This document shows, in pieces, positions 1-64,000 of a DNA stretch of 64,000 bases (position 1 is the stretch's first letter; every line of letters starts with the position of its first letter). The notes beneath the pieces are model-generated. The model was not told the DNA's origin. It was given only the letters and a program-made list of their open reading frames with translations, and ran no database searches. The DNA is from Chloroflexota bacterium (lineage in GTDB: Bacteria > Chloroflexota > Anaerolineae > B4-G1 > DUEL01): contig JADBJJ010000023.1 of the NCBI GenBank assembly GCA_014874475.1, positions 1-64,000 of the forward strand, given 5' to 3'. The position numbers and the translations under genes are program-made.

Positions 1-513
1 CTCCCCGCCCGCCAACAAGGGCAACATCACGTTGGACGCCGAAAGATCGCAGTGCGCCAGGCCGCGCTGCTCCATCGTCATCAGCACCGCCACCAGCGAC
101 CGCACCAGGTCCAGGCTCTGTTGCGGGGTCAAAGCTCGCTTTTCCAGCATCACCTCCATCCAGGTGAGGCCTTCCACCCAGGGCATCAGCACGGCGTAGG
201 TCAGGTCGGGATGCTGCCGCAGCAGGTCGGCGTGCCGCTGCGGGGTCAGCACGCTGCGCCGGCAGACCTGCAGGCCCGGCATGCTGGCAAAGGCGGCCAA
301 CTTGTCCGCCAGCCCCACCAGAACCGGTAGCCGATAGCGCGGCTTGAAGACTTTGAGCGCACGCTTGCGGCCGTCTGGGGCGGCTAATTGGTACACGACA
401 GCGGCGCGCCCCTCCTGGCCATAGGGCATCCCCGGCGCAGCCGGGTGCTCAGCAATGCGGTAGGTTACACCGTCAATGGTCAGTTCCAGGTTGACCGCGG
501 GCTGGAAGGGCAT
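1..513 (-). CDS. Protein kinase-like protein of the type VII-like locus (partial, C-terminus beyond the window)
   Basis: 171 codons are visible and the frame is still open at base 1. A glycine-rich stretch (GQEGRAAVVYQL), a candidate ATP-binding Lys in RALKVFKPRY, and an HCDLSASNVML stretch matching the catalytic loop HxDxxxxN indicate a Ser/Thr protein kinase fold. Cys replaces the usual Arg of HRD. There is no signal peptide or zinc ribbon at the N-terminus. The ATG starts one base after the TAG of the upstream WXG-type gene, so the two are probably translationally coupled. Kinases are common companions of EssC loci and may regulate secretion; that role is inferred from position. A pseudokinase is possible because the metal-binding DFG region is not in view. 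Confidence 0.75.
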   Translation of the reverse strand, partial: MPFQPAVNLELTIDGVTYRIAEHPAAPGMPYGQEGRAAVVYQLAAPDGRKRALKVFKPRYRLPVLVGLADKLAAFASMPGLQVCRRSVLTPQRHADLLRQHPDLTYAVLMPWVEGLTWMEVMLEKRALTPQQSLDLVRSLVAVLMTMEQRGLAHCDLSASNVMLPLLAGGE

Positions 514-514
514 A

Positions 515-1276
515 CTATTCTGCTCCTCTGATCAAACCGCGCCAGCGCCCATTTGGATCCGGTACACTCTGGGTCAGCCAGTTGGCAATCCGAGTATCCA
601 GGAATGGGATCGGGATCAGGGCCTTTATAGCTGTGCGAGCAATCTCCTGGTTTGTAAGTTCACCAGCGAAGTATCTTTTGAAATCCCCAAGGGTGTACAG
701 ATCACTTGCTACGGACACGGTTTTAGCAGTTCCGGTCAAAACGTCTCCCATCTCCATCAAGAGTTTGATGTGTCCTCGTTTTCCTGTCAAAGCGTTCAGA
801 AGGCGTCCCAATTCCCTAAGAATAGTGCGAAACTTTTTTGCAGCACCAGCGTGGTCGGTTACCCAATCAATTGGCTTCAACAAGTCGTCGAGCCGCTCAA
901 CTACCTGCCGTATGGTATCCGGTGCACTTTCCATCCCACCTGGTTCTGGTACAGGTGTTGGAGCAGGCACCGGAATTGGATAACGGCGAATGATGTCATC
1001 GAGATCAATTACTCCTTGCTGGTCCGCTTCTTCAAAAGCCTGTGCTTTTGTCGCCAGGTAGCGGGCCATCGCTTCGGCCTGGCCGGCCAGGGCATTGGCA
1101 CGGCTCCGGGCATCGTTAGCCTGTCCCTCCACACCGGCCTTCTGGCGTACTTCCCAATCCAGACCGCCGATAACGTTGCCAATGTAACCTCCTATGCCCT
1201 GCAGGTCGTCTGCTATTTGCTGCAATTGGGCACTCAAGGCACGCAATTGTGCCGGATCTACTTTGATCCGCGGCAT
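515..1276 (-). CDS. Long WXG100-like protein, probable type VII secretion substrate
   Basis: 253 aa. The first ~95 residues form a helical hairpin typical of ESAT-6/WXG100 proteins, with LDWE at the turn in place of the canonical WxG. A proline-rich linker (YPIPVPAPTPVPEP) follows, then a mostly helical C-terminal domain I do not recognise. The length (253 versus ~100) suggests an N-terminal secretion domain carrying an effector or partner-binding C-terminus. The start has a clear AGGAGGT ribosome site. Bases ~600-1000, which encode the C-terminal domain, look richer in A/T (about half G+C in the lines I counted) than the N-terminal part. That is compatible with domain exchange as seen in polymorphic toxins. 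No catalytic motif is evident, so a toxin function is not claimed. Confidence 0.7.
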   Translation of the reverse strand: MPRIKVDPAQLRALSAQLQQIADDLQGIGGYIGNVIGGLDWEVRQKAGVEGQANDARSRANALAGQAEAMARYLATKAQAFEEADQQGVIDLDDIIRRYPIPVPAPTPVPEPGGMESAPDTIRQVVERLDDLLKPIDWVTDHAGAAKKFRTILRELGRLLNALTGKRGHIKLLMEMGDVLTGTAKTVSVASDLYTLGDFKRYFAGELTNQEIARTAIKALIPIPFLDTRIANWLTQSVPDPNGRWRGLIRGAE

Positions 1277-1433
1277 CGTACACCTCCTGCAAAAGATCGG
1301 CGCAACTGCTCACCGCAGAGGGTGCAAAGACTTTTGGGGCCACTGGCGTGTTGCGTGTTATAAAATCCGTGTAATTCGCGCAATCCGTAAAAAACGGCTG
1401 AACTCTTTCCAGGAATCGGTGTGTTGATTGCCT

Positions 1434-4400
1434 CTACACCGCCGATCGCTGGCGAATTCTCTCTATCCATGCCACCATTGTCAGATCGCCGCTATGGCAG
1501 GTCGCAGCCCTGATTTTGCGATAACGTCCGCGCCGGGAGTAATAGCCATCGCCCGGTGTCACTGGCTTACCAACCTCGCCCATCGGCAGGCTGATATTGA
1601 GTATCTGCAGGTCACTATGTTCGTTACTGCCCAGGAGGAAACCGGTCTGCAACTCTTTGACCACCTTGACCACTCCCTCAATGCTGAACCCCAAATCAGC
1701 GGAGGAACCGGCCAGCAAGAGGTGGAAGCCCAGCCCACGCCCGTGGCGCGCGATTTGCTCCAAACGCTCTTTAGTGCCTACTTGTGCCCCGTCGCGGAAG
1801 GCATCAAAATCGTCTATCACTATCACAATGGCCGGATACCTAGCAAGCCATATCCGCTGATCCAAAGTGTTGCCACTTGCTTGCCTGGCTTCGTCCCATG
1901 CTCGCCGACGTTCCAAGAGAGACTGTGCTATCTCTGCCAGGGCTGCCCCCAACCCGTTGTCGTCCTCAAGATAGCCGCGCACGTGGGGTAGCTGCGCCAG
2001 CGGCCATAACCCGGCCCGCCGGAAGTCCAGCAGATACAGATGCAGGCGCTGGGGCGGAAACTGCTCAGCCAGCGCCAGCAGCCAGGTTTGCAGGAAAGTC
2101 GTTTTGCCGCTCTGCGCCGGCCCGGTAATCAGAAAGTGGGGTCCATCGTTTAGATCTACAGTGAACGGCTCCAATTCCACCACATCCAGCCCCACCGGCA
2201 CGGCCAGGGAGCCGTCGGCAGGGGGTGCCGGCCAGACATCCCGTGCTGGGAACAACCCGAACGCCGGGATCACGTCCGGCAGTTTCGGTATCGGCCGCGC
2301 ACGAGGACGGTCACCCCAGGCGTGAGCCATTTGTTCCATCAGCGCCTTGAGCGCCGCTGTACGCGCCGCCTCGGTATCGCCATCGAGCGGCAGCGCTGCC
2401 TGGAACTCAAGTGGAGGATTGCCTTTCACCAGCCCCCGTCCGGGCAACGCCCCTGGCTCCAATCCCCCTGTCCGCCCAACAGCGATGCTGTATTCACTGC
2501 GGTCGGCCAGCGACAACGCCACGGCCAGCGTGATGTTGCTACTGATGTTGTACTTGATCATTGATGGACTGTTGGCTGTGATAACCAGATGAATACCGAG
2601 AGTGCCGCCCTCGCGGGCGATCTGCGCCAGAGAACTTTCGGCATCAGGATAGGTGTTGGCGAAGCCGGTATAGTTATCCAGCAGGACCACAATTGCCGGC
2701 AGGGATTCTTTTGTAGCCTGGCGGTAAGAGACCAGCGTATTCACTCCAGCGCGGGCGAACCGTTCCTTGCGGGTTTCCATTTCCCGCAGAAGATAACGCA
2801 ACAACCGATTCAGGCGTTCTGCTTCGTCTGCCAAAATAACCCCACCTACATGCGGCAGAGACCTGAACAGGGTAAGAAGACGCCCGCCGAAATCCAGTAG
2901 GTACAGGTGCACGTCCTGAGGAGAATGGGTCAGTGCCAGCGATATCGCTAACGTCTGCAGCAGTGTTGTCTTGCCGGTACCCGGCGCGCCATAGATTGCC
3001 AGATGGCCTTCCTTACCCAGGTTCAATGCGAGGGGCCCCTGATACTGAGAGGCCGGATTGTCTAGCAGCCCCACTACCGGCTCCAACCATGTCTGCACCG
3101 GCTGCCACTTCTGGCCGTCCCATCCGCCTCCGGGCCGAATTGCATCCAGTATCACTCGCTCCGGCAAAGGCTCCAGCCACGGGCCCGGTAGGCGGACGAT
3201 GTTCGCCTTTGCCGCCACGTCGCGCAGGTGCCGGATCAGCGCCTGCAATTGAGTGCCGTCCGTCGGGGGCGCCGCCGGCTTGGCCGAAGAACCAAGAGGA
3301 CGCCGACTGCCGTCCAGGGCAATCTCTACGATTTCGTGAGGATCACTGGCGGCGTGACCGCCTGGGACATACGGTGCTCCGCCCCAGGCAGCCTGGAAAA
3401 CGTCAAAGATTTCGTTATTGCCAACCTGGAAATAGGCCCGGCCGGGTTGTGTCAGATTAGCCGCATCGGGGCGCTTGAGAACTTCCTGACTGTCCTCCGG
3501 CCGTTCTACCCGCAGGCAGATGTGGAAGCGTGAGTTTGCCCAAATCTGCTCGTCCACTACTCCGGCTGGCTTCTGAGTCGCCAGAATCAAGTGCACCCCC
3601 AGGCTACGGCCTACTCGCACAGCGCTGATCAACTCTTTCATAAAATCCGGTTGCTCGGCTTTTAACTCGGCGAACTCGTCGGCAATGAGAATCAAGTGCG
3701 GCAAAGGCTCCTTGACCAGCCCTTTACGGTAGAGCTCCTGATAGCGGTCAATATGGTTGACCCCAACCTGGTCGAAGAGCCGTTGTCGCCGTTGCAACTC
3801 AGCCTTCAGGGAGGCCAGTGCCCGTGCTGCCAGGTTCCCCTGCAGGTTGGTAATCGTCCCCACCAGATGGGGAAGTTCCCGAAAGGCGTTCGCCATCCCG
3901 CCCCCCTTGTAGTCAATCAACACAAAAGCGACATCGTGGGGATGAAAATGGAGAGCCAATGAGGCAACCAGGGACTGCAGCAATTCGCTCTTACCGGATC
4001 CTGTCGCCCCGGCCAGCAGACCATGGGGGCCATGGCTGCGCTCATGCAAATCCAGGCAAAGCGACTCCCCGCCCGTGCGCCTGCCGATTGGAACAGCAAG
4101 AGAGCGGTACGGCTCACTGGTCCGCCAGCGGGAGAGAACATCCAGGTCCTCCACAGCCTGCACGCGGAACAGATCCAGTAGGGACACTACATTCGGTATC
4201 TCGGTGGGGCCTGTCACACGTTGCAGGCGAATGGGTGCCATCGTTCGCGCCAGATGGTCCGCCGACTTCACCGATGCTTCATCTGGATAGAAAGAGACCT
4301 GGCCAGATACCGGTGCCGTCTGAATCAGCCGCCCCTGTCTGCTCCGGCTCCCCATTATTGGACGAAAGGGAACCTGGCCAGACACTGGCGCAGTTTCTCC

Positions 4401-5513
4401 CCCAACCTCAATGATCGCCCGGCAACCCTTCGGCAATGCCTTGCTGCGATCAGCGAGGAAGACAGATAGCGCTCCGAGGGCTGCCCCTTGAGTGAGAAGT
4501 AAGTACAAAATAGGCTCATTTTCCGCCAAGCGCGGATCGGCCAAGAAAAAGACAAAATATGGCAGAGGTGACGCAACAGGGTCTTTGGTTGCTGCCATCT
4601 GTAACGCGCGGCGGTTGAGCAAATCGTACAGGTTTAGAAGGAGTTGGTGCGCCGTGTTCTTCTCACAAGCCAGCAAGCGATGCCTACCGTCATCTGTCCA
4701 GGTATGCGGCAGCCAGCGCAACCAGCCCCAATCATCCATTTCCCTCTCAGGGAAGATCGCGACAATCTTGACCTCATCCGGTGAATGGTGGGTAGCGACC
4801 TGTATCGCCAGGGCACGAGATGTATTCAACACGGCTTCACGAGGACCGACCAAGCCCGCAGACCCGACCTCGCGCAGCGGCAGGCATATAGGGACATTAG
4901 GCACCCACTCAAATTCCCTGGCAAGATTCTGAGCCGTCTCCACAAGAGGGTCAGGTTCCAGCACCGTCTGCTCTTTGGGTGGCTTGATGGTGACGGTCGA
5001 GGGCTGCGCACCCAGTCCCAAACGTAATGAGAGAAAATCAGCATCCTGGGGCGAGCGCTCCCACAAGCGACGGTCAAGGCGCTTAACTCTTGAGAGGCAT
5101 TCCTGCGGTTCGGGATCGTTCTGGCGCAGGACGGACTGCTGCTGAGCATGCAACGCCGTGAGTTCCTGCCGTCGCGCCTTCAAAATCCTTTCATATCCGT
5201 CTTTGCGCTTCTCTACATCTTTCTTAAACTTATTCTGCTGCACCACATAGTTGATAAAAGTGGCCAGGTAGGTCGCTGCCATCATCGGGATGGAGATTGC
5301 CATTGAGAGAATCAGGTTCGCTCCTCCGGCCGTAGCTCCAAAGGCAATCATAATCACCAATCCCAGAACTGTGCCCCCTGCTGGCAGTAATATGGTCAGC
5401 AGTGATACGGATGGCTTATGCGGCATCGGAGGGGGCGGAGGTATCTCTACCTCACCTTTGGGAAGCGATTGTGGTATGCGCGTGGTCCGTTGAAAGGTAA
5501 GATGGGGCGGCAT
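1434..5513 (-). CDS. essC: EssC/EccC-type FtsK/SpoIIIE ATPase of a type VII-like secretion system
   Basis: 1359 aa from the chosen ATG, which has AGGAGGT at good spacing; the open frame continues upstream but overlaps the WXG100 gene. Residues ~36-60 and 66-92 are two membrane helices, followed by a coiled region. Three FtsK-like ATPase modules follow: Walker A GATGSGKS (~502-509) with [16 protein letters not shown] (~842-849) with IVVLLDN; GPAQSGKT (~1131-1138) with IVIVIDD. In the EssC/EccC family the first module is the main ATPase and the last binds substrate signals. The N-terminal FHA domains of firmicute EssC are absent. A 13-residue segment (xTAPVSGQV...P) occurs twice about 25 residues apart near 375-410. 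WXG genes lie on both sides. Confidence 0.93.
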   Translation of the reverse strand: MPPHLTFQRTTRIPQSLPKGEVEIPPPPPMPHKPSVSLLTILLPAGGTVLGLVIMIAFGATAGGANLILSMAISIPMMAATYLATFINYVVQQNKFKKDVEKRKDGYERILKARRQELTALHAQQQSVLRQNDPEPQECLSRVKRLDRRLWERSPQDADFLSLRLGLGAQPSTVTIKPPKEQTVLEPDPLVETAQNLAREFEWVPNVPICLPLREVGSAGLVGPREAVLNTSRALAIQVATHHSPDEVKIVAIFPEREMDDWGWLRWLPHTWTDDGRHRLLACEKNTAHQLLLNLYDLLNRRALQMAATKDPVASPLPYFVFFLADPRLAENEPILYLLLTQGAALGALSVFLADRSKALPKGCRAIIEVGGETAPVSGQVPFRPIMGSRSRQGRLIQTAPVSGQVSFYPDEASVKSADHLARTMAPIRLQRVTGPTEIPNVVSLLDLFRVQAVEDLDVLSRWRTSEPYRSLAVPIGRRTGGESLCLDLHERSHGPHGLLAGATGSGKSELLQSLVASLALHFHPHDVAFVLIDYKGGGMANAFRELPHLVGTITNLQGNLAARALASLKAELQRRQRLFDQVGVNHIDRYQELYRKGLVKEPLPHLILIADEFAELKAEQPDFMKELISAVRVGRSLGVHLILATQKPAGVVDEQIWANSRFHICLRVERPEDSQEVLKRPDAANLTQPGRAYFQVGNNEIFDVFQAAWGGAPYVPGGHAASDPHEIVEIALDGSRRPLGSSAKPAAPPTDGTQLQALIRHLRDVAAKANIVRLPGPWLEPLPERVILDAIRPGGGWDGQKWQPVQTWLEPVVGLLDNPASQYQGPLALNLGKEGHLAIYGAPGTGKTTLLQTLAISLALTHSPQDVHLYLLDFGGRLLTLFRSLPHVGGVILADEAERLNRLLRYLLREMETRKERFARAGVNTLVSYRQATKESLPAIVVLLDNYTGFANTYPDAESSLAQIAREGGTLGIHLVITANSPSMIKYNISSNITLAVALSLADRSEYSIAVGRTGGLEPGALPGRGLVKGNPPLEFQAALPLDGDTEAARTAALKALMEQMAHAWGDRPRARPIPKLPDVIPAFGLFPARDVWPAPPADGSLAVPVGLDVVELEPFTVDLNDGPHFLITGPAQSGKTTFLQTWLLALAEQFPPQRLHLYLLDFRRAGLWPLAQLPHVRGYLEDDNGLGAALAEIAQSLLERRRAWDEARQASGNTLDQRIWLARYPAIVIVIDDFDAFRDGAQVGTKERLEQIARHGRGLGFHLLLAGSSADLGFSIEGVVKVVKELQTGFLLGSNEHSDLQILNISLPMGEVGKPVTPGDGYYSRRGRYRKIRAATCHSGDLTMVAWIERIRQRSAV

Positions 5514-5590
5514 AAACAGCAACCTCCTGTAGGGGGATGCCCGGTGGCGAACACTCCCCACCGGGACATCCCTGTTGGCATTGATGATAG

Positions 5591-5863
5591 TTACCCTCGG
5601 TCGACAGCAGCGAACCTCTCGGCGATGGCGTCCAACTGCTGGCCGATGCTCTGGAGCAGTTGGATAAACTGATTCATTGAGGTGCGCCACTGTTCGTACT
5701 CGCCGTAGAAGCGCTGCTGGGTTATGCCTTCCCAATCGGGCTGCAGGTTGTTCATCGTGGCCTGGAGCCGATTGACAATTTCCTGGCTCTGCTGGCTGGC
5801 CTGCTTGAACTGGTTGGCCACCTGGCGGACCTGCTCTGGTGTTATCTTAATCCTCTGGGCCAT
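5591..5863 (-). CDS. WXG100 family type VII secretion target
   Basis: 90 aa, the usual size for ESAT-6/WXG100 proteins. It has two amphipathic helices rich in Q, N and E around the turn QPDWEGITQ, which contains the W-x-G signature. It would be exported as a dimer by the adjacent EssC. It is the first intact gene of the locus and lies 77 bases upstream of the EssC start. Its frame overlaps a spurious upstream extension of the EssC frame. A C-terminal YxxxD/E-type signal is not obvious, although FYGEYEQW lies in the second helix. Confidence 0.9.
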   Translation of the reverse strand: MAQRIKITPEQVRQVANQFKQASQQSQEIVNRLQATMNNLQPDWEGITQQRFYGEYEQWRTSMNQFIQLLQSIGQQLDAIAERFAAVDRG

Positions 5864-5934
5864 GTTTCACCTCGCTTAGAAAGATTTAATGAATAAACGG
5901 AAATATTTGAGGAACGGAATTCTGAAGCCGTTTA

Positions 5935-6326
5935 TCACCCCCTTCCTGATGCAGATTGTTCCAGTGTGTCAAGGCTACCTAAAGATATGGAGCGCTTTCC
6001 GAATCTGCAACAGTTGGGATAGTGCAGGTTGACCAGGATCTGCACCTCACGCTGGAACTGGGCGATGGCAGCGGCCCGCTCGGAGGTGTCGGGGAAATAC
6101 TCCAGCAATTCCTTCGCTGCCCAGTACTTGCCGTACAGCGTCAGGTCTTCGACCAGGTAGACGGCGCCCATGCCGCCTTTTCCCAGCACCCGCGCGACAC
6201 GGTACCGCCCGTGCAGCACAGTACCCTCGGAGAGCAGCGCGCGGCGACTCAGCGCTGGCCACAGCGGGCGCAGAAATGAGCCGTATCCCGGTTGGCGTCG
6301 AAGCCGCATTGTTCACACGTGCGCAT
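5935..6326 (-). pseudogene. Remnant of a zinc-ribbon Ser/Thr protein kinase (frameshifted and truncated)
   Basis: From an ATG at 6326 one frame reads a 25-residue zinc ribbon (CEQCG...CARCGQR) and then hits TGA. The next frame continues with a standard kinase N-lobe: GRYRVARVLGKGGMGAVYLV (glycine loop), AAKELL (Lys) and a helix ending LVNLHYPN. Adding one base at the TGA would join the two. After HYPN the similarity stops and the frame ends at 5935, so about three quarters of the kinase, including the catalytic loop, is missing. Zinc-ribbon plus kinase is a common architecture. This is a dead copy beside the type VII-like locus, and may be a relative of the kinase at 1-513. Confidence 0.7.
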
Positions 6327-6332
6327 CGCCTC

Positions 6333-6533
6333 TCACCCCACATTGCGTCGTTTCAGGATAATGAGCGTGCCGGCTCCAAAGGTCAGGCTCTGCGCCAGCA
6401 GCACCGTCCAGACCCGCAACAGATGCCCAGTCGTGCGGGTATAGTCAACCTGGAAGTCGCGCTCGACGGGAATGTCCGCTGGTTCTGGCAAGATCGTCTC
6501 TGTCTTTGAAACCGTTTCGGTCACCGTAAGCAT
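6333..6533 (-). pseudogene. C-terminal remnant of a single-pass membrane protein
   Basis: 66 codons from an internal ATG. A Thr/Val/Glu-rich segment is followed by one hydrophobic helix (VWTVLLAQSLTFGAGTLIIL) and a KRRN positive tail. In frame, a PVVKANE segment lies just upstream of the ATG, but the frame is closed by TAG soon after, where similarity to a transposase on the other strand begins. No convincing ribosome site precedes the ATG. The simplest reading is the 3' end of a gene truncated by an old insertion/deletion. An intact small membrane protein cannot be excluded. Family not recognised. Confidence 0.45.
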
Positions 6534-6570
6534 CTCGTTGGCCTTGACGACGGGTACAGAGATTGGTGAT

Positions 6571-6860
6571 TTTTGTCCGAATAAATCCTGTCCAGACTAT
6601 GGTAAACTCCAATCCGATCAACAGCGCAACATCCAACGAGCCGGCAAGACTCAGCGCGGGCGTCAGCGATTCCAGTGCAAGACGTGCCAGGACCTCTACC
6701 GAGACCAAGGGGACGCTCTTCTATCGGCGGCGGACTCCTGAAGGGGTTCTGTCCGTGGCCAGCCAGCCCGGCTGCTGCGCCCACCCGCTGTGCCTTGGAC
6801 GTCCTATGCGGCTGCTCTCGGCCGAGGGGCAGCCAATCGCGCCCCCTAATCGTTATTACA
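6571..6860 (+). mobile_element. Degraded transposase fragment (zinc-ribbon N-terminus)
   Basis: One frame reads CPNKSCPDYGK ... GKTQRGRQRFQCKTC, the paired-Cys zinc ribbon of IS1/IS1595-like transposases. Directly afterwards, shifted by one base, another frame reads RTSTETKGTLFYRRRTPE, the usual continuation (R-T-F-T-E-T-K-G-T) of the same domain. Beyond ~6740 the similarity is scrambled by further indels and ends at ~6860. The HTH and catalytic parts are absent and no terminal inverted repeats are recognisable. It is an inactive relic that probably truncated the neighbouring minus-strand gene. Confidence 0.65.
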
Positions 6861-7155
6861 ACTGATACCCGCCAGAAGCGGGGATGATCTTCTGCTGATA
6901 GTCGGTTACAAACTCCAGAAGCCGCTCCTTCAGCCTCAACCAGCGCTCGGAGGCCAGGATCCGGCGGGCGGTGCTCAAGTCCTCTGCAATCACTCCGGTG
7001 AGAATCTGGGGCCCTTCTCCGTACGCGGTATACCACATATCCGTTGCTTGAAAGCCCAATTCCTCCAGCGCTGGCCCAAATTCCTTTGTGAAAAACTCAA
7101 AGTACTCGTTCTCCAGTCCTGGAATGAGATTCCAGCCCATCAGCAATTTGACCAC
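6856..7155 (-). CDS. Conserved-looking 99-aa cytosolic protein, unknown function
   Basis: 99 aa from a GTG with AAGGAG at good spacing; a later in-frame ATG is less well placed. The sequence (KLLMGWNLIPGLENEYFEFF ... GYQL) has no signal peptide or membrane helix. Its alternating strand/helix pattern and size resemble small ferredoxin-like alpha/beta-barrel (ABM/NIPSNAP-type) proteins, but no diagnostic residue supports a function. It stands between the transposase relic and an LPxTG-type gene. The stop lies just inside the edge of the relic. Confidence 0.6.
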   Translation of the reverse strand: MVKLLMGWNLIPGLENEYFEFFTKEFGPALEELGFQATDMWYTAYGEGPQILTGVIAEDLSTARRILASERWLRLKERLLEFVTDYQQKIIPASGGYQL

Positions 7156-7164
7156 GTTGACTCC

Positions 7165-7530
7165 TTATCTCTCCAGATGCTCCGGGTTCTCCTTCTGCTT
7201 GCGCCGACGAGCCCGCCGGGCAGCCAGGGCCGCCGCCGCCATCCCGAACCCGACCCCGATAGCCGTCAGCCCGTAGCCGGTGACCGGCAACAAGGAAGGG
7301 CCAGTAGAAGGGAGAGTCTGCGGGGGGGAAACAGTCTCAGGGGGCTGGGAGACAGGCGGGGATTCCCCGCCAGGCATTGGGGTAGAGGTCGGTGCAATCG
7401 CCGGTGTTGGGGTCAGCGTCGGGCGGGGTTGCTGGGCAACGGAGGAGGGGGGGGCAGCGAACGCGCTGAGCACGACGAGCAAAACGCCGACGGCACCCCC
7501 CAGAAACAGGGAGCCCTGAATCCGGTTCAT
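7165..7530 (-). CDS. Small surface protein with LPVTG-type sortase signal
   Basis: 121 aa. Signal peptide (GAVGVLLVVLSAFA), then a Pro/Thr/Ser-rich spacer of ~50 residues, LPSTG at 73-77, LPVTG at 81-85, a hydrophobic helix (TAIGVGFGMAAAALAA) and a RRARRRK tail. That is the full tripartite cell-wall sorting signal of sortase substrates. No folded domain fits between signal and anchor, so it may be a stalk or spacer. The start was chosen at the ATG with GGAGGTT seven bases upstream rather than 13 codons earlier. No sortase gene is in the window. Confidence 0.75.
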   Translation of the reverse strand: MNRIQGSLFLGGAVGVLLVVLSAFAAPPSSVAQQPRPTLTPTPAIAPTSTPMPGGESPPVSQPPETVSPPQTLPSTGPSLLPVTGYGLTAIGVGFGMAAAALAARRARRRKQKENPEHLER

Positions 7531-7573
7531 CAGACAACCTCCGGGTTGAGGTGACCAGTACCAGTACACTTAT

Positions 7574-7602
7574 AGTTTACTCCAAATTTCTGTTTATGGC
7601 AA
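7574..7602 (-). promoter_or_regulatory. Promoter for the LPVTG-type gene
   Basis: TTGCCA-17-TAAACT reading leftward, 44 bases upstream of the chosen ATG at 7530. The same pair of hexamers with the same spacing recurs at 8818-8846. Confidence 0.5.
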
Positions 7603-7633
7603 GTCGAGAAGAAAAATTGCCGCTATCTGCGGC

Positions 7634-7661
7634 TGGACATTTCGCACAAAACCGATATACT
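7634..7661 (+). promoter_or_regulatory. Promoter for the TPR lipoprotein gene
   Basis: TGGACA-16-TATACT, about 48 bases upstream of the ATG at 7709. It is divergent from the promoter at 7574-7602. Confidence 0.45.
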
Positions 7662-7708
7662 TTTACTTGAGACCCCCAAATACCCAAAGATGTGGGAGGA
7701 GGCCTTTT

Positions 7709-8815
7709 ATGCTTCGCCGTCTTCTTTTGATCCTGCTGGTGTTTTCCCTGGTCGCTTGTAGCACCCCGCGCGGGGCCGTCGATCCCCTTCGCACCGCCCG
7801 CCAGCACATAGAGGCCAGCCGCTGCGAAGGGGTGAACCGCTACCCCCAGGCCGTCGCCGAACTGGAGGCGGCGCTCTCCGCCGACCCCGGTCTGGTAGAG
7901 GCCTATTACTGGCTCTTCCTCGTCCGGCGCGCCATGGGGGATGAGACCGCCGCCGGGCAGGCCCAGGCCGCGCTGGAGGAAGCCGTCGCGGCGGGGCGGG
8001 GCGGCCCCGCCGGACGATACTGGCTCCTCCGGATCTATCAGGAACAGGGAAACCCAGAGGCCATCACCCGCACCCTCTCGGTGATGGAATCCGTCACGCA
8101 GGCCACCCCATCGGACGCAGAGGCCCATTACTGGCTGGGCCGCGCCTACTACGAGACCCGTCGGACCGACCAGGCTGTTCAATCCCTCCAGCGCACGCTG
8201 ACGCTCCGCCCCGACCACGGGCTGGCCCATTTCTGGCTGGGGCAAATCTACGTAGAGCAGGGCCGATTAGAGGAGGCCCGGCAGGAACTGGACGCTGCGC
8301 TCCCGCACCTTGTGGAAAAGGCCGCTGCTTACCATAACCGGGGCGCCGTCGCTTATCAGTTGGGAGACCTGGAGGGGGCGACCTCCGACCTGCAGGCTGC
8401 CATCCAGGAAGACCCGGAAGACCCTCGCTCCCACTATCAGTTGGGCGCGGTCTACCTGGCCCGGGCCATCCCTGCCAGCCCCTTCGCCCCATCCGACAGC
8501 GCGCTGCTGGAGAAAGCCCGGGAGGAATTCGCCCGCGCCCTGGAACTCTGCCCCGGCATGCCAGAGGCCCTCATCGGTATGGGGAACCTGCACCTCCTTC
8601 AGGGGGACGCGCAGAAGGCCCTGGAGGTGCTGAACCAGGTCCTGGAGCGCCATCCCGATTCAGCCCAGGCCTGGTACGCCCTTGCCCAGGCCCACGCCGC
8701 GCTGGGCAACGCACCTGATGCCTGCCACGCGCTGGACCGGTTCCTCTCCCTCTCCCCGCCTACCGAATGGGCCGAGCAGGCGGGGAAGGTGAAGGAACAA
8801 TTGGGGTGTCCTTAA
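7709..8815 (+). CDS. TPR-repeat lipoprotein
   Basis: 368 aa. It starts with a lipoprotein signal (LLLILLVFSLVAC, lipobox LVAC), so it is probably tethered to the outer face of the membrane. The rest is a run of tetratricopeptide helices with typical W/L/G, Y and A/P positions (for example AHYWLGRAYYETRRTDQAVQ, AHFWLGQIYVEQGRLEEA, ALIGMGNLHLLQGDAQKA, AWYALAQAHAALGNAPDA), roughly eight repeats. TPR arrays are protein-binding scaffolds; the partner is unknown. The ATG was chosen because GGGAGGAGG precedes it by six bases; the frame is open 14 codons further up without a ribosome site. Confidence 0.85.
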   Translation: MLRRLLLILLVFSLVACSTPRGAVDPLRTARQHIEASRCEGVNRYPQAVAELEAALSADPGLVEAYYWLFLVRRAMGDETAAGQAQAALEEAVAAGRGGPAGRYWLLRIYQEQGNPEAITRTLSVMESVTQATPSDAEAHYWLGRAYYETRRTDQAVQSLQRTLTLRPDHGLAHFWLGQIYVEQGRLEEARQELDAALPHLVEKAAAYHNRGAVAYQLGDLEGATSDLQAAIQEDPEDPRSHYQLGAVYLARAIPASPFAPSDSALLEKAREEFARALELCPGMPEALIGMGNLHLLQGDAQKALEVLNQVLERHPDSAQAWYALAQAHAALGNAPDACHALDRFLSLSPPTEWAEQAGKVKEQLGCP

Positions 8816-8817
8816 AG

Positions 8818-8846
8818 TTGCCACTAACGCTTTTTTGTAGTAAACT
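8818..8846 (+). promoter_or_regulatory. Promoter upstream of the HEPN remnant
   Basis: TTGCCA-17-TAAACT, starting three bases after the TPR gene's stop codon. It probably once drove the HEPN gene. Confidence 0.4.
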
Positions 8847-8857
8847 ATAAGGTAAAG

Positions 8858-9257
8858 ATAAACCGAGCGCGTGATGGGTGGATCCAGGCACAGGCTGACC
8901 TCCGCTATGCCCGATATGCCTTATGTGGGAAGCACTACGAGTGGACCTGTTTCGCGGCCAGCAGGCCGCCGAGAAAGGTATCAAGCCCTCTTTGAGCACC
9001 GAGGGGCCAGAATCACCGGTCGTGTCCTCACCCGGATGCTTCAGGCCCTTCTGGATGCAGGCCTGGAAGTTGAACCAACCTTCCTCAACGCAGCCCGATT
9101 GCTGGATAAGTTCTATATCCCAGCCCGCTACCCCAATGGCCTGATGGAGGGTGCTCCTACGGAGTTCTACACTCGCGAGGAGGCCGAACATGCGCTCCGT
9201 TACGGACGAGTCCTCTGGCAGCGCACGGGCTTTTGCCGGAGTTTTTCACCTGCGTAA
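8858..9257 (+). pseudogene. Broken HEPN-domain gene
   Basis: Three consecutive frames together spell a HEPN domain: INRARDGWIQAQADLRYARY...HYEWTCFAA, then QQAAEKGIK, then ALFEHRGARIT...DKFYIPARYPNGLMEGAPTEFYTREEAEHALRYGR. Two single-base losses (near 8960 and 8985) separate the parts, and the expected initiator is ATA instead of ATG. HEPN proteins are RNases or substrate-binding partners and often pair with a MNT nucleotidyltransferase as toxin-antitoxin; no such partner is adjacent. The preserved residues show that decay is recent. Sequencing error could explain one shift, but hardly two plus the lost start. Confidence 0.75.
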
Positions 9258-9348
9258 ATTTGCAGGCTAACCGATAGCACGACCATCTGCGTGAATCGGC
9301 GTTCTATTTCTGGGGGCAGGCGGGGGCCCCTCACAAAGGAGGTGTGGC

Positions 9349-12300
9349 ATGACCCATCGCTGGCCTGGCATCCTTTTGATCGCCGCGTTGCTGCTGCAGA
9401 GTATCTTCCCTGCGCTGGCTGCGCCGGTGCCTACCCACGCAGCCCCCTCCGCAGCCCTCTTCCCACCCTGGTATTCCCCTCTGCCTGCGCGGCCGGCGGA
9501 CCCCTCGGTGATAGCCGTCACCGTTGTCGGCACCGGCGCGCCGGTGGAAATCACCCAATCCACCCCGCCCGGCACCGTCCTGGAGCGGACCGTGGTGCTG
9601 GAAGATGGCGGTGCCGCCTGGTTCGTCGGAGGGCTCTCCCCCGGCCAGGCCGGCTCGGTCCTCTGGCTCTCCGGTGACCGGGTCGGGCTGGGGCCCGGAC
9701 TGGCCCCAGGCCGCACTGCGCGCCTGGCCCTCATCGTCCGGCCCGCCAAAGGTGGGCCATCCCCCGCAGAAGCCCTCACCGCCGCAGGAGCGCCCGGTCT
9801 CACCGACATTGGCCCTATGCAGTCCGGCTCCACTACTCTCGCCATCGCCAAATCTGATAGCCCCGACCCCGTGGATCAGGGAGCCCTGCTGACCTACGTG
9901 ATCACCGTGACCAACCAGACGACGGAGACGGCCTCCCAGGTGGTCGTGACCGATACCACGCCGACAGGCACGGTCTTCGCCGGCGCCAACGTCCTCCAGG
10001 GCGGCGGCGCCACCTGGTTCCATGGCGGCCTCTCCCCCGGCCAGACCGGCCCCTACTTCTGGTTCACCGGCGACCGGATCGGGATTGGCAGCGGATTAAA
10101 TACAACCGCCGTCCTCCAGTTCATCGTCCGGCCTGTGCCCCCTCTGCCCGACCAATCCGTGCTCTCCAACGACAACTACCGGGCCAGCGCCGCCAACGCG
10201 CCCGAGGTCCAGGGAGCGGTGGTCACCACCACCGTCAACGCCCCCGCCTTTGCCCTGAACAAGATAGAGTCCAGCGACTCCATCACCGCCGGCGCGCGCC
10301 TGACCTACACCATCCTCCTGACCAACACCGGCCATCTGACCACTTCGCTCCCCTACACCATCGTCGAGACCCTGCCCGCCTACACCACCTACGCCGACTC
10401 CGTCCCGCCCGCCCAGGTGGGGGGAAACGTGCTAACCTGGACGCTGACCGCCCCGCTGGCCCCCGGCCAGGCCGCGCAGGTCACCTTTGCTGTCACCGTC
10501 ACTGCGCCGCTGACCGACGGCCTGACTCTGGTCAACAGTGACTACCGCGCCTTCTCCGTCGAGGTGACCCCCACCGTCTCCGGCCCGCCGGTAACGACGA
10601 CGGTGCGCTCCTGGCCCACGCTCTCCATTGACAAGACCGACAGCCCGGACCCGGTACCCGCTGGTGAACTGGTCACCTATACTCTCACCGTCACCAACGC
10701 GACCGACGCCATCGGCCCTGCGCTGGGCACATTCGTCACCGACACCCTGCCGGGCGATGTGATGTTCCAGAGTTGCAGTCCATCCTGCCAGCCAGGTCAG
10801 ACCGTCACCTGGACGCTGGGGACACTGCAACCGGGCGAGGCGCGCACCCTCACCCTCGTCGGGCGGGTCTACAGCCCGCTGCCCAACGGCACCGTGCTCA
10901 CCAACACGGCCGCCGTCAGCGCCACCAACGCGCTGGCGACGGTGGAGACCTCCGAGACCACGACGGTCGCCTCCGCCCCCGCCTTCACCCTCATCAAGAG
11001 CGTCTACCCCAGCGCGGTGGTCGCCGGGTCCACCGTCACCTACACCATCATCGTCACTAACACCGGCAACGAGACGGCTGGTAGCGCCACCGTCACCGAC
11101 ACCCTGCCGTCGGCCTTCGCCTTCGGCGGTATGGTGCAGGGGCCCGCGCCTACGCAAAGCGGGAGCGACCTCATCTGGACCAATCAGGTCATCACCGGCG
11201 TTATTTGGCCGACGGGGTGGATCACCCCACCTGGCCCGCTGACGCTGGTCTTCACCGCCACGGCGGGCGGAAGCGGCATGCAGTATAACGCCGTCACCGT
11301 CACCCAGGACGCGGTCGGCGCGGCCACCGGCCCCACCGCCCCGGTATACGTTAGCCTGCCCGACCTGCGCATCTCCAAAACCGATAACCCCGACCCCGCC
11401 ACGCCGGGCCAGCCGCTGGCCTACACCATCGTCTACTCCAACGCCAGCGCCGTCCCGGCGACCGGCGTCGTCATCACCGACACACTCCCGGATTTCATCA
11501 CCGGCGGCTACGCCAGCCCGTCGCCCAGCGGAACCATCGCCGCCGGAGAGACCATCACCTGGGCCATCGGCCCGCTGGCGGGCAACAGCGGCAACCTGAC
11601 CATCCTTCTGGTCGTCACGCTGACGGTGCCCATCGCCGACGGGACGGTGCTCACCAACACAGCGGGCGTCTTTTGCAACGAGGGCGTTTCCGCCCACACC
11701 GGCCCCGTCACCACGACCGTCCGCAGTGCCCCCGCCTTCCAGGTGACCAAGACCGCCTCCCATACCCCCGTCCGTCCGGGCGACCGGGTGACCTACACCG
11801 TGGCAGTCACCAACACCGGCACGGAAGACGCCACCGGCGTGGTCATCACCGACGTCCTCCCGGCCCACACCACCTTCGCCGACGCCACCCCGCCCTACAG
11901 CGGGCCTGCGGGCGGCGTCCTCACCTGGACCGTCGGGACGCTCAACGTGGGCGCGTCCGCCCTCTACACCCTGGCGGTGACGGTGGACGTTCCGCTCACC
12001 AACGGCCTGCAACTGGTCAACCGGGCCTATGTCTCCTCCGCCCAGGGCGTGACCGGCACCGCCTCCGCCGTCGTCACCGTCCAGAGTAGCCCTATCCTGC
12101 ATCTGGTCAAGTCGGACGCCCCCGACCCCGTCCCGGCGCTGGGGACGCTGGTCTACACCCTGGTCTTCTCCAACACCGGCGACGCGGTCGCCACCGGCGT
12201 CTGGGTGACCGATACGCTTCCGACCGGTGTCACACTGGTCGCCGCCAGCCCGCCCACAACAACTCAGGTCGGGAACGTGGTGGCCTGGTACTGGGGGACG

Positions 12301-15300
12301 CTTTCCCCGCTGGACGGCCCGCAGACCATCGCCCTGACGGTCACCGTGGGCCTTCTGCCCGACGGGACGGTGCTGACGAACGAGGCGCTGCTGGACAGCG
12401 ACCAGACCGAGCCCATCACGGACGTGGAGACAACCACCGTCCAGACCGCCGACCTGGTCGTGGGCAAGTGGACGGTGGGGCCGCCGGTCATCGGCCCGAC
12501 CGGCCTGGTGACCTTCTCGGTACGGGTCACCAACACCGGCTCGCTGACGGCAACCGGCACCCGCATCACCGACACGCTCCCGGCGGGCTTTACCGCCGTC
12601 TACTCCGAAGCGGTCAACGCGACGTGGGACTCGGGCACCGTCTGGACGGCGAACCTGGCGCCCGGCGCGTGGGCGGCCATCACCCTCAGCGCACAGTCGC
12701 CCGCCACATCCTGGGGACCGATTACTCGGACGGAGTTCAACACCGCCACGGCTACCACTGCATCCCCAGAGCACGACCTGACCGATAATCAGGCCACCTC
12801 GTCGGTGGACGTCATCCCCGGCCCGCCATACACGGTGACGCTGGTGGCGGTGCCGGACGCGCTGCCGGTGGGGACCCTCTCCACCCTCACGGCGACGGTA
12901 ACCGACCAATGGGGCAACCCGGTGCTGAACGGGACACCAGTGATCTTTGCGACCACGCTGGGCGCGCTCATCCCGCCCTCCGGCTGGACGACGACGAACG
13001 GGGCCGCCACGGCGCAACTCACCTCCACGGTCGCCGGCACGGCCCTGGTCACCGCCACGGCGGACTCCGTCTTTGATACCGCCCTGGTCACCTTCACCGC
13101 GGGGGCCGTCTACCGCTTCGCCTTCGGCCCCATCGCCGACCAGGTGGCGGGGGTGGACTTTACGATTACCATCACCGCCTACGACGCCTTTGACAACATC
13201 GCCAGCGGCTTCAACGGGACGGTCGTTCTCTCCGACGTGACCGGGTCGCTCCAGCCGACGACCACGGCGAATTTTGTGGACGGTGTCCTGGCCGCCCAAA
13301 CGGTCAGCATCACCGTGGCGCGTGTCAACCAGCCCATCTGGGCCATCTCCGGCACGATTCAGAACGCCAGCAACCCCTTCACCGTGACGCACAACCTGGC
13401 GGTTGCGCTGGACCTCTCGCCGAAAAACGCGACGGTGATGGCCGGGAACACGCTGACCTACTCCGCCGTCGCCACCGACGCCTACGGTAACTCCTGGACG
13501 GCCACGTCCGAGGTCACCTTCACCACCTCCGGCGGGAACACGTTCCTGGGGGCGTCGCCGGGCAACGGTGTCTTCTCGGCGACGGTGGCCGGGGTGAATT
13601 TCCCGATCACCGGCACGATTGCCGGCGCCGGTGGGCCAGTCGTCGCCACGACGGGCGTCACGGTGACTCACGGCCCGGCAGTCAGCCTGACCATCTCACC
13701 GCGCGACGCCACGGCCACCGCGGGCGATTGGGTCACCTACACCGCCATCGCCACCGACGCCTACGGCAACTTTTGGACGGCCACGTCCGAGGTCACCTTC
13801 ACCACTTCCGGCGGAAACGCGTTCCTGGGGACGCCGCCGGGCAACAACGTCTTCTCGGCGACAGTGGCGGGCACCTGGCCGGTCACCGGCACGCTGGGGA
13901 GTGCGGTGGACGCCACCACCATCACCATCCACCCCGGCCCGGTGGCGCGGCTGGCGATGGCGCCCGTCGCCGACCCGCAGACGGCGGGGGTGGCCTTCGC
14001 CCTGGCTATCACCGCCACCGACGCCTTCAACAACCGGGCCACCAACTTCACCGGCGCCCTTTCTCTGACGGACACCACCGGCACGCTGAACCCGACGACG
14101 GCCACTCTGGTGGGCGGCGTCGCCAATCCGTCGGTCACCGTCTTCCGCGCCTGGGTGGCCGACCGCATCACGGCGACGCTGGCCGCCACGCCGACCATTT
14201 TCGTCGTCAGCAACCCCTTCACCGTCGTCGCCAACGTCCCGTACACGGTGACCTACGTGGTGCCGTCCAGCCTGCGGGTGTGTGAGACCGCGCCCGTCAC
14301 CGCCACCGTGACCGACGCCTGGAACAACCCGGTGGCCGATGGGACGGTCGTGAGTTTCACCGCCAGCATCGGCTTGCTCTTCGCCGAGAGCGGTGGCCAG
14401 ATGTACTACACGATGACGGTGGGCGGCATCGCGCGGGCGACGCTACGGGCCGGCACGGTGAGCGGTCTGGCTTCCACAGAGGCCCGGGCAGGCGCGGCTT
14501 CGTCGGGCATCCACTGGGTGCAGGTCATCACCCCTGGCCTGCCGGCGACCGTCACCTTGATCGCTGCGCCGTCTACAATAGCGGTCGGTGGGAACACCGG
14601 CATACTGACGGTCACGGTGCGGGACTGCGCGGCCAACCCCGTCGCCGACGGTACGTCGGTGGACTTTGGCATTGCGCCTCCGTTGGCCACCATCGGCCCG
14701 GACCCGGCCACCACCACAGGCGGCGTCGCCACGGCCATCTTTACATCCGGGATGACAACGGGCGCCGCAGTGGTCACCGCAACGGTTAACAGCCTCGTGG
14801 CGACGACCACACTGACCTTTACCGCTGGCCCGCCGTACACCGTCACCCTGGTCGCCAACCCGACCACCCTGGTCGCCAACGGCACCAGCACCGCCGCGCT
14901 CACCGCCACCGTCACCGACCAGTGGGGCAACCCGGTGGCAAACGGCACGCCGGTGGACTTTAGCCTGGCTCCGGCGTTGGGCACAATCGCGCCCGATCCG
15001 GCCACGACGAGCGGCGGCATCGCGCAGGCCATCTTCACCGCCGGGACGGTGACCGGAACGGTGATCCTGACGGCCACGGCAGGAAGCGCGGTGGCGACGG
15101 CGACCATTACTCTGGTCCCCACCCCAACTCACTACATCTACCTGCCGCTGGTCCTGCGCAACCACGGGCCCAACCTGGTGGTGGAGAGCATCACCTGGAG
15201 TCCCATCACGCCGACGGCGGGGGAGTCGGTGGTGGTGACGGTGACAGTCCGTAACATCGGTTCGGCGCCCGCGGGGACATTCTGGGTGGACCTCTATCTG

Positions 15301-15582
15301 GACCCCAGCCAGCCGCCCGCGCCGGGCGTCCCCTGGAACGAAGTCTCATCGGAGGGGGTGGCCTGGCAGGTAACGGGCCTGGCGCCAGGTGAGGCGCGAG
15401 CCCTACGCTCGGACCAGGGCGAAACGGGCTACACTTTCTGGCGGGGGTATTTCGCCGCCACGCCCAACCCGCACATCCTCTATGCGGTGGTGGACTCCTG
15501 GCCCTACGACCCGGCGGAGACAGTCCCGGAGACGAATGAAGCCGATAACCGCATAGGGCCGATTCAGGTACATATGCGCTGA
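9349..15582 (+). CDS. Giant secreted DUF11/Ig-like repeat protein with CARDB C-terminus
   Basis: 2077 aa. Signal peptide (LLIAALLLQSIFPALA); a partial repeat; then eight DUF11 repeats of ~110 residues, each starting near xxKxDSPDPVxxG and carrying VTNTGxxxA...VTDTLP. About eight Big_1/invasin-like domains follow (TATVTDQWGNPVANGTPV and relatives), two of them nearly identical in their WTATSEVTFTTSGGN core. Next come the motif HYIYLPLVLRNH and a C-terminal CARDB-like domain (VTVRNIGSAPAGTFWVDLYL). No catalytic domain is present, so it is probably a long adhesive or surface-layer fibre. GGAGGTG precedes the ATG. The strong Thr/Val/Pro bias creates a 1079-codon antisense frame that is not a gene. 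Confidence 0.9.
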   Translation: MTHRWPGILLIAALLLQSIFPALAAPVPTHAAPSAALFPPWYSPLPARPADPSVIAVTVVGTGAPVEITQSTPPGTVLERTVVLEDGGAAWFVGGLSPGQAGSVLWLSGDRVGLGPGLAPGRTARLALIVRPAKGGPSPAEALTAAGAPGLTDIGPMQSGSTTLAIAKSDSPDPVDQGALLTYVITVTNQTTETASQVVVTDTTPTGTVFAGANVLQGGGATWFHGGLSPGQTGPYFWFTGDRIGIGSGLNTTAVLQFIVRPVPPLPDQSVLSNDNYRASAANAPEVQGAVVTTTVNAPAFALNKIESSDSITAGARLTYTILLTNTGHLTTSLPYTIVETLPAYTTYADSVPPAQVGGNVLTWTLTAPLAPGQAAQVTFAVTVTAPLTDGLTLVNSDYRAFSVEVTPTVSGPPVTTTVRSWPTLSIDKTDSPDPVPAGELVTYTLTVTNATDAIGPALGTFVTDTLPGDVMFQSCSPSCQPGQTVTWTLGTLQPGEARTLTLVGRVYSPLPNGTVLTNTAAVSATNALATVETSETTTVASAPAFTLIKSVYPSAVVAGSTVTYTIIVTNTGNETAGSATVTDTLPSAFAFGGMVQGPAPTQSGSDLIWTNQVITGVIWPTGWITPPGPLTLVFTATAGGSGMQYNAVTVTQDAVGAATGPTAPVYVSLPDLRISKTDNPDPATPGQPLAYTIVYSNASAVPATGVVITDTLPDFITGGYASPSPSGTIAAGETITWAIGPLAGNSGNLTILLVVTLTVPIADGTVLTNTAGVFCNEGVSAHTGPVTTTVRSAPAFQVTKTASHTPVRPGDRVTYTVAVTNTGTEDATGVVITDVLPAHTTFADATPPYSGPAGGVLTWTVGTLNVGASALYTLAVTVDVPLTNGLQLVNRAYVSSAQGVTGTASAVVTVQSSPILHLVKSDAPDPVPALGTLVYTLVFSNTGDAVATGVWVTDTLPTGVTLVAASPPTTTQVGNVVAWYWGTLSPLDGPQTIALTVTVGLLPDGTVLTNEALLDSDQTEPITDVETTTVQTADLVVGKWTVGPPVIGPTGLVTFSVRVTNTGSLTATGTRITDTLPAGFTAVYSEAVNATWDSGTVWTANLAPGAWAAITLSAQSPATSWGPITRTEFNTATATTASPEHDLTDNQATSSVDVIPGPPYTVTLVAVPDALPVGTLSTLTATVTDQWGNPVLNGTPVIFATTLGALIPPSGWTTTNGAATAQLTSTVAGTALVTATADSVFDTALVTFTAGAVYRFAFGPIADQVAGVDFTITITAYDAFDNIASGFNGTVVLSDVTGSLQPTTTANFVDGVLAAQTVSITVARVNQPIWAISGTIQNASNPFTVTHNLAVALDLSPKNATVMAGNTLTYSAVATDAYGNSWTATSEVTFTTSGGNTFLGASPGNGVFSATVAGVNFPITGTIAGAGGPVVATTGVTVTHGPAVSLTISPRDATATAGDWVTYTAIATDAYGNFWTATSEVTFTTSGGNAFLGTPPGNNVFSATVAGTWPVTGTLGSAVDATTITIHPGPVARLAMAPVADPQTAGVAFALAITATDAFNNRATNFTGALSLTDTTGTLNPTTATLVGGVANPSVTVFRAWVADRITATLAATPTIFVVSNPFTVVANVPYTVTYVVPSSLRVCETAPVTATVTDAWNNPVADGTVVSFTASIGLLFAESGGQMYYTMTVGGIARATLRAGTVSGLASTEARAGAASSGIHWVQVITPGLPATVTLIAAPSTIAVGGNTGILTVTVRDCAANPVADGTSVDFGIAPPLATIGPDPATTTGGVATAIFTSGMTTGAAVVTATVNSLVATTTLTFTAGPPYTVTLVANPTTLVANGTSTAALTATVTDQWGNPVANGTPVDFSLAPALGTIAPDPATTSGGIAQAIFTAGTVTGTVILTATAGSAVATATITLVPTPTHYIYLPLVLRNHGPNLVVESITWSPITPTAGESVVVTVTVRNIGSAPAGTFWVDLYLDPSQPPAPGVPWNEVSSEGVAWQVTGLAPGEARALRSDQGETGYTFWRGYFAATPNPHILYAVVDSWPYDPAETVPETNEADNRIGPIQVHMR

Positions 15583-15587
15583 AAAGA

Positions 15588-15619
15588 CGTGCCAGGCACC
15601 TGCGGAAGTGCCTGGCACG
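15588..15619. terminator. Hairpin between convergent genes
   Basis: Perfect 12-bp stem (CGTGCCAGGCAC ... GTGCCTGGCACG) with an 8-base loop, six bases after the stop of the DUF11 gene and facing the 3' end of the TgpA-like gene. There is no long T tract. The same CCAGGCAC stem recurs at 29161 and 34044. Confidence 0.6.
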
Positions 15620-15668
15620 GTCGGTTTGCGGCGGGCGGCTTCGCCGCCCGCCGCAACGTTTATCTCCC

Positions 15669-18071
15669 CTATCTCCACCCCAACCGCGCCCGCCAGGATA
15701 GGAAACGGATCATCCGTCCGGCCCGGCGGGCCGTCGGGTCGTCTGCCGGGCCCCGCCCATAGACGGCGGCCTGGTAGCCCGTCAGCAGTTGCTCCACCCA
15801 GGGCGCCGCCTGCGGAACCCGCGCCAGCAGACGGGCGCCTCGCTCGGCGGGCGTCTCCGCCGGCGAGGGCGGAATGCCCAGCCAGATCAGGGCGCGGTTG
15901 ATTTCCAGGTAGGCCTGAACCACTGGCGGGAGCAACGAGTAGGCGGCCCACCGCCGCACGGCCGGCGGCGGTTCTACCCCCATCCGCTCCATCCCCCGCT
16001 CCAGGAGGACGGGCAGCGGTGCTCGCAGATGCTGGCGGGCCCTCCAGATGCTATAGACCAGCAACGCTGCAGCGCCCGAGAGCACTACCCAGAGCAGAAT
16101 GCGGGTGTAGGCGACCGGTGGGATTGCCTCTGAAGACTTCTCTCCTCCCAGCCCCTCCGGCAGGGTCTCTACGTCCTCCTCCCGTTCCCACTCGCGCAGT
16201 CCCCGAAGACCCGCCTGGTCTTCCCGACCCTCCTGTTCCCCGACCTCCTCACCCGACGGCCGCAGAATCGGCGGCTGAGAGGCCGTCGGTTCAAACTCCA
16301 CCCAGCCGAATCCGGGGAAGTAGACCTCCGGCCAGGCGTGGGCGTCCTTATCCCGAACGAGATATTGGCCCCTTTCCCATTGGCCGGAAGCAAATCCCAC
16401 GGCCAGACGGGCCGGGATGCCCAGGGAACGCAGCAGGACCACCTCGGCGGAGGCGTAGTAGTTGCAGAAGCCCCGGCGCAGGTCAAAGAGGAACCAATCC
16501 AGCGGCTCCCGGCCACGCGGGACCGGTGGCACCGTCTTGCTGTAGCGGATGTTGGCGCGCAGGTATTCGGTGACGGCGACAGCGATGTCGTAGGGGTTAT
16601 CTTTCCCGGCAGCAATCTGGAGGGCCAGATCGCGGGTGCGCGGGGTGATGGTGTCTGGCAGTTGGAGGTAGCGCTCGGTAACCCATAAAGGATAGTCGGT
16701 GCCAGCGGCGCGCAGTTGGGCGACGGTCGCCGCGCTGAGAGCCGAACGAGCATGGTAGGTCGTCCCAGCGGAAAGCGACGGCGCGGCCTTCAGGGCGGCC
16801 AGGTCCAGTGTCCCATCGGGGGATTCCGCCATATCGGCCTGAACGGACACGTCCACCCACATCGGCTGGGGGGCCAGGTAGAGAAGTGAAACAGGGAACT
16901 CCGTGGTATAGGTAAAGACGGCACTCCAGCGCCCGTCCCACTCCGGGAGATGATTGTCCCGGCCCGGGAAGGAAAGGGAATCGTTTTCCAGGGTGACGGG
17001 CTGATCGGCGGTGAAGGTCGCCTGCCACAACCCATCAGCGTAGCGGTCGTAGACGCGGGCGCGCCAGTAGAAGCGGATGCCAACTGGATAGTCGGAGGGG
17101 GCCCGCACAGTCAGGAGGACGGTATCCGAGCGCTCGCCACCCTGCCCCAGGGGGAGTTGGGGGCCGTAGAGTTCAGTCACGACGGCCGTGCCGCCCCGGA
17201 GGGGGGCAAAGAGAGGCTCCAGCCGTTCCCGTAGCGCAGTCCAGGGACGGGAGAGGCGTTCCCAGGCGCGCCGGGCGGTGGGGAGCAGGTCTGCCGGGGC
17301 GGGGAAAATCCAGGCGACGACCACCAGTCCCAGAGCAACGTAGAAGGCAGCGCGGGTCATCTCCAGCCCCAGAAAGGGGGCCAGTGGGGTGCGGGTGGCC
17401 TGCCATCTGGCGCGCCGGCGCAGGTAGGTCGTCCGGGCCCAGAGGAGAAGGACAAAGAAAAGGTAAAGGGCGATAATCCCGGCGCGCGAGCGCGGGTAAG
17501 GGTCATAGGCCTGGACCACCAGGGCGGCGATCCCCGCAGGCAGGACGGCTCGCCAGGAGTCCCCCCGCCGGGTCAAGACGTAGCCACCCCACGCCCCCAG
17601 CCCCCAGAAGAGGACATACATCAGCGAGAGGAACAGTAAAGGGTCCTCCACTTCCTGTCGCGCGGCCAGTTGGGCCAGCGCGACCTGCAGGCGGTCGGAG
17701 AGCATCGTCAGCCGGTCTGTCCAGGTCAGGTCCAGGTTGCCCGTTATCGTCTGCCCCAACTGCTGGGGGACGAAAAAGAGGCCGTAGGCCAGGGCAAATA
17801 GCAGGGCAACGGCAGGGCGGAACCGGCTCTGACCCAGGGCCAGGCCTGCCAGCGCGCCCAGAAAGACCAGCGTCTGAGTCTGGAGCAGGTGGTCGGTCCA
17901 GTCGGTGGCGACCAGGCGACCGGAGGCAGTCAGGAGGGCCAGCAGGAGAAGGAAAACCGCCGGGCCGTCCCACCAGCGCATATCCGTCCTCACCGAACCG
18001 TCGGCAGGGACGGAACCGGGGTTCCCGGAACGGGGAAAGTGGCCTACCGCTGTCGGGAGTTGTTCACTCAT
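15669..18071 (-). CDS. TgpA-like membrane transglutaminase-domain protein
   Basis: 800 aa. Several membrane helices fill residues ~35-260, then a long extracytoplasmic region with a transglutaminase core: Cys536 in RRGFCNYYASAEVV, His578 in DKDAHAWPEVY, and WVEFEPT where the third residue usually lies (Glu594 in the place often held by Asp). A last helix at ~645-665 and a DUF4129-like tail follow. This DUF3488-transglutaminase-DUF4129 layout is that of TgpA. The reaction may be transamidation or peptidase-like cleavage at the envelope. The ATG lies inside the end of tsaC (8-base overlap), indicating translational coupling. Confidence 0.85.
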   Translation of the reverse strand: MSEQLPTAVGHFPRSGNPGSVPADGSVRTDMRWWDGPAVFLLLLALLTASGRLVATDWTDHLLQTQTLVFLGALAGLALGQSRFRPAVALLFALAYGLFFVPQQLGQTITGNLDLTWTDRLTMLSDRLQVALAQLAARQEVEDPLLFLSLMYVLFWGLGAWGGYVLTRRGDSWRAVLPAGIAALVVQAYDPYPRSRAGIIALYLFFVLLLWARTTYLRRRARWQATRTPLAPFLGLEMTRAAFYVALGLVVVAWIFPAPADLLPTARRAWERLSRPWTALRERLEPLFAPLRGGTAVVTELYGPQLPLGQGGERSDTVLLTVRAPSDYPVGIRFYWRARVYDRYADGLWQATFTADQPVTLENDSLSFPGRDNHLPEWDGRWSAVFTYTTEFPVSLLYLAPQPMWVDVSVQADMAESPDGTLDLAALKAAPSLSAGTTYHARSALSAATVAQLRAAGTDYPLWVTERYLQLPDTITPRTRDLALQIAAGKDNPYDIAVAVTEYLRANIRYSKTVPPVPRGREPLDWFLFDLRRGFCNYYASAEVVLLRSLGIPARLAVGFASGQWERGQYLVRDKDAHAWPEVYFPGFGWVEFEPTASQPPILRPSGEEVGEQEGREDQAGLRGLREWEREEDVETLPEGLGGEKSSEAIPPVAYTRILLWVVLSGAAALLVYSIWRARQHLRAPLPVLLERGMERMGVEPPPAVRRWAAYSLLPPVVQAYLEINRALIWLGIPPSPAETPAERGARLLARVPQAAPWVEQLLTGYQAAVYGRGPADDPTARRAGRMIRFLSWRARLGWR

Positions 18072-19119
18072 CGCTCTCTCCCACCGTAATGACGCTGCCT
18101 CCGGCGGCTCGCATCAGCCGGTCCCGGACCGCCAATCCCAGCCCTTGAGCGCCGAAATCGCGGGCGATGATCAGGGAGAGCCCTCGGGCATCCAGTTTCC
18201 GCAGCCCTTCATAGAGTCGCCGAGCAACCGTCTCCAGGTCTTCCTCCGGACCCAGGACGGCAATCTCCACCGGGAGGTTCGCCATCTCCGCCCGGTCCTC
18301 CTCGGCGATGAGCAGGCCGATGCGGTGGCCCTGGGCCGCGTAGCGCGTGACCAGTTCCCGTAGGGCCGCGCGCATCTGCGGTGGCGGACCCACGACAAGA
18401 ATCATCGGCGTCTGGGGCGCATAGTGTTTGGGCAGAAGGCCCGGCGACGGCTGGGGGCCCTCGGCCATCTGGGTCCAGATGGCCACAGGGCCCAGGACGG
18501 CCTCCAGGGCCTCCCGGGGAAGTCCGCCCGGGCGCAGGATGGTCGGCACCGGACGGCTGAGGTCCAGGACGGTGGACTCCACACCGATGGGAGTCGGTCC
18601 CGCGTCCAGAATCAGGTCTATCCGGTCCCCCAGGTCGTCCTGGACGTGCTGGGCAGTGGTGGGGCTGGTGCGGGCGAAGCGATTAGCGCTGGGAGCGGCG
18701 ATGGGGGTCTGGGCGGCGCGGATGAGGGCCAGGGCAACGGGATGGGCGGGCATCCGCACGGCTACCGTCGGCAGGCCTGCGGTGACGATGTCCGGCACGA
18801 CCGGGCGTTTGGGAAGCACCAGCGTCAGCGGGCCGGGCCAGAAGCGGTGGGCCAGTTCCAGAGCGAGCGGAGGCATCTCCAGAACCAGTGCGGGAAGGGC
18901 CTGCGGGTCGGCGATGTGGAGGATCAGGGGGTCAGTGAACGGGCGCCCCTTGGCCTCAAAAATGCGGGCGACAGCAGCGGGGTTGAGGCCGTCTGCGCCC
19001 AGGCCATACACCGTCTCAGTAGGAAACGCCACCAGCCCCCCGGCCCGGATGATGGCCGCTGTTTCGGCAATGAGATGGGGGTCAGGGTTGCGCGCATCCA
19101 CCAGGCGGATATGGGCCAT
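18064..19119 (-). CDS. tsaC: Threonylcarbamoyl-AMP synthase, Sua5 type
   Basis: 351 aa. It makes threonylcarbamoyl-AMP from Thr, bicarbonate and ATP for the t6A37 modification of ANN-decoding tRNAs. The YrdC domain is clear: FPTETVYGLGADG, KGRPFTDPLILHI, FWPGPLTLVL and PSANRFARTSPTTAQHV. It is followed by the extra C-terminal Sua5 domain of ~130 residues. The start at 19119 has AGGGGACC upstream; a start ten codons earlier would lie within the hairpin at 19138-19178, so the shorter form is preferred. It overlaps the TgpA-like gene and lies downstream of ftsH. Confidence 0.92.
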   Translation of the reverse strand: MAHIRLVDARNPDPHLIAETAAIIRAGGLVAFPTETVYGLGADGLNPAAVARIFEAKGRPFTDPLILHIADPQALPALVLEMPPLALELAHRFWPGPLTLVLPKRPVVPDIVTAGLPTVAVRMPAHPVALALIRAAQTPIAAPSANRFARTSPTTAQHVQDDLGDRIDLILDAGPTPIGVESTVLDLSRPVPTILRPGGLPREALEAVLGPVAIWTQMAEGPQPSPGLLPKHYAPQTPMILVVGPPPQMRAALRELVTRYAAQGHRIGLLIAEEDRAEMANLPVEIAVLGPEEDLETVARRLYEGLRKLDARGLSLIIARDFGAQGLGLAVRDRLMRAAGGSVITVGESDE

Positions 19120-19137
19120 CGTCGGTCCCCTGATAAA

Positions 19138-19178
19138 ACCAGTTTGCATCGGGGACTTTGCCGCCGATGCAAACTGGT
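19138..19178 (-). terminator. Terminator after ftsH
   Basis: 15-bp perfect inverted repeat (ACCAGTTTGCATCGG / CCGATGCAAACTGGT), 11-base loop, followed on the minus strand by TTTTAT. It lies between the ftsH stop and the tsaC start, so it probably attenuates read-through. Confidence 0.65.
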
Positions 19179-19191
19179 CTGGCCTTCCCGT

Positions 19192-21129
19192 CTACCGCAC
19201 CGGCGCGGGACTTGGGGGCATCTCCAGCGCCCGCCCCCGTCGGGACGGGGAGGGCTTCTCCGCCTTCTCTCGGGTTGCCGGGGAGGGTGTGCCCCGGTCC
19301 CCTTTCTCGGGCAGAGGGCGTCCCTCCAGAACGGCGACAAATTCCTCCGCCTCCAGCGTTTCCACTTCCAGCAGCCGTTGAGCGACGGCGTCCAATTGCT
19401 CCCGGTGCTCCTCCAGTACCTGCCGGGCCCGCCGGTAGGCCGTGTGGATGATCTGCCGTACCTCTTCGTCTATCTGCTGGGCGACGGCCTCGCTGTAATC
19501 CCGTTGCTCCCCGATCTCCTTGCCCAGGAAGACCAGTTCTTCTTTCTGACCGAAGGTCATCGGGCCCAGTTTCTCGCTCATCCCGTAGCGGGTGACCATT
19601 GCGCGAGCCAGTTCTGTCACCTGCTCCAGGTCGTTGGCGGCGCCAGTGGTAGCCTCGCCGAAGACCAGTTCTTCCGCCGCGCGGCCCCCCAGGGCAAAGG
19701 CCAATTGGTCCTCAAACTTGGAGCGGCTGACGACGGTACGGTCCTCCTCGGGCAGAGAAATCGTATAACCCGCCGCCATCCCCCGGGCGACGATGGAGAC
19801 CTTCTGCACCGGGTCGCACTTGGGCAGATAATGGGCCACCAGCGCGTGACCGGCCTCGTGGTAGGCGATGATGCGGCGCTCCTCCTCGGAGAGGAGGCGG
19901 CTCTTGCGCTCCGGCCCGGCGATGACCCGCTCTATGGCCTCTTTGAACTCGGCCATTCCGATGGTCCGCTTGTTCCGGCGGGCCGCCAGAATGGCTGCCT
20001 CGTTCACCAGGTTGGCCAGGTCCGCACCGACAAAACCCGGCGTGGCTTTGGCCAGCGCGGCTACGTCCACGTCATCCGCCAGCGGTTTGCCTCGGGTGTG
20101 GACCTTCAGGATGGCCTCGCGCCCCCGCATATCGGGCCGGTCCAGCACCACCCGGCGGTCAAACCGGCCCGGCCGCAACAGCGCCGGGTCCAAAATGTCC
20201 GGGCGGTTGGTGGCCGCCATCACGATGACGTTGGTATCGGTGTCAAACCCGTCCATCTCCACCAGAATCTGGTTCAGGGTCTGCTCCCGCTCATCGTGGG
20301 AGCCGCCCAGACCGGCCCCCCGGTGGCGTCCCACTGCGTCAATCTCATCCAGGAAGATGATGCAAGGGGAATGCCGTTTGGCCTGATCAAAGAGGTCCCG
20401 CACCCGGCTGGCGCCCACGCCGACGAACATCTCCACGAACTCGGAACCGGACATACTGAAGAAGGGGACCCCCGCTTCTCCAGCCACCGCCTTGGCCAGA
20501 AGCGTCTTGCCGGTGCCCGGAGCGCCCATCAGCAGCACCCCTTTGGGGATACGAGCGCCGACCTGGATGAACTTCTGGGGCTCCCGGAGGAACTCCACCA
20601 CCTCCCGCAGTTCCTCCTTCGCCTCGTCCACTCCGGCGACATCGTCAAAGGTCACAGACGGCTTGTCGCTGGTATAGAGCCGGGCCCGACTTTTCCCAAA
20701 GGAGAGGGCCTGGTTGTTCACCCCCTGGAACTGGCGCAGGAAGAAGAAAGCGGCGAGCAGGAAAATGACCATCACCAGGATCGTCCCACCGGTGCTGAAG
20801 AGCGCCGTCCAATCCATCGCCTCCGCGACTTCTATCTGCACATTGGCCAGTTGTTCATCGGAGACCCCCAGGGCCTTCAACTGTTCGGGAAGGGTGGACT
20901 CGGACTCTTTCAGCGACCGCAGTTGCTGCCCGGTTTCCAGGTCTGCTACCAGACGATCTCCGGTAACGGTAATCCGCAAAACACGGCCGGCCTTTGCCTC
21001 CTCCGCAACCCGGCTGATAGGTACCAGGTCCGGTGTGGAGGAGCGGTTGAGAAGGTTGTAGGTCAGGAAGAAGACCGCCGCCAGCAACAGCAAGGTAATG
21101 AATGTACTGCCCCGAAACCGCGAATTCAC
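19192..21129 (-). CDS. ftsH: ATP-dependent zinc metalloprotease FtsH
   Basis: 645 aa. It degrades membrane and unstable cytosolic proteins as a hexamer. Membrane helices at ~10-27 and ~113-131 flank a periplasm-side domain. The AAA module has Walker A GAPGTGKT (202-209), Walker B IIFLDE (257-262) and the second region of homology [20 protein letters not shown]. The M41 zinc site is HEAGH (424-428), with the third ligand in the NDLEQVT region. The tail after ~600 is short and ends in a Pro/Arg-rich segment. A TATAAT promoter lies just upstream. Confidence 0.97.
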
Positions 21130-21164
21130 GTTAGCCTCCCATTCAGACGATCCCTGTCAAAGTT

Positions 21165-21193
21165 ATTATACCGCAAATCTCCCAGATTACCAA
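21165..21193 (-). promoter_or_regulatory. Promoter for ftsH
   Basis: TTGGTA-17-TATAAT reading leftward, with the -10 box about 36 bases upstream of the ftsH ATG, in the gap after the peroxiredoxin-fusion gene. Confidence 0.55.
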
Positions 21194-21218
21194 CTGCCAG
21201 GCGACTCCACAGAGTGAC

Positions 21219-22274
21219 CTACGGACCCAGATGGGCAAGAATTTCCGCCACCGAAGGGCGGTCGGCGGGGTCTTGGCCCACGTGGGACCAGCGAATGGCT
21301 CCGTCCTTTAGCACAAAGACCGCCGGTGCCGCTAACCCGTCTCCGAAAAGATTGTACACCCCGTACATCTCAGCCGCCCGATGGTCCAGGTCTGCCAGCA
21401 TAGGGAACGGGGCCCCAATGGACGCCCGAACTCCCTCCACGGCCTCCGGCGCTGCCACCGCCAGAGCGACCACTTCCGCCCCTCGGGCCTGGAACTCTGC
21501 GTATCGGTCTCGCAACTCCACGAGTTGCGTTCGGTCCGGCCCTCAGCCGCACCGCTGGAAAAAGACCAGGACCACCGGCCCCTGCCTCATCAGGTCGGAT
21601 AAGGTCAGCGCACCACCCCCTGCCCGCTCCAGAGTGAAATCCGGTGCCTGGACCACCTCGGGTGTGGGAGTAACCGCCGGGGCAGGAAACTGGAACGAGA
21701 CCCGCATCTGTTCCCGGTAAATGACCACCCGAGCCCGGGACCGCTCCCGAGTCAGCCATTCCGGAATGGACACCCCCTGGGCCTCCAGCGCGGTCTGAGC
21801 CCGCTGGACCACCAAGAAGCGGGCAACAGCCCGCTCCAGGGAGTCCCGGCCCAATCCGACCTGGCCCAGCGTGGTGACCACCTGCTCATCGGAGACGCCC
21901 CATGCCTGCTCCAGGGCCTCAATCTGCGCCTCCACCTCATCCCGGATCGGCGCCGGCTGGGGCGGCGCCGCGCGCAGGACCAGCACCTCGTTGATGAGCC
22001 GGTCCAGTGTCTCTTCCGGAGAGGGGGCCGGGACACCCGCCAGGCGGCTCATTGCCCAATCCAGCAGCACCGCCTCCGCCCAGAAGTTCCGCCCGATGGG
22101 CTGGCCATCCACCAGGGCCACCGGCGGGTCCGCAGGGGACGGAGTCGCAGAGGGAACCGGTGGGGCCATCCGGGAAGCGCCCTGCCCCAGTATCCCGATA
22201 ACCAGAATGAGCATCAGCAGGGCGACCCCTCCGGTCGCCAGAACCGATATCCAGCGCGTTGTACTGATCCTCAT
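21219..22274 (-). CDS. Predicted selenoprotein: membrane-anchored SurA_N-like/peroxiredoxin fusion with in-frame UGA (Sec244)
   Basis: 351 codons if TGA at 21545-21543 is read as selenocysteine. Residues ~10-28 form a membrane anchor; ~45-165 resemble the N-terminal helical domain of SurA/PpiC chaperones (VALVDGQPIGRNFWAEAVLL, ETLDRLINEVLVLRA). From APDFTLE at ~210 a peroxiredoxin/AhpC-TSA fold begins: GPVVLVFFQRCG, then U, then GPDRTQLVELRDRYAEFQ and GAEVVALAVAA, VYNLFGDGLAAPAVFVLKDG. The UGA aligns with the first Cys of the CPxCREQL motif of such proteins; Asp stands where the second Cys would be. Both sides are in the same frame without indel. A hairpin fit for a SECIS follows. The ATG has AAGGGGGG very close; a GTG nine codons earlier is possible. 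The alternative is a nonsense-mutated gene. Confidence 0.72.
21511..21529 (-). promoter_or_regulatory. Candidate bacterial SECIS element
   Basis: Perfect 8-bp stem CGCAACUC/GAGUUGCG with loop GUG, beginning 13 bases and looping 21 bases after the UGA codon. Known bacterial SECIS hairpins place an apical loop with G in its first two positions roughly 16-37 nt after UGA; this fits. An outer GGGCC/GGCCC pairing (21538-21542 with 21485-21489) could extend it. Confidence 0.6.
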
Positions 22275-22410
22275 CTCCCCCCTTCGGATGAAGGATACCA
22301 CAATCTGGGCGAGACGTCAATCTTCCGCAAGGTGCGGGTGGGTCCGACATAATCGGCCGTCCTTCAGGTGACCATCATCGGCCTGCCCGTTATGTATTTT
22401 GGCGCGCTTG

Positions 22411-22419
22411 TGCTATACT
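22411..22419 (+). promoter_or_regulatory. Extended -10 promoter for the DRTGG gene
   Basis: TGCTATACT, a TGn-extended -10 box, about 40 bases before the ATG at 22458; no good -35 is seen. Confidence 0.35.
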
Positions 22420-22457
22420 CTACCTAAGCCCACTCACAACCAGGAGGGAAACGAGCG

Positions 22458-22850
22458 ATGAAACTCCGAGAAGTGCTGCAGTTGATTGAAGGTAAAGTCC
22501 TCACCCGCAACACGGACCTGGACCTGGAAGTCCGAATGGGGTGCGGCGCCGATCTGATGAGCGACGTCCTGGCCTTCACCCACGAGGGGACTTTGCTGAT
22601 GTCCGGCCTGACCAACCCACAGGTGGTACGGACGGCAGAGATGGCCGGCATCCAGGCTATTGTGTTCGTGCGGGGGAAGCTTCCCCCACCGGAGACCATC
22701 GCGCTGGCAGAGGAAAAAGGTATCGCCCTGCTGGCCTCCAAGTACACTATGTTTGAAACCTGTGGCCGGCTTTACCGGGCCGGTCTCCCCAGTTGTGGCC
22801 TCTTTGAAAGCAGCCTGAAACGTTGGCGGGAATTTTTCGGCGAAGAGTAG
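22458..22850 (+). CDS. DRTGG-domain protein
   Basis: 130 aa. The sequence (MKLREVLQLIEGKVLT ... VRMGCGADLMSDVLAF ... GLTNPQVVRTAEMAGIQAIVFVRG ... ALLASKYTMFETCGRLY) matches the DRTGG family, a small fold also found inside phosphotransacetylases and with CBS domains, thought to bind a ligand or mediate interaction. No signal or membrane segment. GGAGGG lies nine bases before the ATG. The stop is followed within ten bases by a CBS/ATPase gene, so they form an operon. Similar pairs occur near redox enzymes in anaerobes, which suggests a sensory role. The exact function is unknown. Confidence 0.8.
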   Translation: MKLREVLQLIEGKVLTRNTDLDLEVRMGCGADLMSDVLAFTHEGTLLMSGLTNPQVVRTAEMAGIQAIVFVRGKLPPPETIALAEEKGIALLASKYTMFETCGRLYRAGLPSCGLFESSLKRWREFFGEE

Positions 22851-22859
22851 GCAGGTTCA

Positions 22860-23807
22860 GTGGTGAGCACTCCTCTTGCTACCCAACAGAAGCGAGAGAT
22901 TACCCGGCTCCAGGAACTGGTCTACGAACTGCGGGTGCGGGATGCTATGACCACTCGCGTCATCACGGTCACCCCCCGGACAACTATGGCTGAGTTCCGG
23001 GAAGTGCTGCGCGCCAACCGAATCTCTGGCACGCCCGTAGTGGATGAGGGGCGGATGGTCGGCATCATCAGCATAGAAGACCTGATCAAAGCCCTGGCTG
23101 CTGGGGAACTGCACGCGACCGTCGGCGAGAAAATGACCCCCCGCCCAATGACCCTTTACGATGACGAACCCCTGGTCCACGCCGTCAGCAAGTTCTCCAG
23201 CCTCGGCTACGGTCGCTTCCCGGTTATCAACCGACAGGGAGATTTGGTGGGGATTCTCGTCCAGGGAGACATTGTCCGGGCCCTCCTGCGCCAGTTGGAA
23301 GTAGAGTACCACGAAGAAGAGGTCCGCCGATATCGCGCCAGTCATATCTTTGAGGACATCCTGGCCGACCAGGTGACCCTCCGCTTCCGCTACCAGGTGA
23401 CGGGGGGAGACTTTGAGCGTGCCGGTGAGGCCTCCAGTCGCCTTAAAAAGACCCTCTCCCGCCTGGGCATTCACCCTCGCATCGTCCGCCGAGTCGCCAT
23501 TGCCGCCTACGAGGCAGAGATGAACATCGTCATCTACACCGACGGCGGGGAACTGATCGCCGAGGTAGACCCGAAAAGAGTGTACATGCTGGCAGTAGAC
23601 CACGGTCCCGGCATTCTGGACATCCAGAAGGCGATGGAGCCGGGTTTCTCTACCGCCCCGGATTGGGTGCGAGAGATGGGCTTCGGCGCCGGTATGGGTC
23701 TCCCTAATATCCAGAACTGCACGGACGAGATGCGTCTGGAGTCCACCGTCGGCGTGGGCACCCGGCTGGAGATGGTCGTATACCTGGATGCATCGGGTCA
23801 GTCCTGA
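22860..23807 (+). CDS. CBS-pair protein with HATPase (anti-sigma/serine-kinase-like) domain
   Basis: 315 aa from GTG (a second GTG follows at once). Two CBS motifs span residues ~25-155 (VRDAMTTRVITVTPRTTMAEF, VGEKMTPRPMTLYDDEPLVHA), a nucleotide-sensing module. Residues ~185-310 form a GHKL ATPase of the RsbW/SpoIIAB type: N box EAEMNIVIY, G1 VDHGPGI, G2 GFGAGMGLPN. Such kinases phosphorylate or sequester a regulator. Here the CBS pair could set its activity by adenylate level. No sigma factor or STAS protein lies nearby. It is probably co-transcribed with the DRTGG gene. Confidence 0.85.
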   Translation: MVSTPLATQQKREITRLQELVYELRVRDAMTTRVITVTPRTTMAEFREVLRANRISGTPVVDEGRMVGIISIEDLIKALAAGELHATVGEKMTPRPMTLYDDEPLVHAVSKFSSLGYGRFPVINRQGDLVGILVQGDIVRALLRQLEVEYHEEEVRRYRASHIFEDILADQVTLRFRYQVTGGDFERAGEASSRLKKTLSRLGIHPRIVRRVAIAAYEAEMNIVIYTDGGELIAEVDPKRVYMLAVDHGPGILDIQKAMEPGFSTAPDWVREMGFGAGMGLPNIQNCTDEMRLESTVGVGTRLEMVVYLDASGQS

Positions 23808-23935
23808 GAGCAGGTCTGATGCTACGCAACACAAGATGAATCTCGCTCCAGGATTCGCCTATCAGAACTGAGGGGATGGGGGATCAGACGCCCCTGGGGC
23901 GTTCTTTGGACCTGCCCGGATAGCCTCCAAGAACG

Positions 23936-25513
23936 ATGGTGACTCCGATGCTGCAGAGCGTGAATTGGCCGCACCGGTTTTCCCTTTCCCTGGCCTTCCT
24001 GCTCCTCTCCCTGCCGGCCTGTCAGACGTCCACCCTCACGACGCCGGTGCCACCGCAACAGTTGCCCGGAACGCCCACCGCGAGGGCTGCGCTCATTGCC
24101 TCCTCCCCGGAATGGAAGCCCAGCCCGACAGCCTTTCCCTCCCCTGCTCCTTCCTCACCGACCTCGGTCCTGGCGCAAACATCCTCTCCCTCTCTCCCCC
24201 CATCTCCGGCAACGCCGCTCCCCCCTTCACCGACTCCCGCACCGCCATCCCCGACGACTCCTCCCTCCAGCCCGGTCGCCGTCTGGGAGGGAACAGTCAC
24301 ATTGAACACCTACGATTGGGAACGGGCGCTGGTCCCCACCACCCCCGACGACCCCATCTACCCTCACCCCCGGCTGGATTTCGGCGCGGTAGGCGGACCG
24401 GCCCCCCGGTCGTACCGCGCCGTCTTCGTCCAGAACGAATACGTCCAGTTGGTCGTGCTCCCTGACCTGGGGGGCCGTATCCTCCGCTGGACCGACCGGA
24501 CGACCGGGCGGCAACTTTTCTACGCCAATCCGGTGGTCAAGCCCACCCACTGGGGCTACCGGGGGTGGTGGCTGGCGACCGGCGGCATAGAATGGGCCTT
24601 TCCCACCGAGGAGCACGGATTGATAGAATACCGCCCGTGGGCGTACCGGCTGATACGGGACGGGGTCTATCTGCGGGGAGTGGATGACCGGACCGGCATG
24701 GTGGCAGAGGTGACGGTCCGGCTGGAGCAGGGGACGAGCCGCGTGCTCATCTCCCCACGCATCTCTAATCCCACCACCGAGGCCCGGTCGTTCCAGTTCT
24801 GGGCCAACGGGATGCTGACCCTCTCCGACCTCAACGCCCCCTCCGGCGACCTGACCTTCGCGCTGCCCGTCTCCGAAGTCATCGTCCACTCCACGGGAGA
24901 CGGTTCACTGCCCGGCCCGGGCGGACGGATGACATGGCCGGTTCACAACGGGCGGGACTTTCGCCGCTACGGGGAGTGGCACTCTTATCTGGGGGTCTTT
25001 GCGCCCCAGGCAGCGGAGGCCGGCTTTGCTGGCGCGTACGACCTGCAGACCGACCAGGGGATCGTGCGGGTGGCCCCGTCGTCCATCCGGGGGGTGAAAA
25101 TCTTCTGCCTGGGAGACCTGCCCCCGGACTTGTGGACCGACGACGGGAGCCGGTACTTTGAACTCTGGGGTGGGCTGACCGCTACGTTCTGGGATTTCGC
25201 CTCGCTGGGGCCGGGTCAGAGCGTGAGTTGGACCGAGTACTGGTACGCCGTCAGCGGGATGGGGGGATATACCTGGGCGAACGCCGAGGGGGCGGTGCGG
25301 GTCACCCCACTGGGGGATGGGGCCGAAGTGGCCGTGGAGACCGTCCAGCCGATGGCTATTACGGTGGTCTTGCAGCGGGGAAGCGAAGAGGCGGCTCGCT
25401 GGTCGGCCGAAGTCGGCCCGGGGCGCCCGTTCCGCGCCGTCGGCGGCGGAGGCGGCGGGCCGTGGACAGTGCGGGTTATCGGCCCGAGAGGAGTGCTGAT
25501 CCAGACCCCATAA
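23936..25513 (+). CDS. DUF5107-domain lipoprotein, probably carbohydrate-related
   Basis: 525 aa. Lipoprotein signal (LSLAFLLLSLPAC), then ~85 residues of Pro/Ser/Thr spacer, then a domain with the DUF5107 signature: VVLPDLGGRILRWTDRTTGRQ, GWWLATGGIEWAFPTEEHG and YWYAVSGMGG. The fold of this family resembles galactose-mutarotase-like beta-sandwiches; catalytic activity is not established. It is anchored outside the membrane. Two ATGs (23936 and 23948) are possible and neither has a strong ribosome site. A strong terminator follows. Confidence 0.75.
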   Translation: MVTPMLQSVNWPHRFSLSLAFLLLSLPACQTSTLTTPVPPQQLPGTPTARAALIASSPEWKPSPTAFPSPAPSSPTSVLAQTSSPSLPPSPATPLPPSPTPAPPSPTTPPSSPVAVWEGTVTLNTYDWERALVPTTPDDPIYPHPRLDFGAVGGPAPRSYRAVFVQNEYVQLVVLPDLGGRILRWTDRTTGRQLFYANPVVKPTHWGYRGWWLATGGIEWAFPTEEHGLIEYRPWAYRLIRDGVYLRGVDDRTGMVAEVTVRLEQGTSRVLISPRISNPTTEARSFQFWANGMLTLSDLNAPSGDLTFALPVSEVIVHSTGDGSLPGPGGRMTWPVHNGRDFRRYGEWHSYLGVFAPQAAEAGFAGAYDLQTDQGIVRVAPSSIRGVKIFCLGDLPPDLWTDDGSRYFELWGGLTATFWDFASLGPGQSVSWTEYWYAVSGMGGYTWANAEGAVRVTPLGDGAEVAVETVQPMAITVVLQRGSEEAARWSAEVGPGRPFRAVGGGGGGPWTVRVIGPRGVLIQTP

Positions 25514-25577
25514 AACCCGGGTAGGGATAGGGCTTGCGCCTGCCCTGGGCAACCGTAAAGGTCGCCCCTACAGAAAA

Positions 25578-25620
25578 CGCTCGCGACGGCTCTACCGCCG
25601 CGAGCGCTTCTTTTTCTTTC
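25578..25620 (+). terminator. Rho-independent terminator
   Basis: CGCTCGCG / CGCGAGCG stem with a further CGG/CCG pairing inside and a T-rich tail, between the convergent DUF5107 and ABC permease genes. Confidence 0.75.
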
Positions 25621-25647
25621 CTCCCCGGCACAGGGAGAGCCTCACCC

Positions 25648-26634
25648 TTAAGCCCGGATTTCCTGCCGCTGGAAGAGGATGTAACTGATAGCGAACAGCA
25701 ACACGGTGGCTGCGATCAACCCGGTCAACTGCGGCCAGACCAGCAGCAGACTCTGGCTCAGCGGCAACGGGGCTCCCACAATCACCCCCTCCTGGAATTG
25801 CAGCAACACGCCGACCAGCCCGAAGGCCCGCAGAGAGGGATACAGCAGCGCCATCATCACCTCACTGTAGAGGGTGATGGGCGACAGACGGGCCAGGGCC
25901 TGCGCGACCTGATCCTGGGCCAGGACCTCCTGCACCAGCCCGTACCGGAGCGGCACCAGTATCTGCGCCAGCCCCTGGGCAATTATGCCCCAGAACACAG
26001 TGAAGAAAAGCCAGACAGCAATGGACGCCAGGGCCGCCGTCGCCGGCTGCCGGAATCGGACCGAGAAGAGAAGCGCCAGCGCCAGCCAGACGCCTCCGTA
26101 AAAGATGGTCGCCAGCAGGAACAGGAGGCTCCGGGCCACTTCCTCGCCTCCCGGCGGGACGCCCAGCCGCGCCAGCCCCATCCCGAAGACCAGCAGCCAG
26201 ATCGCCGTCAGCACCAGGGTCAAAGTGAAGAGCCCCGCCAGGAACTTGCCGAAGAGCAGCGCGTCCCGGTAGATGGGTTGGGCCAGCACGCGGGAGAGGG
26301 TCCGCCGGTTAAATTCCCCATTGACCGTGTCAAAGGTCAGCGCAATCGCGATCAGCGGCACCAGGAAGGCCAGGAATCCGATGAAAGCGGGCAACGGGTC
26401 CCGCTGGACAGTGAACAGCCGCAGGAACAGGAATCGGTCCTGGCCGACGGTCGTGCGCAGGCTCTCCGCTGCCATGAAGACAGTGCCGGCCGCAGTCAGC
26501 ACAGCCAGCATCTCCAGAATCAACATCCGGATGCCGGTGAGGTAATCGGCCATCTCTTTGGCCACCACCGCCCAAAGCCCGGTCCACGGCGAGCCTTCCC
26601 GGGAGATCCGTCCTGGTTCAACCCTCGCGGCCAT
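25648..26634 (-). CDS. ABC-2 type transporter permease
   Basis: 328 aa. About six membrane helices ([56 protein letters not shown] and others) with a large loop containing [15 protein letters not shown], typical of ABC-2 permeases. It pairs with the ATPase immediately upstream; the ATG at 26634, behind AGGAGGTGG, overlaps the ATPase end by 17 bases. The substrate is unknown. The NEW3 membrane protein in the same operon hints at export or maintenance of an envelope component. Confidence 0.88.
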
Positions 26635-27568
26635 GCTCCACCTCCTGGAAGTATCGGGCATAGACGTCATCCAGGCTGGGTTCTTCCAACTGGAGGGCGC
26701 GCAGGGAGCCTCCGGCCTCCACAACCGCGCGGGCCGCCTCACCTCGCAGGTCTCGACGACCCTCTACCATATACCGCTCCGATCCCATCGCCTCCGCTTT
26801 TGTGGCATCCGGTAGACGGCGAAGCGCCTCCAGGATGGCGGCCTGAGGCCCCACTGCCTCCACATATACCCGATAGCCGCCGCCCAGGACCTGCCGGGCC
26901 AGTGCCTCCACCGTCCCTTCCAGGACCATCCGCCCGCGATGAAAAAGCCCCACCCGGTCACAGACAGCCTGGACCTGGTGGAGAAGGTGAGAAGCCACCA
27001 GAACGGTAATCCCCTGCGCCTTCAGATCGCGGATGGTGTTCAGGAACTCCCGCGCTGCTTCCGGATCCAGCCCCAGCGTCGGCTCATCCATAATGATGAG
27101 CGAGGGGCGCTTGATGAGGACCTCCGCCACGCCCAGCCGCTGGCGCATCCCCCGCGAGTAGGTGCCCACCGGACGGTCAGCCACCTCCTTCAGGCCCATT
27201 TGCTCCAGCGCCTCATCTATTCGCCGGTACGCTTCCTCCCGAGGGATGCCGTTCAGTTTAGCGATGTAAATGAGGTTCTCCCGGGCCGTCAGGTCGTCAT
27301 AGAAGCCGACCTGGTCGGGGATATAGCCGACCCGGGATTTGACGCTGAGCGGCTGCCGGGCGGGGTCCAGGCCCATCACCCGCACCGTCCCTGAAGTAGG
27401 CTCCGTCAGACCCAGGAGCATCAAGATGGTGGTCGTCTTGCCCGAACCGTTGGGCCCCAGAAGGCCAAAGACCTCGCCCGGCTCCACCACCAGGTTCAGG
27501 CGGTCCACGGCGACAAAGTCACCGTATCGCTTGGTCAGTTCCTGTGTCTGGATAACCGGTCCGTCCAT
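26618..27568 (-). CDS. ABC transporter ATP-binding protein
   Basis: 316 aa. Walker [10 protein letters not shown]-loop region [19 protein letters not shown], signature [10 protein letters not shown] (in place of LSGGQ), Walker B LIIMDEP and H-loop ASHLLHQ. After ~225 there is a C-terminal regulatory extension seen in CcmA/NatA-type exporters. AAAGGAGG lies before the ATG at 27568; an open extension further upstream lacks a ribosome site. It drives the ABC-2 permease. Confidence 0.93.
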
Positions 27569-27635
27569 AGGCCCTCCTTTCCACCCTATCCCTCCCCCGC
27601 CGATGAAGACCGCAGGGGAGGGATAGGAATACCCA

Positions 27636-28796
27636 CTACCGGCGCCCAAAGCGCATCACGGCCCAGGCAACCACCAGGACAGCAACGGCGATGAGCGCAA
27701 TCCCCCCAACGCCCCAGAGGGTGGAGGTGAGCACAGTGATGCGGAAGTCCGCCGACTCATAGCCGCCGTCCTGCGGCCGGGCCCGGACGGTGAGCATATA
27801 GTCGCCCGCCACGGCCTTGTCGGCGGGCTTGACGTGCATGGTAATCTCCACCTGCTGCCCGGCGGGGATCTCCGGAATCCGCTGGGGCTCAAAGCGGACC
27901 GACCAGCCGGAGGGCGGACTGGCCGAGAGTTCCACATTCAGGGCCGCGGCGGAGCCGTTGTTTTGAACCAGCAACTGGATGGGCGTCTCCCGTCCAGTGT
28001 AGACCTGAGTGGATAGCCGCTCATCGGGCGTCCGGATGGTCAGGTCCGGCTGCCCCGTCACCTCGGCGACGAGGGAAATGATAGCCTGGCTCTCGCCGCC
28101 CACGGCGGCCACCTCAATGGGATAGGTACCGGCCGGAATCTGGGTATAGGCTCGGGCCTCAAGGCTGATCCGCTTGGACTCATTGGCCCCCACCGGCAGG
28201 CTGGTCACGTCCTGGCCCATATACTTGAAGGAAACCAGGAAGCCCTCCGGTGCAGTGGCCTGCAGGTTGACGGTGGTCTCTTCATCCCCCTCGTTTTTCA
28301 GAGTAGCGTCGTAGCGGAAAGCGGTGGTGGCGGCTCCCCGCAAGGTGGGCAGGTCCACCGAGAGGCTGAGGCGGGGCGGGAGTTTGGCCGCCACAGTCAG
28401 TTCCAGCGGGAACTCCGCCGATATCTCTCCCCCGCGAGCAGTCACCACCCAGCGGTAGGTGTCGCCAGAGACGTCATCCGGTACCACCACCCGCAGACTA
28501 ACAGAAGCGTCCTTCTCTGGTTCTACATAGACGGCGCGCACCACATTGCCGCCGCCCCGGAACGAGGCTTCCCAGCCCTCCGGAAGCCCCTCCACGTCCA
28601 GATAGACGGTCTGCGGAACAGAAGCCGTGAGCCGGAGGGTGAGATTGTAGGTGACGGTCTCCCCCCGCTCAGCGACCCGGGCGGGATAATCACAGAAGAG
28701 AAGTAGGCCCTGCCCCTCCTGAGCACGGGCCGGGAACGGCCCGGCAAGGGCAATCAGGGAAATCAGCAATAAAAGAACCGCCCAGTTTCGTCTCAT
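27636..28796 (-). CDS. NEW3-domain membrane protein (COG1470-like)
   Basis: 386 aa. Signal peptide ([20 protein letters not shown]), then three Ig-like beta domains of the NEW3/NPCBM-associated kind ([49 protein letters not shown]), and one C-terminal helix ([19 protein letters not shown]) with a basic end. It is exposed outside and held by the last helix. It lies 67 bases upstream of the ABC ATPase, so it is probably the extracellular partner of that transporter, by position only. Confidence 0.85.
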
Positions 28797-28882
28797 CTCT
28801 TACCTCCATTACAAGATATGTGGGTTCTGCGAGCGAACCAAGCGGTAAAATAGATATTATCTGTTGTGTGTAGCGATAGTAA

Positions 28883-28910
28883 ATTATAGCATCCTGGCCC
28901 CAAAAGTCAA
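28883..28910 (-). promoter_or_regulatory. Promoter for the NEW3-ABC operon
   Basis: TTGACT-16-TATAAT reading leftward, ~85 bases before the NEW3 start. Confidence 0.65.
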
Positions 28911-29160
28911 GGGCGGTTGCGCTTGCGCCAGGAGATCGTTACCAGGTGATGGAGATGATCTTGACAAGCGGAAGAGGGGAAGGGAATAGGGAGGATTAGG
29001 GAAGTCATCCCCGGGGATGAGGGGGCGGGACTCATAAGCCAACCCGGTTCCGACGGTGTCCGAACCTCAGCCGTTGCCTGGGGTTGAGGCATAAGTGGAG
29101 GAGATTTGGCGACGGCGGCCCACAGAGCCGCCGCCCCGTTTTCTCTTAAGGAGAAACAGA

Positions 29161-29184
29161 CCAGGCACTTCTCAATGTGCCTGG
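29161..29184 (-). terminator. Terminator-like hairpin after the GH13 gene (dispersed repeat copy)
   Basis: CCAGGCAC / GTGCCTGG, 8-base loop, 16 bases downstream of the GH13 stop at 29200. Just beyond it lies a second GC-rich hairpin (GGCGGC..GCCGCC). It shares sequence with 34044-34067. Confidence 0.5.
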
Positions 29185-29199
29185 CCCGTTCGCGGATGG

Positions 29200-32049
29200 C
29201 TAAGGCCGCGCGCTCCGCAGCACCACCGGCAGGTAGACCTGTCGCCAGCCGAACTCCCAGATATACTCCCGCTGCAGCGATACGCCGTCCTCCGCGTCCT
29301 TCAGGCCCGTCGTCAGCCGGACTTGGTAGCGGCCATGGGGGTTCAGCGGCACCGTCGGGGTGAAGTAGACAGTCTCCCCGATATACCCCACCGTCCCGGT
29401 GACCGCGCCATCGTTCACCCGCACAGTGGCCGTTGTGACCGTAGCAGGATTCAGCGCCCGGTTGAAGGTCGCCGTGATGGGGCCGGCTGGGTTGAAGGAC
29501 AGGGCGCCAGGAGCCGGGGAGACCGCCACCACCAGCGGGTCGCGCCAGTTGTAGACTGCGTCTGTCACCGTCATCCAGCCTGTGGCGCCCCAGGTGGGGG
29601 TGATGACGCGGTTGGCAAAGCCCACGATGGCCCCCCACTTCTCCACCCGGTCCCAACTCCCACGAGTGTACTTGTATTCCCGCCTCCCGTCCTCGGGCAT
29701 CGCCAGCGTCACCGTCCAGCGATTCGGGCCGACCCGCATCAGGGGCCGGGCAGAGGGATTCCAGGACGCGCCGAAAACGTCCGCCCGGTCTCCGGCGATG
29801 TAGACCGTATCCTCCGGCGGGGTGAAGGCTGGAACCGTCACGACGAAGGTCACGGTGACCCAGCGGGCCTCGGCCCGCGCGGAGGCCTCATTGGAGAACC
29901 CAGAGCGGTTGAAGGACGTATCCAGCGCGCGGACGGTGTAGGTGTAGAGACAGCCGGTCTGGACGGCGGTGTCGGTGTAGAAGGTTGTCGGGGAGAGGAC
30001 GCGGGCCAGCATATCTCGCGGGCCCGGCACTTCCGGCAGGGTCGGGCACGCTCCGCGCTGGCGGTACAGGTCGTAGGCGTAGAGGTCCGCCGCAGCGACG
30101 GAGTTCCAGGCCAGCGCGATGTGGTCGGCCCCCCAGCGGGTCACCCGCAGGTTCTGAGGCGCTGGTGGCGGTGTCGTATCCGCCGACGGGAGGACGCGGA
30201 GGATGGCCGGCTGCTGGGCCACATTGTTCGGGTTGATAACGCCGCTCCGGTCCGCATAGACCCACTCCCGCCCGCCAGTGGTGGAATACCGATAGACCAC
30301 ATGGAAGGTGCCGGTGTACTCCGGCACAAGGCGCGCTTTGAACTCGTCGTTGTTGCCCACGTCGGTGTTGTAGAGAGCGTCCGTCCACCAGGTCCAGGAG
30401 ACTGGCGGGGTATCCGTGGGGCCAAAGCCGACCTGGGCCAGGAGTCCGGGGGTCGCGCCGGGTTGATGAGTCACGCCGTCTATCCAGACCTGACCGTAGA
30501 AGAAGTCGGTGGGGGTGAGGCCAATGGTGTGGGTCATCTCTGGTGGCCACTGGAGATTGGCCCAGCCGATGGTGTAGTGGGGCATCGCCGCCGCCTCGCT
30601 GGAGTACCCGCTCTCGTTGCCCGCCGCGTCCAGAGCAGTCACGACGTAGTAATAGGTTGTCCCGTTGACCACGGCGGTGTCGGTGTAGATGGGGTTGGAG
30701 ACCGTCGCGATGGGGGTGTACCCGCCGCCGGAGAGAAGGGAGCGGTAGACGGTGTAGGAGACAGCGTCCGCCACCGGCTGCCAGGTCAGGACGACCTGGC
30801 CGGCCCCTTCGGTCGCGGTCAGTATTGCCGGCGAGGCAGGGGGGATGATGTCGCCGTCGGCATAGACCAGGAGCGCGCCGCTCAGGGGAGCCAGGCTTGC
30901 CACGGTGATGCGCCCGTCAGCAGAAACGGTGTACGGCGTGCCGCCGGAGAGGACGTCGGTGAGGACGGTGCCCACACCCAGGTAGCCCGAAACATCCACG
31001 ACGACGGTCCGGGCCGTGGTGCCCCGGTTCAGGACTACCACACCGGCATCCGCCACCGTGCCTGAGATCCACCGACGTCCGTAGGCATACACGCGGGCCC
31101 CATCGTCGGTGAGCAAGGTGTCAAAGGACCCGACGCGCAGAGCCGGGTGGGCGGCACGGGCCCGGCCCAGCAGGGTGTAGTGGCCGAGGATGTCCGACCG
31201 CCGGCTGTAATGGCCGGGAGTGTCGTCCCACGGGAAGGGCACCCGGTTGTAGGGGTCGTCCTCGTACTTCCCGCCGTAGAAGCGGCCCGGCGACTCCACC
31301 CCGACCTCATCCCCGTAGTAGACGGTGGGCGCGCCCGGCAGGGTGAACTGCAACAGGGCCAGGAGTTTCTGATAGGGGTCGGTCTCCTCAGGCGTGAAGG
31401 ACTGACCGGTCCCTCTCTGACCGTGGCTGAGGACAAAGCGGACCCGGTTGGTGTCGTGAGAGCCCGCCAGACTGAGCATCACCGCCAGCGCTTCCGGCGG
31501 GTAGTCCTCTACGAGGGAGTGAAGCCAAGCGTCCAGTTGGGAGACGGTGATGGGGTCCAGGACGCCGCTGGAGGAGGAGGGGTTATTGTCGTTATCCTCG
31601 TAATAGGTCTCCCGGAGGAAGGAGAGGAGGGCGCTGCGGAAGCGGTAGTTCATCACCGCGTCCCACTCCCCGCCCAGGAGCCAGGGGGTCGCATCGCCCC
31701 ACTCCTCGCCGAGGATGACGGCGTCCGGATCGACCCCTTTCACCCTCTGACGAAACCCTTCCCAGTAGTCGTTGGCGGGGTCCCGGGTGAGACCGGGGTC
31801 TACGTCACCGCCCACATCCAGCCGCCAGCCCGCCGTCCCGGAGAGAATCCAGCGGGTGGCGATACTACCTGTCCCATTGTAGAAGTAGGTCCGCACGGCG
31901 GGGTTGGACGAGCGCAGGACAGGGAGGGTGTCGTAGCCCCACCAGGAGTGGTAATCATCGGGCCACGCGGAGAAGATGTACCAGTCGTAGTAGGGGCTGG
32001 ACTGGGACTCGTAGGCGCCGAGGGTCGCATAGCGGGAGTACTTGTCAAA
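29200..32049 (-). CDS. GH13 alpha-glucanase, C-terminal two thirds (after frameshift)
   Basis: 949 codons continuing the reading of the next entry after one extra base at 32050. It completes the GH13 barrel: nucleophile in GWRLDVGGDVD, acid/base Glu in VILGEEWGD, third Asp in LAGSHDTNRV. Then come a beta C-domain, a fibronectin III domain (LTWQPVADAVSYTVYRS), a CBM-like region with YTGTFHVVYRY, a second FN3, a starch-binding (CBM20/26-like) domain (NRWTVTLAMPEDGRREYKYTRGSW) and a Big_5-like domain. The last residues are RQVYLPVVLRSARP, the tail shared with two other secreted proteins here. There is no own start codon, so it is expressed only if the frameshift is suppressed or is a sequence error. 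Confidence 0.85.
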   Translation of the reverse strand, partial: FDKYSRYATLGAYESQSSPYYDWYIFSAWPDDYHSWWGYDTLPVLRSSNPAVRTYFYNGTGSIATRWILSGTAGWRLDVGGDVDPGLTRDPANDYWEGFRQRVKGVDPDAVILGEEWGDATPWLLGGEWDAVMNYRFRSALLSFLRETYYEDNDNNPSSSSGVLDPITVSQLDAWLHSLVEDYPPEALAVMLSLAGSHDTNRVRFVLSHGQRGTGQSFTPEETDPYQKLLALLQFTLPGAPTVYYGDEVGVESPGRFYGGKYEDDPYNRVPFPWDDTPGHYSRRSDILGHYTLLGRARAAHPALRVGSFDTLLTDDGARVYAYGRRWISGTVADAGVVVLNRGTTARTVVVDVSGYLGVGTVLTDVLSGGTPYTVSADGRITVASLAPLSGALLVYADGDIIPPASPAILTATEGAGQVVLTWQPVADAVSYTVYRSLLSGGGYTPIATVSNPIYTDTAVVNGTTYYYVVTALDAAGNESGYSSEAAAMPHYTIGWANLQWPPEMTHTIGLTPTDFFYGQVWIDGVTHQPGATPGLLAQVGFGPTDTPPVSWTWWTDALYNTDVGNNDEFKARLVPEYTGTFHVVYRYSTTGGREWVYADRSGVINPNNVAQQPAILRVLPSADTTPPPAPQNLRVTRWGADHIALAWNSVAAADLYAYDLYRQRGACPTLPEVPGPRDMLARVLSPTTFYTDTAVQTGCLYTYTVRALDTSFNRSGFSNEASARAEARWVTVTFVVTVPAFTPPEDTVYIAGDRADVFGASWNPSARPLMRVGPNRWTVTLAMPEDGRREYKYTRGSWDRVEKWGAIVGFANRVITPTWGATGWMTVTDAVYNWRDPLVVAVSPAPGALSFNPAGPITATFNRALNPATVTTATVRVNDGAVTGTVGYIGETVYFTPTVPLNPHGRYQVRLTTGLKDAEDGVSLQREYIWEFGWRQVYLPVVLRSARP

Positions 32050-34021
32050 TATAGATGCTATCTGACGAAGTGTGATTGAAGACGCCGTCCAGGATGACAC
32101 GGATGCCGCGCCCTTCGGCGGCGGAGAGGAACGCCGCCAGCGCCTCGTTCCCGCCCAGGTGCGGGTCCACTTCCTCAAAGGTTGTCGTGTCGTATTTGTG
32201 GTTGGACGGGGAGAGGAAAACCGGGTTCAGGTAGAGCGCGGTGATGCCCAGGCTCCGGAGGTAATCCAGTTTTGCCGTAATCCCCTGCAGGTCGCCGCCG
32301 TAGAAGTCCTCGCCCCAGCGGTTGTGGTAGGGGCTGGCGGGGTCGCGGGGGTCTATGACGGGCGCGTTCCAGGTCGTGTAGGTGATGCCGCCGGCGGCGT
32401 TGCCGTAGAAGAAATGAGTGCCGGAGACCACGTTATTGGAGGGGTCACCGTCCCGGAAGCGGTCGGGGAAAATCTGGTAGACGACGCCGTTCTTCAGCCA
32501 GTCGGGGGTTCGGAAGGCCGGGTCGTAGACGGTCAACTGGAAGGAGAGGTCGGAGGACTCGTCGTAGACGCGACCCGCTCCGCCCTCGTTGTAGCCGCGG
32601 TAGACGTTGTTCACGACGTGGTCGTCCTCGTAGTAGTCGGTGTCGGTGCCATCCCGAACGATGAAGCGGTACCAGAGGACGGTGGGCTGGGTCGGGGTGA
32701 TGGCGACGGCCCAGTAGTCATAGGCAGGGTCGGAGGCGACGATGCGCATTGGGAGGACAGTCGCCGTGTCAGTCCGGTCATCGTAGAGCCGAAGGGAGAC
32801 GGCGGTGAGGTCGTCCCTGTAGGCCCGCAGCCGAAGGGTGACCGGCGTTCCGGCGGGGACAGGACCAACGGGAGTACGGTAGGCAGGGTCCCGGGAGTTA
32901 TGGAGCAATCCGTCCCAGAAGATGTCGTTATCCTGGGTGGCGCCGAAGGTGACGTGGCGGACGACGGTGGCGGTGTCGGTTGCGCTGGTGGCGGTGACGG
33001 TGAGGGTATTGGCCCCGCGCGCCAGGGTGACAGGCTGGGTGAAGCGTCCACCGGCGTCCACGGTGGGGGTATAGAGGGCCGCACTGTTCAGGTTCACCGT
33101 GACGGTGACGACGACGGCGGGGGAGACGGAGCCGGTTACGGTGATGTCCGGCGCAGCGAAGAACGCGCCCTCCGGCGGATGGGTCACGTCCAGCGTGAGC
33201 GCGGGGGCCAGGATGTAGGTCGCCAGGAAGCGCTGAGTAGTGGGGTCGTCCCAGCCGGTAGACTGGTCGTCGGAGGGGACGGTATCAAAGGCACCTTTCG
33301 AGTTCGCGGTCTGGGTCCCGTAGAACTGAAGGTGGATGGGGAGACCGGGAACATAGGAGACCCCCAGGTCGGCGAAGGGGATGGCGAACTCCACGCCGAC
33401 GCCGTCAGCGAAGGCGACGCGAGTGCCGATCATCCCACCGCCGGAGATGCCACCCCAGTTGGTGCCTGCGCCGGTGCTGTAATCGGTGCCGTTCCAGCGG
33501 CGCAGTTCCGTCCAGCCGTTGTCGTCGCCGCTTACGCCGACGATGTTGCCCCGAACCACAACGTCAGGGATAATGCGGTAGGGGAGGACAACGGGGGTCT
33601 GGCCAACGTTGGCGTGGGTGGCGGTGTAGGCGAAGGTGATGGCATTCATCCAGGGGTCGCCCGGTGGGGAGCCACCGGTAGCGGTGTAGCGGCCCGTAGC
33701 GATGACCAGGCCGAAGGAGCCGGAGGAGGTGGTGCGGGTGTAGGCGTAGAGGGGGACGAAGACGTAGAGATTCTGGCCATCGTTGGTCACGTAGAGGCTG
33801 ATGACATCAGTCCAGTGGGTGCCGACCCACTCCCGGGGCCCCGGGGAGGCCAGGTCGCCCCGAAGGTCAGCGGCGAGGGCCGGCCCGTAGGCCGGGTCGG
33901 GAAGCCCGTCCAGAATGACGGTTGCGCCCCGGACGGGGGGCGAATAGGAGAAGAGAATCAGAGTCAGCACAAGGGCACCAGTAGCGACACTCAGAGCCAG
34001 AAACGGGCGAAATCGGGACAT
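32045..34021 (-). CDS. GH13 alpha-glucanase, N-terminal part (ends at frameshift)
   Basis: 657 codons, then off-frame to TGA at 32045. Signal peptide (VATGALVLTLILFSY); a ~210-residue beta domain resembling sugar-binding modules of glucodextranases and pullulanases; an Ig-like domain (TLARGANTLTVTATSA); a CBM34-like N-domain (VTLRLRAYRDDLTAVSLRLYD); and the first GH13 barrel regions (VVYQIFPDRFRDGD, YLRSLGITALYLNPVF, VILDGVFNHT). In AGC ATC TAT A TTT GAC the single A breaks the frame; without it the chain reads SIYFDKYSRY. Joined, the protein would be 1606 aa, an extracellular amylase, pullulanase or cyclomaltodextrinase-type enzyme acting on alpha-glucans. AGGGAGG precedes the ATG. Confidence 0.85.
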   Translation of the reverse strand: MSRFRPFLALSVATGALVLTLILFSYSPPVRGATVILDGLPDPAYGPALAADLRGDLASPGPREWVGTHWTDVISLYVTNDGQNLYVFVPLYAYTRTTSSGSFGLVIATGRYTATGGSPPGDPWMNAITFAYTATHANVGQTPVVLPYRIIPDVVVRGNIVGVSGDDNGWTELRRWNGTDYSTGAGTNWGGISGGGMIGTRVAFADGVGVEFAIPFADLGVSYVPGLPIHLQFYGTQTANSKGAFDTVPSDDQSTGWDDPTTQRFLATYILAPALTLDVTHPPEGAFFAAPDITVTGSVSPAVVVTVTVNLNSAALYTPTVDAGGRFTQPVTLARGANTLTVTATSATDTATVVRHVTFGATQDNDIFWDGLLHNSRDPAYRTPVGPVPAGTPVTLRLRAYRDDLTAVSLRLYDDRTDTATVLPMRIVASDPAYDYWAVAITPTQPTVLWYRFIVRDGTDTDYYEDDHVVNNVYRGYNEGGAGRVYDESSDLSFQLTVYDPAFRTPDWLKNGVVYQIFPDRFRDGDPSNNVVSGTHFFYGNAAGGITYTTWNAPVIDPRDPASPYHNRWGEDFYGGDLQGITAKLDYLRSLGITALYLNPVFLSPSNHKYDTTTFEEVDPHLGGNEALAAFLSAAEGRGIRVILDGVFNHTSSDSIYI

Positions 34022-34043
34022 GCTGCCTCCCTTTCCGAACAGA

Positions 34044-34067
34044 CCAGGCACTTTGAGAAGTGTCTGG
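34044..34067. terminator. Hairpin after the glyA-gcvT gene (dispersed repeat copy)
   Basis: CCAGGCACTT / AAGTGTCTGG with a 4-base loop and one imperfect pair, 20 bases past the fusion gene's stop and 23 bases before the GH13 start. Confidence 0.5.
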
Positions 34068-34086
34068 CCCGTCACTTTTCTCCAAA

Positions 34087-37000
34087 CTAATCCTCCACCG
34101 TCCGCCAGACCTGGGCCTCCAGCGCCCGCCCCCGGAAGCGGGTGAGCACCGTCGCCGTTACCGGCAGGACGGCCCGGTCGGCGGCTGTCGCTTCCTCCAG
34201 GGACTTTCCACCCAGCGGGAAGACGGCGATCTCCGTTCCCGGCACGTTATACTGCTTCTTCACAATCGCCATTCCCACCAGGTAGCCCTCTCCGTCAATG
34301 GAGCAACTGGTGACGGAGCCAATCAGTTGCCCTTTGCGGTTAACCACCGGGTCGCCGGTTTGCAAGCGGCGAACCCCCTTCTCGGCGACGCGGAAGCGGA
34401 TCACTTCCCGGTCCCGCCCCTTCTCCCGGGCCAGCAAAGCGTCCCGCCCGATGAAGAAGGGCTTGTGGTACTTGACGTAACCGGCGAAGCCCGCCTCTAT
34501 GGGCGAGATGTTGAAGGGGCCCGCCAGTTCGTGGCCGTAAAGGGGAAGGCCCGCCTCAGTGCGGGTGGAATCGCGCGCGCCCAGCCCCGCCGGCCGGACG
34601 CCATACCGCTCCCCGGCCTCCAAAATTTTATCCCACAGGACGAGCGCCTGGTCCGGATGGACGAAGATTTCGTAGCCCCACTCCTCACCGGTGTAGCCGG
34701 TACGAGCGATGACGACAGGGATACCCGCCAGCGAGCCCTCCAGCAGGTCCGTCCGGCGCAGGCGGGCCAGTTCAATCCGGAACCGCTCCCCATCGGCCAG
34801 GGCCAGCAGAGTCGGCAGCGACGCGGGGCCCTGTAGGGCGATATCCCGCTTCTCCCGTTCGCCGGACGTCGGGTCCTTCAGGTTGCGCAGCGTCGCCGGG
34901 GCTTCCACCCGCACCCAGGGACGGGCGCGGTCTATCATCACCCGTCGCTCATTCACCGCGTTCAGCCAGTCCCAGTCCTTCTCCTCGTTGGCCGCGTTCA
35001 CTACCATCAGGTAGAGGTCGGCCCGGCGGCGGTAAATCATCACATCGTCTATCACATTGCCGTCGGGGTCTAGGAGATAGCCGTAGAGGGATTGCCCGTC
35101 CTCCAGCCAGGCAACGTAGTTGGAGCAGACGGTATCCAGGAAGGCAGTGGCGTGCGGCCCGGCAATCTCAAAGACGCCCATGTGGGCCACATCAAAGAGG
35201 CCCGCCGTCTCCCGCACCGCGCGATGCTCCTCCCCCACCGATGTGTACCAGACGGGCATCTCCCATCCGGCAAAGGAGACCATCTTGGCCCCCATCCGCC
35301 TGTGGGTCTCGTAGAGGGGCGTGCGTCGGAGAGGGGTTTCCCGCCCTTCCCAGTGCCATTCGGGGTATAGCGTGTTGGGCGCTCCGGATTCGGCAAGGGA
35401 AGATTGGCCAATGAAGTAGGGCTTGGTAAGGTCTATCTCTGCATCTCCGCCGATAGAGGCAACGGAAGCAGTGGGGGCTTCCTCCACCACCACCGGCCCC
35501 TCCACTTTGCGGTAGATGTCGGTCTCGTCAAAGAGGACATAACCGTCGGAGAGGGCCCGGAGCCAGGCCGCCACGCGGCTCCCGTTGGCCGTGGGGACGA
35601 TGAGGTAGCGATCCCGGCCCCATTCGTCTGGCTCCTCCCGCCCGACAATCACCTCGGCGATGAGGCTACCGTGGCGGTCCAGCATGCGGGCCTTTCTGGC
35701 CTGGCCTGGGGCCAGGTCGGCGATGTTGGCGGTGACCACCTGCTGGACGAACGGTCGGGCCCGCCAGCCGGAGACCCGCAGGGCCGTATTTTTCCCGTCG
35801 GACCCGAAAGAGTAGAAATGGGGGTAGCCGGTGGGGGTGTACTCAACGTCAATCCCGGCCTTCTCCGTCAGTTTCGCCACCCCTGCCCGGACCTCCTCCA
35901 GGACGTCCAGGTCCACCTTCCCGCGCGGGAGCGTGCCGACCAGGCCGTTGTAGGCAAAGGGCTGAATGGCAAAGAGGAGCCGGGCGATGAGGTCGGCCAG
36001 GGTGTCCATATCCTCCTCGGTGAGTCCCCGCTGGGTGACCCACGGGGTGCCCATACGGATGCCCGTCGCCAGTGCGGTCAGGGTATCCCCGGGGATGGTG
36101 TTTTTGTTGACGACGATCCCGGCCAGGTCCAGGATGCGGGCCGCAGGCTCTCCCCAGACGGGGTAACCGGTGCGGGTGGGAATGGATTTCAGGTCTGCCA
36201 CCAGGAGGTGGGTATTGGTGCCGCCGTAGGCCAGGCGGAGTCCCCGCTTCTGGAGCGCGTCCGCCAGGGCGCGGGCGTTGGCGACAATCTGGTGCTGGAG
36301 ACAGCGGAACTGCTCCGTCCGGGCCAGTCCGAAGGCAACAGCCATCGCCGCGAACTTGTTGACGTGAGGGCCGCCCTGCTCGCCGGGGAAGATGGCCATA
36401 TCTATCGCCTGGGCCAGCGCCTCGTCGGTGGTGAGGATGACCGCGCCGCGCGGCCCACAGATGGTCTTGTGGGTGGTGAAGACGGTGACGTGGGCGATGC
36501 CGACGGGGTTGGGGTAAGCGCCGACGGCAGCCATCCCGGCAGTGTGGGCGATGTCGGCGACCAGATAGGCCCCGACCTCGTCGGCAATGGACCGGAAGGC
36601 ATGCCAGTCCGGCGCCCAGGGGTAGGAAGTGTATCCGGCAACTATCACGCGCGGGCGGTGCTGGCGGGCCAGTTCCCGGATGGCGTCGTAGTCCAGCCGC
36701 TCCGTCTTCGGGTCAACGCCATAAGAAACCCGCCGGTACCACTTCCCGGAGATATTGAACTCGGAGCCGTGGGTCAAGTGGCCGCCCTGGAAGAGATCCA
36801 TGCCCATCAGGACCTCCCCCGGCTTCATCAGGGCCTGGTAGATGGCCAGGTTCGCAGCGGCGCCGGAGAGGGGCTGGACGTTGACGAAGATATGCTCGGG
36901 GCGGACGTCGTCGTGGGCGAAGAGTTCAGCACAGCGGCGCTGGGCCAGGCACTCCACCAGGTGGACGTAGTCCACGCCCTTGTAGAAGCGGCGGTCAGCG

Positions 37001-37263
37001 TAGCGGCGGTAGAAGGCCAGTTGCCAGGTCACATCCCGCAGCCGTTCCTCTGGCTCGCGGGTCATGCGCAGGGGTGGATAACCCTCGGCATATACGTTCT
37101 GGAAGACGGAACCCTCAGCCTCCCGGACGGCCCTCGGAGCATAGGACTCGGAAGGGATGAGGATGAGTTTTCGGGCCTGACGTTCCTGCTCCCAACGAAT
37201 CAGGTCCGCCATAAAGGGATCCAGTTCCTCCAGGTCGGCGCGAAAGAGAAAATCGTTGGGCAT
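34087..37263 (-). CDS. Bifunctional serine hydroxymethyltransferase-aminomethyltransferase (GlyA-GcvT fusion)
   Basis: 1058 aa, one uninterrupted frame with AGGAGG before the ATG. Residues 1-~465 are serine hydroxymethyltransferase: IPSESYAPRAV, VNVQPLSGAAANLAIYQAL, DIAHTAGM and the PLP Lys266 in VFTTHKTICGPRG. Residues ~645-1058 are the glycine-cleavage T-protein: RMGAKMVSFAGWEMPVWY, AGLFDVAHMG, NVIDDVMIYRR, ARTGYTGEEWGYEIF and GLGARDSTRTEAGLPLYG. Residues ~495-620 look like a decayed second T-protein segment (RPFVQQVVTANIADLAPGQA, LTKPYFIGQSSL). Both enzymes use tetrahydrofolate: SHMT interconverts Ser and Gly with methylene-THF, and GcvT makes methylene-THF from glycine. No gcvH or gcvP is nearby. 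Confidence 0.93.
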   Translation of the reverse strand: MPNDFLFRADLEELDPFMADLIRWEQERQARKLILIPSESYAPRAVREAEGSVFQNVYAEGYPPLRMTREPEERLRDVTWQLAFYRRYADRRFYKGVDYVHLVECLAQRRCAELFAHDDVRPEHIFVNVQPLSGAAANLAIYQALMKPGEVLMGMDLFQGGHLTHGSEFNISGKWYRRVSYGVDPKTERLDYDAIRELARQHRPRVIVAGYTSYPWAPDWHAFRSIADEVGAYLVADIAHTAGMAAVGAYPNPVGIAHVTVFTTHKTICGPRGAVILTTDEALAQAIDMAIFPGEQGGPHVNKFAAMAVAFGLARTEQFRCLQHQIVANARALADALQKRGLRLAYGGTNTHLLVADLKSIPTRTGYPVWGEPAARILDLAGIVVNKNTIPGDTLTALATGIRMGTPWVTQRGLTEEDMDTLADLIARLLFAIQPFAYNGLVGTLPRGKVDLDVLEEVRAGVAKLTEKAGIDVEYTPTGYPHFYSFGSDGKNTALRVSGWRARPFVQQVVTANIADLAPGQARKARMLDRHGSLIAEVIVGREEPDEWGRDRYLIVPTANGSRVAAWLRALSDGYVLFDETDIYRKVEGPVVVEEAPTASVASIGGDAEIDLTKPYFIGQSSLAESGAPNTLYPEWHWEGRETPLRRTPLYETHRRMGAKMVSFAGWEMPVWYTSVGEEHRAVRETAGLFDVAHMGVFEIAGPHATAFLDTVCSNYVAWLEDGQSLYGYLLDPDGNVIDDVMIYRRRADLYLMVVNAANEEKDWDWLNAVNERRVMIDRARPWVRVEAPATLRNLKDPTSGEREKRDIALQGPASLPTLLALADGERFRIELARLRRTDLLEGSLAGIPVVIARTGYTGEEWGYEIFVHPDQALVLWDKILEAGERYGVRPAGLGARDSTRTEAGLPLYGHELAGPFNISPIEAGFAGYVKYHKPFFIGRDALLAREKGRDREVIRFRVAEKGVRRLQTGDPVVNRKGQLIGSVTSCSIDGEGYLVGMAIVKKQYNVPGTEIAVFPLGGKSLEEATAADRAVLPVTATVLTRFRGRALEAQVWRTVED

Positions 37264-37468
37264 AGTTCCTCCTGAACCGCAAAACGGGAAGCGTGAAACG
37301 TGAGATGTGGAATGTGAATTCAGGGGTTATCCGAACACTCTATCCCCGACACCATTTTTGCACTTGGCCGGGAGCGCACCGCAAGCAGGACACGGATCAA
37401 CCCAGATGCTCACGGATACACCCAGAAAGATTTTATCCAATCTGTGCCTTTCCGTATTTCGTCCGGTT

Positions 37469-37560
37469 CATCCGTGGTTCATCATCAGTTCATCCGTGTT
37501 CATCCGTGGTTCATCATCAGTTCATCCGTGTTCATCCGTGTTCATCCGTGGTTCATCCGT
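37469..37560. repeat. Tandem repeat built on TTCATCCGTG
   Basis: Two adjacent identical 32-base units (37469-37500 and 37501-37532) followed by a partial one to 37560. Each contains several TTCATCCGTG/GGTTCATC words. Degenerate relatives (CACGGATCAACC, TCACGGATACA) extend left to ~37390. The block abuts the stop of the membrane-protein gene and fills most of the gap upstream of glyA-gcvT. A short ATCCGTG/AATCCGT group also occurs near 1366-1400. Confidence 0.8.
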
Positions 37561-38906
37561 CACAATGACCGCGCAAACACCAGTGGCAGGGCCAGCAAGA
37601 GCAGGAGGCTCCAGGCCGCGTAGACCGGCATCGCCTGGGCAAAGGTCCGGTGGGCGGCGGAGACCCATCCCTCGTCCCCACCCTTCCGCTCCCGTATCAG
37701 CAGGATGCCCAAAAGCGCGATGTTAATGAGGTTCCACCCGATGACAGTGATACGATTGGGGGTGAAACCATCCCACCAGGTGCGGAAGAGAATGGCCGCC
37801 AGGGCGTAGAGGCTGATGACTTCGGCAAGCGCCGCCAGGACCAGCCGACCCCGATGCAGCCACCGCCCCACCCGGGGAGAGAGTTGCCCTTCCTCCACCG
37901 GGGTTGTCCAGAGCAGGAGCGCGACCACTGCGAAGAGCATCCCGTTGTAGGCAATCAGCGCCCCCCGATTGTAGAAAGGTTCCATGAAGTGGAAGGGTAT
38001 AAGGACGACGTAGGTCAGAAGAATCAGGATGGATGGCAACAGGAAAATGCGCAGGAGCAAGGTGGTGATCCGGAAGAGAGCGGCGAAGGTCTGCTCCCGC
38101 AGGCGGCGAAGAGGTTCGTACACTGCAGCAACCGCAAGCACAGGGATGCAGCCAGCCCCGCCAAACACCAGCACCCGGAGGAGTTGCTCGGTAAACATAT
38201 AGTGCAGGTTCAACGTGGAAAACAGGGCGAGGGTTACCCCCGTAAAGATGCCCAGGACGGCTCCAGAGAGGCCGCCCAGGATCACGGCTTCCAGGGATTT
38301 GGCCAGAAAGGCCACGCGACTCCGCCCATCGGCCTGCCCTTTCAGGACGTAGAGGGCAACCGATGCCCATGCCATTGGAATCAGGTGGATAGATCCCAGC
38401 ACGAGATACTGCTTCCAGAAAACCTCCTGCTGGATGAGGAAATCGGCGAAATAGGTGTAAGCGCCGACCAGGACCAGCGCACCCAACAGAACCGACAGCC
38501 GGCGGGGAAACTGGCTACCGGTCAGAAACAGGAAGAGCAGGATGCAGGTGGCCGCAATCGGGGCCCAATAGAGGACCAGGAAAGAGATATACTGCCGGGC
38601 CAGCCAGGCGGGCTCAGAAAAATTGGAGAGCCACCAGAAGGCCAGGCCGTTGAGAAGGGCGAAGACCACGGCCCAGGGCCAGTGTCTAGGGAGACGGCCC
38701 GCCATTGGAGGAAGGGTTGCCACCTCTTCCGCCAGCCGGTAGTGCCATGCGGCCAGAAGCAGGTTTTGGGGGTACTGAGCAAAGAGACTTTCCAGGGCTT
38801 CCCGGAAGGGTTTCTCTTCCCCTCTTTGAAGCGCCCGACGGTAGATTCTCTCCAGGGCTTCGGGGTTTTGGAGATGCTCCAGCAACTCGTCGGTATAACC
38901 CATCAT
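37560..38906 (-). CDS. Multi-pass membrane protein, unknown function
   Basis: 448 aa. The first ~75 residues are a soluble helical segment (YTDELLEHLQNPEALERIYR). About eleven hydrophobic helices follow (WAVVFALLNGLAFWWLS, YISFLVLYWAPIAATCILLF, ILILLTYVVLIPFHF and others) with Arg/Lys-rich short loops. No transporter or enzyme motif is recognised; the layout resembles DUF4153-like membrane proteins but this is weak. Two ATGs are adjacent (38906 and 38903) behind AAGGAG; the second has the better spacing. The frame continues upstream without a ribosome site. Confidence 0.75.
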   Translation of the reverse strand: MMGYTDELLEHLQNPEALERIYRRALQRGEEKPFREALESLFAQYPQNLLLAAWHYRLAEEVATLPPMAGRLPRHWPWAVVFALLNGLAFWWLSNFSEPAWLARQYISFLVLYWAPIAATCILLFLFLTGSQFPRRLSVLLGALVLVGAYTYFADFLIQQEVFWKQYLVLGSIHLIPMAWASVALYVLKGQADGRSRVAFLAKSLEAVILGGLSGAVLGIFTGVTLALFSTLNLHYMFTEQLLRVLVFGGAGCIPVLAVAAVYEPLRRLREQTFAALFRITTLLLRIFLLPSILILLTYVVLIPFHFMEPFYNRGALIAYNGMLFAVVALLLWTTPVEEGQLSPRVGRWLHRGRLVLAALAEVISLYALAAILFRTWWDGFTPNRITVIGWNLINIALLGILLIRERKGGDEGWVSAAHRTFAQAMPVYAAWSLLLLLALPLVFARSL

Positions 38907-39038
38907 TATGCTCCTTCCGCCCCGAGGGGTCTCTACGACTCCCCCGTGCATGCAAAGTATATCCCCAGAGGCACGGAAATGCAACCCCTCGGGCGGGTCG
39001 CGAGAGCATTCCGGGTCTCTCAGGACACCATCTGCTGC

Positions 39039-39572
39039 TCATTCCCACCGAGCAGCCTGTTCCAGACCAGCCGCCATTGCCCGCAAATTCATCTCCGCCG
39101 TCCCGCGCGGCGCCCGGGCGCGGATGGCTGCTTCCAGCGATTCCCGTGAGACCACGCCCGTCAATCCCACCAGCAGCCCCAGAGCCACGATGTTGGCCGT
39201 AATCTCCCGCCCGGTAGCCTGACGGGCCAGTTCGGTGATGGGCACCTGTACCGCTCGGAGCAGCGGCACCCGATAGACATGGACCGTATCCAGGATAAGC
39301 ATGCCGCCTTTCCTCAGTTTCCCGGCATACCGATCGCACGCCTCCTGGCTCATACAGAGCAGGATGTCCGCCTCCAGGACTTTGGGGTAGTCAATATCAT
39401 CGTCGGAGATAATGACCTCCGACCGGCTGGCCCCACCCCGCGCCTCCGGGCCGTAGGACTGGGTCTGGACGACCTTTCTGCCATCCCGCACGGCCGCGTC
39501 GGCCAGGAGGATGCCCGCCAGGATCACTCCTTGACCACCCGTACCGGCAATTCGGATTTCGGTTCGCTCCAT
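39039..39572 (-). CDS. korC: 2-oxoacid:ferredoxin oxidoreductase, gamma subunit
   Basis: 177 aa, usual size. Motifs of the gamma family: RIAGTGGQGVILAGILLADA, QTQSYGPEARGGASRSEVI and ANIVALGLLVGLTG. With alpha and beta subunits it forms a CoA-dependent oxidoreductase that decarboxylates 2-oxoacids (2-oxoglutarate or branched-chain type) to acyl-CoA and reduces ferredoxin, or runs in reverse. Its start lies 49 bases inside the end of the beta-subunit gene, an unusually long overlap. Confidence 0.9.
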   Translation of the reverse strand: MERTEIRIAGTGGQGVILAGILLADAAVRDGRKVVQTQSYGPEARGGASRSEVIISDDDIDYPKVLEADILLCMSQEACDRYAGKLRKGGMLILDTVHVYRVPLLRAVQVPITELARQATGREITANIVALGLLVGLTGVVSRESLEAAIRARAPRGTAEMNLRAMAAGLEQAARWE

Positions 39573-40414
39573 TGAATCTCCTCCAGGGCTTGCCTGACGA
39601 CCTCTTCCTGATACCGACGGGTATACTCTATCAAGTCGTCCCGGTCGGCCAGAATCCCCCGGATGATCTTCCCAGCCCGTTCCTCTGGCCCCATCCGCTC
39701 AGCCTGATTCAGGGTGATGCTGTCCTCCTTCAGACGGCGCATCATCTCCGGTGCAGTCCCCCAGCGATTGATCCGGCCGATGGTGGTATGGCAATAACTG
39801 ATCGCCTCCACCAGCGAGAAGCCCTCTTTCTGCAACGCGCGGGCGATATACTCCTGCAACTCGCTCACGTGGTAGACGGTGCTACGGGCAACAAACGCCG
39901 CCCCCGCACACTGGGCCAGTTCGGCGATCTGAAAGGGGGGCTCGATATGGCCGTAGGGCGCTGTGGTACTCAGTGCTCCCGGAGGCGTCGTCGGCGAATA
40001 CTGACCTCCGGTCATCCCGTACGTCGCGTTGTTGACGACGATGGTCGTCAGGCCGATATTGCGCCGAGCGGCATGGATGAAATGGTTGCCTCCGATGGCC
40101 AGCGCGTCCCCGTCTCCCATAACTACGATGACTTTCATATCAGGACGCACCAGTTTGAGGCCGGTGGCGAAGGCCAATGCCCGTCCATGGGTGGTGTGGA
40201 GGGTGTTGAAATCCACATAGACCGGCATGCGGCCCGTGCACCCGATACCGGAGACCATCGCGATGTCGTTCTTATCCAGTCCCAGATCATCCACTGCGCG
40301 GATGATGGCCCCCAGGACGATGCCGATGCCGCATCCGGCACACCAGATGTTGGGGAATTTTTTGGTATGACGGAGATACTGTTCGTGGATGCGTGATTCA
40401 CTCTGGGTTTTCAT
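39524..40414 (-). CDS. korB: 2-oxoacid:ferredoxin oxidoreductase, beta subunit
   Basis: 296 aa. Thiamine pyrophosphate/Mg site in VVMGDGDALAIGGNHF through VVNNATYGMTGGQ; conserved Cys in NIWCAGCGIG and GIGCTGR support the Fe-S cluster. The sequence resembles KorB/VorB rather than pyruvate enzymes. GGGAGGAACC lies before the ATG at 40414; an upstream open stretch runs into tRNA-Leu and is not coding. The alpha subunit and a ferredoxin-like delta subunit are not adjacent: tRNA genes directly precede this gene. Confidence 0.9.
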   Translation of the reverse strand: MKTQSESRIHEQYLRHTKKFPNIWCAGCGIGIVLGAIIRAVDDLGLDKNDIAMVSGIGCTGRMPVYVDFNTLHTTHGRALAFATGLKLVRPDMKVIVVMGDGDALAIGGNHFIHAARRNIGLTTIVVNNATYGMTGGQYSPTTPPGALSTTAPYGHIEPPFQIAELAQCAGAAFVARSTVYHVSELQEYIARALQKEGFSLVEAISYCHTTIGRINRWGTAPEMMRRLKEDSITLNQAERMGPEERAGKIIRGILADRDDLIEYTRRYQEEVVRQALEEIQWSEPKSELPVRVVKE

Positions 40415-40430
40415 AGGTTCCTCCCGGCAG

Positions 40431-40514
40431 TGGGGCGGGTGGGATTTGAACCCACACGTCCTCAACGGACAGAGGATTTTAAGTCCCCCGCGGCTGCCGT
40501 TTCGCCACCGCCCC
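40431..40514 (-). tRNA. tRNA-Leu (anticodon TAA)
   Basis: 84 nt class II tRNA. Acceptor GGGGCGG/CCGCCCC with discriminator A, anticodon loop CTTAAAA, long variable arm, TTCAAAT T-loop. No CCA encoded. Confidence 0.95.
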
Positions 40515-40568
40515 AGACAGAAACGGGCAGTCCTGCGGACTGCCCGTCTTGTTCAACGTCCAACCAGG

Positions 40569-40640
40569 AGGCGGCGGTCGGATTTGAACCGACGTATGAG
40601 GGTTTTGCAGACCCTTGCCTTACCACTTGGCTACGCCGCC
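40569..40640 (-). tRNA. tRNA-Cys (anticodon GCA)
   Basis: 72 nt. Acceptor GGCGGCG/CGCCGCC, discriminator U as expected for Cys, anticodon loop CTGCAAA, TTCAAAT T-loop. No CCA encoded. Confidence 0.95.
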
Positions 40641-40655
40641 ACAACATCTTCACTG

Positions 40656-40728
40656 AGCGGGCGACGGGACTCGAACCCGTGGCCTTCTCCTTGGCAAGGA
40701 GACGTTCTACCAACTGAACCACGCCCGC
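40656..40728 (-). tRNA. tRNA-Gly (anticodon GCC)
   Basis: 73 nt. Acceptor GCGGGCG/CGCCCGC, discriminator U, anticodon loop TTGCCAA, TTCGAGT T-loop. First gene of the minus-strand tRNA cluster. Confidence 0.95.
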
Positions 40729-40740
40729 TTTCCGCTGCAG

Positions 40741-40769
40741 ATTATACCACATCTTCCCCAAATTGGCAA
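40741..40769 (-). promoter_or_regulatory. Promoter of the tRNA-Gly-Cys-Leu (korBC) transcription unit
   Basis: TTGCCA-17-TATAAT reading leftward, -10 box 13 bases before tRNA-Gly. Its -35 overlaps that of the divergent promoter at 40763-40790. Confidence 0.8.
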
Positions 40770-40790
40770 GAGGGAAATTTGGAGTATAAT
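40763..40790 (+). promoter_or_regulatory. Promoter of the phosphoesterase gene
   Basis: TTGGCA-16-TATAAT, about 32 bases before the start codon. Confidence 0.7.
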
Positions 40791-40821
40791 ACGGAAAAGC
40801 CTTTCCAGCGGAGTGCATCCT

Positions 40822-41556
40822 GTGCGATATCTGATCATCTCCGACATCCACGCCAATCGTGCCGCTCTGGAGGCGGTGCTGCGAGACGCCGCCTCCCTGA
40901 ACTATGACATGATCTGGTGCCTGGGAGACCTGGTTGGGTACGGTCCAGACCCCAATGAGTGCGTGGCCCGCATTCAGGACTTTGAACACATCTGCACGGC
41001 CGGTAACCACGATTGGGCCGCTCTGGGCCACCTGACCCTGGATGACTTCAACACTGATGCCCGTATCGCCCATCTCTGGACCCGGGAGGAACTGACGCCA
41101 GTCAGCCAGGAGTATCTCCAGCAACTCCCGCTTCGCGTGGAACAGGGAGACTTCACATTAGTTCACGGCAGCCCTCGCGAGCCCCTGTGGGAGTACATAC
41201 TGGACCTGGGAGGGGCGATGATCAGTTTCTCCCACTTTTCCACCCCCTTCTGCCTGGTGGGTCACACCCATCTCCCGCTGATATTCGTGCTGGACCAGAA
41301 TGCGGGCCGTCCCTATGCTATGGTGCCGGAAATCGGAATACCTATCCTTTTGCGAGGACACCGGATGATTCTCAACCCGGGCAGCGTCGGACAACCTCGG
41401 GATGGCGACCCCCGCGCCAGTTACGCCATCCTGGACACCAGCGCAATGACCTGGGAACTGCACCGCGTCTCCTATCCGATAGAGATCACCCAGGAGCGTA
41501 TGCGGGCTCGGGGTCTCCCCCGCCGCCTGATCGCTCGCCTGGAAGTGGGACGATGA
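40822..41556 (+). CDS. Calcineurin-like metallophosphoesterase
   Basis: 244 aa. The full set of metal-binding motifs is present: SDIHAN (DxH), GDLVGYG, AGNHD, VHGS and GHTH, followed by NPGSVGQPRDGDPRASYAI, as in the YfcE/MJ0936 phosphodiesterase group. It hydrolyses phosphodiesters with two divalent metals; the natural substrate is unknown. The start is the GTG at 40822 with GGAG eight bases upstream; a GTG three codons earlier is also in frame. It is the first gene of a plus-strand series. Confidence 0.88.
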   Translation: MRYLIISDIHANRAALEAVLRDAASLNYDMIWCLGDLVGYGPDPNECVARIQDFEHICTAGNHDWAALGHLTLDDFNTDARIAHLWTREELTPVSQEYLQQLPLRVEQGDFTLVHGSPREPLWEYILDLGGAMISFSHFSTPFCLVGHTHLPLIFVLDQNAGRPYAMVPEIGIPILLRGHRMILNPGSVGQPRDGDPRASYAILDTSAMTWELHRVSYPIEITQERMRARGLPRRLIARLEVGR

Positions 41557-41642
41557 AAGGAACAGATGAGCATCCCCCGGCGTCTGATCAATGACCAGTG
41601 GTCCAATGACCCGTTGAATCCTGCAATCAGCAAAGGAGAGAG

Positions 41643-42521
41643 ATGAAGAGATATCTTTGGGTTCTCATAGGGGTTGCCGCGCTGACTATCGCTACCGGGG
41701 GATGCGCTTACCGACCGGCCGCAACGCCGACCCCGCCGCAAGCGGTTGTTGCCCCTGTCCCGCCCCCTCTTGAGGAGAAGGCAGGCTACTCGCGGGGCGG
41801 CGCCGATGCGGCCACTGTTGCCGGCGTCGCCACCGCCGAGCGGATGGTTGTCCGGACAGCCAGCCTGGACCTCATCGTCCCGGACACGGAGAAGGCACTG
41901 GACGACATCCAGGCGATGGCCCGCGAACTGGGCGGCTACGTGGTCTCCGTGGAGGCCTACCAGTACCAGGAGGGTCGGCAGGCCACAGTGACGCTCCGAA
42001 TCCCGGCCGAAAAACTGGATACAGTGCTGGACCGATTGCGCGCGATGGCGACGACCGTCCGTCGGGAATCGGTCTCCGGGCAGGACGTGACGGACCAATA
42101 CGTGGACCTGCAATCTCGCCTGCGCCACCTGGAGGCGAAGGAGAAACAACTACTGGAGTTCCTGGACAAGGCGGAGGACACCGAGGCCGTCCTGGCCGTC
42201 TACGAGCACCTCAGTCAGACCCAGGCGGAGATAGAGCAGGTGAAAGGGCGGATGCAGTATCTGGAAAACCAGGCCGCGCTGGCGACGGTCACCGTCAGCC
42301 TGACGCCGGACGTGATGGCCCAGCCGCTGGAGACGGGCGGCTGGAACCTGCCCGCCACCGTCCGCCAAGCGGTGGAGACACTGCTGAGCGTCCTGGAGTT
42401 CTTCGTCAAGGCGCTCATCTACATCGTCATCGTCGTCCTGCCCGCCCTCATCCTGGTCGCACTGCCCATCTTCGGGCTTTTCCTGCTGGTGCACTGGCTG
42501 GTCCGGCGGCGGCGCAAATAG
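41643..42521 (+). CDS. DUF4349-domain envelope protein
   Basis: 292 aa. N-terminal export signal with a possible lipid Cys (LTIATGGCAYRP), a Pro-rich stretch, then the DUF4349 region: RTASLDLIVPDTEKALDDIQ, LGGYVVSVEAYQ and TVTLRIPAEKLDTVLDRL. A long coiled coil follows (~residues 150-205, LQSRLRHLEAKEKQLLEFL), then a C-terminal membrane helix (FFVKALIYIVIVVLPALILVALPIFG) and RRRRK. It is probably an extracytoplasmic sensor or scaffold tethered at the membrane. AAAGGAG lies before the ATG. Function unknown. Confidence 0.82.
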   Translation: MKRYLWVLIGVAALTIATGGCAYRPAATPTPPQAVVAPVPPPLEEKAGYSRGGADAATVAGVATAERMVVRTASLDLIVPDTEKALDDIQAMARELGGYVVSVEAYQYQEGRQATVTLRIPAEKLDTVLDRLRAMATTVRRESVSGQDVTDQYVDLQSRLRHLEAKEKQLLEFLDKAEDTEAVLAVYEHLSQTQAEIEQVKGRMQYLENQAALATVTVSLTPDVMAQPLETGGWNLPATVRQAVETLLSVLEFFVKALIYIVIVVLPALILVALPIFGLFLLVHWLVRRRRK

Positions 42522-42560
42522 GCAGCCCTAACTCGCTCATCTTCCGCTAAGGAAGAGAAC

Positions 42561-44024
42561 ATGAGCATCACCATCGTCGGATTGGGGCCAGGGGACCCCC
42601 GCCACCTGACGCGCGAAGCGTGGGAAGTGCTCTCGGCCAGCCGGGAGGTTTGGTTGCGCACCGCCCGCCATCTCACCGTCGCCCATCTGCCCGCCCATCT
42701 GGCCCTCCACTCCTTTGATGACCTCTACGAGTCGGCGGAGGATTTCGCTCAGGTCTACCAGGCCATCGCGGAGCGGGTCCTGGAACTGGGCCGCCGGCCC
42801 GAGGGGGTCATTTACGCCGTTCCTGGCCACCCCCTGGTCGGCGAGGCAACCGCCTGGCAGGTCCTGCAGAGGGCGCGGGAGGCTGGCCTGCCGGTGCGCG
42901 TCGTGGACGGGGTCAGTTTCGTGGAGGTGGCGCTTACTGCCCTGGGCCTGGATGCCCTGGAGCCCGGTCTCCAGATCTGCGATGGGATAGAAGTCGCCGC
43001 CCTCCACCACCCTCCCCTGAACCCCGACCTTCCCGCTCTCATCGGTCAGGTCTACAGCCGCCGGCTGGCCAGCGACCTGAAACTGACGTTGATGAACCAG
43101 TACCCCGACGAGCACCCCGTCGCCCTCATCTTCGCCGCCGGGACGGCCGCGCAACGAATCGTCCATCTGCCGCTGTACGAACTGGACCATCAGGAAGTGG
43201 ACCATCTGACCACGCTGTATGTCCCTCCGCTCTCGCCGGTGAGCAGTTTTGAGGGCTTCCAGGAGACCATTGCCCACCTGCGGGCCCCTGATGGCTGTCC
43301 GTGGGACCGCGAACAGACGCACGAGAGTCTGCGGAGCAACCTGCTGGAGGAAGCCTACGAGGTCGTCGCTGCTATAGACGCCGGGGATATGGAGAGTCTA
43401 CGGGAGGAACTGGGCGACCTGCTCCTGCAGATTGTGCTGCATGCGCAGATGGCCACCGAGGCCGGGGAGTTCCGCATGGCCGACGTCATCGCGTCCATAG
43501 ACCGGAAACTGAAACGGCGTCATCCCCACGTATGGGGCGGCCAGAAAGTGGAGAGCGCTCAGCAGGTACTGGCCCGCTGGGAGCACCTCAAGCAGGAGGA
43601 GCGGGCCGGGAAGGGGTCCCCCCTGGACGGCGTCCCGCAGGCGGTTCCAGCGCTTCTGCAAGCCCACATCTACGGGAAGCGGGCGGCCCAGGTGGGCTTT
43701 GACTGGGCCCGACCGGAGGAGGTGGCCCAGAAGGTGCGGGAAGAGATAGCGGAAGTAGAGGCAGCCCGCACGCCGGAGGAGGTGGAGGCCGAAGTGGGCG
43801 ACCTGCTGTTCGCCGTCGCGAACTGGGCCCGTCACCTGGGAGTGGAGCCGGAGGTGGCGCTCCGGAAAGCGAACGCCCGCTTCGCTGCCCGTTTTCGGGC
43901 TATGGAGGAACGGGCCCGCCAGCGGGGCCTGGAGATGACCCGAATGGGCATCGCCGAACTGGACCGGCTATGGGAAGAAATCAAAGCAGACGCAGAGGAA
44001 GAAGGCGAGAGGGAAGGCGGATAG
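42561..44024 (+). CDS. mazG: MazG-type nucleoside triphosphate pyrophosphohydrolase with N-terminal methylase-like domain
   Basis: 487 aa. Residues 1-~220 resemble tetrapyrrole (corrin/porphyrin) methylases (ITIVGLGPGDPRHLT, VIYAVPGHPLVGEATA). Residues ~225-480 hold two MazG modules: LRAPDGCPWDREQTHESLRS with EEAYEVVAAI and EELGDLLLQIVLHAQ, then a second weaker one (EEIAEVEAARTPEEVEAEVG, DLLFAVANWARHLG). This YabN-like fusion is known from Bacillus and Chloroflexota. MazG hydrolyses NTPs and dNTPs to NMP and PPi, clearing non-canonical nucleotides. Four downstream genes follow in the same direction. Confidence 0.92.
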   Translation: MSITIVGLGPGDPRHLTREAWEVLSASREVWLRTARHLTVAHLPAHLALHSFDDLYESAEDFAQVYQAIAERVLELGRRPEGVIYAVPGHPLVGEATAWQVLQRAREAGLPVRVVDGVSFVEVALTALGLDALEPGLQICDGIEVAALHHPPLNPDLPALIGQVYSRRLASDLKLTLMNQYPDEHPVALIFAAGTAAQRIVHLPLYELDHQEVDHLTTLYVPPLSPVSSFEGFQETIAHLRAPDGCPWDREQTHESLRSNLLEEAYEVVAAIDAGDMESLREELGDLLLQIVLHAQMATEAGEFRMADVIASIDRKLKRRHPHVWGGQKVESAQQVLARWEHLKQEERAGKGSPLDGVPQAVPALLQAHIYGKRAAQVGFDWARPEEVAQKVREEIAEVEAARTPEEVEAEVGDLLFAVANWARHLGVEPEVALRKANARFAARFRAMEERARQRGLEMTRMGIAELDRLWEEIKADAEEEGEREGG

Positions 44025-44059
44025 GCTCTTAACCCACCCTTTGAATCAGAGGGAAGCCA

Positions 44060-44932
44060 ATGGCCTACCTGTTACTCGTTATCCTGGATGATCTCAAAGT
44101 ACTGCCCGACCTCCTGTATGCCTGGCGGGAGGCCGGAGTGCCGGGGGCGACGATTCTGGAGAGCGTCGGCGCGTACCGGGCCCACACCTGGCTGGAACGG
44201 GTGGGCCTGGGCGCGCTGGAGCGGCTTTTTGAGGCCGAAGAAATCCATCGGCGCACCGTGCTGACCGCTATAGACGACGAAGCCCTGCTGGCCCGCGCCG
44301 TTGCCGAGGCGGAGCGAGTAGTGGGCGGATTTGAGCGCCCCAACAGTGGCATTCTCCTGGTCATCCCGGTCGCCGAGGTGCGAGGACTTCGGAAAGAGCG
44401 CCCGGCCGCCCCCGAAAAGGCCCCACCCCACCCCGTCTGCGCGGGATGGCGGGAGATACGGATTGGAGAAATTGCCCACAAGGCCGGCTTGGAACCCGTC
44501 ACCGTCCCACCCGACGCGCCGCTGGATGAGGTGGCCCGCGCCCTGGCCGCGCGCCCCGGCGTCCGCGTCGCCTGCGTCGTGACGGAGGAGAGACGTCTCA
44601 TTGGCCTGCTGAACCTCCATACCATCACCGAGGACCTCCTCTTCTATATCCTGCCGGAAGAACTGTTCCGGGAGATTACGGACCTGGAACGGGTAAGGGA
44701 ATTCGCAGAAAAAACCCGTATCCGCACTGCCGCCGACGGCATGCAGCGACCAGTCTGGGTCAAAGAGACGGACACCCTCAAGCAGGCGCTGGTGCTGATG
44801 CACGAGCATCGTCTCTCCGGCCTGCCAGTTGTGGATGAGATGTACCGAGTCGTGGGATATGTGGACCTTCTGGACCTGCTGATCCACTGCCTGGCCCAGC
44901 GGGACGCAGAGAGAAAAGGAGAAGCCCGGTGA
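44060..44932 (+). CDS. CBS-domain protein coupled to an ion permease
   Basis: 290 aa. The N-terminal ~95 residues resemble a PII-like ferredoxin fold (MAYLLLVILDDLKVLPDLLYAW, VPGATILES). Two CBS motifs follow from ~135 (LEPVTVPPDAPLDEVARALA; MQRPVWVKETDTLKQALVLM, GLPVVDEMYRVVGYVDLLDLL). It is soluble. Its TGA overlaps the GTG of the next gene by four bases, so it is almost certainly a regulatory partner of that permease, perhaps gating it by nucleotide binding. Confidence 0.82.
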   Translation: MAYLLLVILDDLKVLPDLLYAWREAGVPGATILESVGAYRAHTWLERVGLGALERLFEAEEIHRRTVLTAIDDEALLARAVAEAERVVGGFERPNSGILLVIPVAEVRGLRKERPAAPEKAPPHPVCAGWREIRIGEIAHKAGLEPVTVPPDAPLDEVARALAARPGVRVACVVTEERRLIGLLNLHTITEDLLFYILPEELFREITDLERVREFAEKTRIRTAADGMQRPVWVKETDTLKQALVLMHEHRLSGLPVVDEMYRVVGYVDLLDLLIHCLAQRDAERKGEAR

Positions 44933-46194
44933 GCCAGGTCTGGATTGCCGCCATCATCTTCATCATCACCTACATCCTCATCATCACCGAACGGGTCCAT
45001 CGGACCGTCGCGGCCATGCTGGGCGGCGTGGCGATGATTCTCCTGCGGGTGGTCACCCAGGAAAATGCGTTCCGCTGCATAGACTGGAACGTCATTTTCC
45101 TGCTGGTGGGGATGATGGTCATCGCCAACGTCCTGCGGGAGACGGGACTCTTCCAGTGGCTGGCCGTCCAGGCGGTCCGTCTGGGAAAAGGGCGGCCTGT
45201 ACGGATTCTGGCCATCCTCTGTGTGGTGACGGCGATCAGTTCGGCCTTCCTGGACAACGTAACCATTGTCGTTCTGGTCGTGCCGGTGACGCTGTTCGTG
45301 ACAGGGCAACTGGGCCTGAACCCGTTGCCCTTCCTCATCACTGAGATTCTGGCCTGCAACATTGGCGGGACAGCGACGCTCATCGGCGACCCGCCCAACA
45401 TCCTCATCGGCAGCGCGGCGGGGATAGATTTCACCACGTTTATCGCCCACATGGGGCCTATTAGCCTGCTCATCCTGCTGACGTTCCTGGGGCTGGCCTG
45501 GCTGATGTTCCGCAAGGAACTGCGGGCGCGCCCGGTGCGGGTTGAGGACCTTTCCGCGCTGGAGGCGGAGCAGTTAATCACTAACCGCCCGCTCCTGCGC
45601 AAGGGCATCATCGTGATGGGAGGAGTGATTCTCGGCTTCCTGCTTCACGGCAGCCTGCACATAGAGTCTGCCACTATCGCGCTGGCCGGGGCGACGATCC
45701 TGCTCCTCTGGACCCGGACAGACCCTCACCACGCCATCCGGGAAGTGGAATGGACGACCCTGTTCTTCTTTGTCGGTTTATTCATAGTCGTGGAGGGATT
45801 GGTCCAGACGGGCATCATTCGGGCGGTGGCGCAGGCGATCCTGCGCGTCGTGGGCGGAAACTGCAATCTGGCCTCTATGGTGCTTCTGTGGATGTCGGCG
45901 GTCATCTCCGGGGTGGTAGATAACATCCCGTACACGGTGACGATGATTCCGCTGGTGGAGAGCCTGGGGCAGGCGATGTCGGTGATGCCGCTGTGGTGGT
46001 CGCTGGCGCTGGGAGCCTGCCTGGGTGGCAACACCACCCTGGTGGGGGCATCGGCCAACATAGTGGTGGCTTCGCTGGCGGAGCGGAGCGGTCACCCGAT
46101 CCGTTTCTGGCATTTCTTCGGCTACGGCGCGCTGACGACGTTCGTCTCCCTCATCCTGGCCACAGCCTACATCTGGTTGCGATATTTGGGATAA
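44929..46194 (+). CDS. ArsB/NhaD-family (SLC13-like) ion transporter
   Basis: 421 aa, ~11 membrane helices. It shows the two-fold repeat of the ion-transporter superfamily: SAFLDNVTIVVLVVPVT with NIGGTATLIGDPPNILIG in the first half, and GVVDNIPYTVTMIPLV with LGGNTTLVGASANIVV in the second. Such proteins move Na+/H+, arsenite or carboxylates; the ion cannot be told from sequence alone. GTG start with AAAAGGAG upstream. Confidence 0.88.
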   Translation: MSQVWIAAIIFIITYILIITERVHRTVAAMLGGVAMILLRVVTQENAFRCIDWNVIFLLVGMMVIANVLRETGLFQWLAVQAVRLGKGRPVRILAILCVVTAISSAFLDNVTIVVLVVPVTLFVTGQLGLNPLPFLITEILACNIGGTATLIGDPPNILIGSAAGIDFTTFIAHMGPISLLILLTFLGLAWLMFRKELRARPVRVEDLSALEAEQLITNRPLLRKGIIVMGGVILGFLLHGSLHIESATIALAGATILLLWTRTDPHHAIREVEWTTLFFFVGLFIVVEGLVQTGIIRAVAQAILRVVGGNCNLASMVLLWMSAVISGVVDNIPYTVTMIPLVESLGQAMSVMPLWWSLALGACLGGNTTLVGASANIVVASLAERSGHPIRFWHFFGYGALTTFVSLILATAYIWLRYLG

Positions 46195-46222
46195 ATTTAC
46201 AGATAAGTTTGGGTTACAAGGC

Positions 46223-46267
46223 TTGACAGAGCGAGCGCATCTGGGCTATAATCAGAACAAGTGTTCT
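46223..46267 (+). promoter_or_regulatory. Strong promoter with LexA-like operator
   Basis: TTGACA-18-TATAAT (46223-46252), immediately followed by AGAACAAGTGTTCT (46254-46267), a palindrome matching the GAACNNNNGTTC core of Gram-positive-type SOS boxes. A bound repressor would cover the transcription start. The FtsK-like gene begins 31 bases on. Confidence 0.65.
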
Positions 46268-46298
46268 ATTATCAGAACTGTACCCCGGAGGAAGCCCG

Positions 46299-47462
46299 AT
46301 GCGCCAGATGCTGGAGTATCAGGCCGACCGCATTGAGGCGGTCCTGGCCCACCACAAAATCCCCGCCCGCGTCACCGGCGGCACCGTCACCCCGCGCTGG
46401 ATTCGCTTCCAGGTCGCCCCGGCCCTGGGCGCCCGCATCGGCGCTATCACCGGCCTGGCGGAGGAACTGGCGGCGGCGCTGGACGCCCCCACGGTCCGCG
46501 TCGCCCGGCAGGGCGCGACCGTCGCGGTGGAGGTGCCCCGGGAGGACCCCCATCCGGTGCGGCTGATGCCGCTTCTGCAGGGGCTGCACAACGTCCCCCC
46601 GGTCACCGCCGTCCTGGGCATCGCCGACGACGGCGTCCCTCTCCTCATCCGCCTCCCCTCTCCCGATGTGGCCCACATTCTGGTGGCGGGCACCACCGGC
46701 AGCGGGAAGACGGCGCTGCTGCGGGCGATGATTCTCTCCCTGGCCTACTTCAACCGGCCCCTGGCTGCCCTCCGCCGGCCTCCGGTGGTCTTTGTGCTGG
46801 TGGACCCGAAGGGGAGTGCATTTCGGGACCTGGAGGGGTTACCCCATCTGGCCCGGCCGGTCATCGTCGGGCTGGAGGAGGCGGTGGAGGCGCTGGGGAG
46901 TCTGGTGCGGTGGATGGAGGCCAGGAGCCGGCGGGGAAACGGAGGGACAGAGATGCAGGGCGGGGAAGGGGACGTCCTGTCGTCCTGTATCCTTGTCATT
47001 GACGAACTGGCCGACCTGCTGATGGTGGCAGGGGCGGAGGCGGAGCGGCCCCTGACGCGGCTGCTGGCGCGGGGGCGGGAAGCGGGGATTCACGTGGTGG
47101 CGGCGACGCAGAAGCCGACGGCGGCGGCGATCGGGAGTCTGGTGAAGGCCAACTTTCCGGTGCGGCTGGTGGGGAAGGTAGTGAGCCCCGAGGATGCGCG
47201 GGTGGCGACGGGGTGGAAGGGGACGGGGGCGGAGCGGCTGCTGGGTCGGGGGGACTTCATTGCGGTGGCGGAGGGGCAGTTACACCGGTTCCAGGCGGCG
47301 TATATCGGGCCGGAGGAGGCGCAAGCGGTGGTTGCGGAGATCCGGAGTCAGCAGGGCCGGGAACCGGAGGGTCGGAGCATCAGGGAGTTATCAGAACAGC
47401 CCGCAGGGGGCTGGGCATTGCAGCCGATGAAAGCGGCAGCGAAGGGGCTATCGGGGCGGTAA
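46299..47462 (+). CDS. Short FtsK/SpoIIIE/HerA-like DNA translocase ATPase
   Basis: 387 aa, half the size of FtsK. It has no membrane helices and no C-terminal gamma domain. An N-terminal ~125-residue domain (VTPRWIRFQVAPALGARIGA) matches the alpha/beta part of FtsK motors. The RecA fold has Walker A AGTTGSGKT, a VLVDPKGSAF strand, Walker B CILVIDELADLL, a conserved LARGREAGIHVVAATQKP segment and a VSPEDARVATG segment. GGAGG lies before the ATG. FtsK-like proteins of this size occur in integrative and conjugative elements and phages as well as chromosomes. It is expressed from the promoter/operator just upstream and followed by two small genes. Confidence 0.88.
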   Translation: MRQMLEYQADRIEAVLAHHKIPARVTGGTVTPRWIRFQVAPALGARIGAITGLAEELAAALDAPTVRVARQGATVAVEVPREDPHPVRLMPLLQGLHNVPPVTAVLGIADDGVPLLIRLPSPDVAHILVAGTTGSGKTALLRAMILSLAYFNRPLAALRRPPVVFVLVDPKGSAFRDLEGLPHLARPVIVGLEEAVEALGSLVRWMEARSRRGNGGTEMQGGEGDVLSSCILVIDELADLLMVAGAEAERPLTRLLARGREAGIHVVAATQKPTAAAIGSLVKANFPVRLVGKVVSPEDARVATGWKGTGAERLLGRGDFIAVAEGQLHRFQAAYIGPEEAQAVVAEIRSQQGREPEGRSIRELSEQPAGGWALQPMKAAAKGLSGR

Positions 47463-47487
47463 GGGGCGACGGACAGGGATACAGGAT

Positions 47488-47916
47488 ATGGACGGGATGC
47501 AGATGCCACCGTATGGGTACGGGGAGTACGGTCCCCGGCCGGTATCGCCGGAGCAGCGGGTGGCGAAGCGGCTGGGGGTGGTGTTGCTGGTCTTCACGGC
47601 GGCCTTCGGGCTGACGCTGGCGGTGATGGTGGGGCAGCGGTTGAGCGACCAGGCGCTGGCGGTGCTGGCGGGGTCGGTCTGCGGGGTGGCCGCCAGTATC
47701 CCGCCCAGTTTGCTGATTATCTGGGTGACGCGCCGGAAGCAGGAGCAGAAGGGGATGCCCTACGGAGGGCCCTACCCGCCGGTGGTGGTGGTGCAGCCGC
47801 CGGCGGCCTACTCACCCGGCGTCGGGGATGGGGGCCGTCGGTATCTCTCGCCGATGTACGCGCCGATGAACGCCGCCCCGGTTCAGCGGGAGTTCGTGGT
47901 GGTGGGGGAAGAGTAA
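47488..47916 (+). CDS. Small two-helix membrane protein of the FtsK cassette
   Basis: 142 aa. Gly/Tyr/Pro-rich ends flank two hydrophobic helices (GVVLLVFTAAFGLTLAVMV and LAVLAGSVCGVAASIPPSLLIIW) closed by TRRKQEQK. There is no recognised family. It lies 25 bases after the FtsK-like gene, so it is probably co-transcribed. It could serve as the membrane anchor missing from the ATPase. Confidence 0.65.
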   Translation: MDGMQMPPYGYGEYGPRPVSPEQRVAKRLGVVLLVFTAAFGLTLAVMVGQRLSDQALAVLAGSVCGVAASIPPSLLIIWVTRRKQEQKGMPYGGPYPPVVVVQPPAAYSPGVGDGGRRYLSPMYAPMNAAPVQREFVVVGEE

Positions 47917-47960
47917 AGAAATTCGCCAGTGGGCGAGTGAGCAAGCAGTGAGGAGGCGAG

Positions 47961-48230
47961 ATGATCGGGCTACTCTGGTTTGATGATGACCCGAAACGGG
48001 ATTTGAAGCAGAAAGTGGGAAACGCTGTGCGGCGCTACACGGAGAAATTCGGGCGTCATCCCACCGTCTGTTACGTCCATCCCTCTATGCTGGACGGCCT
48101 GGGCAGTTCCGATAACGGCACCTCCGCCATCTCTCTGGACATCGGCGGTCTCCATCTCCGGGTGATACCTCGCCGGTCGGTGCTCCGGCATCATCTCTGG
48201 CTGGGCAACGAGGACGACTTCTCCGCCTGA
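47961..48230 (+). CDS. 89-aa soluble protein of the FtsK cassette
   Basis: 89 aa with GAGGCGAG just before the ATG. A charged N-terminal helix (DDDPKRDLKQKVGNAVRRYTEKFG) precedes a beta-rich part (PTVCYVHPSMLDG, ISLDIGGLHLRVIPRRSV). No family recognised. It is followed by a non-coding stretch and the groESL promoter, so it ends the cassette. Confidence 0.6.
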   Translation: MIGLLWFDDDPKRDLKQKVGNAVRRYTEKFGRHPTVCYVHPSMLDGLGSSDNGTSAISLDIGGLHLRVIPRRSVLRHHLWLGNEDDFSA

Positions 48231-48323
48231 GACTCAGGGCGGCGCGGGGCGGGCGGCTTTGCTGTCCGCCCCACCTCTTACGTTAGAGTTTCGTTAAAGT
48301 TCCCCTGTGCCCCCTTTTTCCCC

Positions 48324-48352
48324 TTGACAAATCCCCCCGCCAGTGGTATGAT
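48324..48352 (+). promoter_or_regulatory. groESL promoter
   Basis: TTGACA-17-TATGAT, just upstream of the CIRCE operator. Confidence 0.85.
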
Positions 48353-48362
48353 ATGTGCCGCT

Positions 48363-48389
48363 TTAGCACTCCGGTATCGTGAGTGCTAA
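48363..48389 (+). promoter_or_regulatory. CIRCE operator (HrcA binding site)
   Basis: Perfect TTAGCACTC-N9-GAGTGCTAA, the consensus HrcA heat-shock operator, ten bases after the -10 box. Confidence 0.97.
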
Positions 48390-48440
48390 TTTCTCCGTGC
48401 GTCAACCCAGTACTCCATCACGCCAAAAGGAGGTGGAACG

Positions 48441-48743
48441 ATGTCCATCAATCTCAAACCGTTGGGCGATCGGGTGATTGTGGAGCCCCTGGAGGAAGAG
48501 GTCCAGACCTTCGCTGGGGGGCAACTGATCCTCCCCGACACCGCCAAGGAGAAGCCCCAGCAGGGGAAGGTCCTGGCCGTCGGTCCGGGGCGCCGGGATG
48601 AGGAAGGCAAGCGTATCCCTATGGAGGTCAAGGTCGGCGACGTGGTTGTCTACGCCAAGTACTCCGGCACGACCTTCAAGACCCGCGACGGCAAGGAACT
48701 GCTCATCCTGAAGGAGAGCGACATCCTGGCGATCGTTGAGTAG
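48441..48743 (+). CDS. groES: Co-chaperonin GroES
   Basis: 100 aa, normal length. [20 protein letters not shown], the mobile loop [20 protein letters not shown] and [15 protein letters not shown]. It caps GroEL. AAAGGAGGTGG lies before the ATG. First gene of the CIRCE-controlled operon; expression is repressed by HrcA and induced by heat. Confidence 0.98.
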
Positions 48744-48789
48744 CCGATTGCAGATTCTAAATCGCAAATTCGCATAATGAGGAGGAACC

Positions 48790-50415
<1,626 letters not shown>

Positions 50416-50442
50416 TCTCTCCGGCAGCACCGGTCGTCTCTC

Positions 50443-50509
50443 CTGGGGGCAGGGACTGCAGGGGCAGGTGTACCTTGCCCGGGCAGCCGTCCTGCCCCCA
50501 GTTTTATTT
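50443..50509 (+). terminator. groESL terminator
   Basis: CTGGGGGCAGG / CCTGCCCCCAG stem enclosing a second small hairpin, followed by TTTTATTT. Confidence 0.8.
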
Positions 50510-50595
50510 GGTAGACACCGCCTCCTCCCCTCGCTCGTCCCTCAAAGCCGGTCATAGTAACCCATTTCAACCAGGAAACGAACCGTCCCCACATT

Positions 50596-52574
<1,979 letters not shown>

Positions 52575-52669
52575 CAGGGAGCAGGCCGCCGGCCGCAGAG
52601 AGCCTGTTGCGCGGACCTGTCCTGGCTGATCTTATCGTCATAACTTCCCTTTTTCCACGGGAGGCCAGC

Positions 52670-53833
52670 ATGTGGTACTTCGTCTCCCCCCAAGTTGTCT
52701 TCGGCGAGGGCGCGCTGGATGTCCTGGACGAACTGGAGGGCCGCCGGGCCCTCGTCGTCACCGATAATACTCTGGTGAAACTGGGCATCGTGGACAAAGT
52801 CCTGCTCCACCTGAGAAATGCCGGGCTGGAAGTCCGCGTCTTTGACGAGGTGGAGCCCGACCCCAGCGTGGGAACGGTTATGCGCGGGGTTGAAATCACC
52901 CGCGCCTTTGAGCCGGATTGGATTATCGGCCTGGGCGGCGGCTCGCCGATGGACGCGGCCAAAGCCATCTGGATTCTCTACGAGCGGCCCGACCTCCATC
53001 CGGCGGAGATCAACCCCTTCATCCGCCTGGGGCTGCGGCAGAAGGCCCGATTCATCACCATCCCCACGACCAGCGGCACCGGGGCGGAGATTACCTGGGC
53101 CATCGTCCTCACCGACACCGAGGAACAGCGGAAAATGGGGCTGGGGAACCGGGAGAACGTCGCCGACATAGCCATCGTGGACCCCGCGCTGACGGTCGGT
53201 ATGCCGCCCCGGCTGACAGCGGATACCGGTATGGACGCGCTGACCCACGCAGTGGAGGGCTACACCTGTACCTGGCACAACGACATCAGCGATGGTCTCT
53301 GCATCCAGGCAGCCCGTCTGATCTTCCAGTATTTGCCCCGCGCGGTGGCCGACGGCTCCGATATGGAGGCCCGAGAGCGGATGCACAACGCCGCTACCAT
53401 CGCCGGTATGGGCTTCGGCAACGCTATGGCCTCTATGGCCCACGCGATGGGCCACACCCTGGGCGCTATGTTCCACATCCCCCACGGGCGCGCAGTGGGC
53501 ATCTATCTCCCGTACACCATTGAATTCTGCGCCCGGGAAGCGCCGGAGCGATTCGCCGAACTGGCCGCGCTGACGGGTTGCTCCCAGGCCGGAGGTGAAG
53601 AGGGCGCGCGCTCTCTGGCCCGCCGTATCCGGGACCTGGCCCGGCAAATTGGCAGCCCGCTCTCCGTCGCCGAGGCTGGCGTGGAGCGGGAAGCCCACGA
53701 GGCTCAATTGGATAAGATGGTGGACGACGCCTTCAACGACACCCAGATGGTCACCGCCGTCCGCGCCCCCTCCTACGACGAACTCCGCCGACTCTTCCAG
53801 TACGCCTACGAAGGCCGGGAAGTGGACTTTTGA
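52670..53833 (+). CDS. Iron-containing alcohol dehydrogenase family protein
   Basis: 387 aa. NAD(P) site GLGGGSPMDAAKAI; PTTSGTGAE; metal ligands in GMDALTHAVEGY, AMAHAMGHTLGAMFHIPHG and the final His of that motif. Group III ADHs reduce aldehydes or oxidise alcohols and diols; close relatives are butanol, lactaldehyde and AdhE dehydrogenase domains. The ATG follows GGGAGG; an upstream open extension has no ribosome site. It ends a few bases before the ptsI start, so the two are co-translated. Confidence 0.9.
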   Translation: MWYFVSPQVVFGEGALDVLDELEGRRALVVTDNTLVKLGIVDKVLLHLRNAGLEVRVFDEVEPDPSVGTVMRGVEITRAFEPDWIIGLGGGSPMDAAKAIWILYERPDLHPAEINPFIRLGLRQKARFITIPTTSGTGAEITWAIVLTDTEEQRKMGLGNRENVADIAIVDPALTVGMPPRLTADTGMDALTHAVEGYTCTWHNDISDGLCIQAARLIFQYLPRAVADGSDMEARERMHNAATIAGMGFGNAMASMAHAMGHTLGAMFHIPHGRAVGIYLPYTIEFCAREAPERFAELAALTGCSQAGGEEGARSLARRIRDLARQIGSPLSVAEAGVEREAHEAQLDKMVDDAFNDTQMVTAVRAPSYDELRRLFQYAYEGREVDF

Positions 53834-53841
53834 GTGAGGTG

Positions 53842-55575
53842 ATGACGGTAAACATCTTGCCCAACAACAACCCCTCCGGGCAGACCCTGCGGGGCATCGC
53901 CGCGTCGGGCGGCATCGCCATCGGCCCAGCCTTTCAGTTTCGCCGAGCCGACCTCCGATTTGACCGTCGCCAGGTGGAGGACTCCGGCGCGGAATGGATG
54001 CGATTCCAGAACGCCGTGGAGACCGCCCGTGCCCAACTGGCGGAGGTGGCTCTTCAGACGGAACATGACCTGGGCACCGACGCCGCTGCCATCTTCCAGG
54101 CCCAGATGCTTATGCTGGAAGACCCCGAACTGCTGACCCGGGTCCGGGCCGCGCTGGAGGAGCAGGGAGTGAACGCCGAAGCCGCCCTGAGCGATGCCTC
54201 CAGTCTCTACGTGCACATGCTGGAGGCAGTGCACAACGAGTACCTCCGGGCGCGCGCGGCGGATGTGCGGGACGTCACCAGCCGCCTCTTGTGCATCCTT
54301 CTGGACATCAGCCCGTGCCGCGACGTTCTCCCTTCGGTCCCCTCGGTCATCCTGGCCCACGACCTAATGCCATCGGACATTCTGTCCCTGAACCGCTCCC
54401 GAGTCCTGGGCCTCTGCACTGCAGAGGGAGGGGCCACCTCCCATGTAGCCCTGCTGGCCCGGGCGCTGGGCCTGCCCGCCGTCGTCGGTATCGGTCCAGG
54501 GGTTCTGCAAATCCCCTCCGGCACGACGGTGGTGCTGGACGGCGGCGCGGGCCTGCTGATAGTGGACCCGGACCCGCAGACCCTGAGTCTCTACCGGGCG
54601 CGCGCGGGGCTGCGGGCCGGCGCGGAGCGTCGGCCTGCCGCCTCCGCCGACGGCCCCGCCGTCACTCGCGATGGCCACCGGGTCGTCGTCGCTGCCAACG
54701 TGGGGACTCTGGAGGAGGCCCGGCTGGCCCGGGAGGTCGGCGCCGATGGCATCGGCCTGCTCCGCACCGAATTCCTCTACCTGGGCCGCCATGCCCTCCC
54801 CGGCGAAGAGGAGCAGTACCACTCCTACCGGGCCATCCTGGAACTCTTTGGCGACCGCCCCGTCGTCCTGCGGACGCTGGATGTGGGTGGCGATAAGCCA
54901 TTGCCCGGCCTGGAACTGCCCCCCGAACGAAACCCTGCCCTGGGGCTGCGCGCCATCCGCCTCTCCCTGACCCGCCCGGAGATATTTCGCCCTCAGTTGC
55001 GGGCTGCCCTGCGGGCCAGCGCGGGCCACAACCTCAAAGTGATGTTCCCTATGGTGACGACGGTCGCAGAAATACGGGCCGCGCGGGCGCTTCTGGAGGA
55101 ATGTCGCGCGGAACTTCAGGCCGAAGGCCAGCCGGTGGCCGATGTAGCCGTCGGCATTATGGTGGAAGTCCCCTCCGCCGCGCTGATGGCCGACCATCTG
55201 GCTGCAGAAGTGGACTTCTTCTCCATCGGCACCAACGACCTGAGCCAGTACGTGATGGCGGCCGACCGAACCCATGCCGCCGTCGCCCCGCTGGCGGACG
55301 CGCTCCACCCCGCCGTCCTGCGGCTGGTGCGGGATGTCATCGCTGCCGCCCACGCGCGCGGAAAGTGGGTCTCCCTCTGCGGAGAACTGGCCGGAGACCC
55401 CGCTGCCATCCCGGTTCTGCTGGGACTGGGGCTGGATGAATTCAGTATGAACCCGACCGCTATCCCGCAAGCCAAACGGGTGATCTGTTCCCTGACCAGG
55501 GAAGAGGCCGACCAGGTTGCCCGGGCAGCGCTCCAGCAGGAGAGCGCCGAGGCTGTGCGGGCGCTGATACGGTAA
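53842..55575 (+). CDS. ptsI: Phosphoenolpyruvate-protein phosphotransferase (enzyme I)
   Basis: 577 aa. GIAASGGIAIGPAF; phospho-His in EGGATSHVALLARALG; PEP-binding GLLRTEFLYLGR, FPMVTTVAEIRAAR, IGIMVEVPSAA-type and FFSIGTNDLSQYVMAADR; catalytic Cys in SLCGELAGD. It takes phosphate from PEP and passes it to HPr. HPr and sugar permeases are not in the window, so it may serve a dihydroxyacetone-kinase-like or regulatory relay. ATG at 53842 preferred; TTG at 53830, overlapping the ADH stop, is possible. Confidence 0.92.
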   Translation: MTVNILPNNNPSGQTLRGIAASGGIAIGPAFQFRRADLRFDRRQVEDSGAEWMRFQNAVETARAQLAEVALQTEHDLGTDAAAIFQAQMLMLEDPELLTRVRAALEEQGVNAEAALSDASSLYVHMLEAVHNEYLRARAADVRDVTSRLLCILLDISPCRDVLPSVPSVILAHDLMPSDILSLNRSRVLGLCTAEGGATSHVALLARALGLPAVVGIGPGVLQIPSGTTVVLDGGAGLLIVDPDPQTLSLYRARAGLRAGAERRPAASADGPAVTRDGHRVVVAANVGTLEEARLAREVGADGIGLLRTEFLYLGRHALPGEEEQYHSYRAILELFGDRPVVLRTLDVGGDKPLPGLELPPERNPALGLRAIRLSLTRPEIFRPQLRAALRASAGHNLKVMFPMVTTVAEIRAARALLEECRAELQAEGQPVADVAVGIMVEVPSAALMADHLAAEVDFFSIGTNDLSQYVMAADRTHAAVAPLADALHPAVLRLVRDVIAAAHARGKWVSLCGELAGDPAAIPVLLGLGLDEFSMNPTAIPQAKRVICSLTREEADQVARAALQQESAEAVRALIR

Positions 55576-55590
55576 TGCCGTGCCCGCTGC

Positions 55591-55618
55591 TTGACTTTTC
55601 CCACGGCTTCACTACAAT
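55591..55618 (+). promoter_or_regulatory. Promoter of the aminotransferase gene
   Basis: TTGACT-16-TACAAT, 87 bases before the ATG; the leader is otherwise featureless. Confidence 0.6.
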
Positions 55619-55705
55619 GAGAGGCAACCCATAGCGAAGTCCCCGGCGACTTCGCCGTGAGCGCTTTACCACCTACATTTCCACAACCAATGAGGAGGTA
55701 AACCT

Positions 55706-56779
55706 ATGTACCCGAAACTCTTTATCCCTGGACCGACCCATGTACGCAAGGAGATTCTGGAAGCGCAGACCGTGCCCATGATCGGCCACCGGGCGCCGGA
55801 ATACTCCAAACTGCAATTAGAAGTAACCCCCAAACTCCAGCAACTCCTCTACACCCAGCAGCGCGTCTACCTATATGCTTCTTCATCCACCGGCGTCATG
55901 GAGGGTTCCGTCCGGCAAGCCTCCACCGGCAAACCCATTCTCTTCACCGTCTGCGGTGCCTTCTCCCAGCGCTGGTATGAGATTGGCCTACAGAATGGCA
56001 TCCCCTCTGAAAAAGTGGAGGTCCCGCTGGGACAGGGAATCACCCCCGAACTGGTGGACGAAGCGCTCTCCAAAGGGGATTACGACGCCATCACTCTCAC
56101 GATGAACGAGACCGCTACCGGTGTGATGAGCCCGGTGAAGGAGATCGCTGCTTTGGTCCGCCAGAAGTACCCGGACGTGCTGATCCTGGTGGACGCGGTC
56201 AGTTGCATGGCCGGGGTGAAGATTGAGTTTGACGCCTGGGGGCTGGACGTCTGCTTCGCGGGCGTGCAGAAATGCTTCGCCCTGCCGCCGGGCCTGACCG
56301 TCTGCGCCGTCAGCGACCGGGCGCGGGAGCGGGCCAAACAGGTCAAGTACCCCGGCCACTACTTCGCCTATGCCCAGATGGACAAGCGGTACGATAAGGG
56401 ACAGACCCCTGCGACCCCCGCCATCAGCATCATCCAGGCGCTGAACAAGCAAATGGACGACATCCTGGCCGAAGGGCTGGAGAACCGCTGGCAACGCCAC
56501 CAGGAGATGGCCTCCATTGTGCAGGACTGGGCCCGCAAGTACTTCGCCCTCTTCGCCGACGAGCGCTTCCTCTCCCCCACCGTCACCAACATCACCAACA
56601 CCCGGGGCATCAGTGTAGAGGGTCTGAATCAGGAACTGCGCAAGCGAGGCGCCATCATCTCCAACGGCTACGGCGACCTGAAGGAGAAGTGCTTCCGTAT
56701 CGCGCACATGGGCGACCTGACGGTGGAGGACATCCGCTGGTTGCTGGAGCAGATGAACGACATTCTCGGGCTGCAGTAG
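55706..56779 (+). CDS. Serine/alanine-glyoxylate aminotransferase family protein
   Basis: 357 aa. Class V PLP enzyme: FIPGPTHVRKEILEA, MIGHRAPEY, SSSTGVMEGSVRQ, LVDAVSCMAGVKIEFDAW, PLP Lys in FAGVQKCFALPPG, and YGDLKEKCFRIAHMGD at the end. Such enzymes convert Ser + glyoxylate to hydroxypyruvate + Gly, or Ala + glyoxylate to pyruvate + Gly, or act as phosphoserine-type transaminases. The SerA-like gene next door suggests a serine-pathway role. GAGGAGG lies before the ATG. Confidence 0.9.
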   Translation: MYPKLFIPGPTHVRKEILEAQTVPMIGHRAPEYSKLQLEVTPKLQQLLYTQQRVYLYASSSTGVMEGSVRQASTGKPILFTVCGAFSQRWYEIGLQNGIPSEKVEVPLGQGITPELVDEALSKGDYDAITLTMNETATGVMSPVKEIAALVRQKYPDVLILVDAVSCMAGVKIEFDAWGLDVCFAGVQKCFALPPGLTVCAVSDRARERAKQVKYPGHYFAYAQMDKRYDKGQTPATPAISIIQALNKQMDDILAEGLENRWQRHQEMASIVQDWARKYFALFADERFLSPTVTNITNTRGISVEGLNQELRKRGAIISNGYGDLKEKCFRIAHMGDLTVEDIRWLLEQMNDILGLQ

Positions 56780-56783
56780 ACCA

Positions 56784-56848
56784 TCGCAGGGCGCATATCG
56801 CAGGTCGCCGATTTTTCTGCGGTATGCATCCCTGCGACATGCGACCTG
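56784..56848. repeat. Interleaved inverted repeats between the aminotransferase gene and serA
   Basis: TCGCAGGG (56784) with CCCTGCGA (56830), and CAGGTCGC (56801) with GCGACCTG (56841). The order A-B-A'-B' means both stems together would form a pseudoknot in the leader just ahead of the serA ribosome site; either alone is a simple hairpin. Confidence 0.45.
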
Positions 56849-56865
56849 TTCCCTGGAGGTGAAAC

Positions 56866-57771
56866 ATGAAAGTTCTGATCTGCGACCCCATAGACCCGGA
56901 GGCCGTAGAGACGATGCGCCAGGCCGGGATTGAGGTAGACGTCCGGGATACCATCACGGCGGAGGAACTGGAAGCCGTCGCTGCCGACTACGATGTGATG
57001 GTCGTCCGCAGCCGCACCAAGGTCACCGCAGCGGTGATAGATAAGGCCCCCAACCTGAAACTCATCGTCCGGGGCGGCGTGGGCGTGGATAACATTGACG
57101 TCAAGCACGCCCAGGCGAAGGGGATTGAGGTGCGCAACACCCCGCTGGCCTCTGCCAACTCCGTAGCCGAACTGACCATCGGCTATCTCTTTGCGCTGGC
57201 CCGCCAGATTCCCCAGGCCACCGCCTCTATGAAGGCCGGACAGTGGGAGAAGAAGGCCTTCAGCAAAGGGATAGAACTGGCCGGGAAGACGCTGGGGCTG
57301 GTGGGATGCGGCAACATCGGCCAACTGGTGGCCCAGAAAGCCGCCGCGCTGGGGATGACCGTCCTCTTCTACCGCCGCACCCCCACCGAAGTTCCCGGCG
57401 CCACCCAGGTCTCGCTGGAGGAGTTACTCGCCCGCTCCGACTTCATCTCTCTCCATATCCCGCTCACGCCCGAAACCCGCCATATCATCGGGCGAGCGGA
57501 GTTTGAGAAGATGAAGAAGGGCGTATACATCGTCAACTGCGGGCGCGGGGGGACGCTGGACGAGGCGGCTCTCTACGACGCGATCATCAGCGGGAAGGTG
57601 GCAGGCGCTGCACTGGACGTCTTTGAGGACGAGAAAGAGGACCGGGGCCGGCGACTGATGGAACTCCCGCAGGTCATTGGCTCCCCGCATGTCGGCGCGG
57701 GCACCGGGGAGGCCACGGAGCGCGTCGGAGCGGAGGTGGCTCAGATTATCATCGCGTTCGCCCGTTCATAA
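56866..57771 (+). CDS. serA: D-3-phosphoglycerate dehydrogenase family protein
   Basis: 301 aa, the short form without ACT domains. Substrate loop VRGGVGVDNIDV; NAD site LVGCGNIGQLVAQKA; catalytic Arg/Glu/His regions VNCGRGGTLDE, PLTPETRHIIG and GSPHVGAGTGEA. It oxidises 3-phosphoglycerate to phosphohydroxypyruvate, or could reduce hydroxypyruvate or glyoxylate. Downstream of a class V aminotransferase, it fits a SerA-SerC-like or serine/glyoxylate module. Lack of ACT domains means no allosteric serine site. Confidence 0.88.
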   Translation: MKVLICDPIDPEAVETMRQAGIEVDVRDTITAEELEAVAADYDVMVVRSRTKVTAAVIDKAPNLKLIVRGGVGVDNIDVKHAQAKGIEVRNTPLASANSVAELTIGYLFALARQIPQATASMKAGQWEKKAFSKGIELAGKTLGLVGCGNIGQLVAQKAAALGMTVLFYRRTPTEVPGATQVSLEELLARSDFISLHIPLTPETRHIIGRAEFEKMKKGVYIVNCGRGGTLDEAALYDAIISGKVAGAALDVFEDEKEDRGRRLMELPQVIGSPHVGAGTGEATERVGAEVAQIIIAFARS

Positions 57772-57790
57772 ATATCAAAGGTATCAGGGG

Positions 57791-57813
57791 CGGTCACCCT
57801 CAGGGGGTGACCG
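57791..57813 (+). terminator. Hairpin after serA
   Basis: CGGTCACCC / GGGTGACCG, 5-base loop, 19 bases past the serA stop and 27 before the next ATG; no T tract, so termination is uncertain. Confidence 0.4.
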
Positions 57814-57840
57814 ACCCTCTTATACCGGAGGAGGTCTCCT

Positions 57841-58572
57841 ATGATGCCCCCCGCTGCTGAATGGAGCATGGCTGTTGTCAGCACTATCTACCTGATCGGT
57901 ACCTGGACGGTGACGGTCCTGATGGCTCTAGCACTGCGGCGCGTTTCCCCCGAAACTCGCCCTGTCCTGAGATGGCCCTTCCTGGCGGTACTGATTCTGG
58001 CCCTCGGCGACTCTTTCCATACCATCCCCCGCATCTACCGCACCATCAGCGGCCAAACCCTCCCCACCCTGCTCACCTGGTTCGGCCGCCAGTGGGACTG
58101 GATCGCCCTGGGACTGGTCATCAGTTCGGCCACGATGAGCATCTTCTACCTGCTGCTGTTCCAGTACCGGCAGGAACGGCGGGGAGTCCGCTGGGACTTC
58201 TGGTCGTGGCTGATGCTGGGCCTGTTGGTCGTCCGGCTGGGCCTGCTCCCTTGCCCGCTGAACGGCTGGGAAGGGGACGCTGCGCCGGGCTGGCGCATCT
58301 ACCGGAATATCCCCTTCACCCTGATGGGACTGATCGTCATCCTGGCCCTCTTCCGGGACCGGTCGGAAGCCAATGGGCGGCACCGCCGCCTGCTGGAAGC
58401 AATTGCCTGGTGCCTGGTCATCTCCTTCATCACCTACTGGGTGACCGTCCTGGGCGCAGAGCAGTACCCGGTCTTGGGCGTAATGATGCTCCCCAAGACT
58501 ATTGCCTATCTGGTCGCCGTCATCCTACTATATCGGCTGGCCTTCATCCGCCCGGCAGGGGCACAGGCATAG
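57841..58572 (+). CDS. Seven-helix membrane protein, unknown function
   Basis: 243 aa, seven predicted hydrophobic helices with an outside N-terminus, for example AVVSTIYLIGTWTVTVLMALA, WIALGLVISSATMSIFYLLLF and AIAWCLVISFITYWVTVL. There are no enzyme motifs. An N-terminal DSFHTIPRIYR stretch is polar within the membrane region. GGAGGAGG lies before the ATG. Its stop is 13 bases from the oxidoreductase start, so they are co-transcribed. Confidence 0.75.
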   Translation: MMPPAAEWSMAVVSTIYLIGTWTVTVLMALALRRVSPETRPVLRWPFLAVLILALGDSFHTIPRIYRTISGQTLPTLLTWFGRQWDWIALGLVISSATMSIFYLLLFQYRQERRGVRWDFWSWLMLGLLVVRLGLLPCPLNGWEGDAAPGWRIYRNIPFTLMGLIVILALFRDRSEANGRHRRLLEAIAWCLVISFITYWVTVLGAEQYPVLGVMMLPKTIAYLVAVILLYRLAFIRPAGAQA

Positions 58573-58585
58573 CCGGAGGATTCGG

Positions 58586-59743
58586 ATGGACCTCCCCCGC
58601 ACTGCGGACGTCGTCATTATCGGCGGTGGAGTGATGGGCGTCAGCACCGCCTATCACCTGGCCCTCAAGGGGTGCCGGAACATCCTGCTCCTTGAGCGCG
58701 AGGCTTTCTTCGGCATCCAGGCCACCGGCAAGTGTGCCGGGGGTATCCGCTACCAGTTCGGCACCGAAATCAACGTCCGTCTCTCCCTCCTCAGCCTCCC
58801 TATGCTGGACCGTTTTGAAGAGGAACTGGGCCAGCCGATTGGCCTTCGCTACTGCGGGTATCTCTTCCTGCTGACCAATGAGAACGACGTCGCCGCGTTC
58901 CGACAGAACGTGGAGATGCAACACCGGCTGGGGGTGATGACCCGCTGGCTGGAAGTGGAAGAGATTGCCCGCATGGTGCCGCTGATCAATCTGGAGGGCG
59001 TCCTGGCAGGGACATTTCATGAACGGGACGGCCTGGCGGACCCCAACTCCGTCGTCCAGGGATACGTCTCCGGGGCGCGGCGGCTGGGGGCCCGCCTCCT
59101 CAACGATGTGGAGGTCACCGACATAGAGGTCGTCGGAGGTCAGGTGCGGGGCGTGGTGACCAACCGGGGGACGGTCTCCACTCCCATCGTTGTCAACGCA
59201 GCGGGGCCCTGGGCTGGCGAGGTAGGACGGATGGCCGGGCTGGATATCCCTATCGTCCCCATCCGCCGCCAGATCGTCGTCACCGGCCCCATCCCTGAGG
59301 TACCGCCCGATTTCCCCTTCGTCATTGACTTCGCCCAGTCCCTCTATTTCCATCGTGAGGGGCCGGGCATCCTGACCGGCATGTCCAACCCCAACGAGCC
59401 GCCCGGGTTTGACCAGTCCGTAGATGAAGAGTGGGAACTGGTCCACCTGGAGGCGGCGATGAAGCGGATGCCGATTCTGGAGAAGGCTACCCTGGCCAGC
59501 CACTGGGCCGGTCTCTACGAGGTCACGCCGGACGCGCATCCGATTTTGGGCCGGGTGCCCGAACTGGAGGGGTTCTACATCATCGGGGGCTTCAGTGGGC
59601 ACGGTTTTATGCACGGCCCGGCCTGCGGGCTTCTGCTGGCAGAGGAGATTCTGGACGGCCAGGCTCACACCCTGGACATCTCCTCCCTCTCCATCACCCG
59701 TTTCCGCGAGGGCCGGCTGATCCGGGAGTACAATGTGGTATAA
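58586..59743 (+). CDS. FAD-dependent oxidoreductase, DAO/sarcosine oxidase-beta type
   Basis: 385 aa. FAD fingerprint VVIIGGGVMGVSTAYHLALKG, the second strand NILLLEREAF, GIRYQFGTE, VVNAAGPWAGEVGR and a C-terminal PDAHPILGRVPELEGFYIIGG with SGHGFMHGP. The family oxidises secondary or primary amines such as sarcosine, glycine, proline or other D-amino acids, with transfer to O2 or an electron carrier. Glycine/serine genes nearby favour a glycine-type substrate, by context only. The start is the ATG behind GGAGGATT; an upstream in-frame ATG lies inside the membrane-protein gene. Confidence 0.88.
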   Translation: MDLPRTADVVIIGGGVMGVSTAYHLALKGCRNILLLEREAFFGIQATGKCAGGIRYQFGTEINVRLSLLSLPMLDRFEEELGQPIGLRYCGYLFLLTNENDVAAFRQNVEMQHRLGVMTRWLEVEEIARMVPLINLEGVLAGTFHERDGLADPNSVVQGYVSGARRLGARLLNDVEVTDIEVVGGQVRGVVTNRGTVSTPIVVNAAGPWAGEVGRMAGLDIPIVPIRRQIVVTGPIPEVPPDFPFVIDFAQSLYFHREGPGILTGMSNPNEPPGFDQSVDEEWELVHLEAAMKRMPILEKATLASHWAGLYEVTPDAHPILGRVPELEGFYIIGGFSGHGFMHGPACGLLLAEEILDGQAHTLDISSLSITRFREGRLIREYNVV

Positions 59744-59821
59744 TATGACGTAGAAGTGGCGTTTCGCGGCGGCCAGAGTCGCCGCTGCAGCGGGACAACC
59801 CTAATTCAATCAAAGCATCAG

Positions 59822-59857
59822 GGGGACGGGGCCATCATTTGCCCCGTCCTTTGCTTT
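59822..59857 (+). terminator. Rho-independent terminator or attenuator ahead of the caspase-fold gene
   Basis: GGACGGGGC / GCCCCGTCC, 8-base loop, then TTTGCTTTTA. It lies only 25 bases before the next ATG; a TGG-extended TATAAT (59738-59743) just upstream could start a transcript that passes through it. Confidence 0.7.
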
Positions 59858-59881
59858 TATATCAGCAGGAGGTAGCAAGAA

Positions 59882-61456
59882 ATGGCACGGCGAACTCACA
59901 TCACCCTGGGGAGCAGTTTCGCTCTTGGCATCCTGCTGGCGCTGGCCTGGACCTGGGCTCTGGCCGCGCCCCTGGAGCCGCCCGTCCACATCGCCCCGCC
60001 GATACGCGGGCCCGACGATTACACCTTTACCCCACTTCCCCCTCCCGAACCCCGGATAGCCCCCACCGCCGTCACCCTGAAGGCAGTGGCCATCGTGGGA
60101 GATGTCGAAGAGCACACATCCTCTTTCAAGCAAGATATGGATAGGGCTGTCGCAGTCCTCCAGAGCCGCAGCGTCGTCGTGGAAAAGTTCTACTACGGCG
60201 ACCGTTCTTTCACCTGGCGGGACATCGTCACCGCTGCGACGGGCGCCCATTTTCTGCTTTACATGGGCCACGGAGTCTACTGGAGTGGCAACTGTAACCA
60301 GCCCACCCTGGTCGGCGGGTTCTATTTGGGGCTAAATCAATTTGTCCATCCGGACCAGATTCGCTCCGACCTGAACGGCCGAATGGCTCACGGAGCAATC
60401 GTTATCCTCAGCCACGTCTGCTTCAGCGCAGGCCAGAGCGCCTGCGACCCCAGTGGCTCTCCGAGCCAGGACGAAGCAGCCCGGCGGGTCCAGATGTACG
60501 CCGCCCCTTTCGTGGATATCGGCCTGAAGGCCTACTTCGCCAACAACTACTTCCAATCCGCCGAGAATTATGTGAACCTGATTCTGGCCGATCCGGCGAC
60601 CCGTAAAACGGTAGGGGACATTTTCAAGAGCGTCTACCCGAACGACTCCAACAAATTCCGGGACCTTTCCTATTCCAAACCCGAATACGATATGTGGCTG
60701 AACGGCGAGACCGGCGCCTGGCATCACGCGTTCGTCGGCATCCCCTCTTACCGCTTCATGGCCGACCGCTGCGAACTGGCCCCCCTGCCGAGCGTACTCA
60801 CGTTCACCTACAACCTGGCGACAGGTGCCCTGCGCCCTCCCGGCCGAACGATCACCCCGACCGCCCTTTATTGTCCGCTGAACTGGACGGTTGCCCGGGA
60901 CGGCAACTGGTTCACCGTCACCCCCACCTCCGGACGGACCCCGACGGACAGCCTCCAGGTTCAGCCCCTCACGACGACCCTCTCCGGGTACGCCGTCGGA
61001 CGCTACACAGGCACCATCACCGTCACTGTGACCGACCCGCCGGGAACTATCAACAGCCCCCAGCGGATAACCGTGACGGTGGACGTGGGCCGGCCGCGCC
61101 TGGCGGACCTTCCGCCCGTCCTGACGTTCACGTACTTCGTATCCGACAGCACCCTGATCCCCTCCGTACACCTGTTAGACCTGCGCAACGTCGGCTCGGA
61201 GGACCCGTTGAGTTGGACGGCGCTGCGAAGCGGGACGTGGTTCACCTTCGCGCCCGCATCCGGCACAACCCCGCAGACTCTCTGGATCACCCCGACGGTG
61301 TTCCCCGATACACCAGTCACCCTGACGGGGCGCCTCACGGTGACGGTCATTTCTCCAACGGGTACGCTCAGCCCGGTTCAATCCACTGCCCTGACCCTTC
61401 GGGTTGTTCCGCAGGCTTCCTGGTTTGCGTATCTGCCGTGTGTGATGCGGCATTAA
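59882..61456 (+). CDS. Secreted caspase-fold (clan CD) peptidase-like protein
   Basis: 524 aa. Signal peptide (FALGILLALAWTWALA). A domain of ~240 residues starts LKAVAIVGDVEEH, with candidate catalytic His130 in HFLLYMGHG and Cys180 in IVILSHVCFSAGQS; the hydrophobic strand-His-Gly and strand-Cys pattern is that of caspases, gingipains and clostripain. Two BACON/Ig-like domains follow (LNWTVARDGNWFTVTPTSG; LSWTALRSGTWFTFAPASG), and the chain ends WFAYLPCVMRH. Substrate unknown; an inactive homologue is possible. AGGAGG lies before the ATG. Confidence 0.75.
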   Translation: MARRTHITLGSSFALGILLALAWTWALAAPLEPPVHIAPPIRGPDDYTFTPLPPPEPRIAPTAVTLKAVAIVGDVEEHTSSFKQDMDRAVAVLQSRSVVVEKFYYGDRSFTWRDIVTAATGAHFLLYMGHGVYWSGNCNQPTLVGGFYLGLNQFVHPDQIRSDLNGRMAHGAIVILSHVCFSAGQSACDPSGSPSQDEAARRVQMYAAPFVDIGLKAYFANNYFQSAENYVNLILADPATRKTVGDIFKSVYPNDSNKFRDLSYSKPEYDMWLNGETGAWHHAFVGIPSYRFMADRCELAPLPSVLTFTYNLATGALRPPGRTITPTALYCPLNWTVARDGNWFTVTPTSGRTPTDSLQVQPLTTTLSGYAVGRYTGTITVTVTDPPGTINSPQRITVTVDVGRPRLADLPPVLTFTYFVSDSTLIPSVHLLDLRNVGSEDPLSWTALRSGTWFTFAPASGTTPQTLWITPTVFPDTPVTLTGRLTVTVISPTGTLSPVQSTALTLRVVPQASWFAYLPCVMRH

Positions 61457-61464
61457 AAGAGGAC

Positions 61465-61481
61465 GGCGGCCATAGGCCGCC
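61465..61481. terminator. Hairpin between convergent genes
   Basis: GGCGGCC / GGCCGCC with a 3-base loop, nine bases after the stop of the caspase-fold gene and ahead of the 3' end of the M20 gene. Confidence 0.55.
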
Positions 61482-61532
61482 GCCTCCCTCTCCCACCACA
61501 GCGCCGCCGATGGGAAAATGGATGGCCAGTAT

Positions 61533-62693
61533 TCACTTCTCCCCCCGGAGCAGGCGCAAAGCGGCTTCCGCCAGAATCGCCGCCCCCACCGGCAGGCAGC
61601 GCTCGTCAATATCAAAGCGCGGGTTGTGAGCGAACCGATCGTCCCCCTCTATCCGGCATCCCAGGTCCAGCATCGCGCCCGGAGCCAGCGCCGAAAAGTA
61701 TCCGAAATCCTCTGCCCCCATCCCCGGATGGGGCGGTTGGATATGCCCCTCGCCCAGCAGGTCTATAGTGACCTTCTGCAACAGGTCTATGATCTGGGCA
61801 TCGTTCACCATCGGCGGGTAGCCGATCTCCAGGCGGAGGTCGTAATCGCCGCCCAGCGCGCGGGCGATCTGCAAAGCCCGCTCTATCTCTGCATGAATCT
61901 GCCCCTGCACTTCTGGCTTCATATATCGGATGGTCCCTGTCAACTCCACCCGGTCCGGGATGACATTATCGGCCTGGCCTCCATGAATGGAGCCAATGCT
62001 GACGACGGCCGGCACCGTCGGATCCAGCCGTCGGGAAACGGTGCTATGCAGGGCCAGAATCACATAACCGGCGATATAAATGGGGTCCACCGCCCTGTGG
62101 GGATAGGCCCCATGTCCTCCACGTCCCAGGATGGTGGCGTAGAATGTATCCACCCCTGCCGATGCCGGCCCGGCCTCCAGGACGACGTCTCCCGTTCTCA
62201 CCTGGGGAGCCACGTGCAGGGAAAGGACAGCATCCACTCCCTCCATTGCGCCGTCCTGAATCATGCGCGGCGCGCCACTGAGGCCCTCCTCGTCCGCTAT
62301 CTCCTCCGCCGGCTGGAATAGAAGGCGGATGGTGCCGGGGAACGAGTCGTCGGCCAGCAACTTCGCCACCCCCAGAGCGATCGCGGTGTGAGCATCGTGC
62401 CCGCAGGCGTGCATAACGCCCGGGACCTGAGAGGCATAGGGAACGTCGTTCGCCTCCTGGATGGGGAGAGCATCCATATCCGCCCGTACGGCAATGATGG
62501 GGTGCCCTTCCCCGCGCTCCGCCACGACGCCGGTCCGCCCCACCCCACTCCGAACGCGATAGCCCAGTCCGGTCAGTATTTCCGCCACCCGGGCCGCAGT
62601 CCGGGTCTCCCGAAAGCCCAGTTCAGGATAGGCATGGAACTCCCGCCGCCAGGCAACCAGTTGTTCGTAAATATGCTGGGCTTGCTCTATCAT
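61533..62693 (-). CDS. M20-family amidohydrolase (hippurate/N-acyl amino acid hydrolase type)
   Basis: 386 aa. Metal and catalytic motifs: AVRADMDALPI, HACGHDAHTA, FQPAEEI, a dimerisation domain with GRGGHGAYPH, and GMGAEDFGYF. It hydrolyses N-acyl or N-carbamoyl amino acids or small amides in the cytosol. The ATG at 62693 has AGGAGGTT upstream; the open frame 70 codons further is antisense to the promoter region. It has a divergent promoter with the cyclic-nucleotide-binding gene. Confidence 0.92.
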   Translation of the reverse strand: MIEQAQHIYEQLVAWRREFHAYPELGFRETRTAARVAEILTGLGYRVRSGVGRTGVVAERGEGHPIIAVRADMDALPIQEANDVPYASQVPGVMHACGHDAHTAIALGVAKLLADDSFPGTIRLLFQPAEEIADEEGLSGAPRMIQDGAMEGVDAVLSLHVAPQVRTGDVVLEAGPASAGVDTFYATILGRGGHGAYPHRAVDPIYIAGYVILALHSTVSRRLDPTVPAVVSIGSIHGGQADNVIPDRVELTGTIRYMKPEVQGQIHAEIERALQIARALGGDYDLRLEIGYPPMVNDAQIIDLLQKVTIDLLGEGHIQPPHPGMGAEDFGYFSALAPGAMLDLGCRIEGDDRFAHNPRFDIDERCLPVGAAILAEAALRLLRGEK

Positions 62694-62713
62694 ACGCAAC
62701 CTCCTGATGCGAG

Positions 62714-62741
62714 ATTGTACCACACCCGGCTCTCTTGACAA
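62714..62741 (-). promoter_or_regulatory. Promoter of the M20 gene
   Basis: TTGTCA-16-TACAAT reading leftward, 21 bases before the start; its -35 overlaps that of the divergent promoter. Confidence 0.6.
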
Positions 62742-62763
62742 TCTCCCCATTCTGCCGTACCAT
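62735..62763 (+). promoter_or_regulatory. Possible promoter of the cyclic-nucleotide-binding gene
   Basis: TTGACA-17-TACCAT; good -35, poor -10. It would give a leader of ~160 bases, in which I see no known riboswitch. Confidence 0.4.
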
Positions 62764-62931
62764 ATACACGCCGGGATCGAGGGAGCAAATTGTCGCTGCA
62801 CCCTGTCATTTTTTGTGGAAGGAGCGGAGCAGAGGGCTCTGCAAAGGGCAAAAGCACCACGACGGTTCGGGGCTTCTGCCAGGTACGGCCTTCGGAGACT
62901 CAACGGCGGCAGATTGACCGGGAGGGTTATA

Positions 62932-63405
62932 ATGGAAGAGTTGGTAGAACTTCTGAAACGAACAGACCTCTTCTACGGACTGGCGGAGGAGGACATCCGG
63001 CGCCTTATCGCCGTCGGTCGCTGGGTCACCTACAACGCTAACGAGACCATCATCCACGAAGGAGACCCTTCGGATGCACTCTACATCATCCAGAAGGGCA
63101 TGGTAGAAGTCGTCGTTCCCCACGGCTCCGTCCCAGACATCCCCGGCCCACCCGAAGCGACATCGGTGGTCCGCCTGGGGGAAGGACAGATTTTCGGGGA
63201 GATGGGATTGGTAGACGGGGGGAGCCGTTCCGCTACCGTCCGCGCGCTGATGGATGGTACGACCGTTTTTGTCCTCCCGCAAGACGCGTTCTACAGCCTC
63301 TGCGACCAGAACCACACCATCGGCTACACTGTCATGCGCAATATCGCCTGCGACCTTTCATTTAAATTGCGCCATCGCAACCTGCGGGTGATGGCTGGGT
63401 GGTAG
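62932..63405 (+). CDS. Cyclic nucleotide-binding domain protein
   Basis: 157 aa. Short N-terminal helix (EELVELLKRTDLFYGLAEEDI), then a CRP-type beta barrel with IIHEGDPSDALYIIQKGMVEVV and the phosphate-binding cassette IFGEMGLVDGGSRSATVRA, including the Arg that contacts cNMP. There is no HTH, so it is not a transcription factor by itself and is more likely a sensor that acts on a partner. GGGAGGG lies before the ATG; the longer open frame has no start signal. First gene of a tight three-gene operon. Confidence 0.88.
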   Translation: MEELVELLKRTDLFYGLAEEDIRRLIAVGRWVTYNANETIIHEGDPSDALYIIQKGMVEVVVPHGSVPDIPGPPEATSVVRLGEGQIFGEMGLVDGGSRSATVRALMDGTTVFVLPQDAFYSLCDQNHTIGYTVMRNIACDLSFKLRHRNLRVMAGW

Positions 63406-63413
63406 GGAGCGCG

Positions 63414-63626
63414 ATGATCTACAAGGTCAGTTACGTTGTGCTGGGTGGACGCCATCCCGGAGCCATTTTGAATCAGGATACCCCTCCTCGGCTGGGCGAA
63501 GTGGTGGTCTTTGGGGAGGACCGGTTTGAAGTGGTAGAAGTGGCCGACCTGATCCCTCCTCACGGGGATTTCGCTTATCTTCACGTGACCCTCCGCCCGC
63601 TGACGGGGGAAGGGCGAGAACATTGA
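63414..63626 (+). CDS. 70-aa protein, unknown function
   Basis: 70 aa, mostly beta strands (YKVSYVVLGGRHPGAIL, EVVVFGEDRFEVVEVADLI, YLHVTLRPLTG). No family recognised. GGGAG lies before the ATG, eight bases after the previous stop; its TGA shares one base with the methyltransferase ATG. Tight packing supports that it is real and that it works with its neighbours. Confidence 0.65.
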   Translation: MIYKVSYVVLGGRHPGAILNQDTPPRLGEVVVFGEDRFEVVEVADLIPPHGDFAYLHVTLRPLTGEGREH

Positions 63627-64000
63627 TGCCCTCTCTGCCCATCTGCGACTATGAGGGCTCCCGGTACCAGACTGAATTCTGGGGGCCCGAGCGAGCATAC
63701 GAAGACGGCGCCGAGCGGGCCGCGCTGCGCGCACTTTTGCCTCCTGCTGGCCGTCTCCTGATAGAAATCGGCGCCGGCTTCGGCCGTCTGGCCAACCTCT
63801 ACAGCGGGTACGAGCGGGTAGTGCTCCTGGACTACGCCCGCTCCCAACTCCTGCAGGCCCGGGAGCGCCTGGGTGATGCCGGCCCGGCTGGCCGTCCCCG
63901 CTACCTCTACGTCCTGGGCGACTTCTACCGCCTCCCCTTCGCTCCAGGACTTTTTGACACCGTGGTGATGGTGCGAACCCTCCATCATGCCGCCGACGCG
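63626..64000 (+). CDS. SAM-dependent methyltransferase (partial, 3' end beyond the window)
   Basis: 125 codons up to the last base of the window. Class I methyltransferase features: motif I LLIEIGAGFGRLANLY, motif II VVLLDYARSQLLQAR, GDFYRLPFAPGLFDTVVMVRTLHH (motifs III/IV). Small-molecule type; substrate unknown. ATG overlaps the preceding stop by one base. Confidence 0.85.
   Translation, partial: MPSLPICDYEGSRYQTEFWGPERAYEDGAERAALRALLPPAGRLLIEIGAGFGRLANLYSGYERVVLLDYARSQLLQARERLGDAGPAGRPRYLYVLGDFYRLPFAPGLFDTVVMVRTLHHAADA

Follow-up and report, generated by a model that had tools for sequence, protein, structure and literature searches.

Selenoproteins of the AhpC-TSA family are already known in TxxU, UxxC, UxxU, UGC and UxxS forms, as listed in the available part of the review PMC13188914. 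Among the curated families, the SelL-related proteins (NF040769), peroxiredoxin-like thiol:disulfide oxidoreductases of PF00578 with a UxxC or UxxU motif, come closest to the protein described here, which is encoded in a 64,000-nucleotide stretch of a Chloroflexota genome (hereafter the window). NF040769 is the top NCBIfam match of the window protein, 19 of 19 orthologues match it as well, Sec opens the redox motif, and the source genome encodes a stand-alone homologue with the motif UPFC. Compared to the SelL-related proteins, however, the window protein scores 67.2 bits, which is under the curated cut-off of 120 bits, it carries an Asp in place of the second Cys of UxxC/UxxU and has a Cys two residues before Sec (U-2), and it is fused to a putatively membrane-anchored SurA-like domain. 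Selenoperoxiredoxins with the motif PxxxTxxU share the Pfam family AhpC-TSA and the fold, whereas the window protein is devoid of PxxxTxx and has its Sec off the peroxidatic position. Similar to the extracytoplasmic thiol-disulfide oxidoreductases ResA and TlpA, the window protein appears to be a membrane-anchored redoxin, and its Sec aligns with their nucleophilic Cys. It differs from them in having CxU instead of CxxC and in being AhpC-TSA-like, with ResA proper reaching 37 bits versus a cut-off of 170. Folding factors of the SurA/PrsA type resemble its N-terminal chaperone-like domain, but the window protein lacks their parvulin PPIase domain and has a Sec redoxin in its place. The Cys-Sec spacing, finally, is that of the CxU selenoproteins named in PMC13188914 as far as its text is available (rhodanese-like form 3, UshA-like, FtrB and thioredoxin-like Sec.1), which belong to other protein families; a CxU AhpC-TSA protein does not occur in the accessible part of its selenoprotein table. 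Neither a SurA-like fusion nor a CxU form of AhpC-TSA selenoproteins was found in the accessible portions of the reviews and other literature searched, and no description of the combination of membrane anchor, SurA-like domain and C-x-U Sec redoxin was found there either.

Reading frame and domain architecture

The gene forms a single minus-strand frame running from ATG 22274 to TAG 21221-21219, with TGA 21545-21543 as the sole interruption, just as an earlier reading of the letters of the window (the sequence-only reading) had described it. The ATG at 22274 is the likely start; an in-frame GTG, at 22301, is a possible alternative. The smooth AhpC/TSA similarity across the TGA that had been noticed at that time is confirmed by Pfam AhpC-TSA (PF00578), which covers aa 209-329 without a break at 84.1 bits (gathering score 26) and places the protein in this superfamily. 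Since the architecture of the window protein is caught by no NCBIfam model at its cut-off, ordinary gene callers would be expected to cut the gene in two. The sequence-only reading had likewise foreseen a split into a truncated chaperone-like gene and a fragment. Hereby, the chaperone-like character of the upstream part holds, but this part is a SurA-like domain, probably membrane-anchored, of the same protein and not a separate gene.

Table 1. Positions of the selenoprotein gene and its elements in the window
Feature	Position	Strand	Basis
Complete selenoprotein gene, 351 aa, Sec = residue 244	21219..22274	-	Frame read through TGA; orthologues
N-terminal membrane-spanning helix (putative), aa 6-30, followed by Pro/Thr/Ser-rich linker	22185..22259	-	Hydropathy; structure model
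SurA-like N-terminal domain, aa 51-193, without PPIase domain	21696..22124	-	Pfam in orthologues; domain model
AhpC-TSA/redoxin domain, thioredoxin fold, aa 209-349	21228..21650	-	Pfam PF00578; structure model
Codon of Cys242, the protein's only cysteine, two residues before Sec	21549..21551	-	Alignment; Cys census
In-frame UGA read as Sec244	21543..21545	-	22 genomes with TGA at this site; L026 and L030 have TGC, L025 has Cys
SECIS hairpin (putative) with 8-bp stem; its GUG loop lies 21 nt downstream of UGA	21511..21529	-	Fit to published bacterial model; covariation

The hydrophobic N-terminal helix is present in 19 of 19 aligned orthologues (hydropathy 2.4-3.1), in which it is usually preceded by Arg or Lys, and it also appears in the structure model. 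According to the positive-inside rule, the protein would thus be anchored in the membrane with its remainder outside the cytoplasm. The domain that follows the linker gives a match to Pfam SurA_N_3 (PF13624) in ten of the 19 orthologues (3.7e-8 at best), but not in the window protein itself. Its model (pLDDT 94.1) has SurA as each of the first eleven PDB matches, the best SurA fold match having E 1.9e-3, probability 1.00 and TM 0.64, and SurA is also among the weak profile matches. In the homologues L015, L023 and L029 the SurA-like domain is absent; thus the two domains are separable. The homologues of family f6 (L025, L026 and L030) consist of three domains, namely a SurA-like domain, a TlpA-like CxxC redoxin and a second redoxin whose Sec-site residue is Cys (CGxC). 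The model of the redoxin domain of the window protein matches Bcp4, AhpE and ResA with TMt values of 0.82-0.86, and in both fold and sequence searches the best matches are Bcp/AhpE peroxidases.

Downstream of the gene, after 89 bases, begins ftsH (19192-21129, minus strand). The same gene order was seen in one close relative only (L004, same contig as L037), and the remaining neighbourhoods of the gene that were compared, some of them short, gave no match to ftsH. A conserved operon with ftsH is therefore not claimed.

Decoding of the in-frame UGA

The source genome (3.0 Mb, 97.7% complete; window on contig C21) has Thermoflexus/Thermoflexales assemblies as its nearest named relatives. All four components of the Sec machinery whose presence the sequence-only reading had proposed to check, selA, selB, selD and tRNA-Sec, are encoded in it. 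SelA (464 bits) lies on the contig of the window itself, SelB reaches 310 bits and thereby exceeds the 242-bit cut-off, SelD reaches 328 bits, and the tRNA-Sec scores 72 bits with the Rfam model and has the anticodon UCA according to ARAGORN. The Rfam tRNA-Sec and SelB models also give background matches in Sec-less control genomes; hereby, true tRNA-Sec matches lie above 60 bits compared to a background of about 46-54 bits, and true SelB matches above the 242-bit cut-off. The selD gene (locus L059, G000:C1:121458-122381, minus strand) also encodes a selenoprotein: its in-frame TGA lies at SCAGUAGKL, the known Sec site of SelD, and serves as an internal positive control.

Homologues were searched in 149 genomes, and in 23 of them the redoxin domain of the protein, or of its closest homologues, is interrupted by a TGA. 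The site is identical in 22 of these 23, which span five families, while the TGA is slightly shifted in the remaining one, L023. At this locus (L023:1501-1959) the shift goes along with a 3-base change in spacing, the sequence reads GGUQPERQL with no Cys at U-2, and the hairpin, the same as elsewhere, follows 18 nt after the UGA; the displacement may be genuine or may stem from a slip in the assembly. Cys or TGA at this site had been put forward earlier as the pattern to look for, and apart from the 22 genomes with TGA at the identical site we indeed find Cys, namely in the three f6 homologues L025, L026 and L030. Hereby, TGC was read directly in L026 and L030, and the genome of L030 is without SelB over the cut-off. 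Downstream of the TGA, dN/dS amounts to 0.10-0.26 in six species pairs and is below the upstream value in five of the six, which indicates that purifying selection persists past the TGA.

The distribution of the gene follows that of SelB. It is present in 20 of 24 genomes of f1 and f2, the two Sec-decoding families of the order, almost all of them with a SelB match above the cut-off; the four f1/f2 genomes with no match to the gene are 76-90% complete. Among the 24 genomes of family f3, by comparison, none reaches the SelB cut-off and none has a TGA copy of the gene (20/24 versus 0/24, Fisher 1.3e-9), the f3 matches to the query being restricted to its N-terminal part or to other redoxins. The nucleotide pattern for CGUGPD occurs in 2 of 400 sampled Chloroflexota genomes, both from the family of the window's source genome. 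These data also bear on the possibility that UGA is reassigned, or read through as a standard amino acid, in this lineage. The frame is open under any code in which TGA is a sense codon, but TGA also serves as terminator in these genomes, for instance closing the frame of several orthologues immediately behind the conserved C-terminus. The Sec machinery is complete, gene presence follows SelB, and the homologues have Cys and not Trp at the site, which together renders such a reassignment highly improbable.

The hairpin consists of a 5' arm CGCAACUC (21529-21522), the loop GUG (21521-21519) and a 3' arm GAGUUGCG (21518-21511), and thus has exactly the perfect 8-bp stem and GUG loop reported before; the 21 nt separate the UGA from the loop. 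The bacterial SECIS model given in the available text of PMC13188914, a 2026 review, calls for a loop of 3-9 nt, a stem of 4-16 bp, a distance of 16-37 nt from the UGA, a G within the first two loop positions and an MFE of at most -7.5 kcal/mol, and with an MFE of -10.1 kcal/mol the window hairpin agrees with this model in every respect as far as the available text states it. Several orthologues have lost the uppermost pair of the stem, resulting in a 5-nt loop with G still in second position; in isolation, these hairpins reach about -6.6 kcal/mol, slightly weaker than the limit of -7.5 kcal/mol in the available text of PMC13188914. In the window sequence alone the hairpin is only moderately unusual: a perfectly paired stem of 8 or more bp, whose loop starts with G and is suitably spaced, follows 0.5% of the 1659 TGA triplets of the GC-rich window, and the 76-nt hairpin region folds no better than its shuffles (z = -0.94). 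Because the fold energy of this region alone is not significant, covariation was used as the test. Among 21 distinct TGA sequences, compensatory double changes occur at four of eight stem pairs (G-C to C-G, A-U to G-C, C-G to A-U and C-G to G-C), 89.3% of the stem cells are paired compared to 22-46% with the partner slid, and the covariation score exceeds those of all 500 shuffles. In addition, identical residues in sequence pairs use the same codon with a frequency of 0.69 at codons +1 to +12 versus 0.44 elsewhere, and the most constrained of 117 codon windows begins inside the hairpin. The Cys (TGC) homologues L026 and L030 have not kept the hairpin. The case for a SECIS element is thus one of conservation and covariation in relatives, as judged from their sequences.

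A nonsense mutation of a TGC or TGT codon, the rival named in the sequence-only reading, would imply a stop of recent origin in a decaying frame. The in-frame stop itself is all that speaks for it, and it is refuted by conservation, namely by a TGA shared among 22 genomes of five families, by strong purifying selection past the TGA and by the covarying hairpin, so that its probability appears lower still than that of a reassigned UGA. Although metagenome assemblies may contain errors, a TGA created by sequencing or assembly is refuted by its presence in the separate assemblies of 23 species and is the least credible alternative. Apart from the machinery, the homologues, the hairpin and the persisting selection, all of which strongly support selenocysteine, three kinds of counter-evidence named earlier were examined: a genome devoid of selA, selB and selC, a site without conserved Cys or Sec, and related strains with TGC and no hairpin. 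None was encountered, TGC being present in no close relative, and the Sec reading thus stands. Judged by these comparisons, TGA 21545-21543 is almost certainly decoded as Sec.

Active site and proposed function

The arrangement C-G-U, with Cys at U-2, is found in 18 of 19 aligned orthologues. In the alignment with ResA, the two Cys of CEPC are matched by Sec and Asp247, respectively, and in the model Sec directly precedes a helix, as the nucleophiles of thioredoxin folds do. The assignment as a peroxiredoxin with TGA at the catalytic Cys, made in the sequence-only reading, could thus not be upheld, since Sec takes the place of the leading Cys in a CxxC of the ResA type. The distant homologues L012, L021 and L029 have UGPC where the window protein has UGPD. 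Because the second Cys is replaced by Asp in the Thermoflexus group and a Cys is gained at U-2, the protein is, by its sequence relationships, best described as derived from the UxxC (SelL-related) redoxins, with C-x-U as its motif.

Based on Sec decoding, a two-domain make-up and a C-G-U active-site layout, all of them established at the level of sequence, we consider it somewhat probable that the protein is a selenol/thiol oxidoreductase that is anchored in the membrane, faces outward and is coupled to a chaperone domain. In the proposed mechanism, SelB and Sec-tRNA(UCA) would decode UGA 21545-21543, guided by the hairpin 21 nt downstream, and the N-terminal helix would anchor the protein so that the rest faces the outside of the cytoplasm. 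The SurA-like domain may then hold unfolded or exported polypeptides close to the redoxin domain, whose presumed redox centre is C242-G-U244, formed by the only Cys and the only Sec of the chain. Sec244, at the place of the nucleophilic first Cys of ResA/SelL-type proteins, would probably attack disulfides or, alternatively, oxidised thiols and peroxides. The intermediate could then be resolved by Cys242 as a Cys-Gly-Sec selenenylsulfide. Since a C-G-U ring is small and strained, the resolving partner could also be another protein. The topology, the coupling of the two domains and the disulfide exchange or repair of exported proteins are presumed features of this model. Should it apply, hot-spring Chloroflexota, namely Thermoflexus-type bacteria, would appear to use selenium for redox chemistry beyond the cytoplasm.

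The main rival is that the same Sec protein is an extracytoplasmic peroxidase, in which Sec would reduce H2O2 or alkyl hydroperoxides and Cys242 would resolve the selenenic acid. The protein is an AhpC-TSA family member with Bcp4 and AhpE as best fold matches, and Sec often raises peroxidase rates. Against this, the sequence FFQRCGUGPD does not contain the peroxiredoxin motif PxxxTxxC/U, an Arg is found three residues before the nucleophile where peroxiredoxins have the peroxide-binding Thr/Ser, and the alignment with Bcp puts Asp247 on the peroxidatic Cys and Sec on a Ser at Cp-3. A peroxidase role is hence possible but rather unlikely. Thiol/selenol-disulfide exchange is favoured because Sec is in the nucleophile position of ResA/SelL and a chaperone domain is attached.

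As a more specific and tentative version of the oxidoreductase model, the protein might act as a selenium-dependent membrane-anchored foldase, in which the SurA-like domain presents exported polypeptides to Cys-Gly-Sec and disulfides are reshuffled or repaired at high temperature. Short C-G-C peptides have isomerase-like redox properties. A foldase of this kind would exert a PDI- or DsbC-like function through a C-G-U tripeptide, with the resolving Cys moved from U+3 to U-2. The family offers a natural active-site series of CGxC, UGPC and CGUGPD, which allows the effects of Sec and of a relocated resolving Cys to be tested directly. The stand-alone UPFC protein, the second Sec redoxin of the source genome and SelL-related, is encoded at G000:C11:115493-115921 (minus strand, locus L041). 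Its TGA is conserved in eleven other homologues read from relatives, and one or two of the stand-alone homologues vary in the middle residues of the motif.
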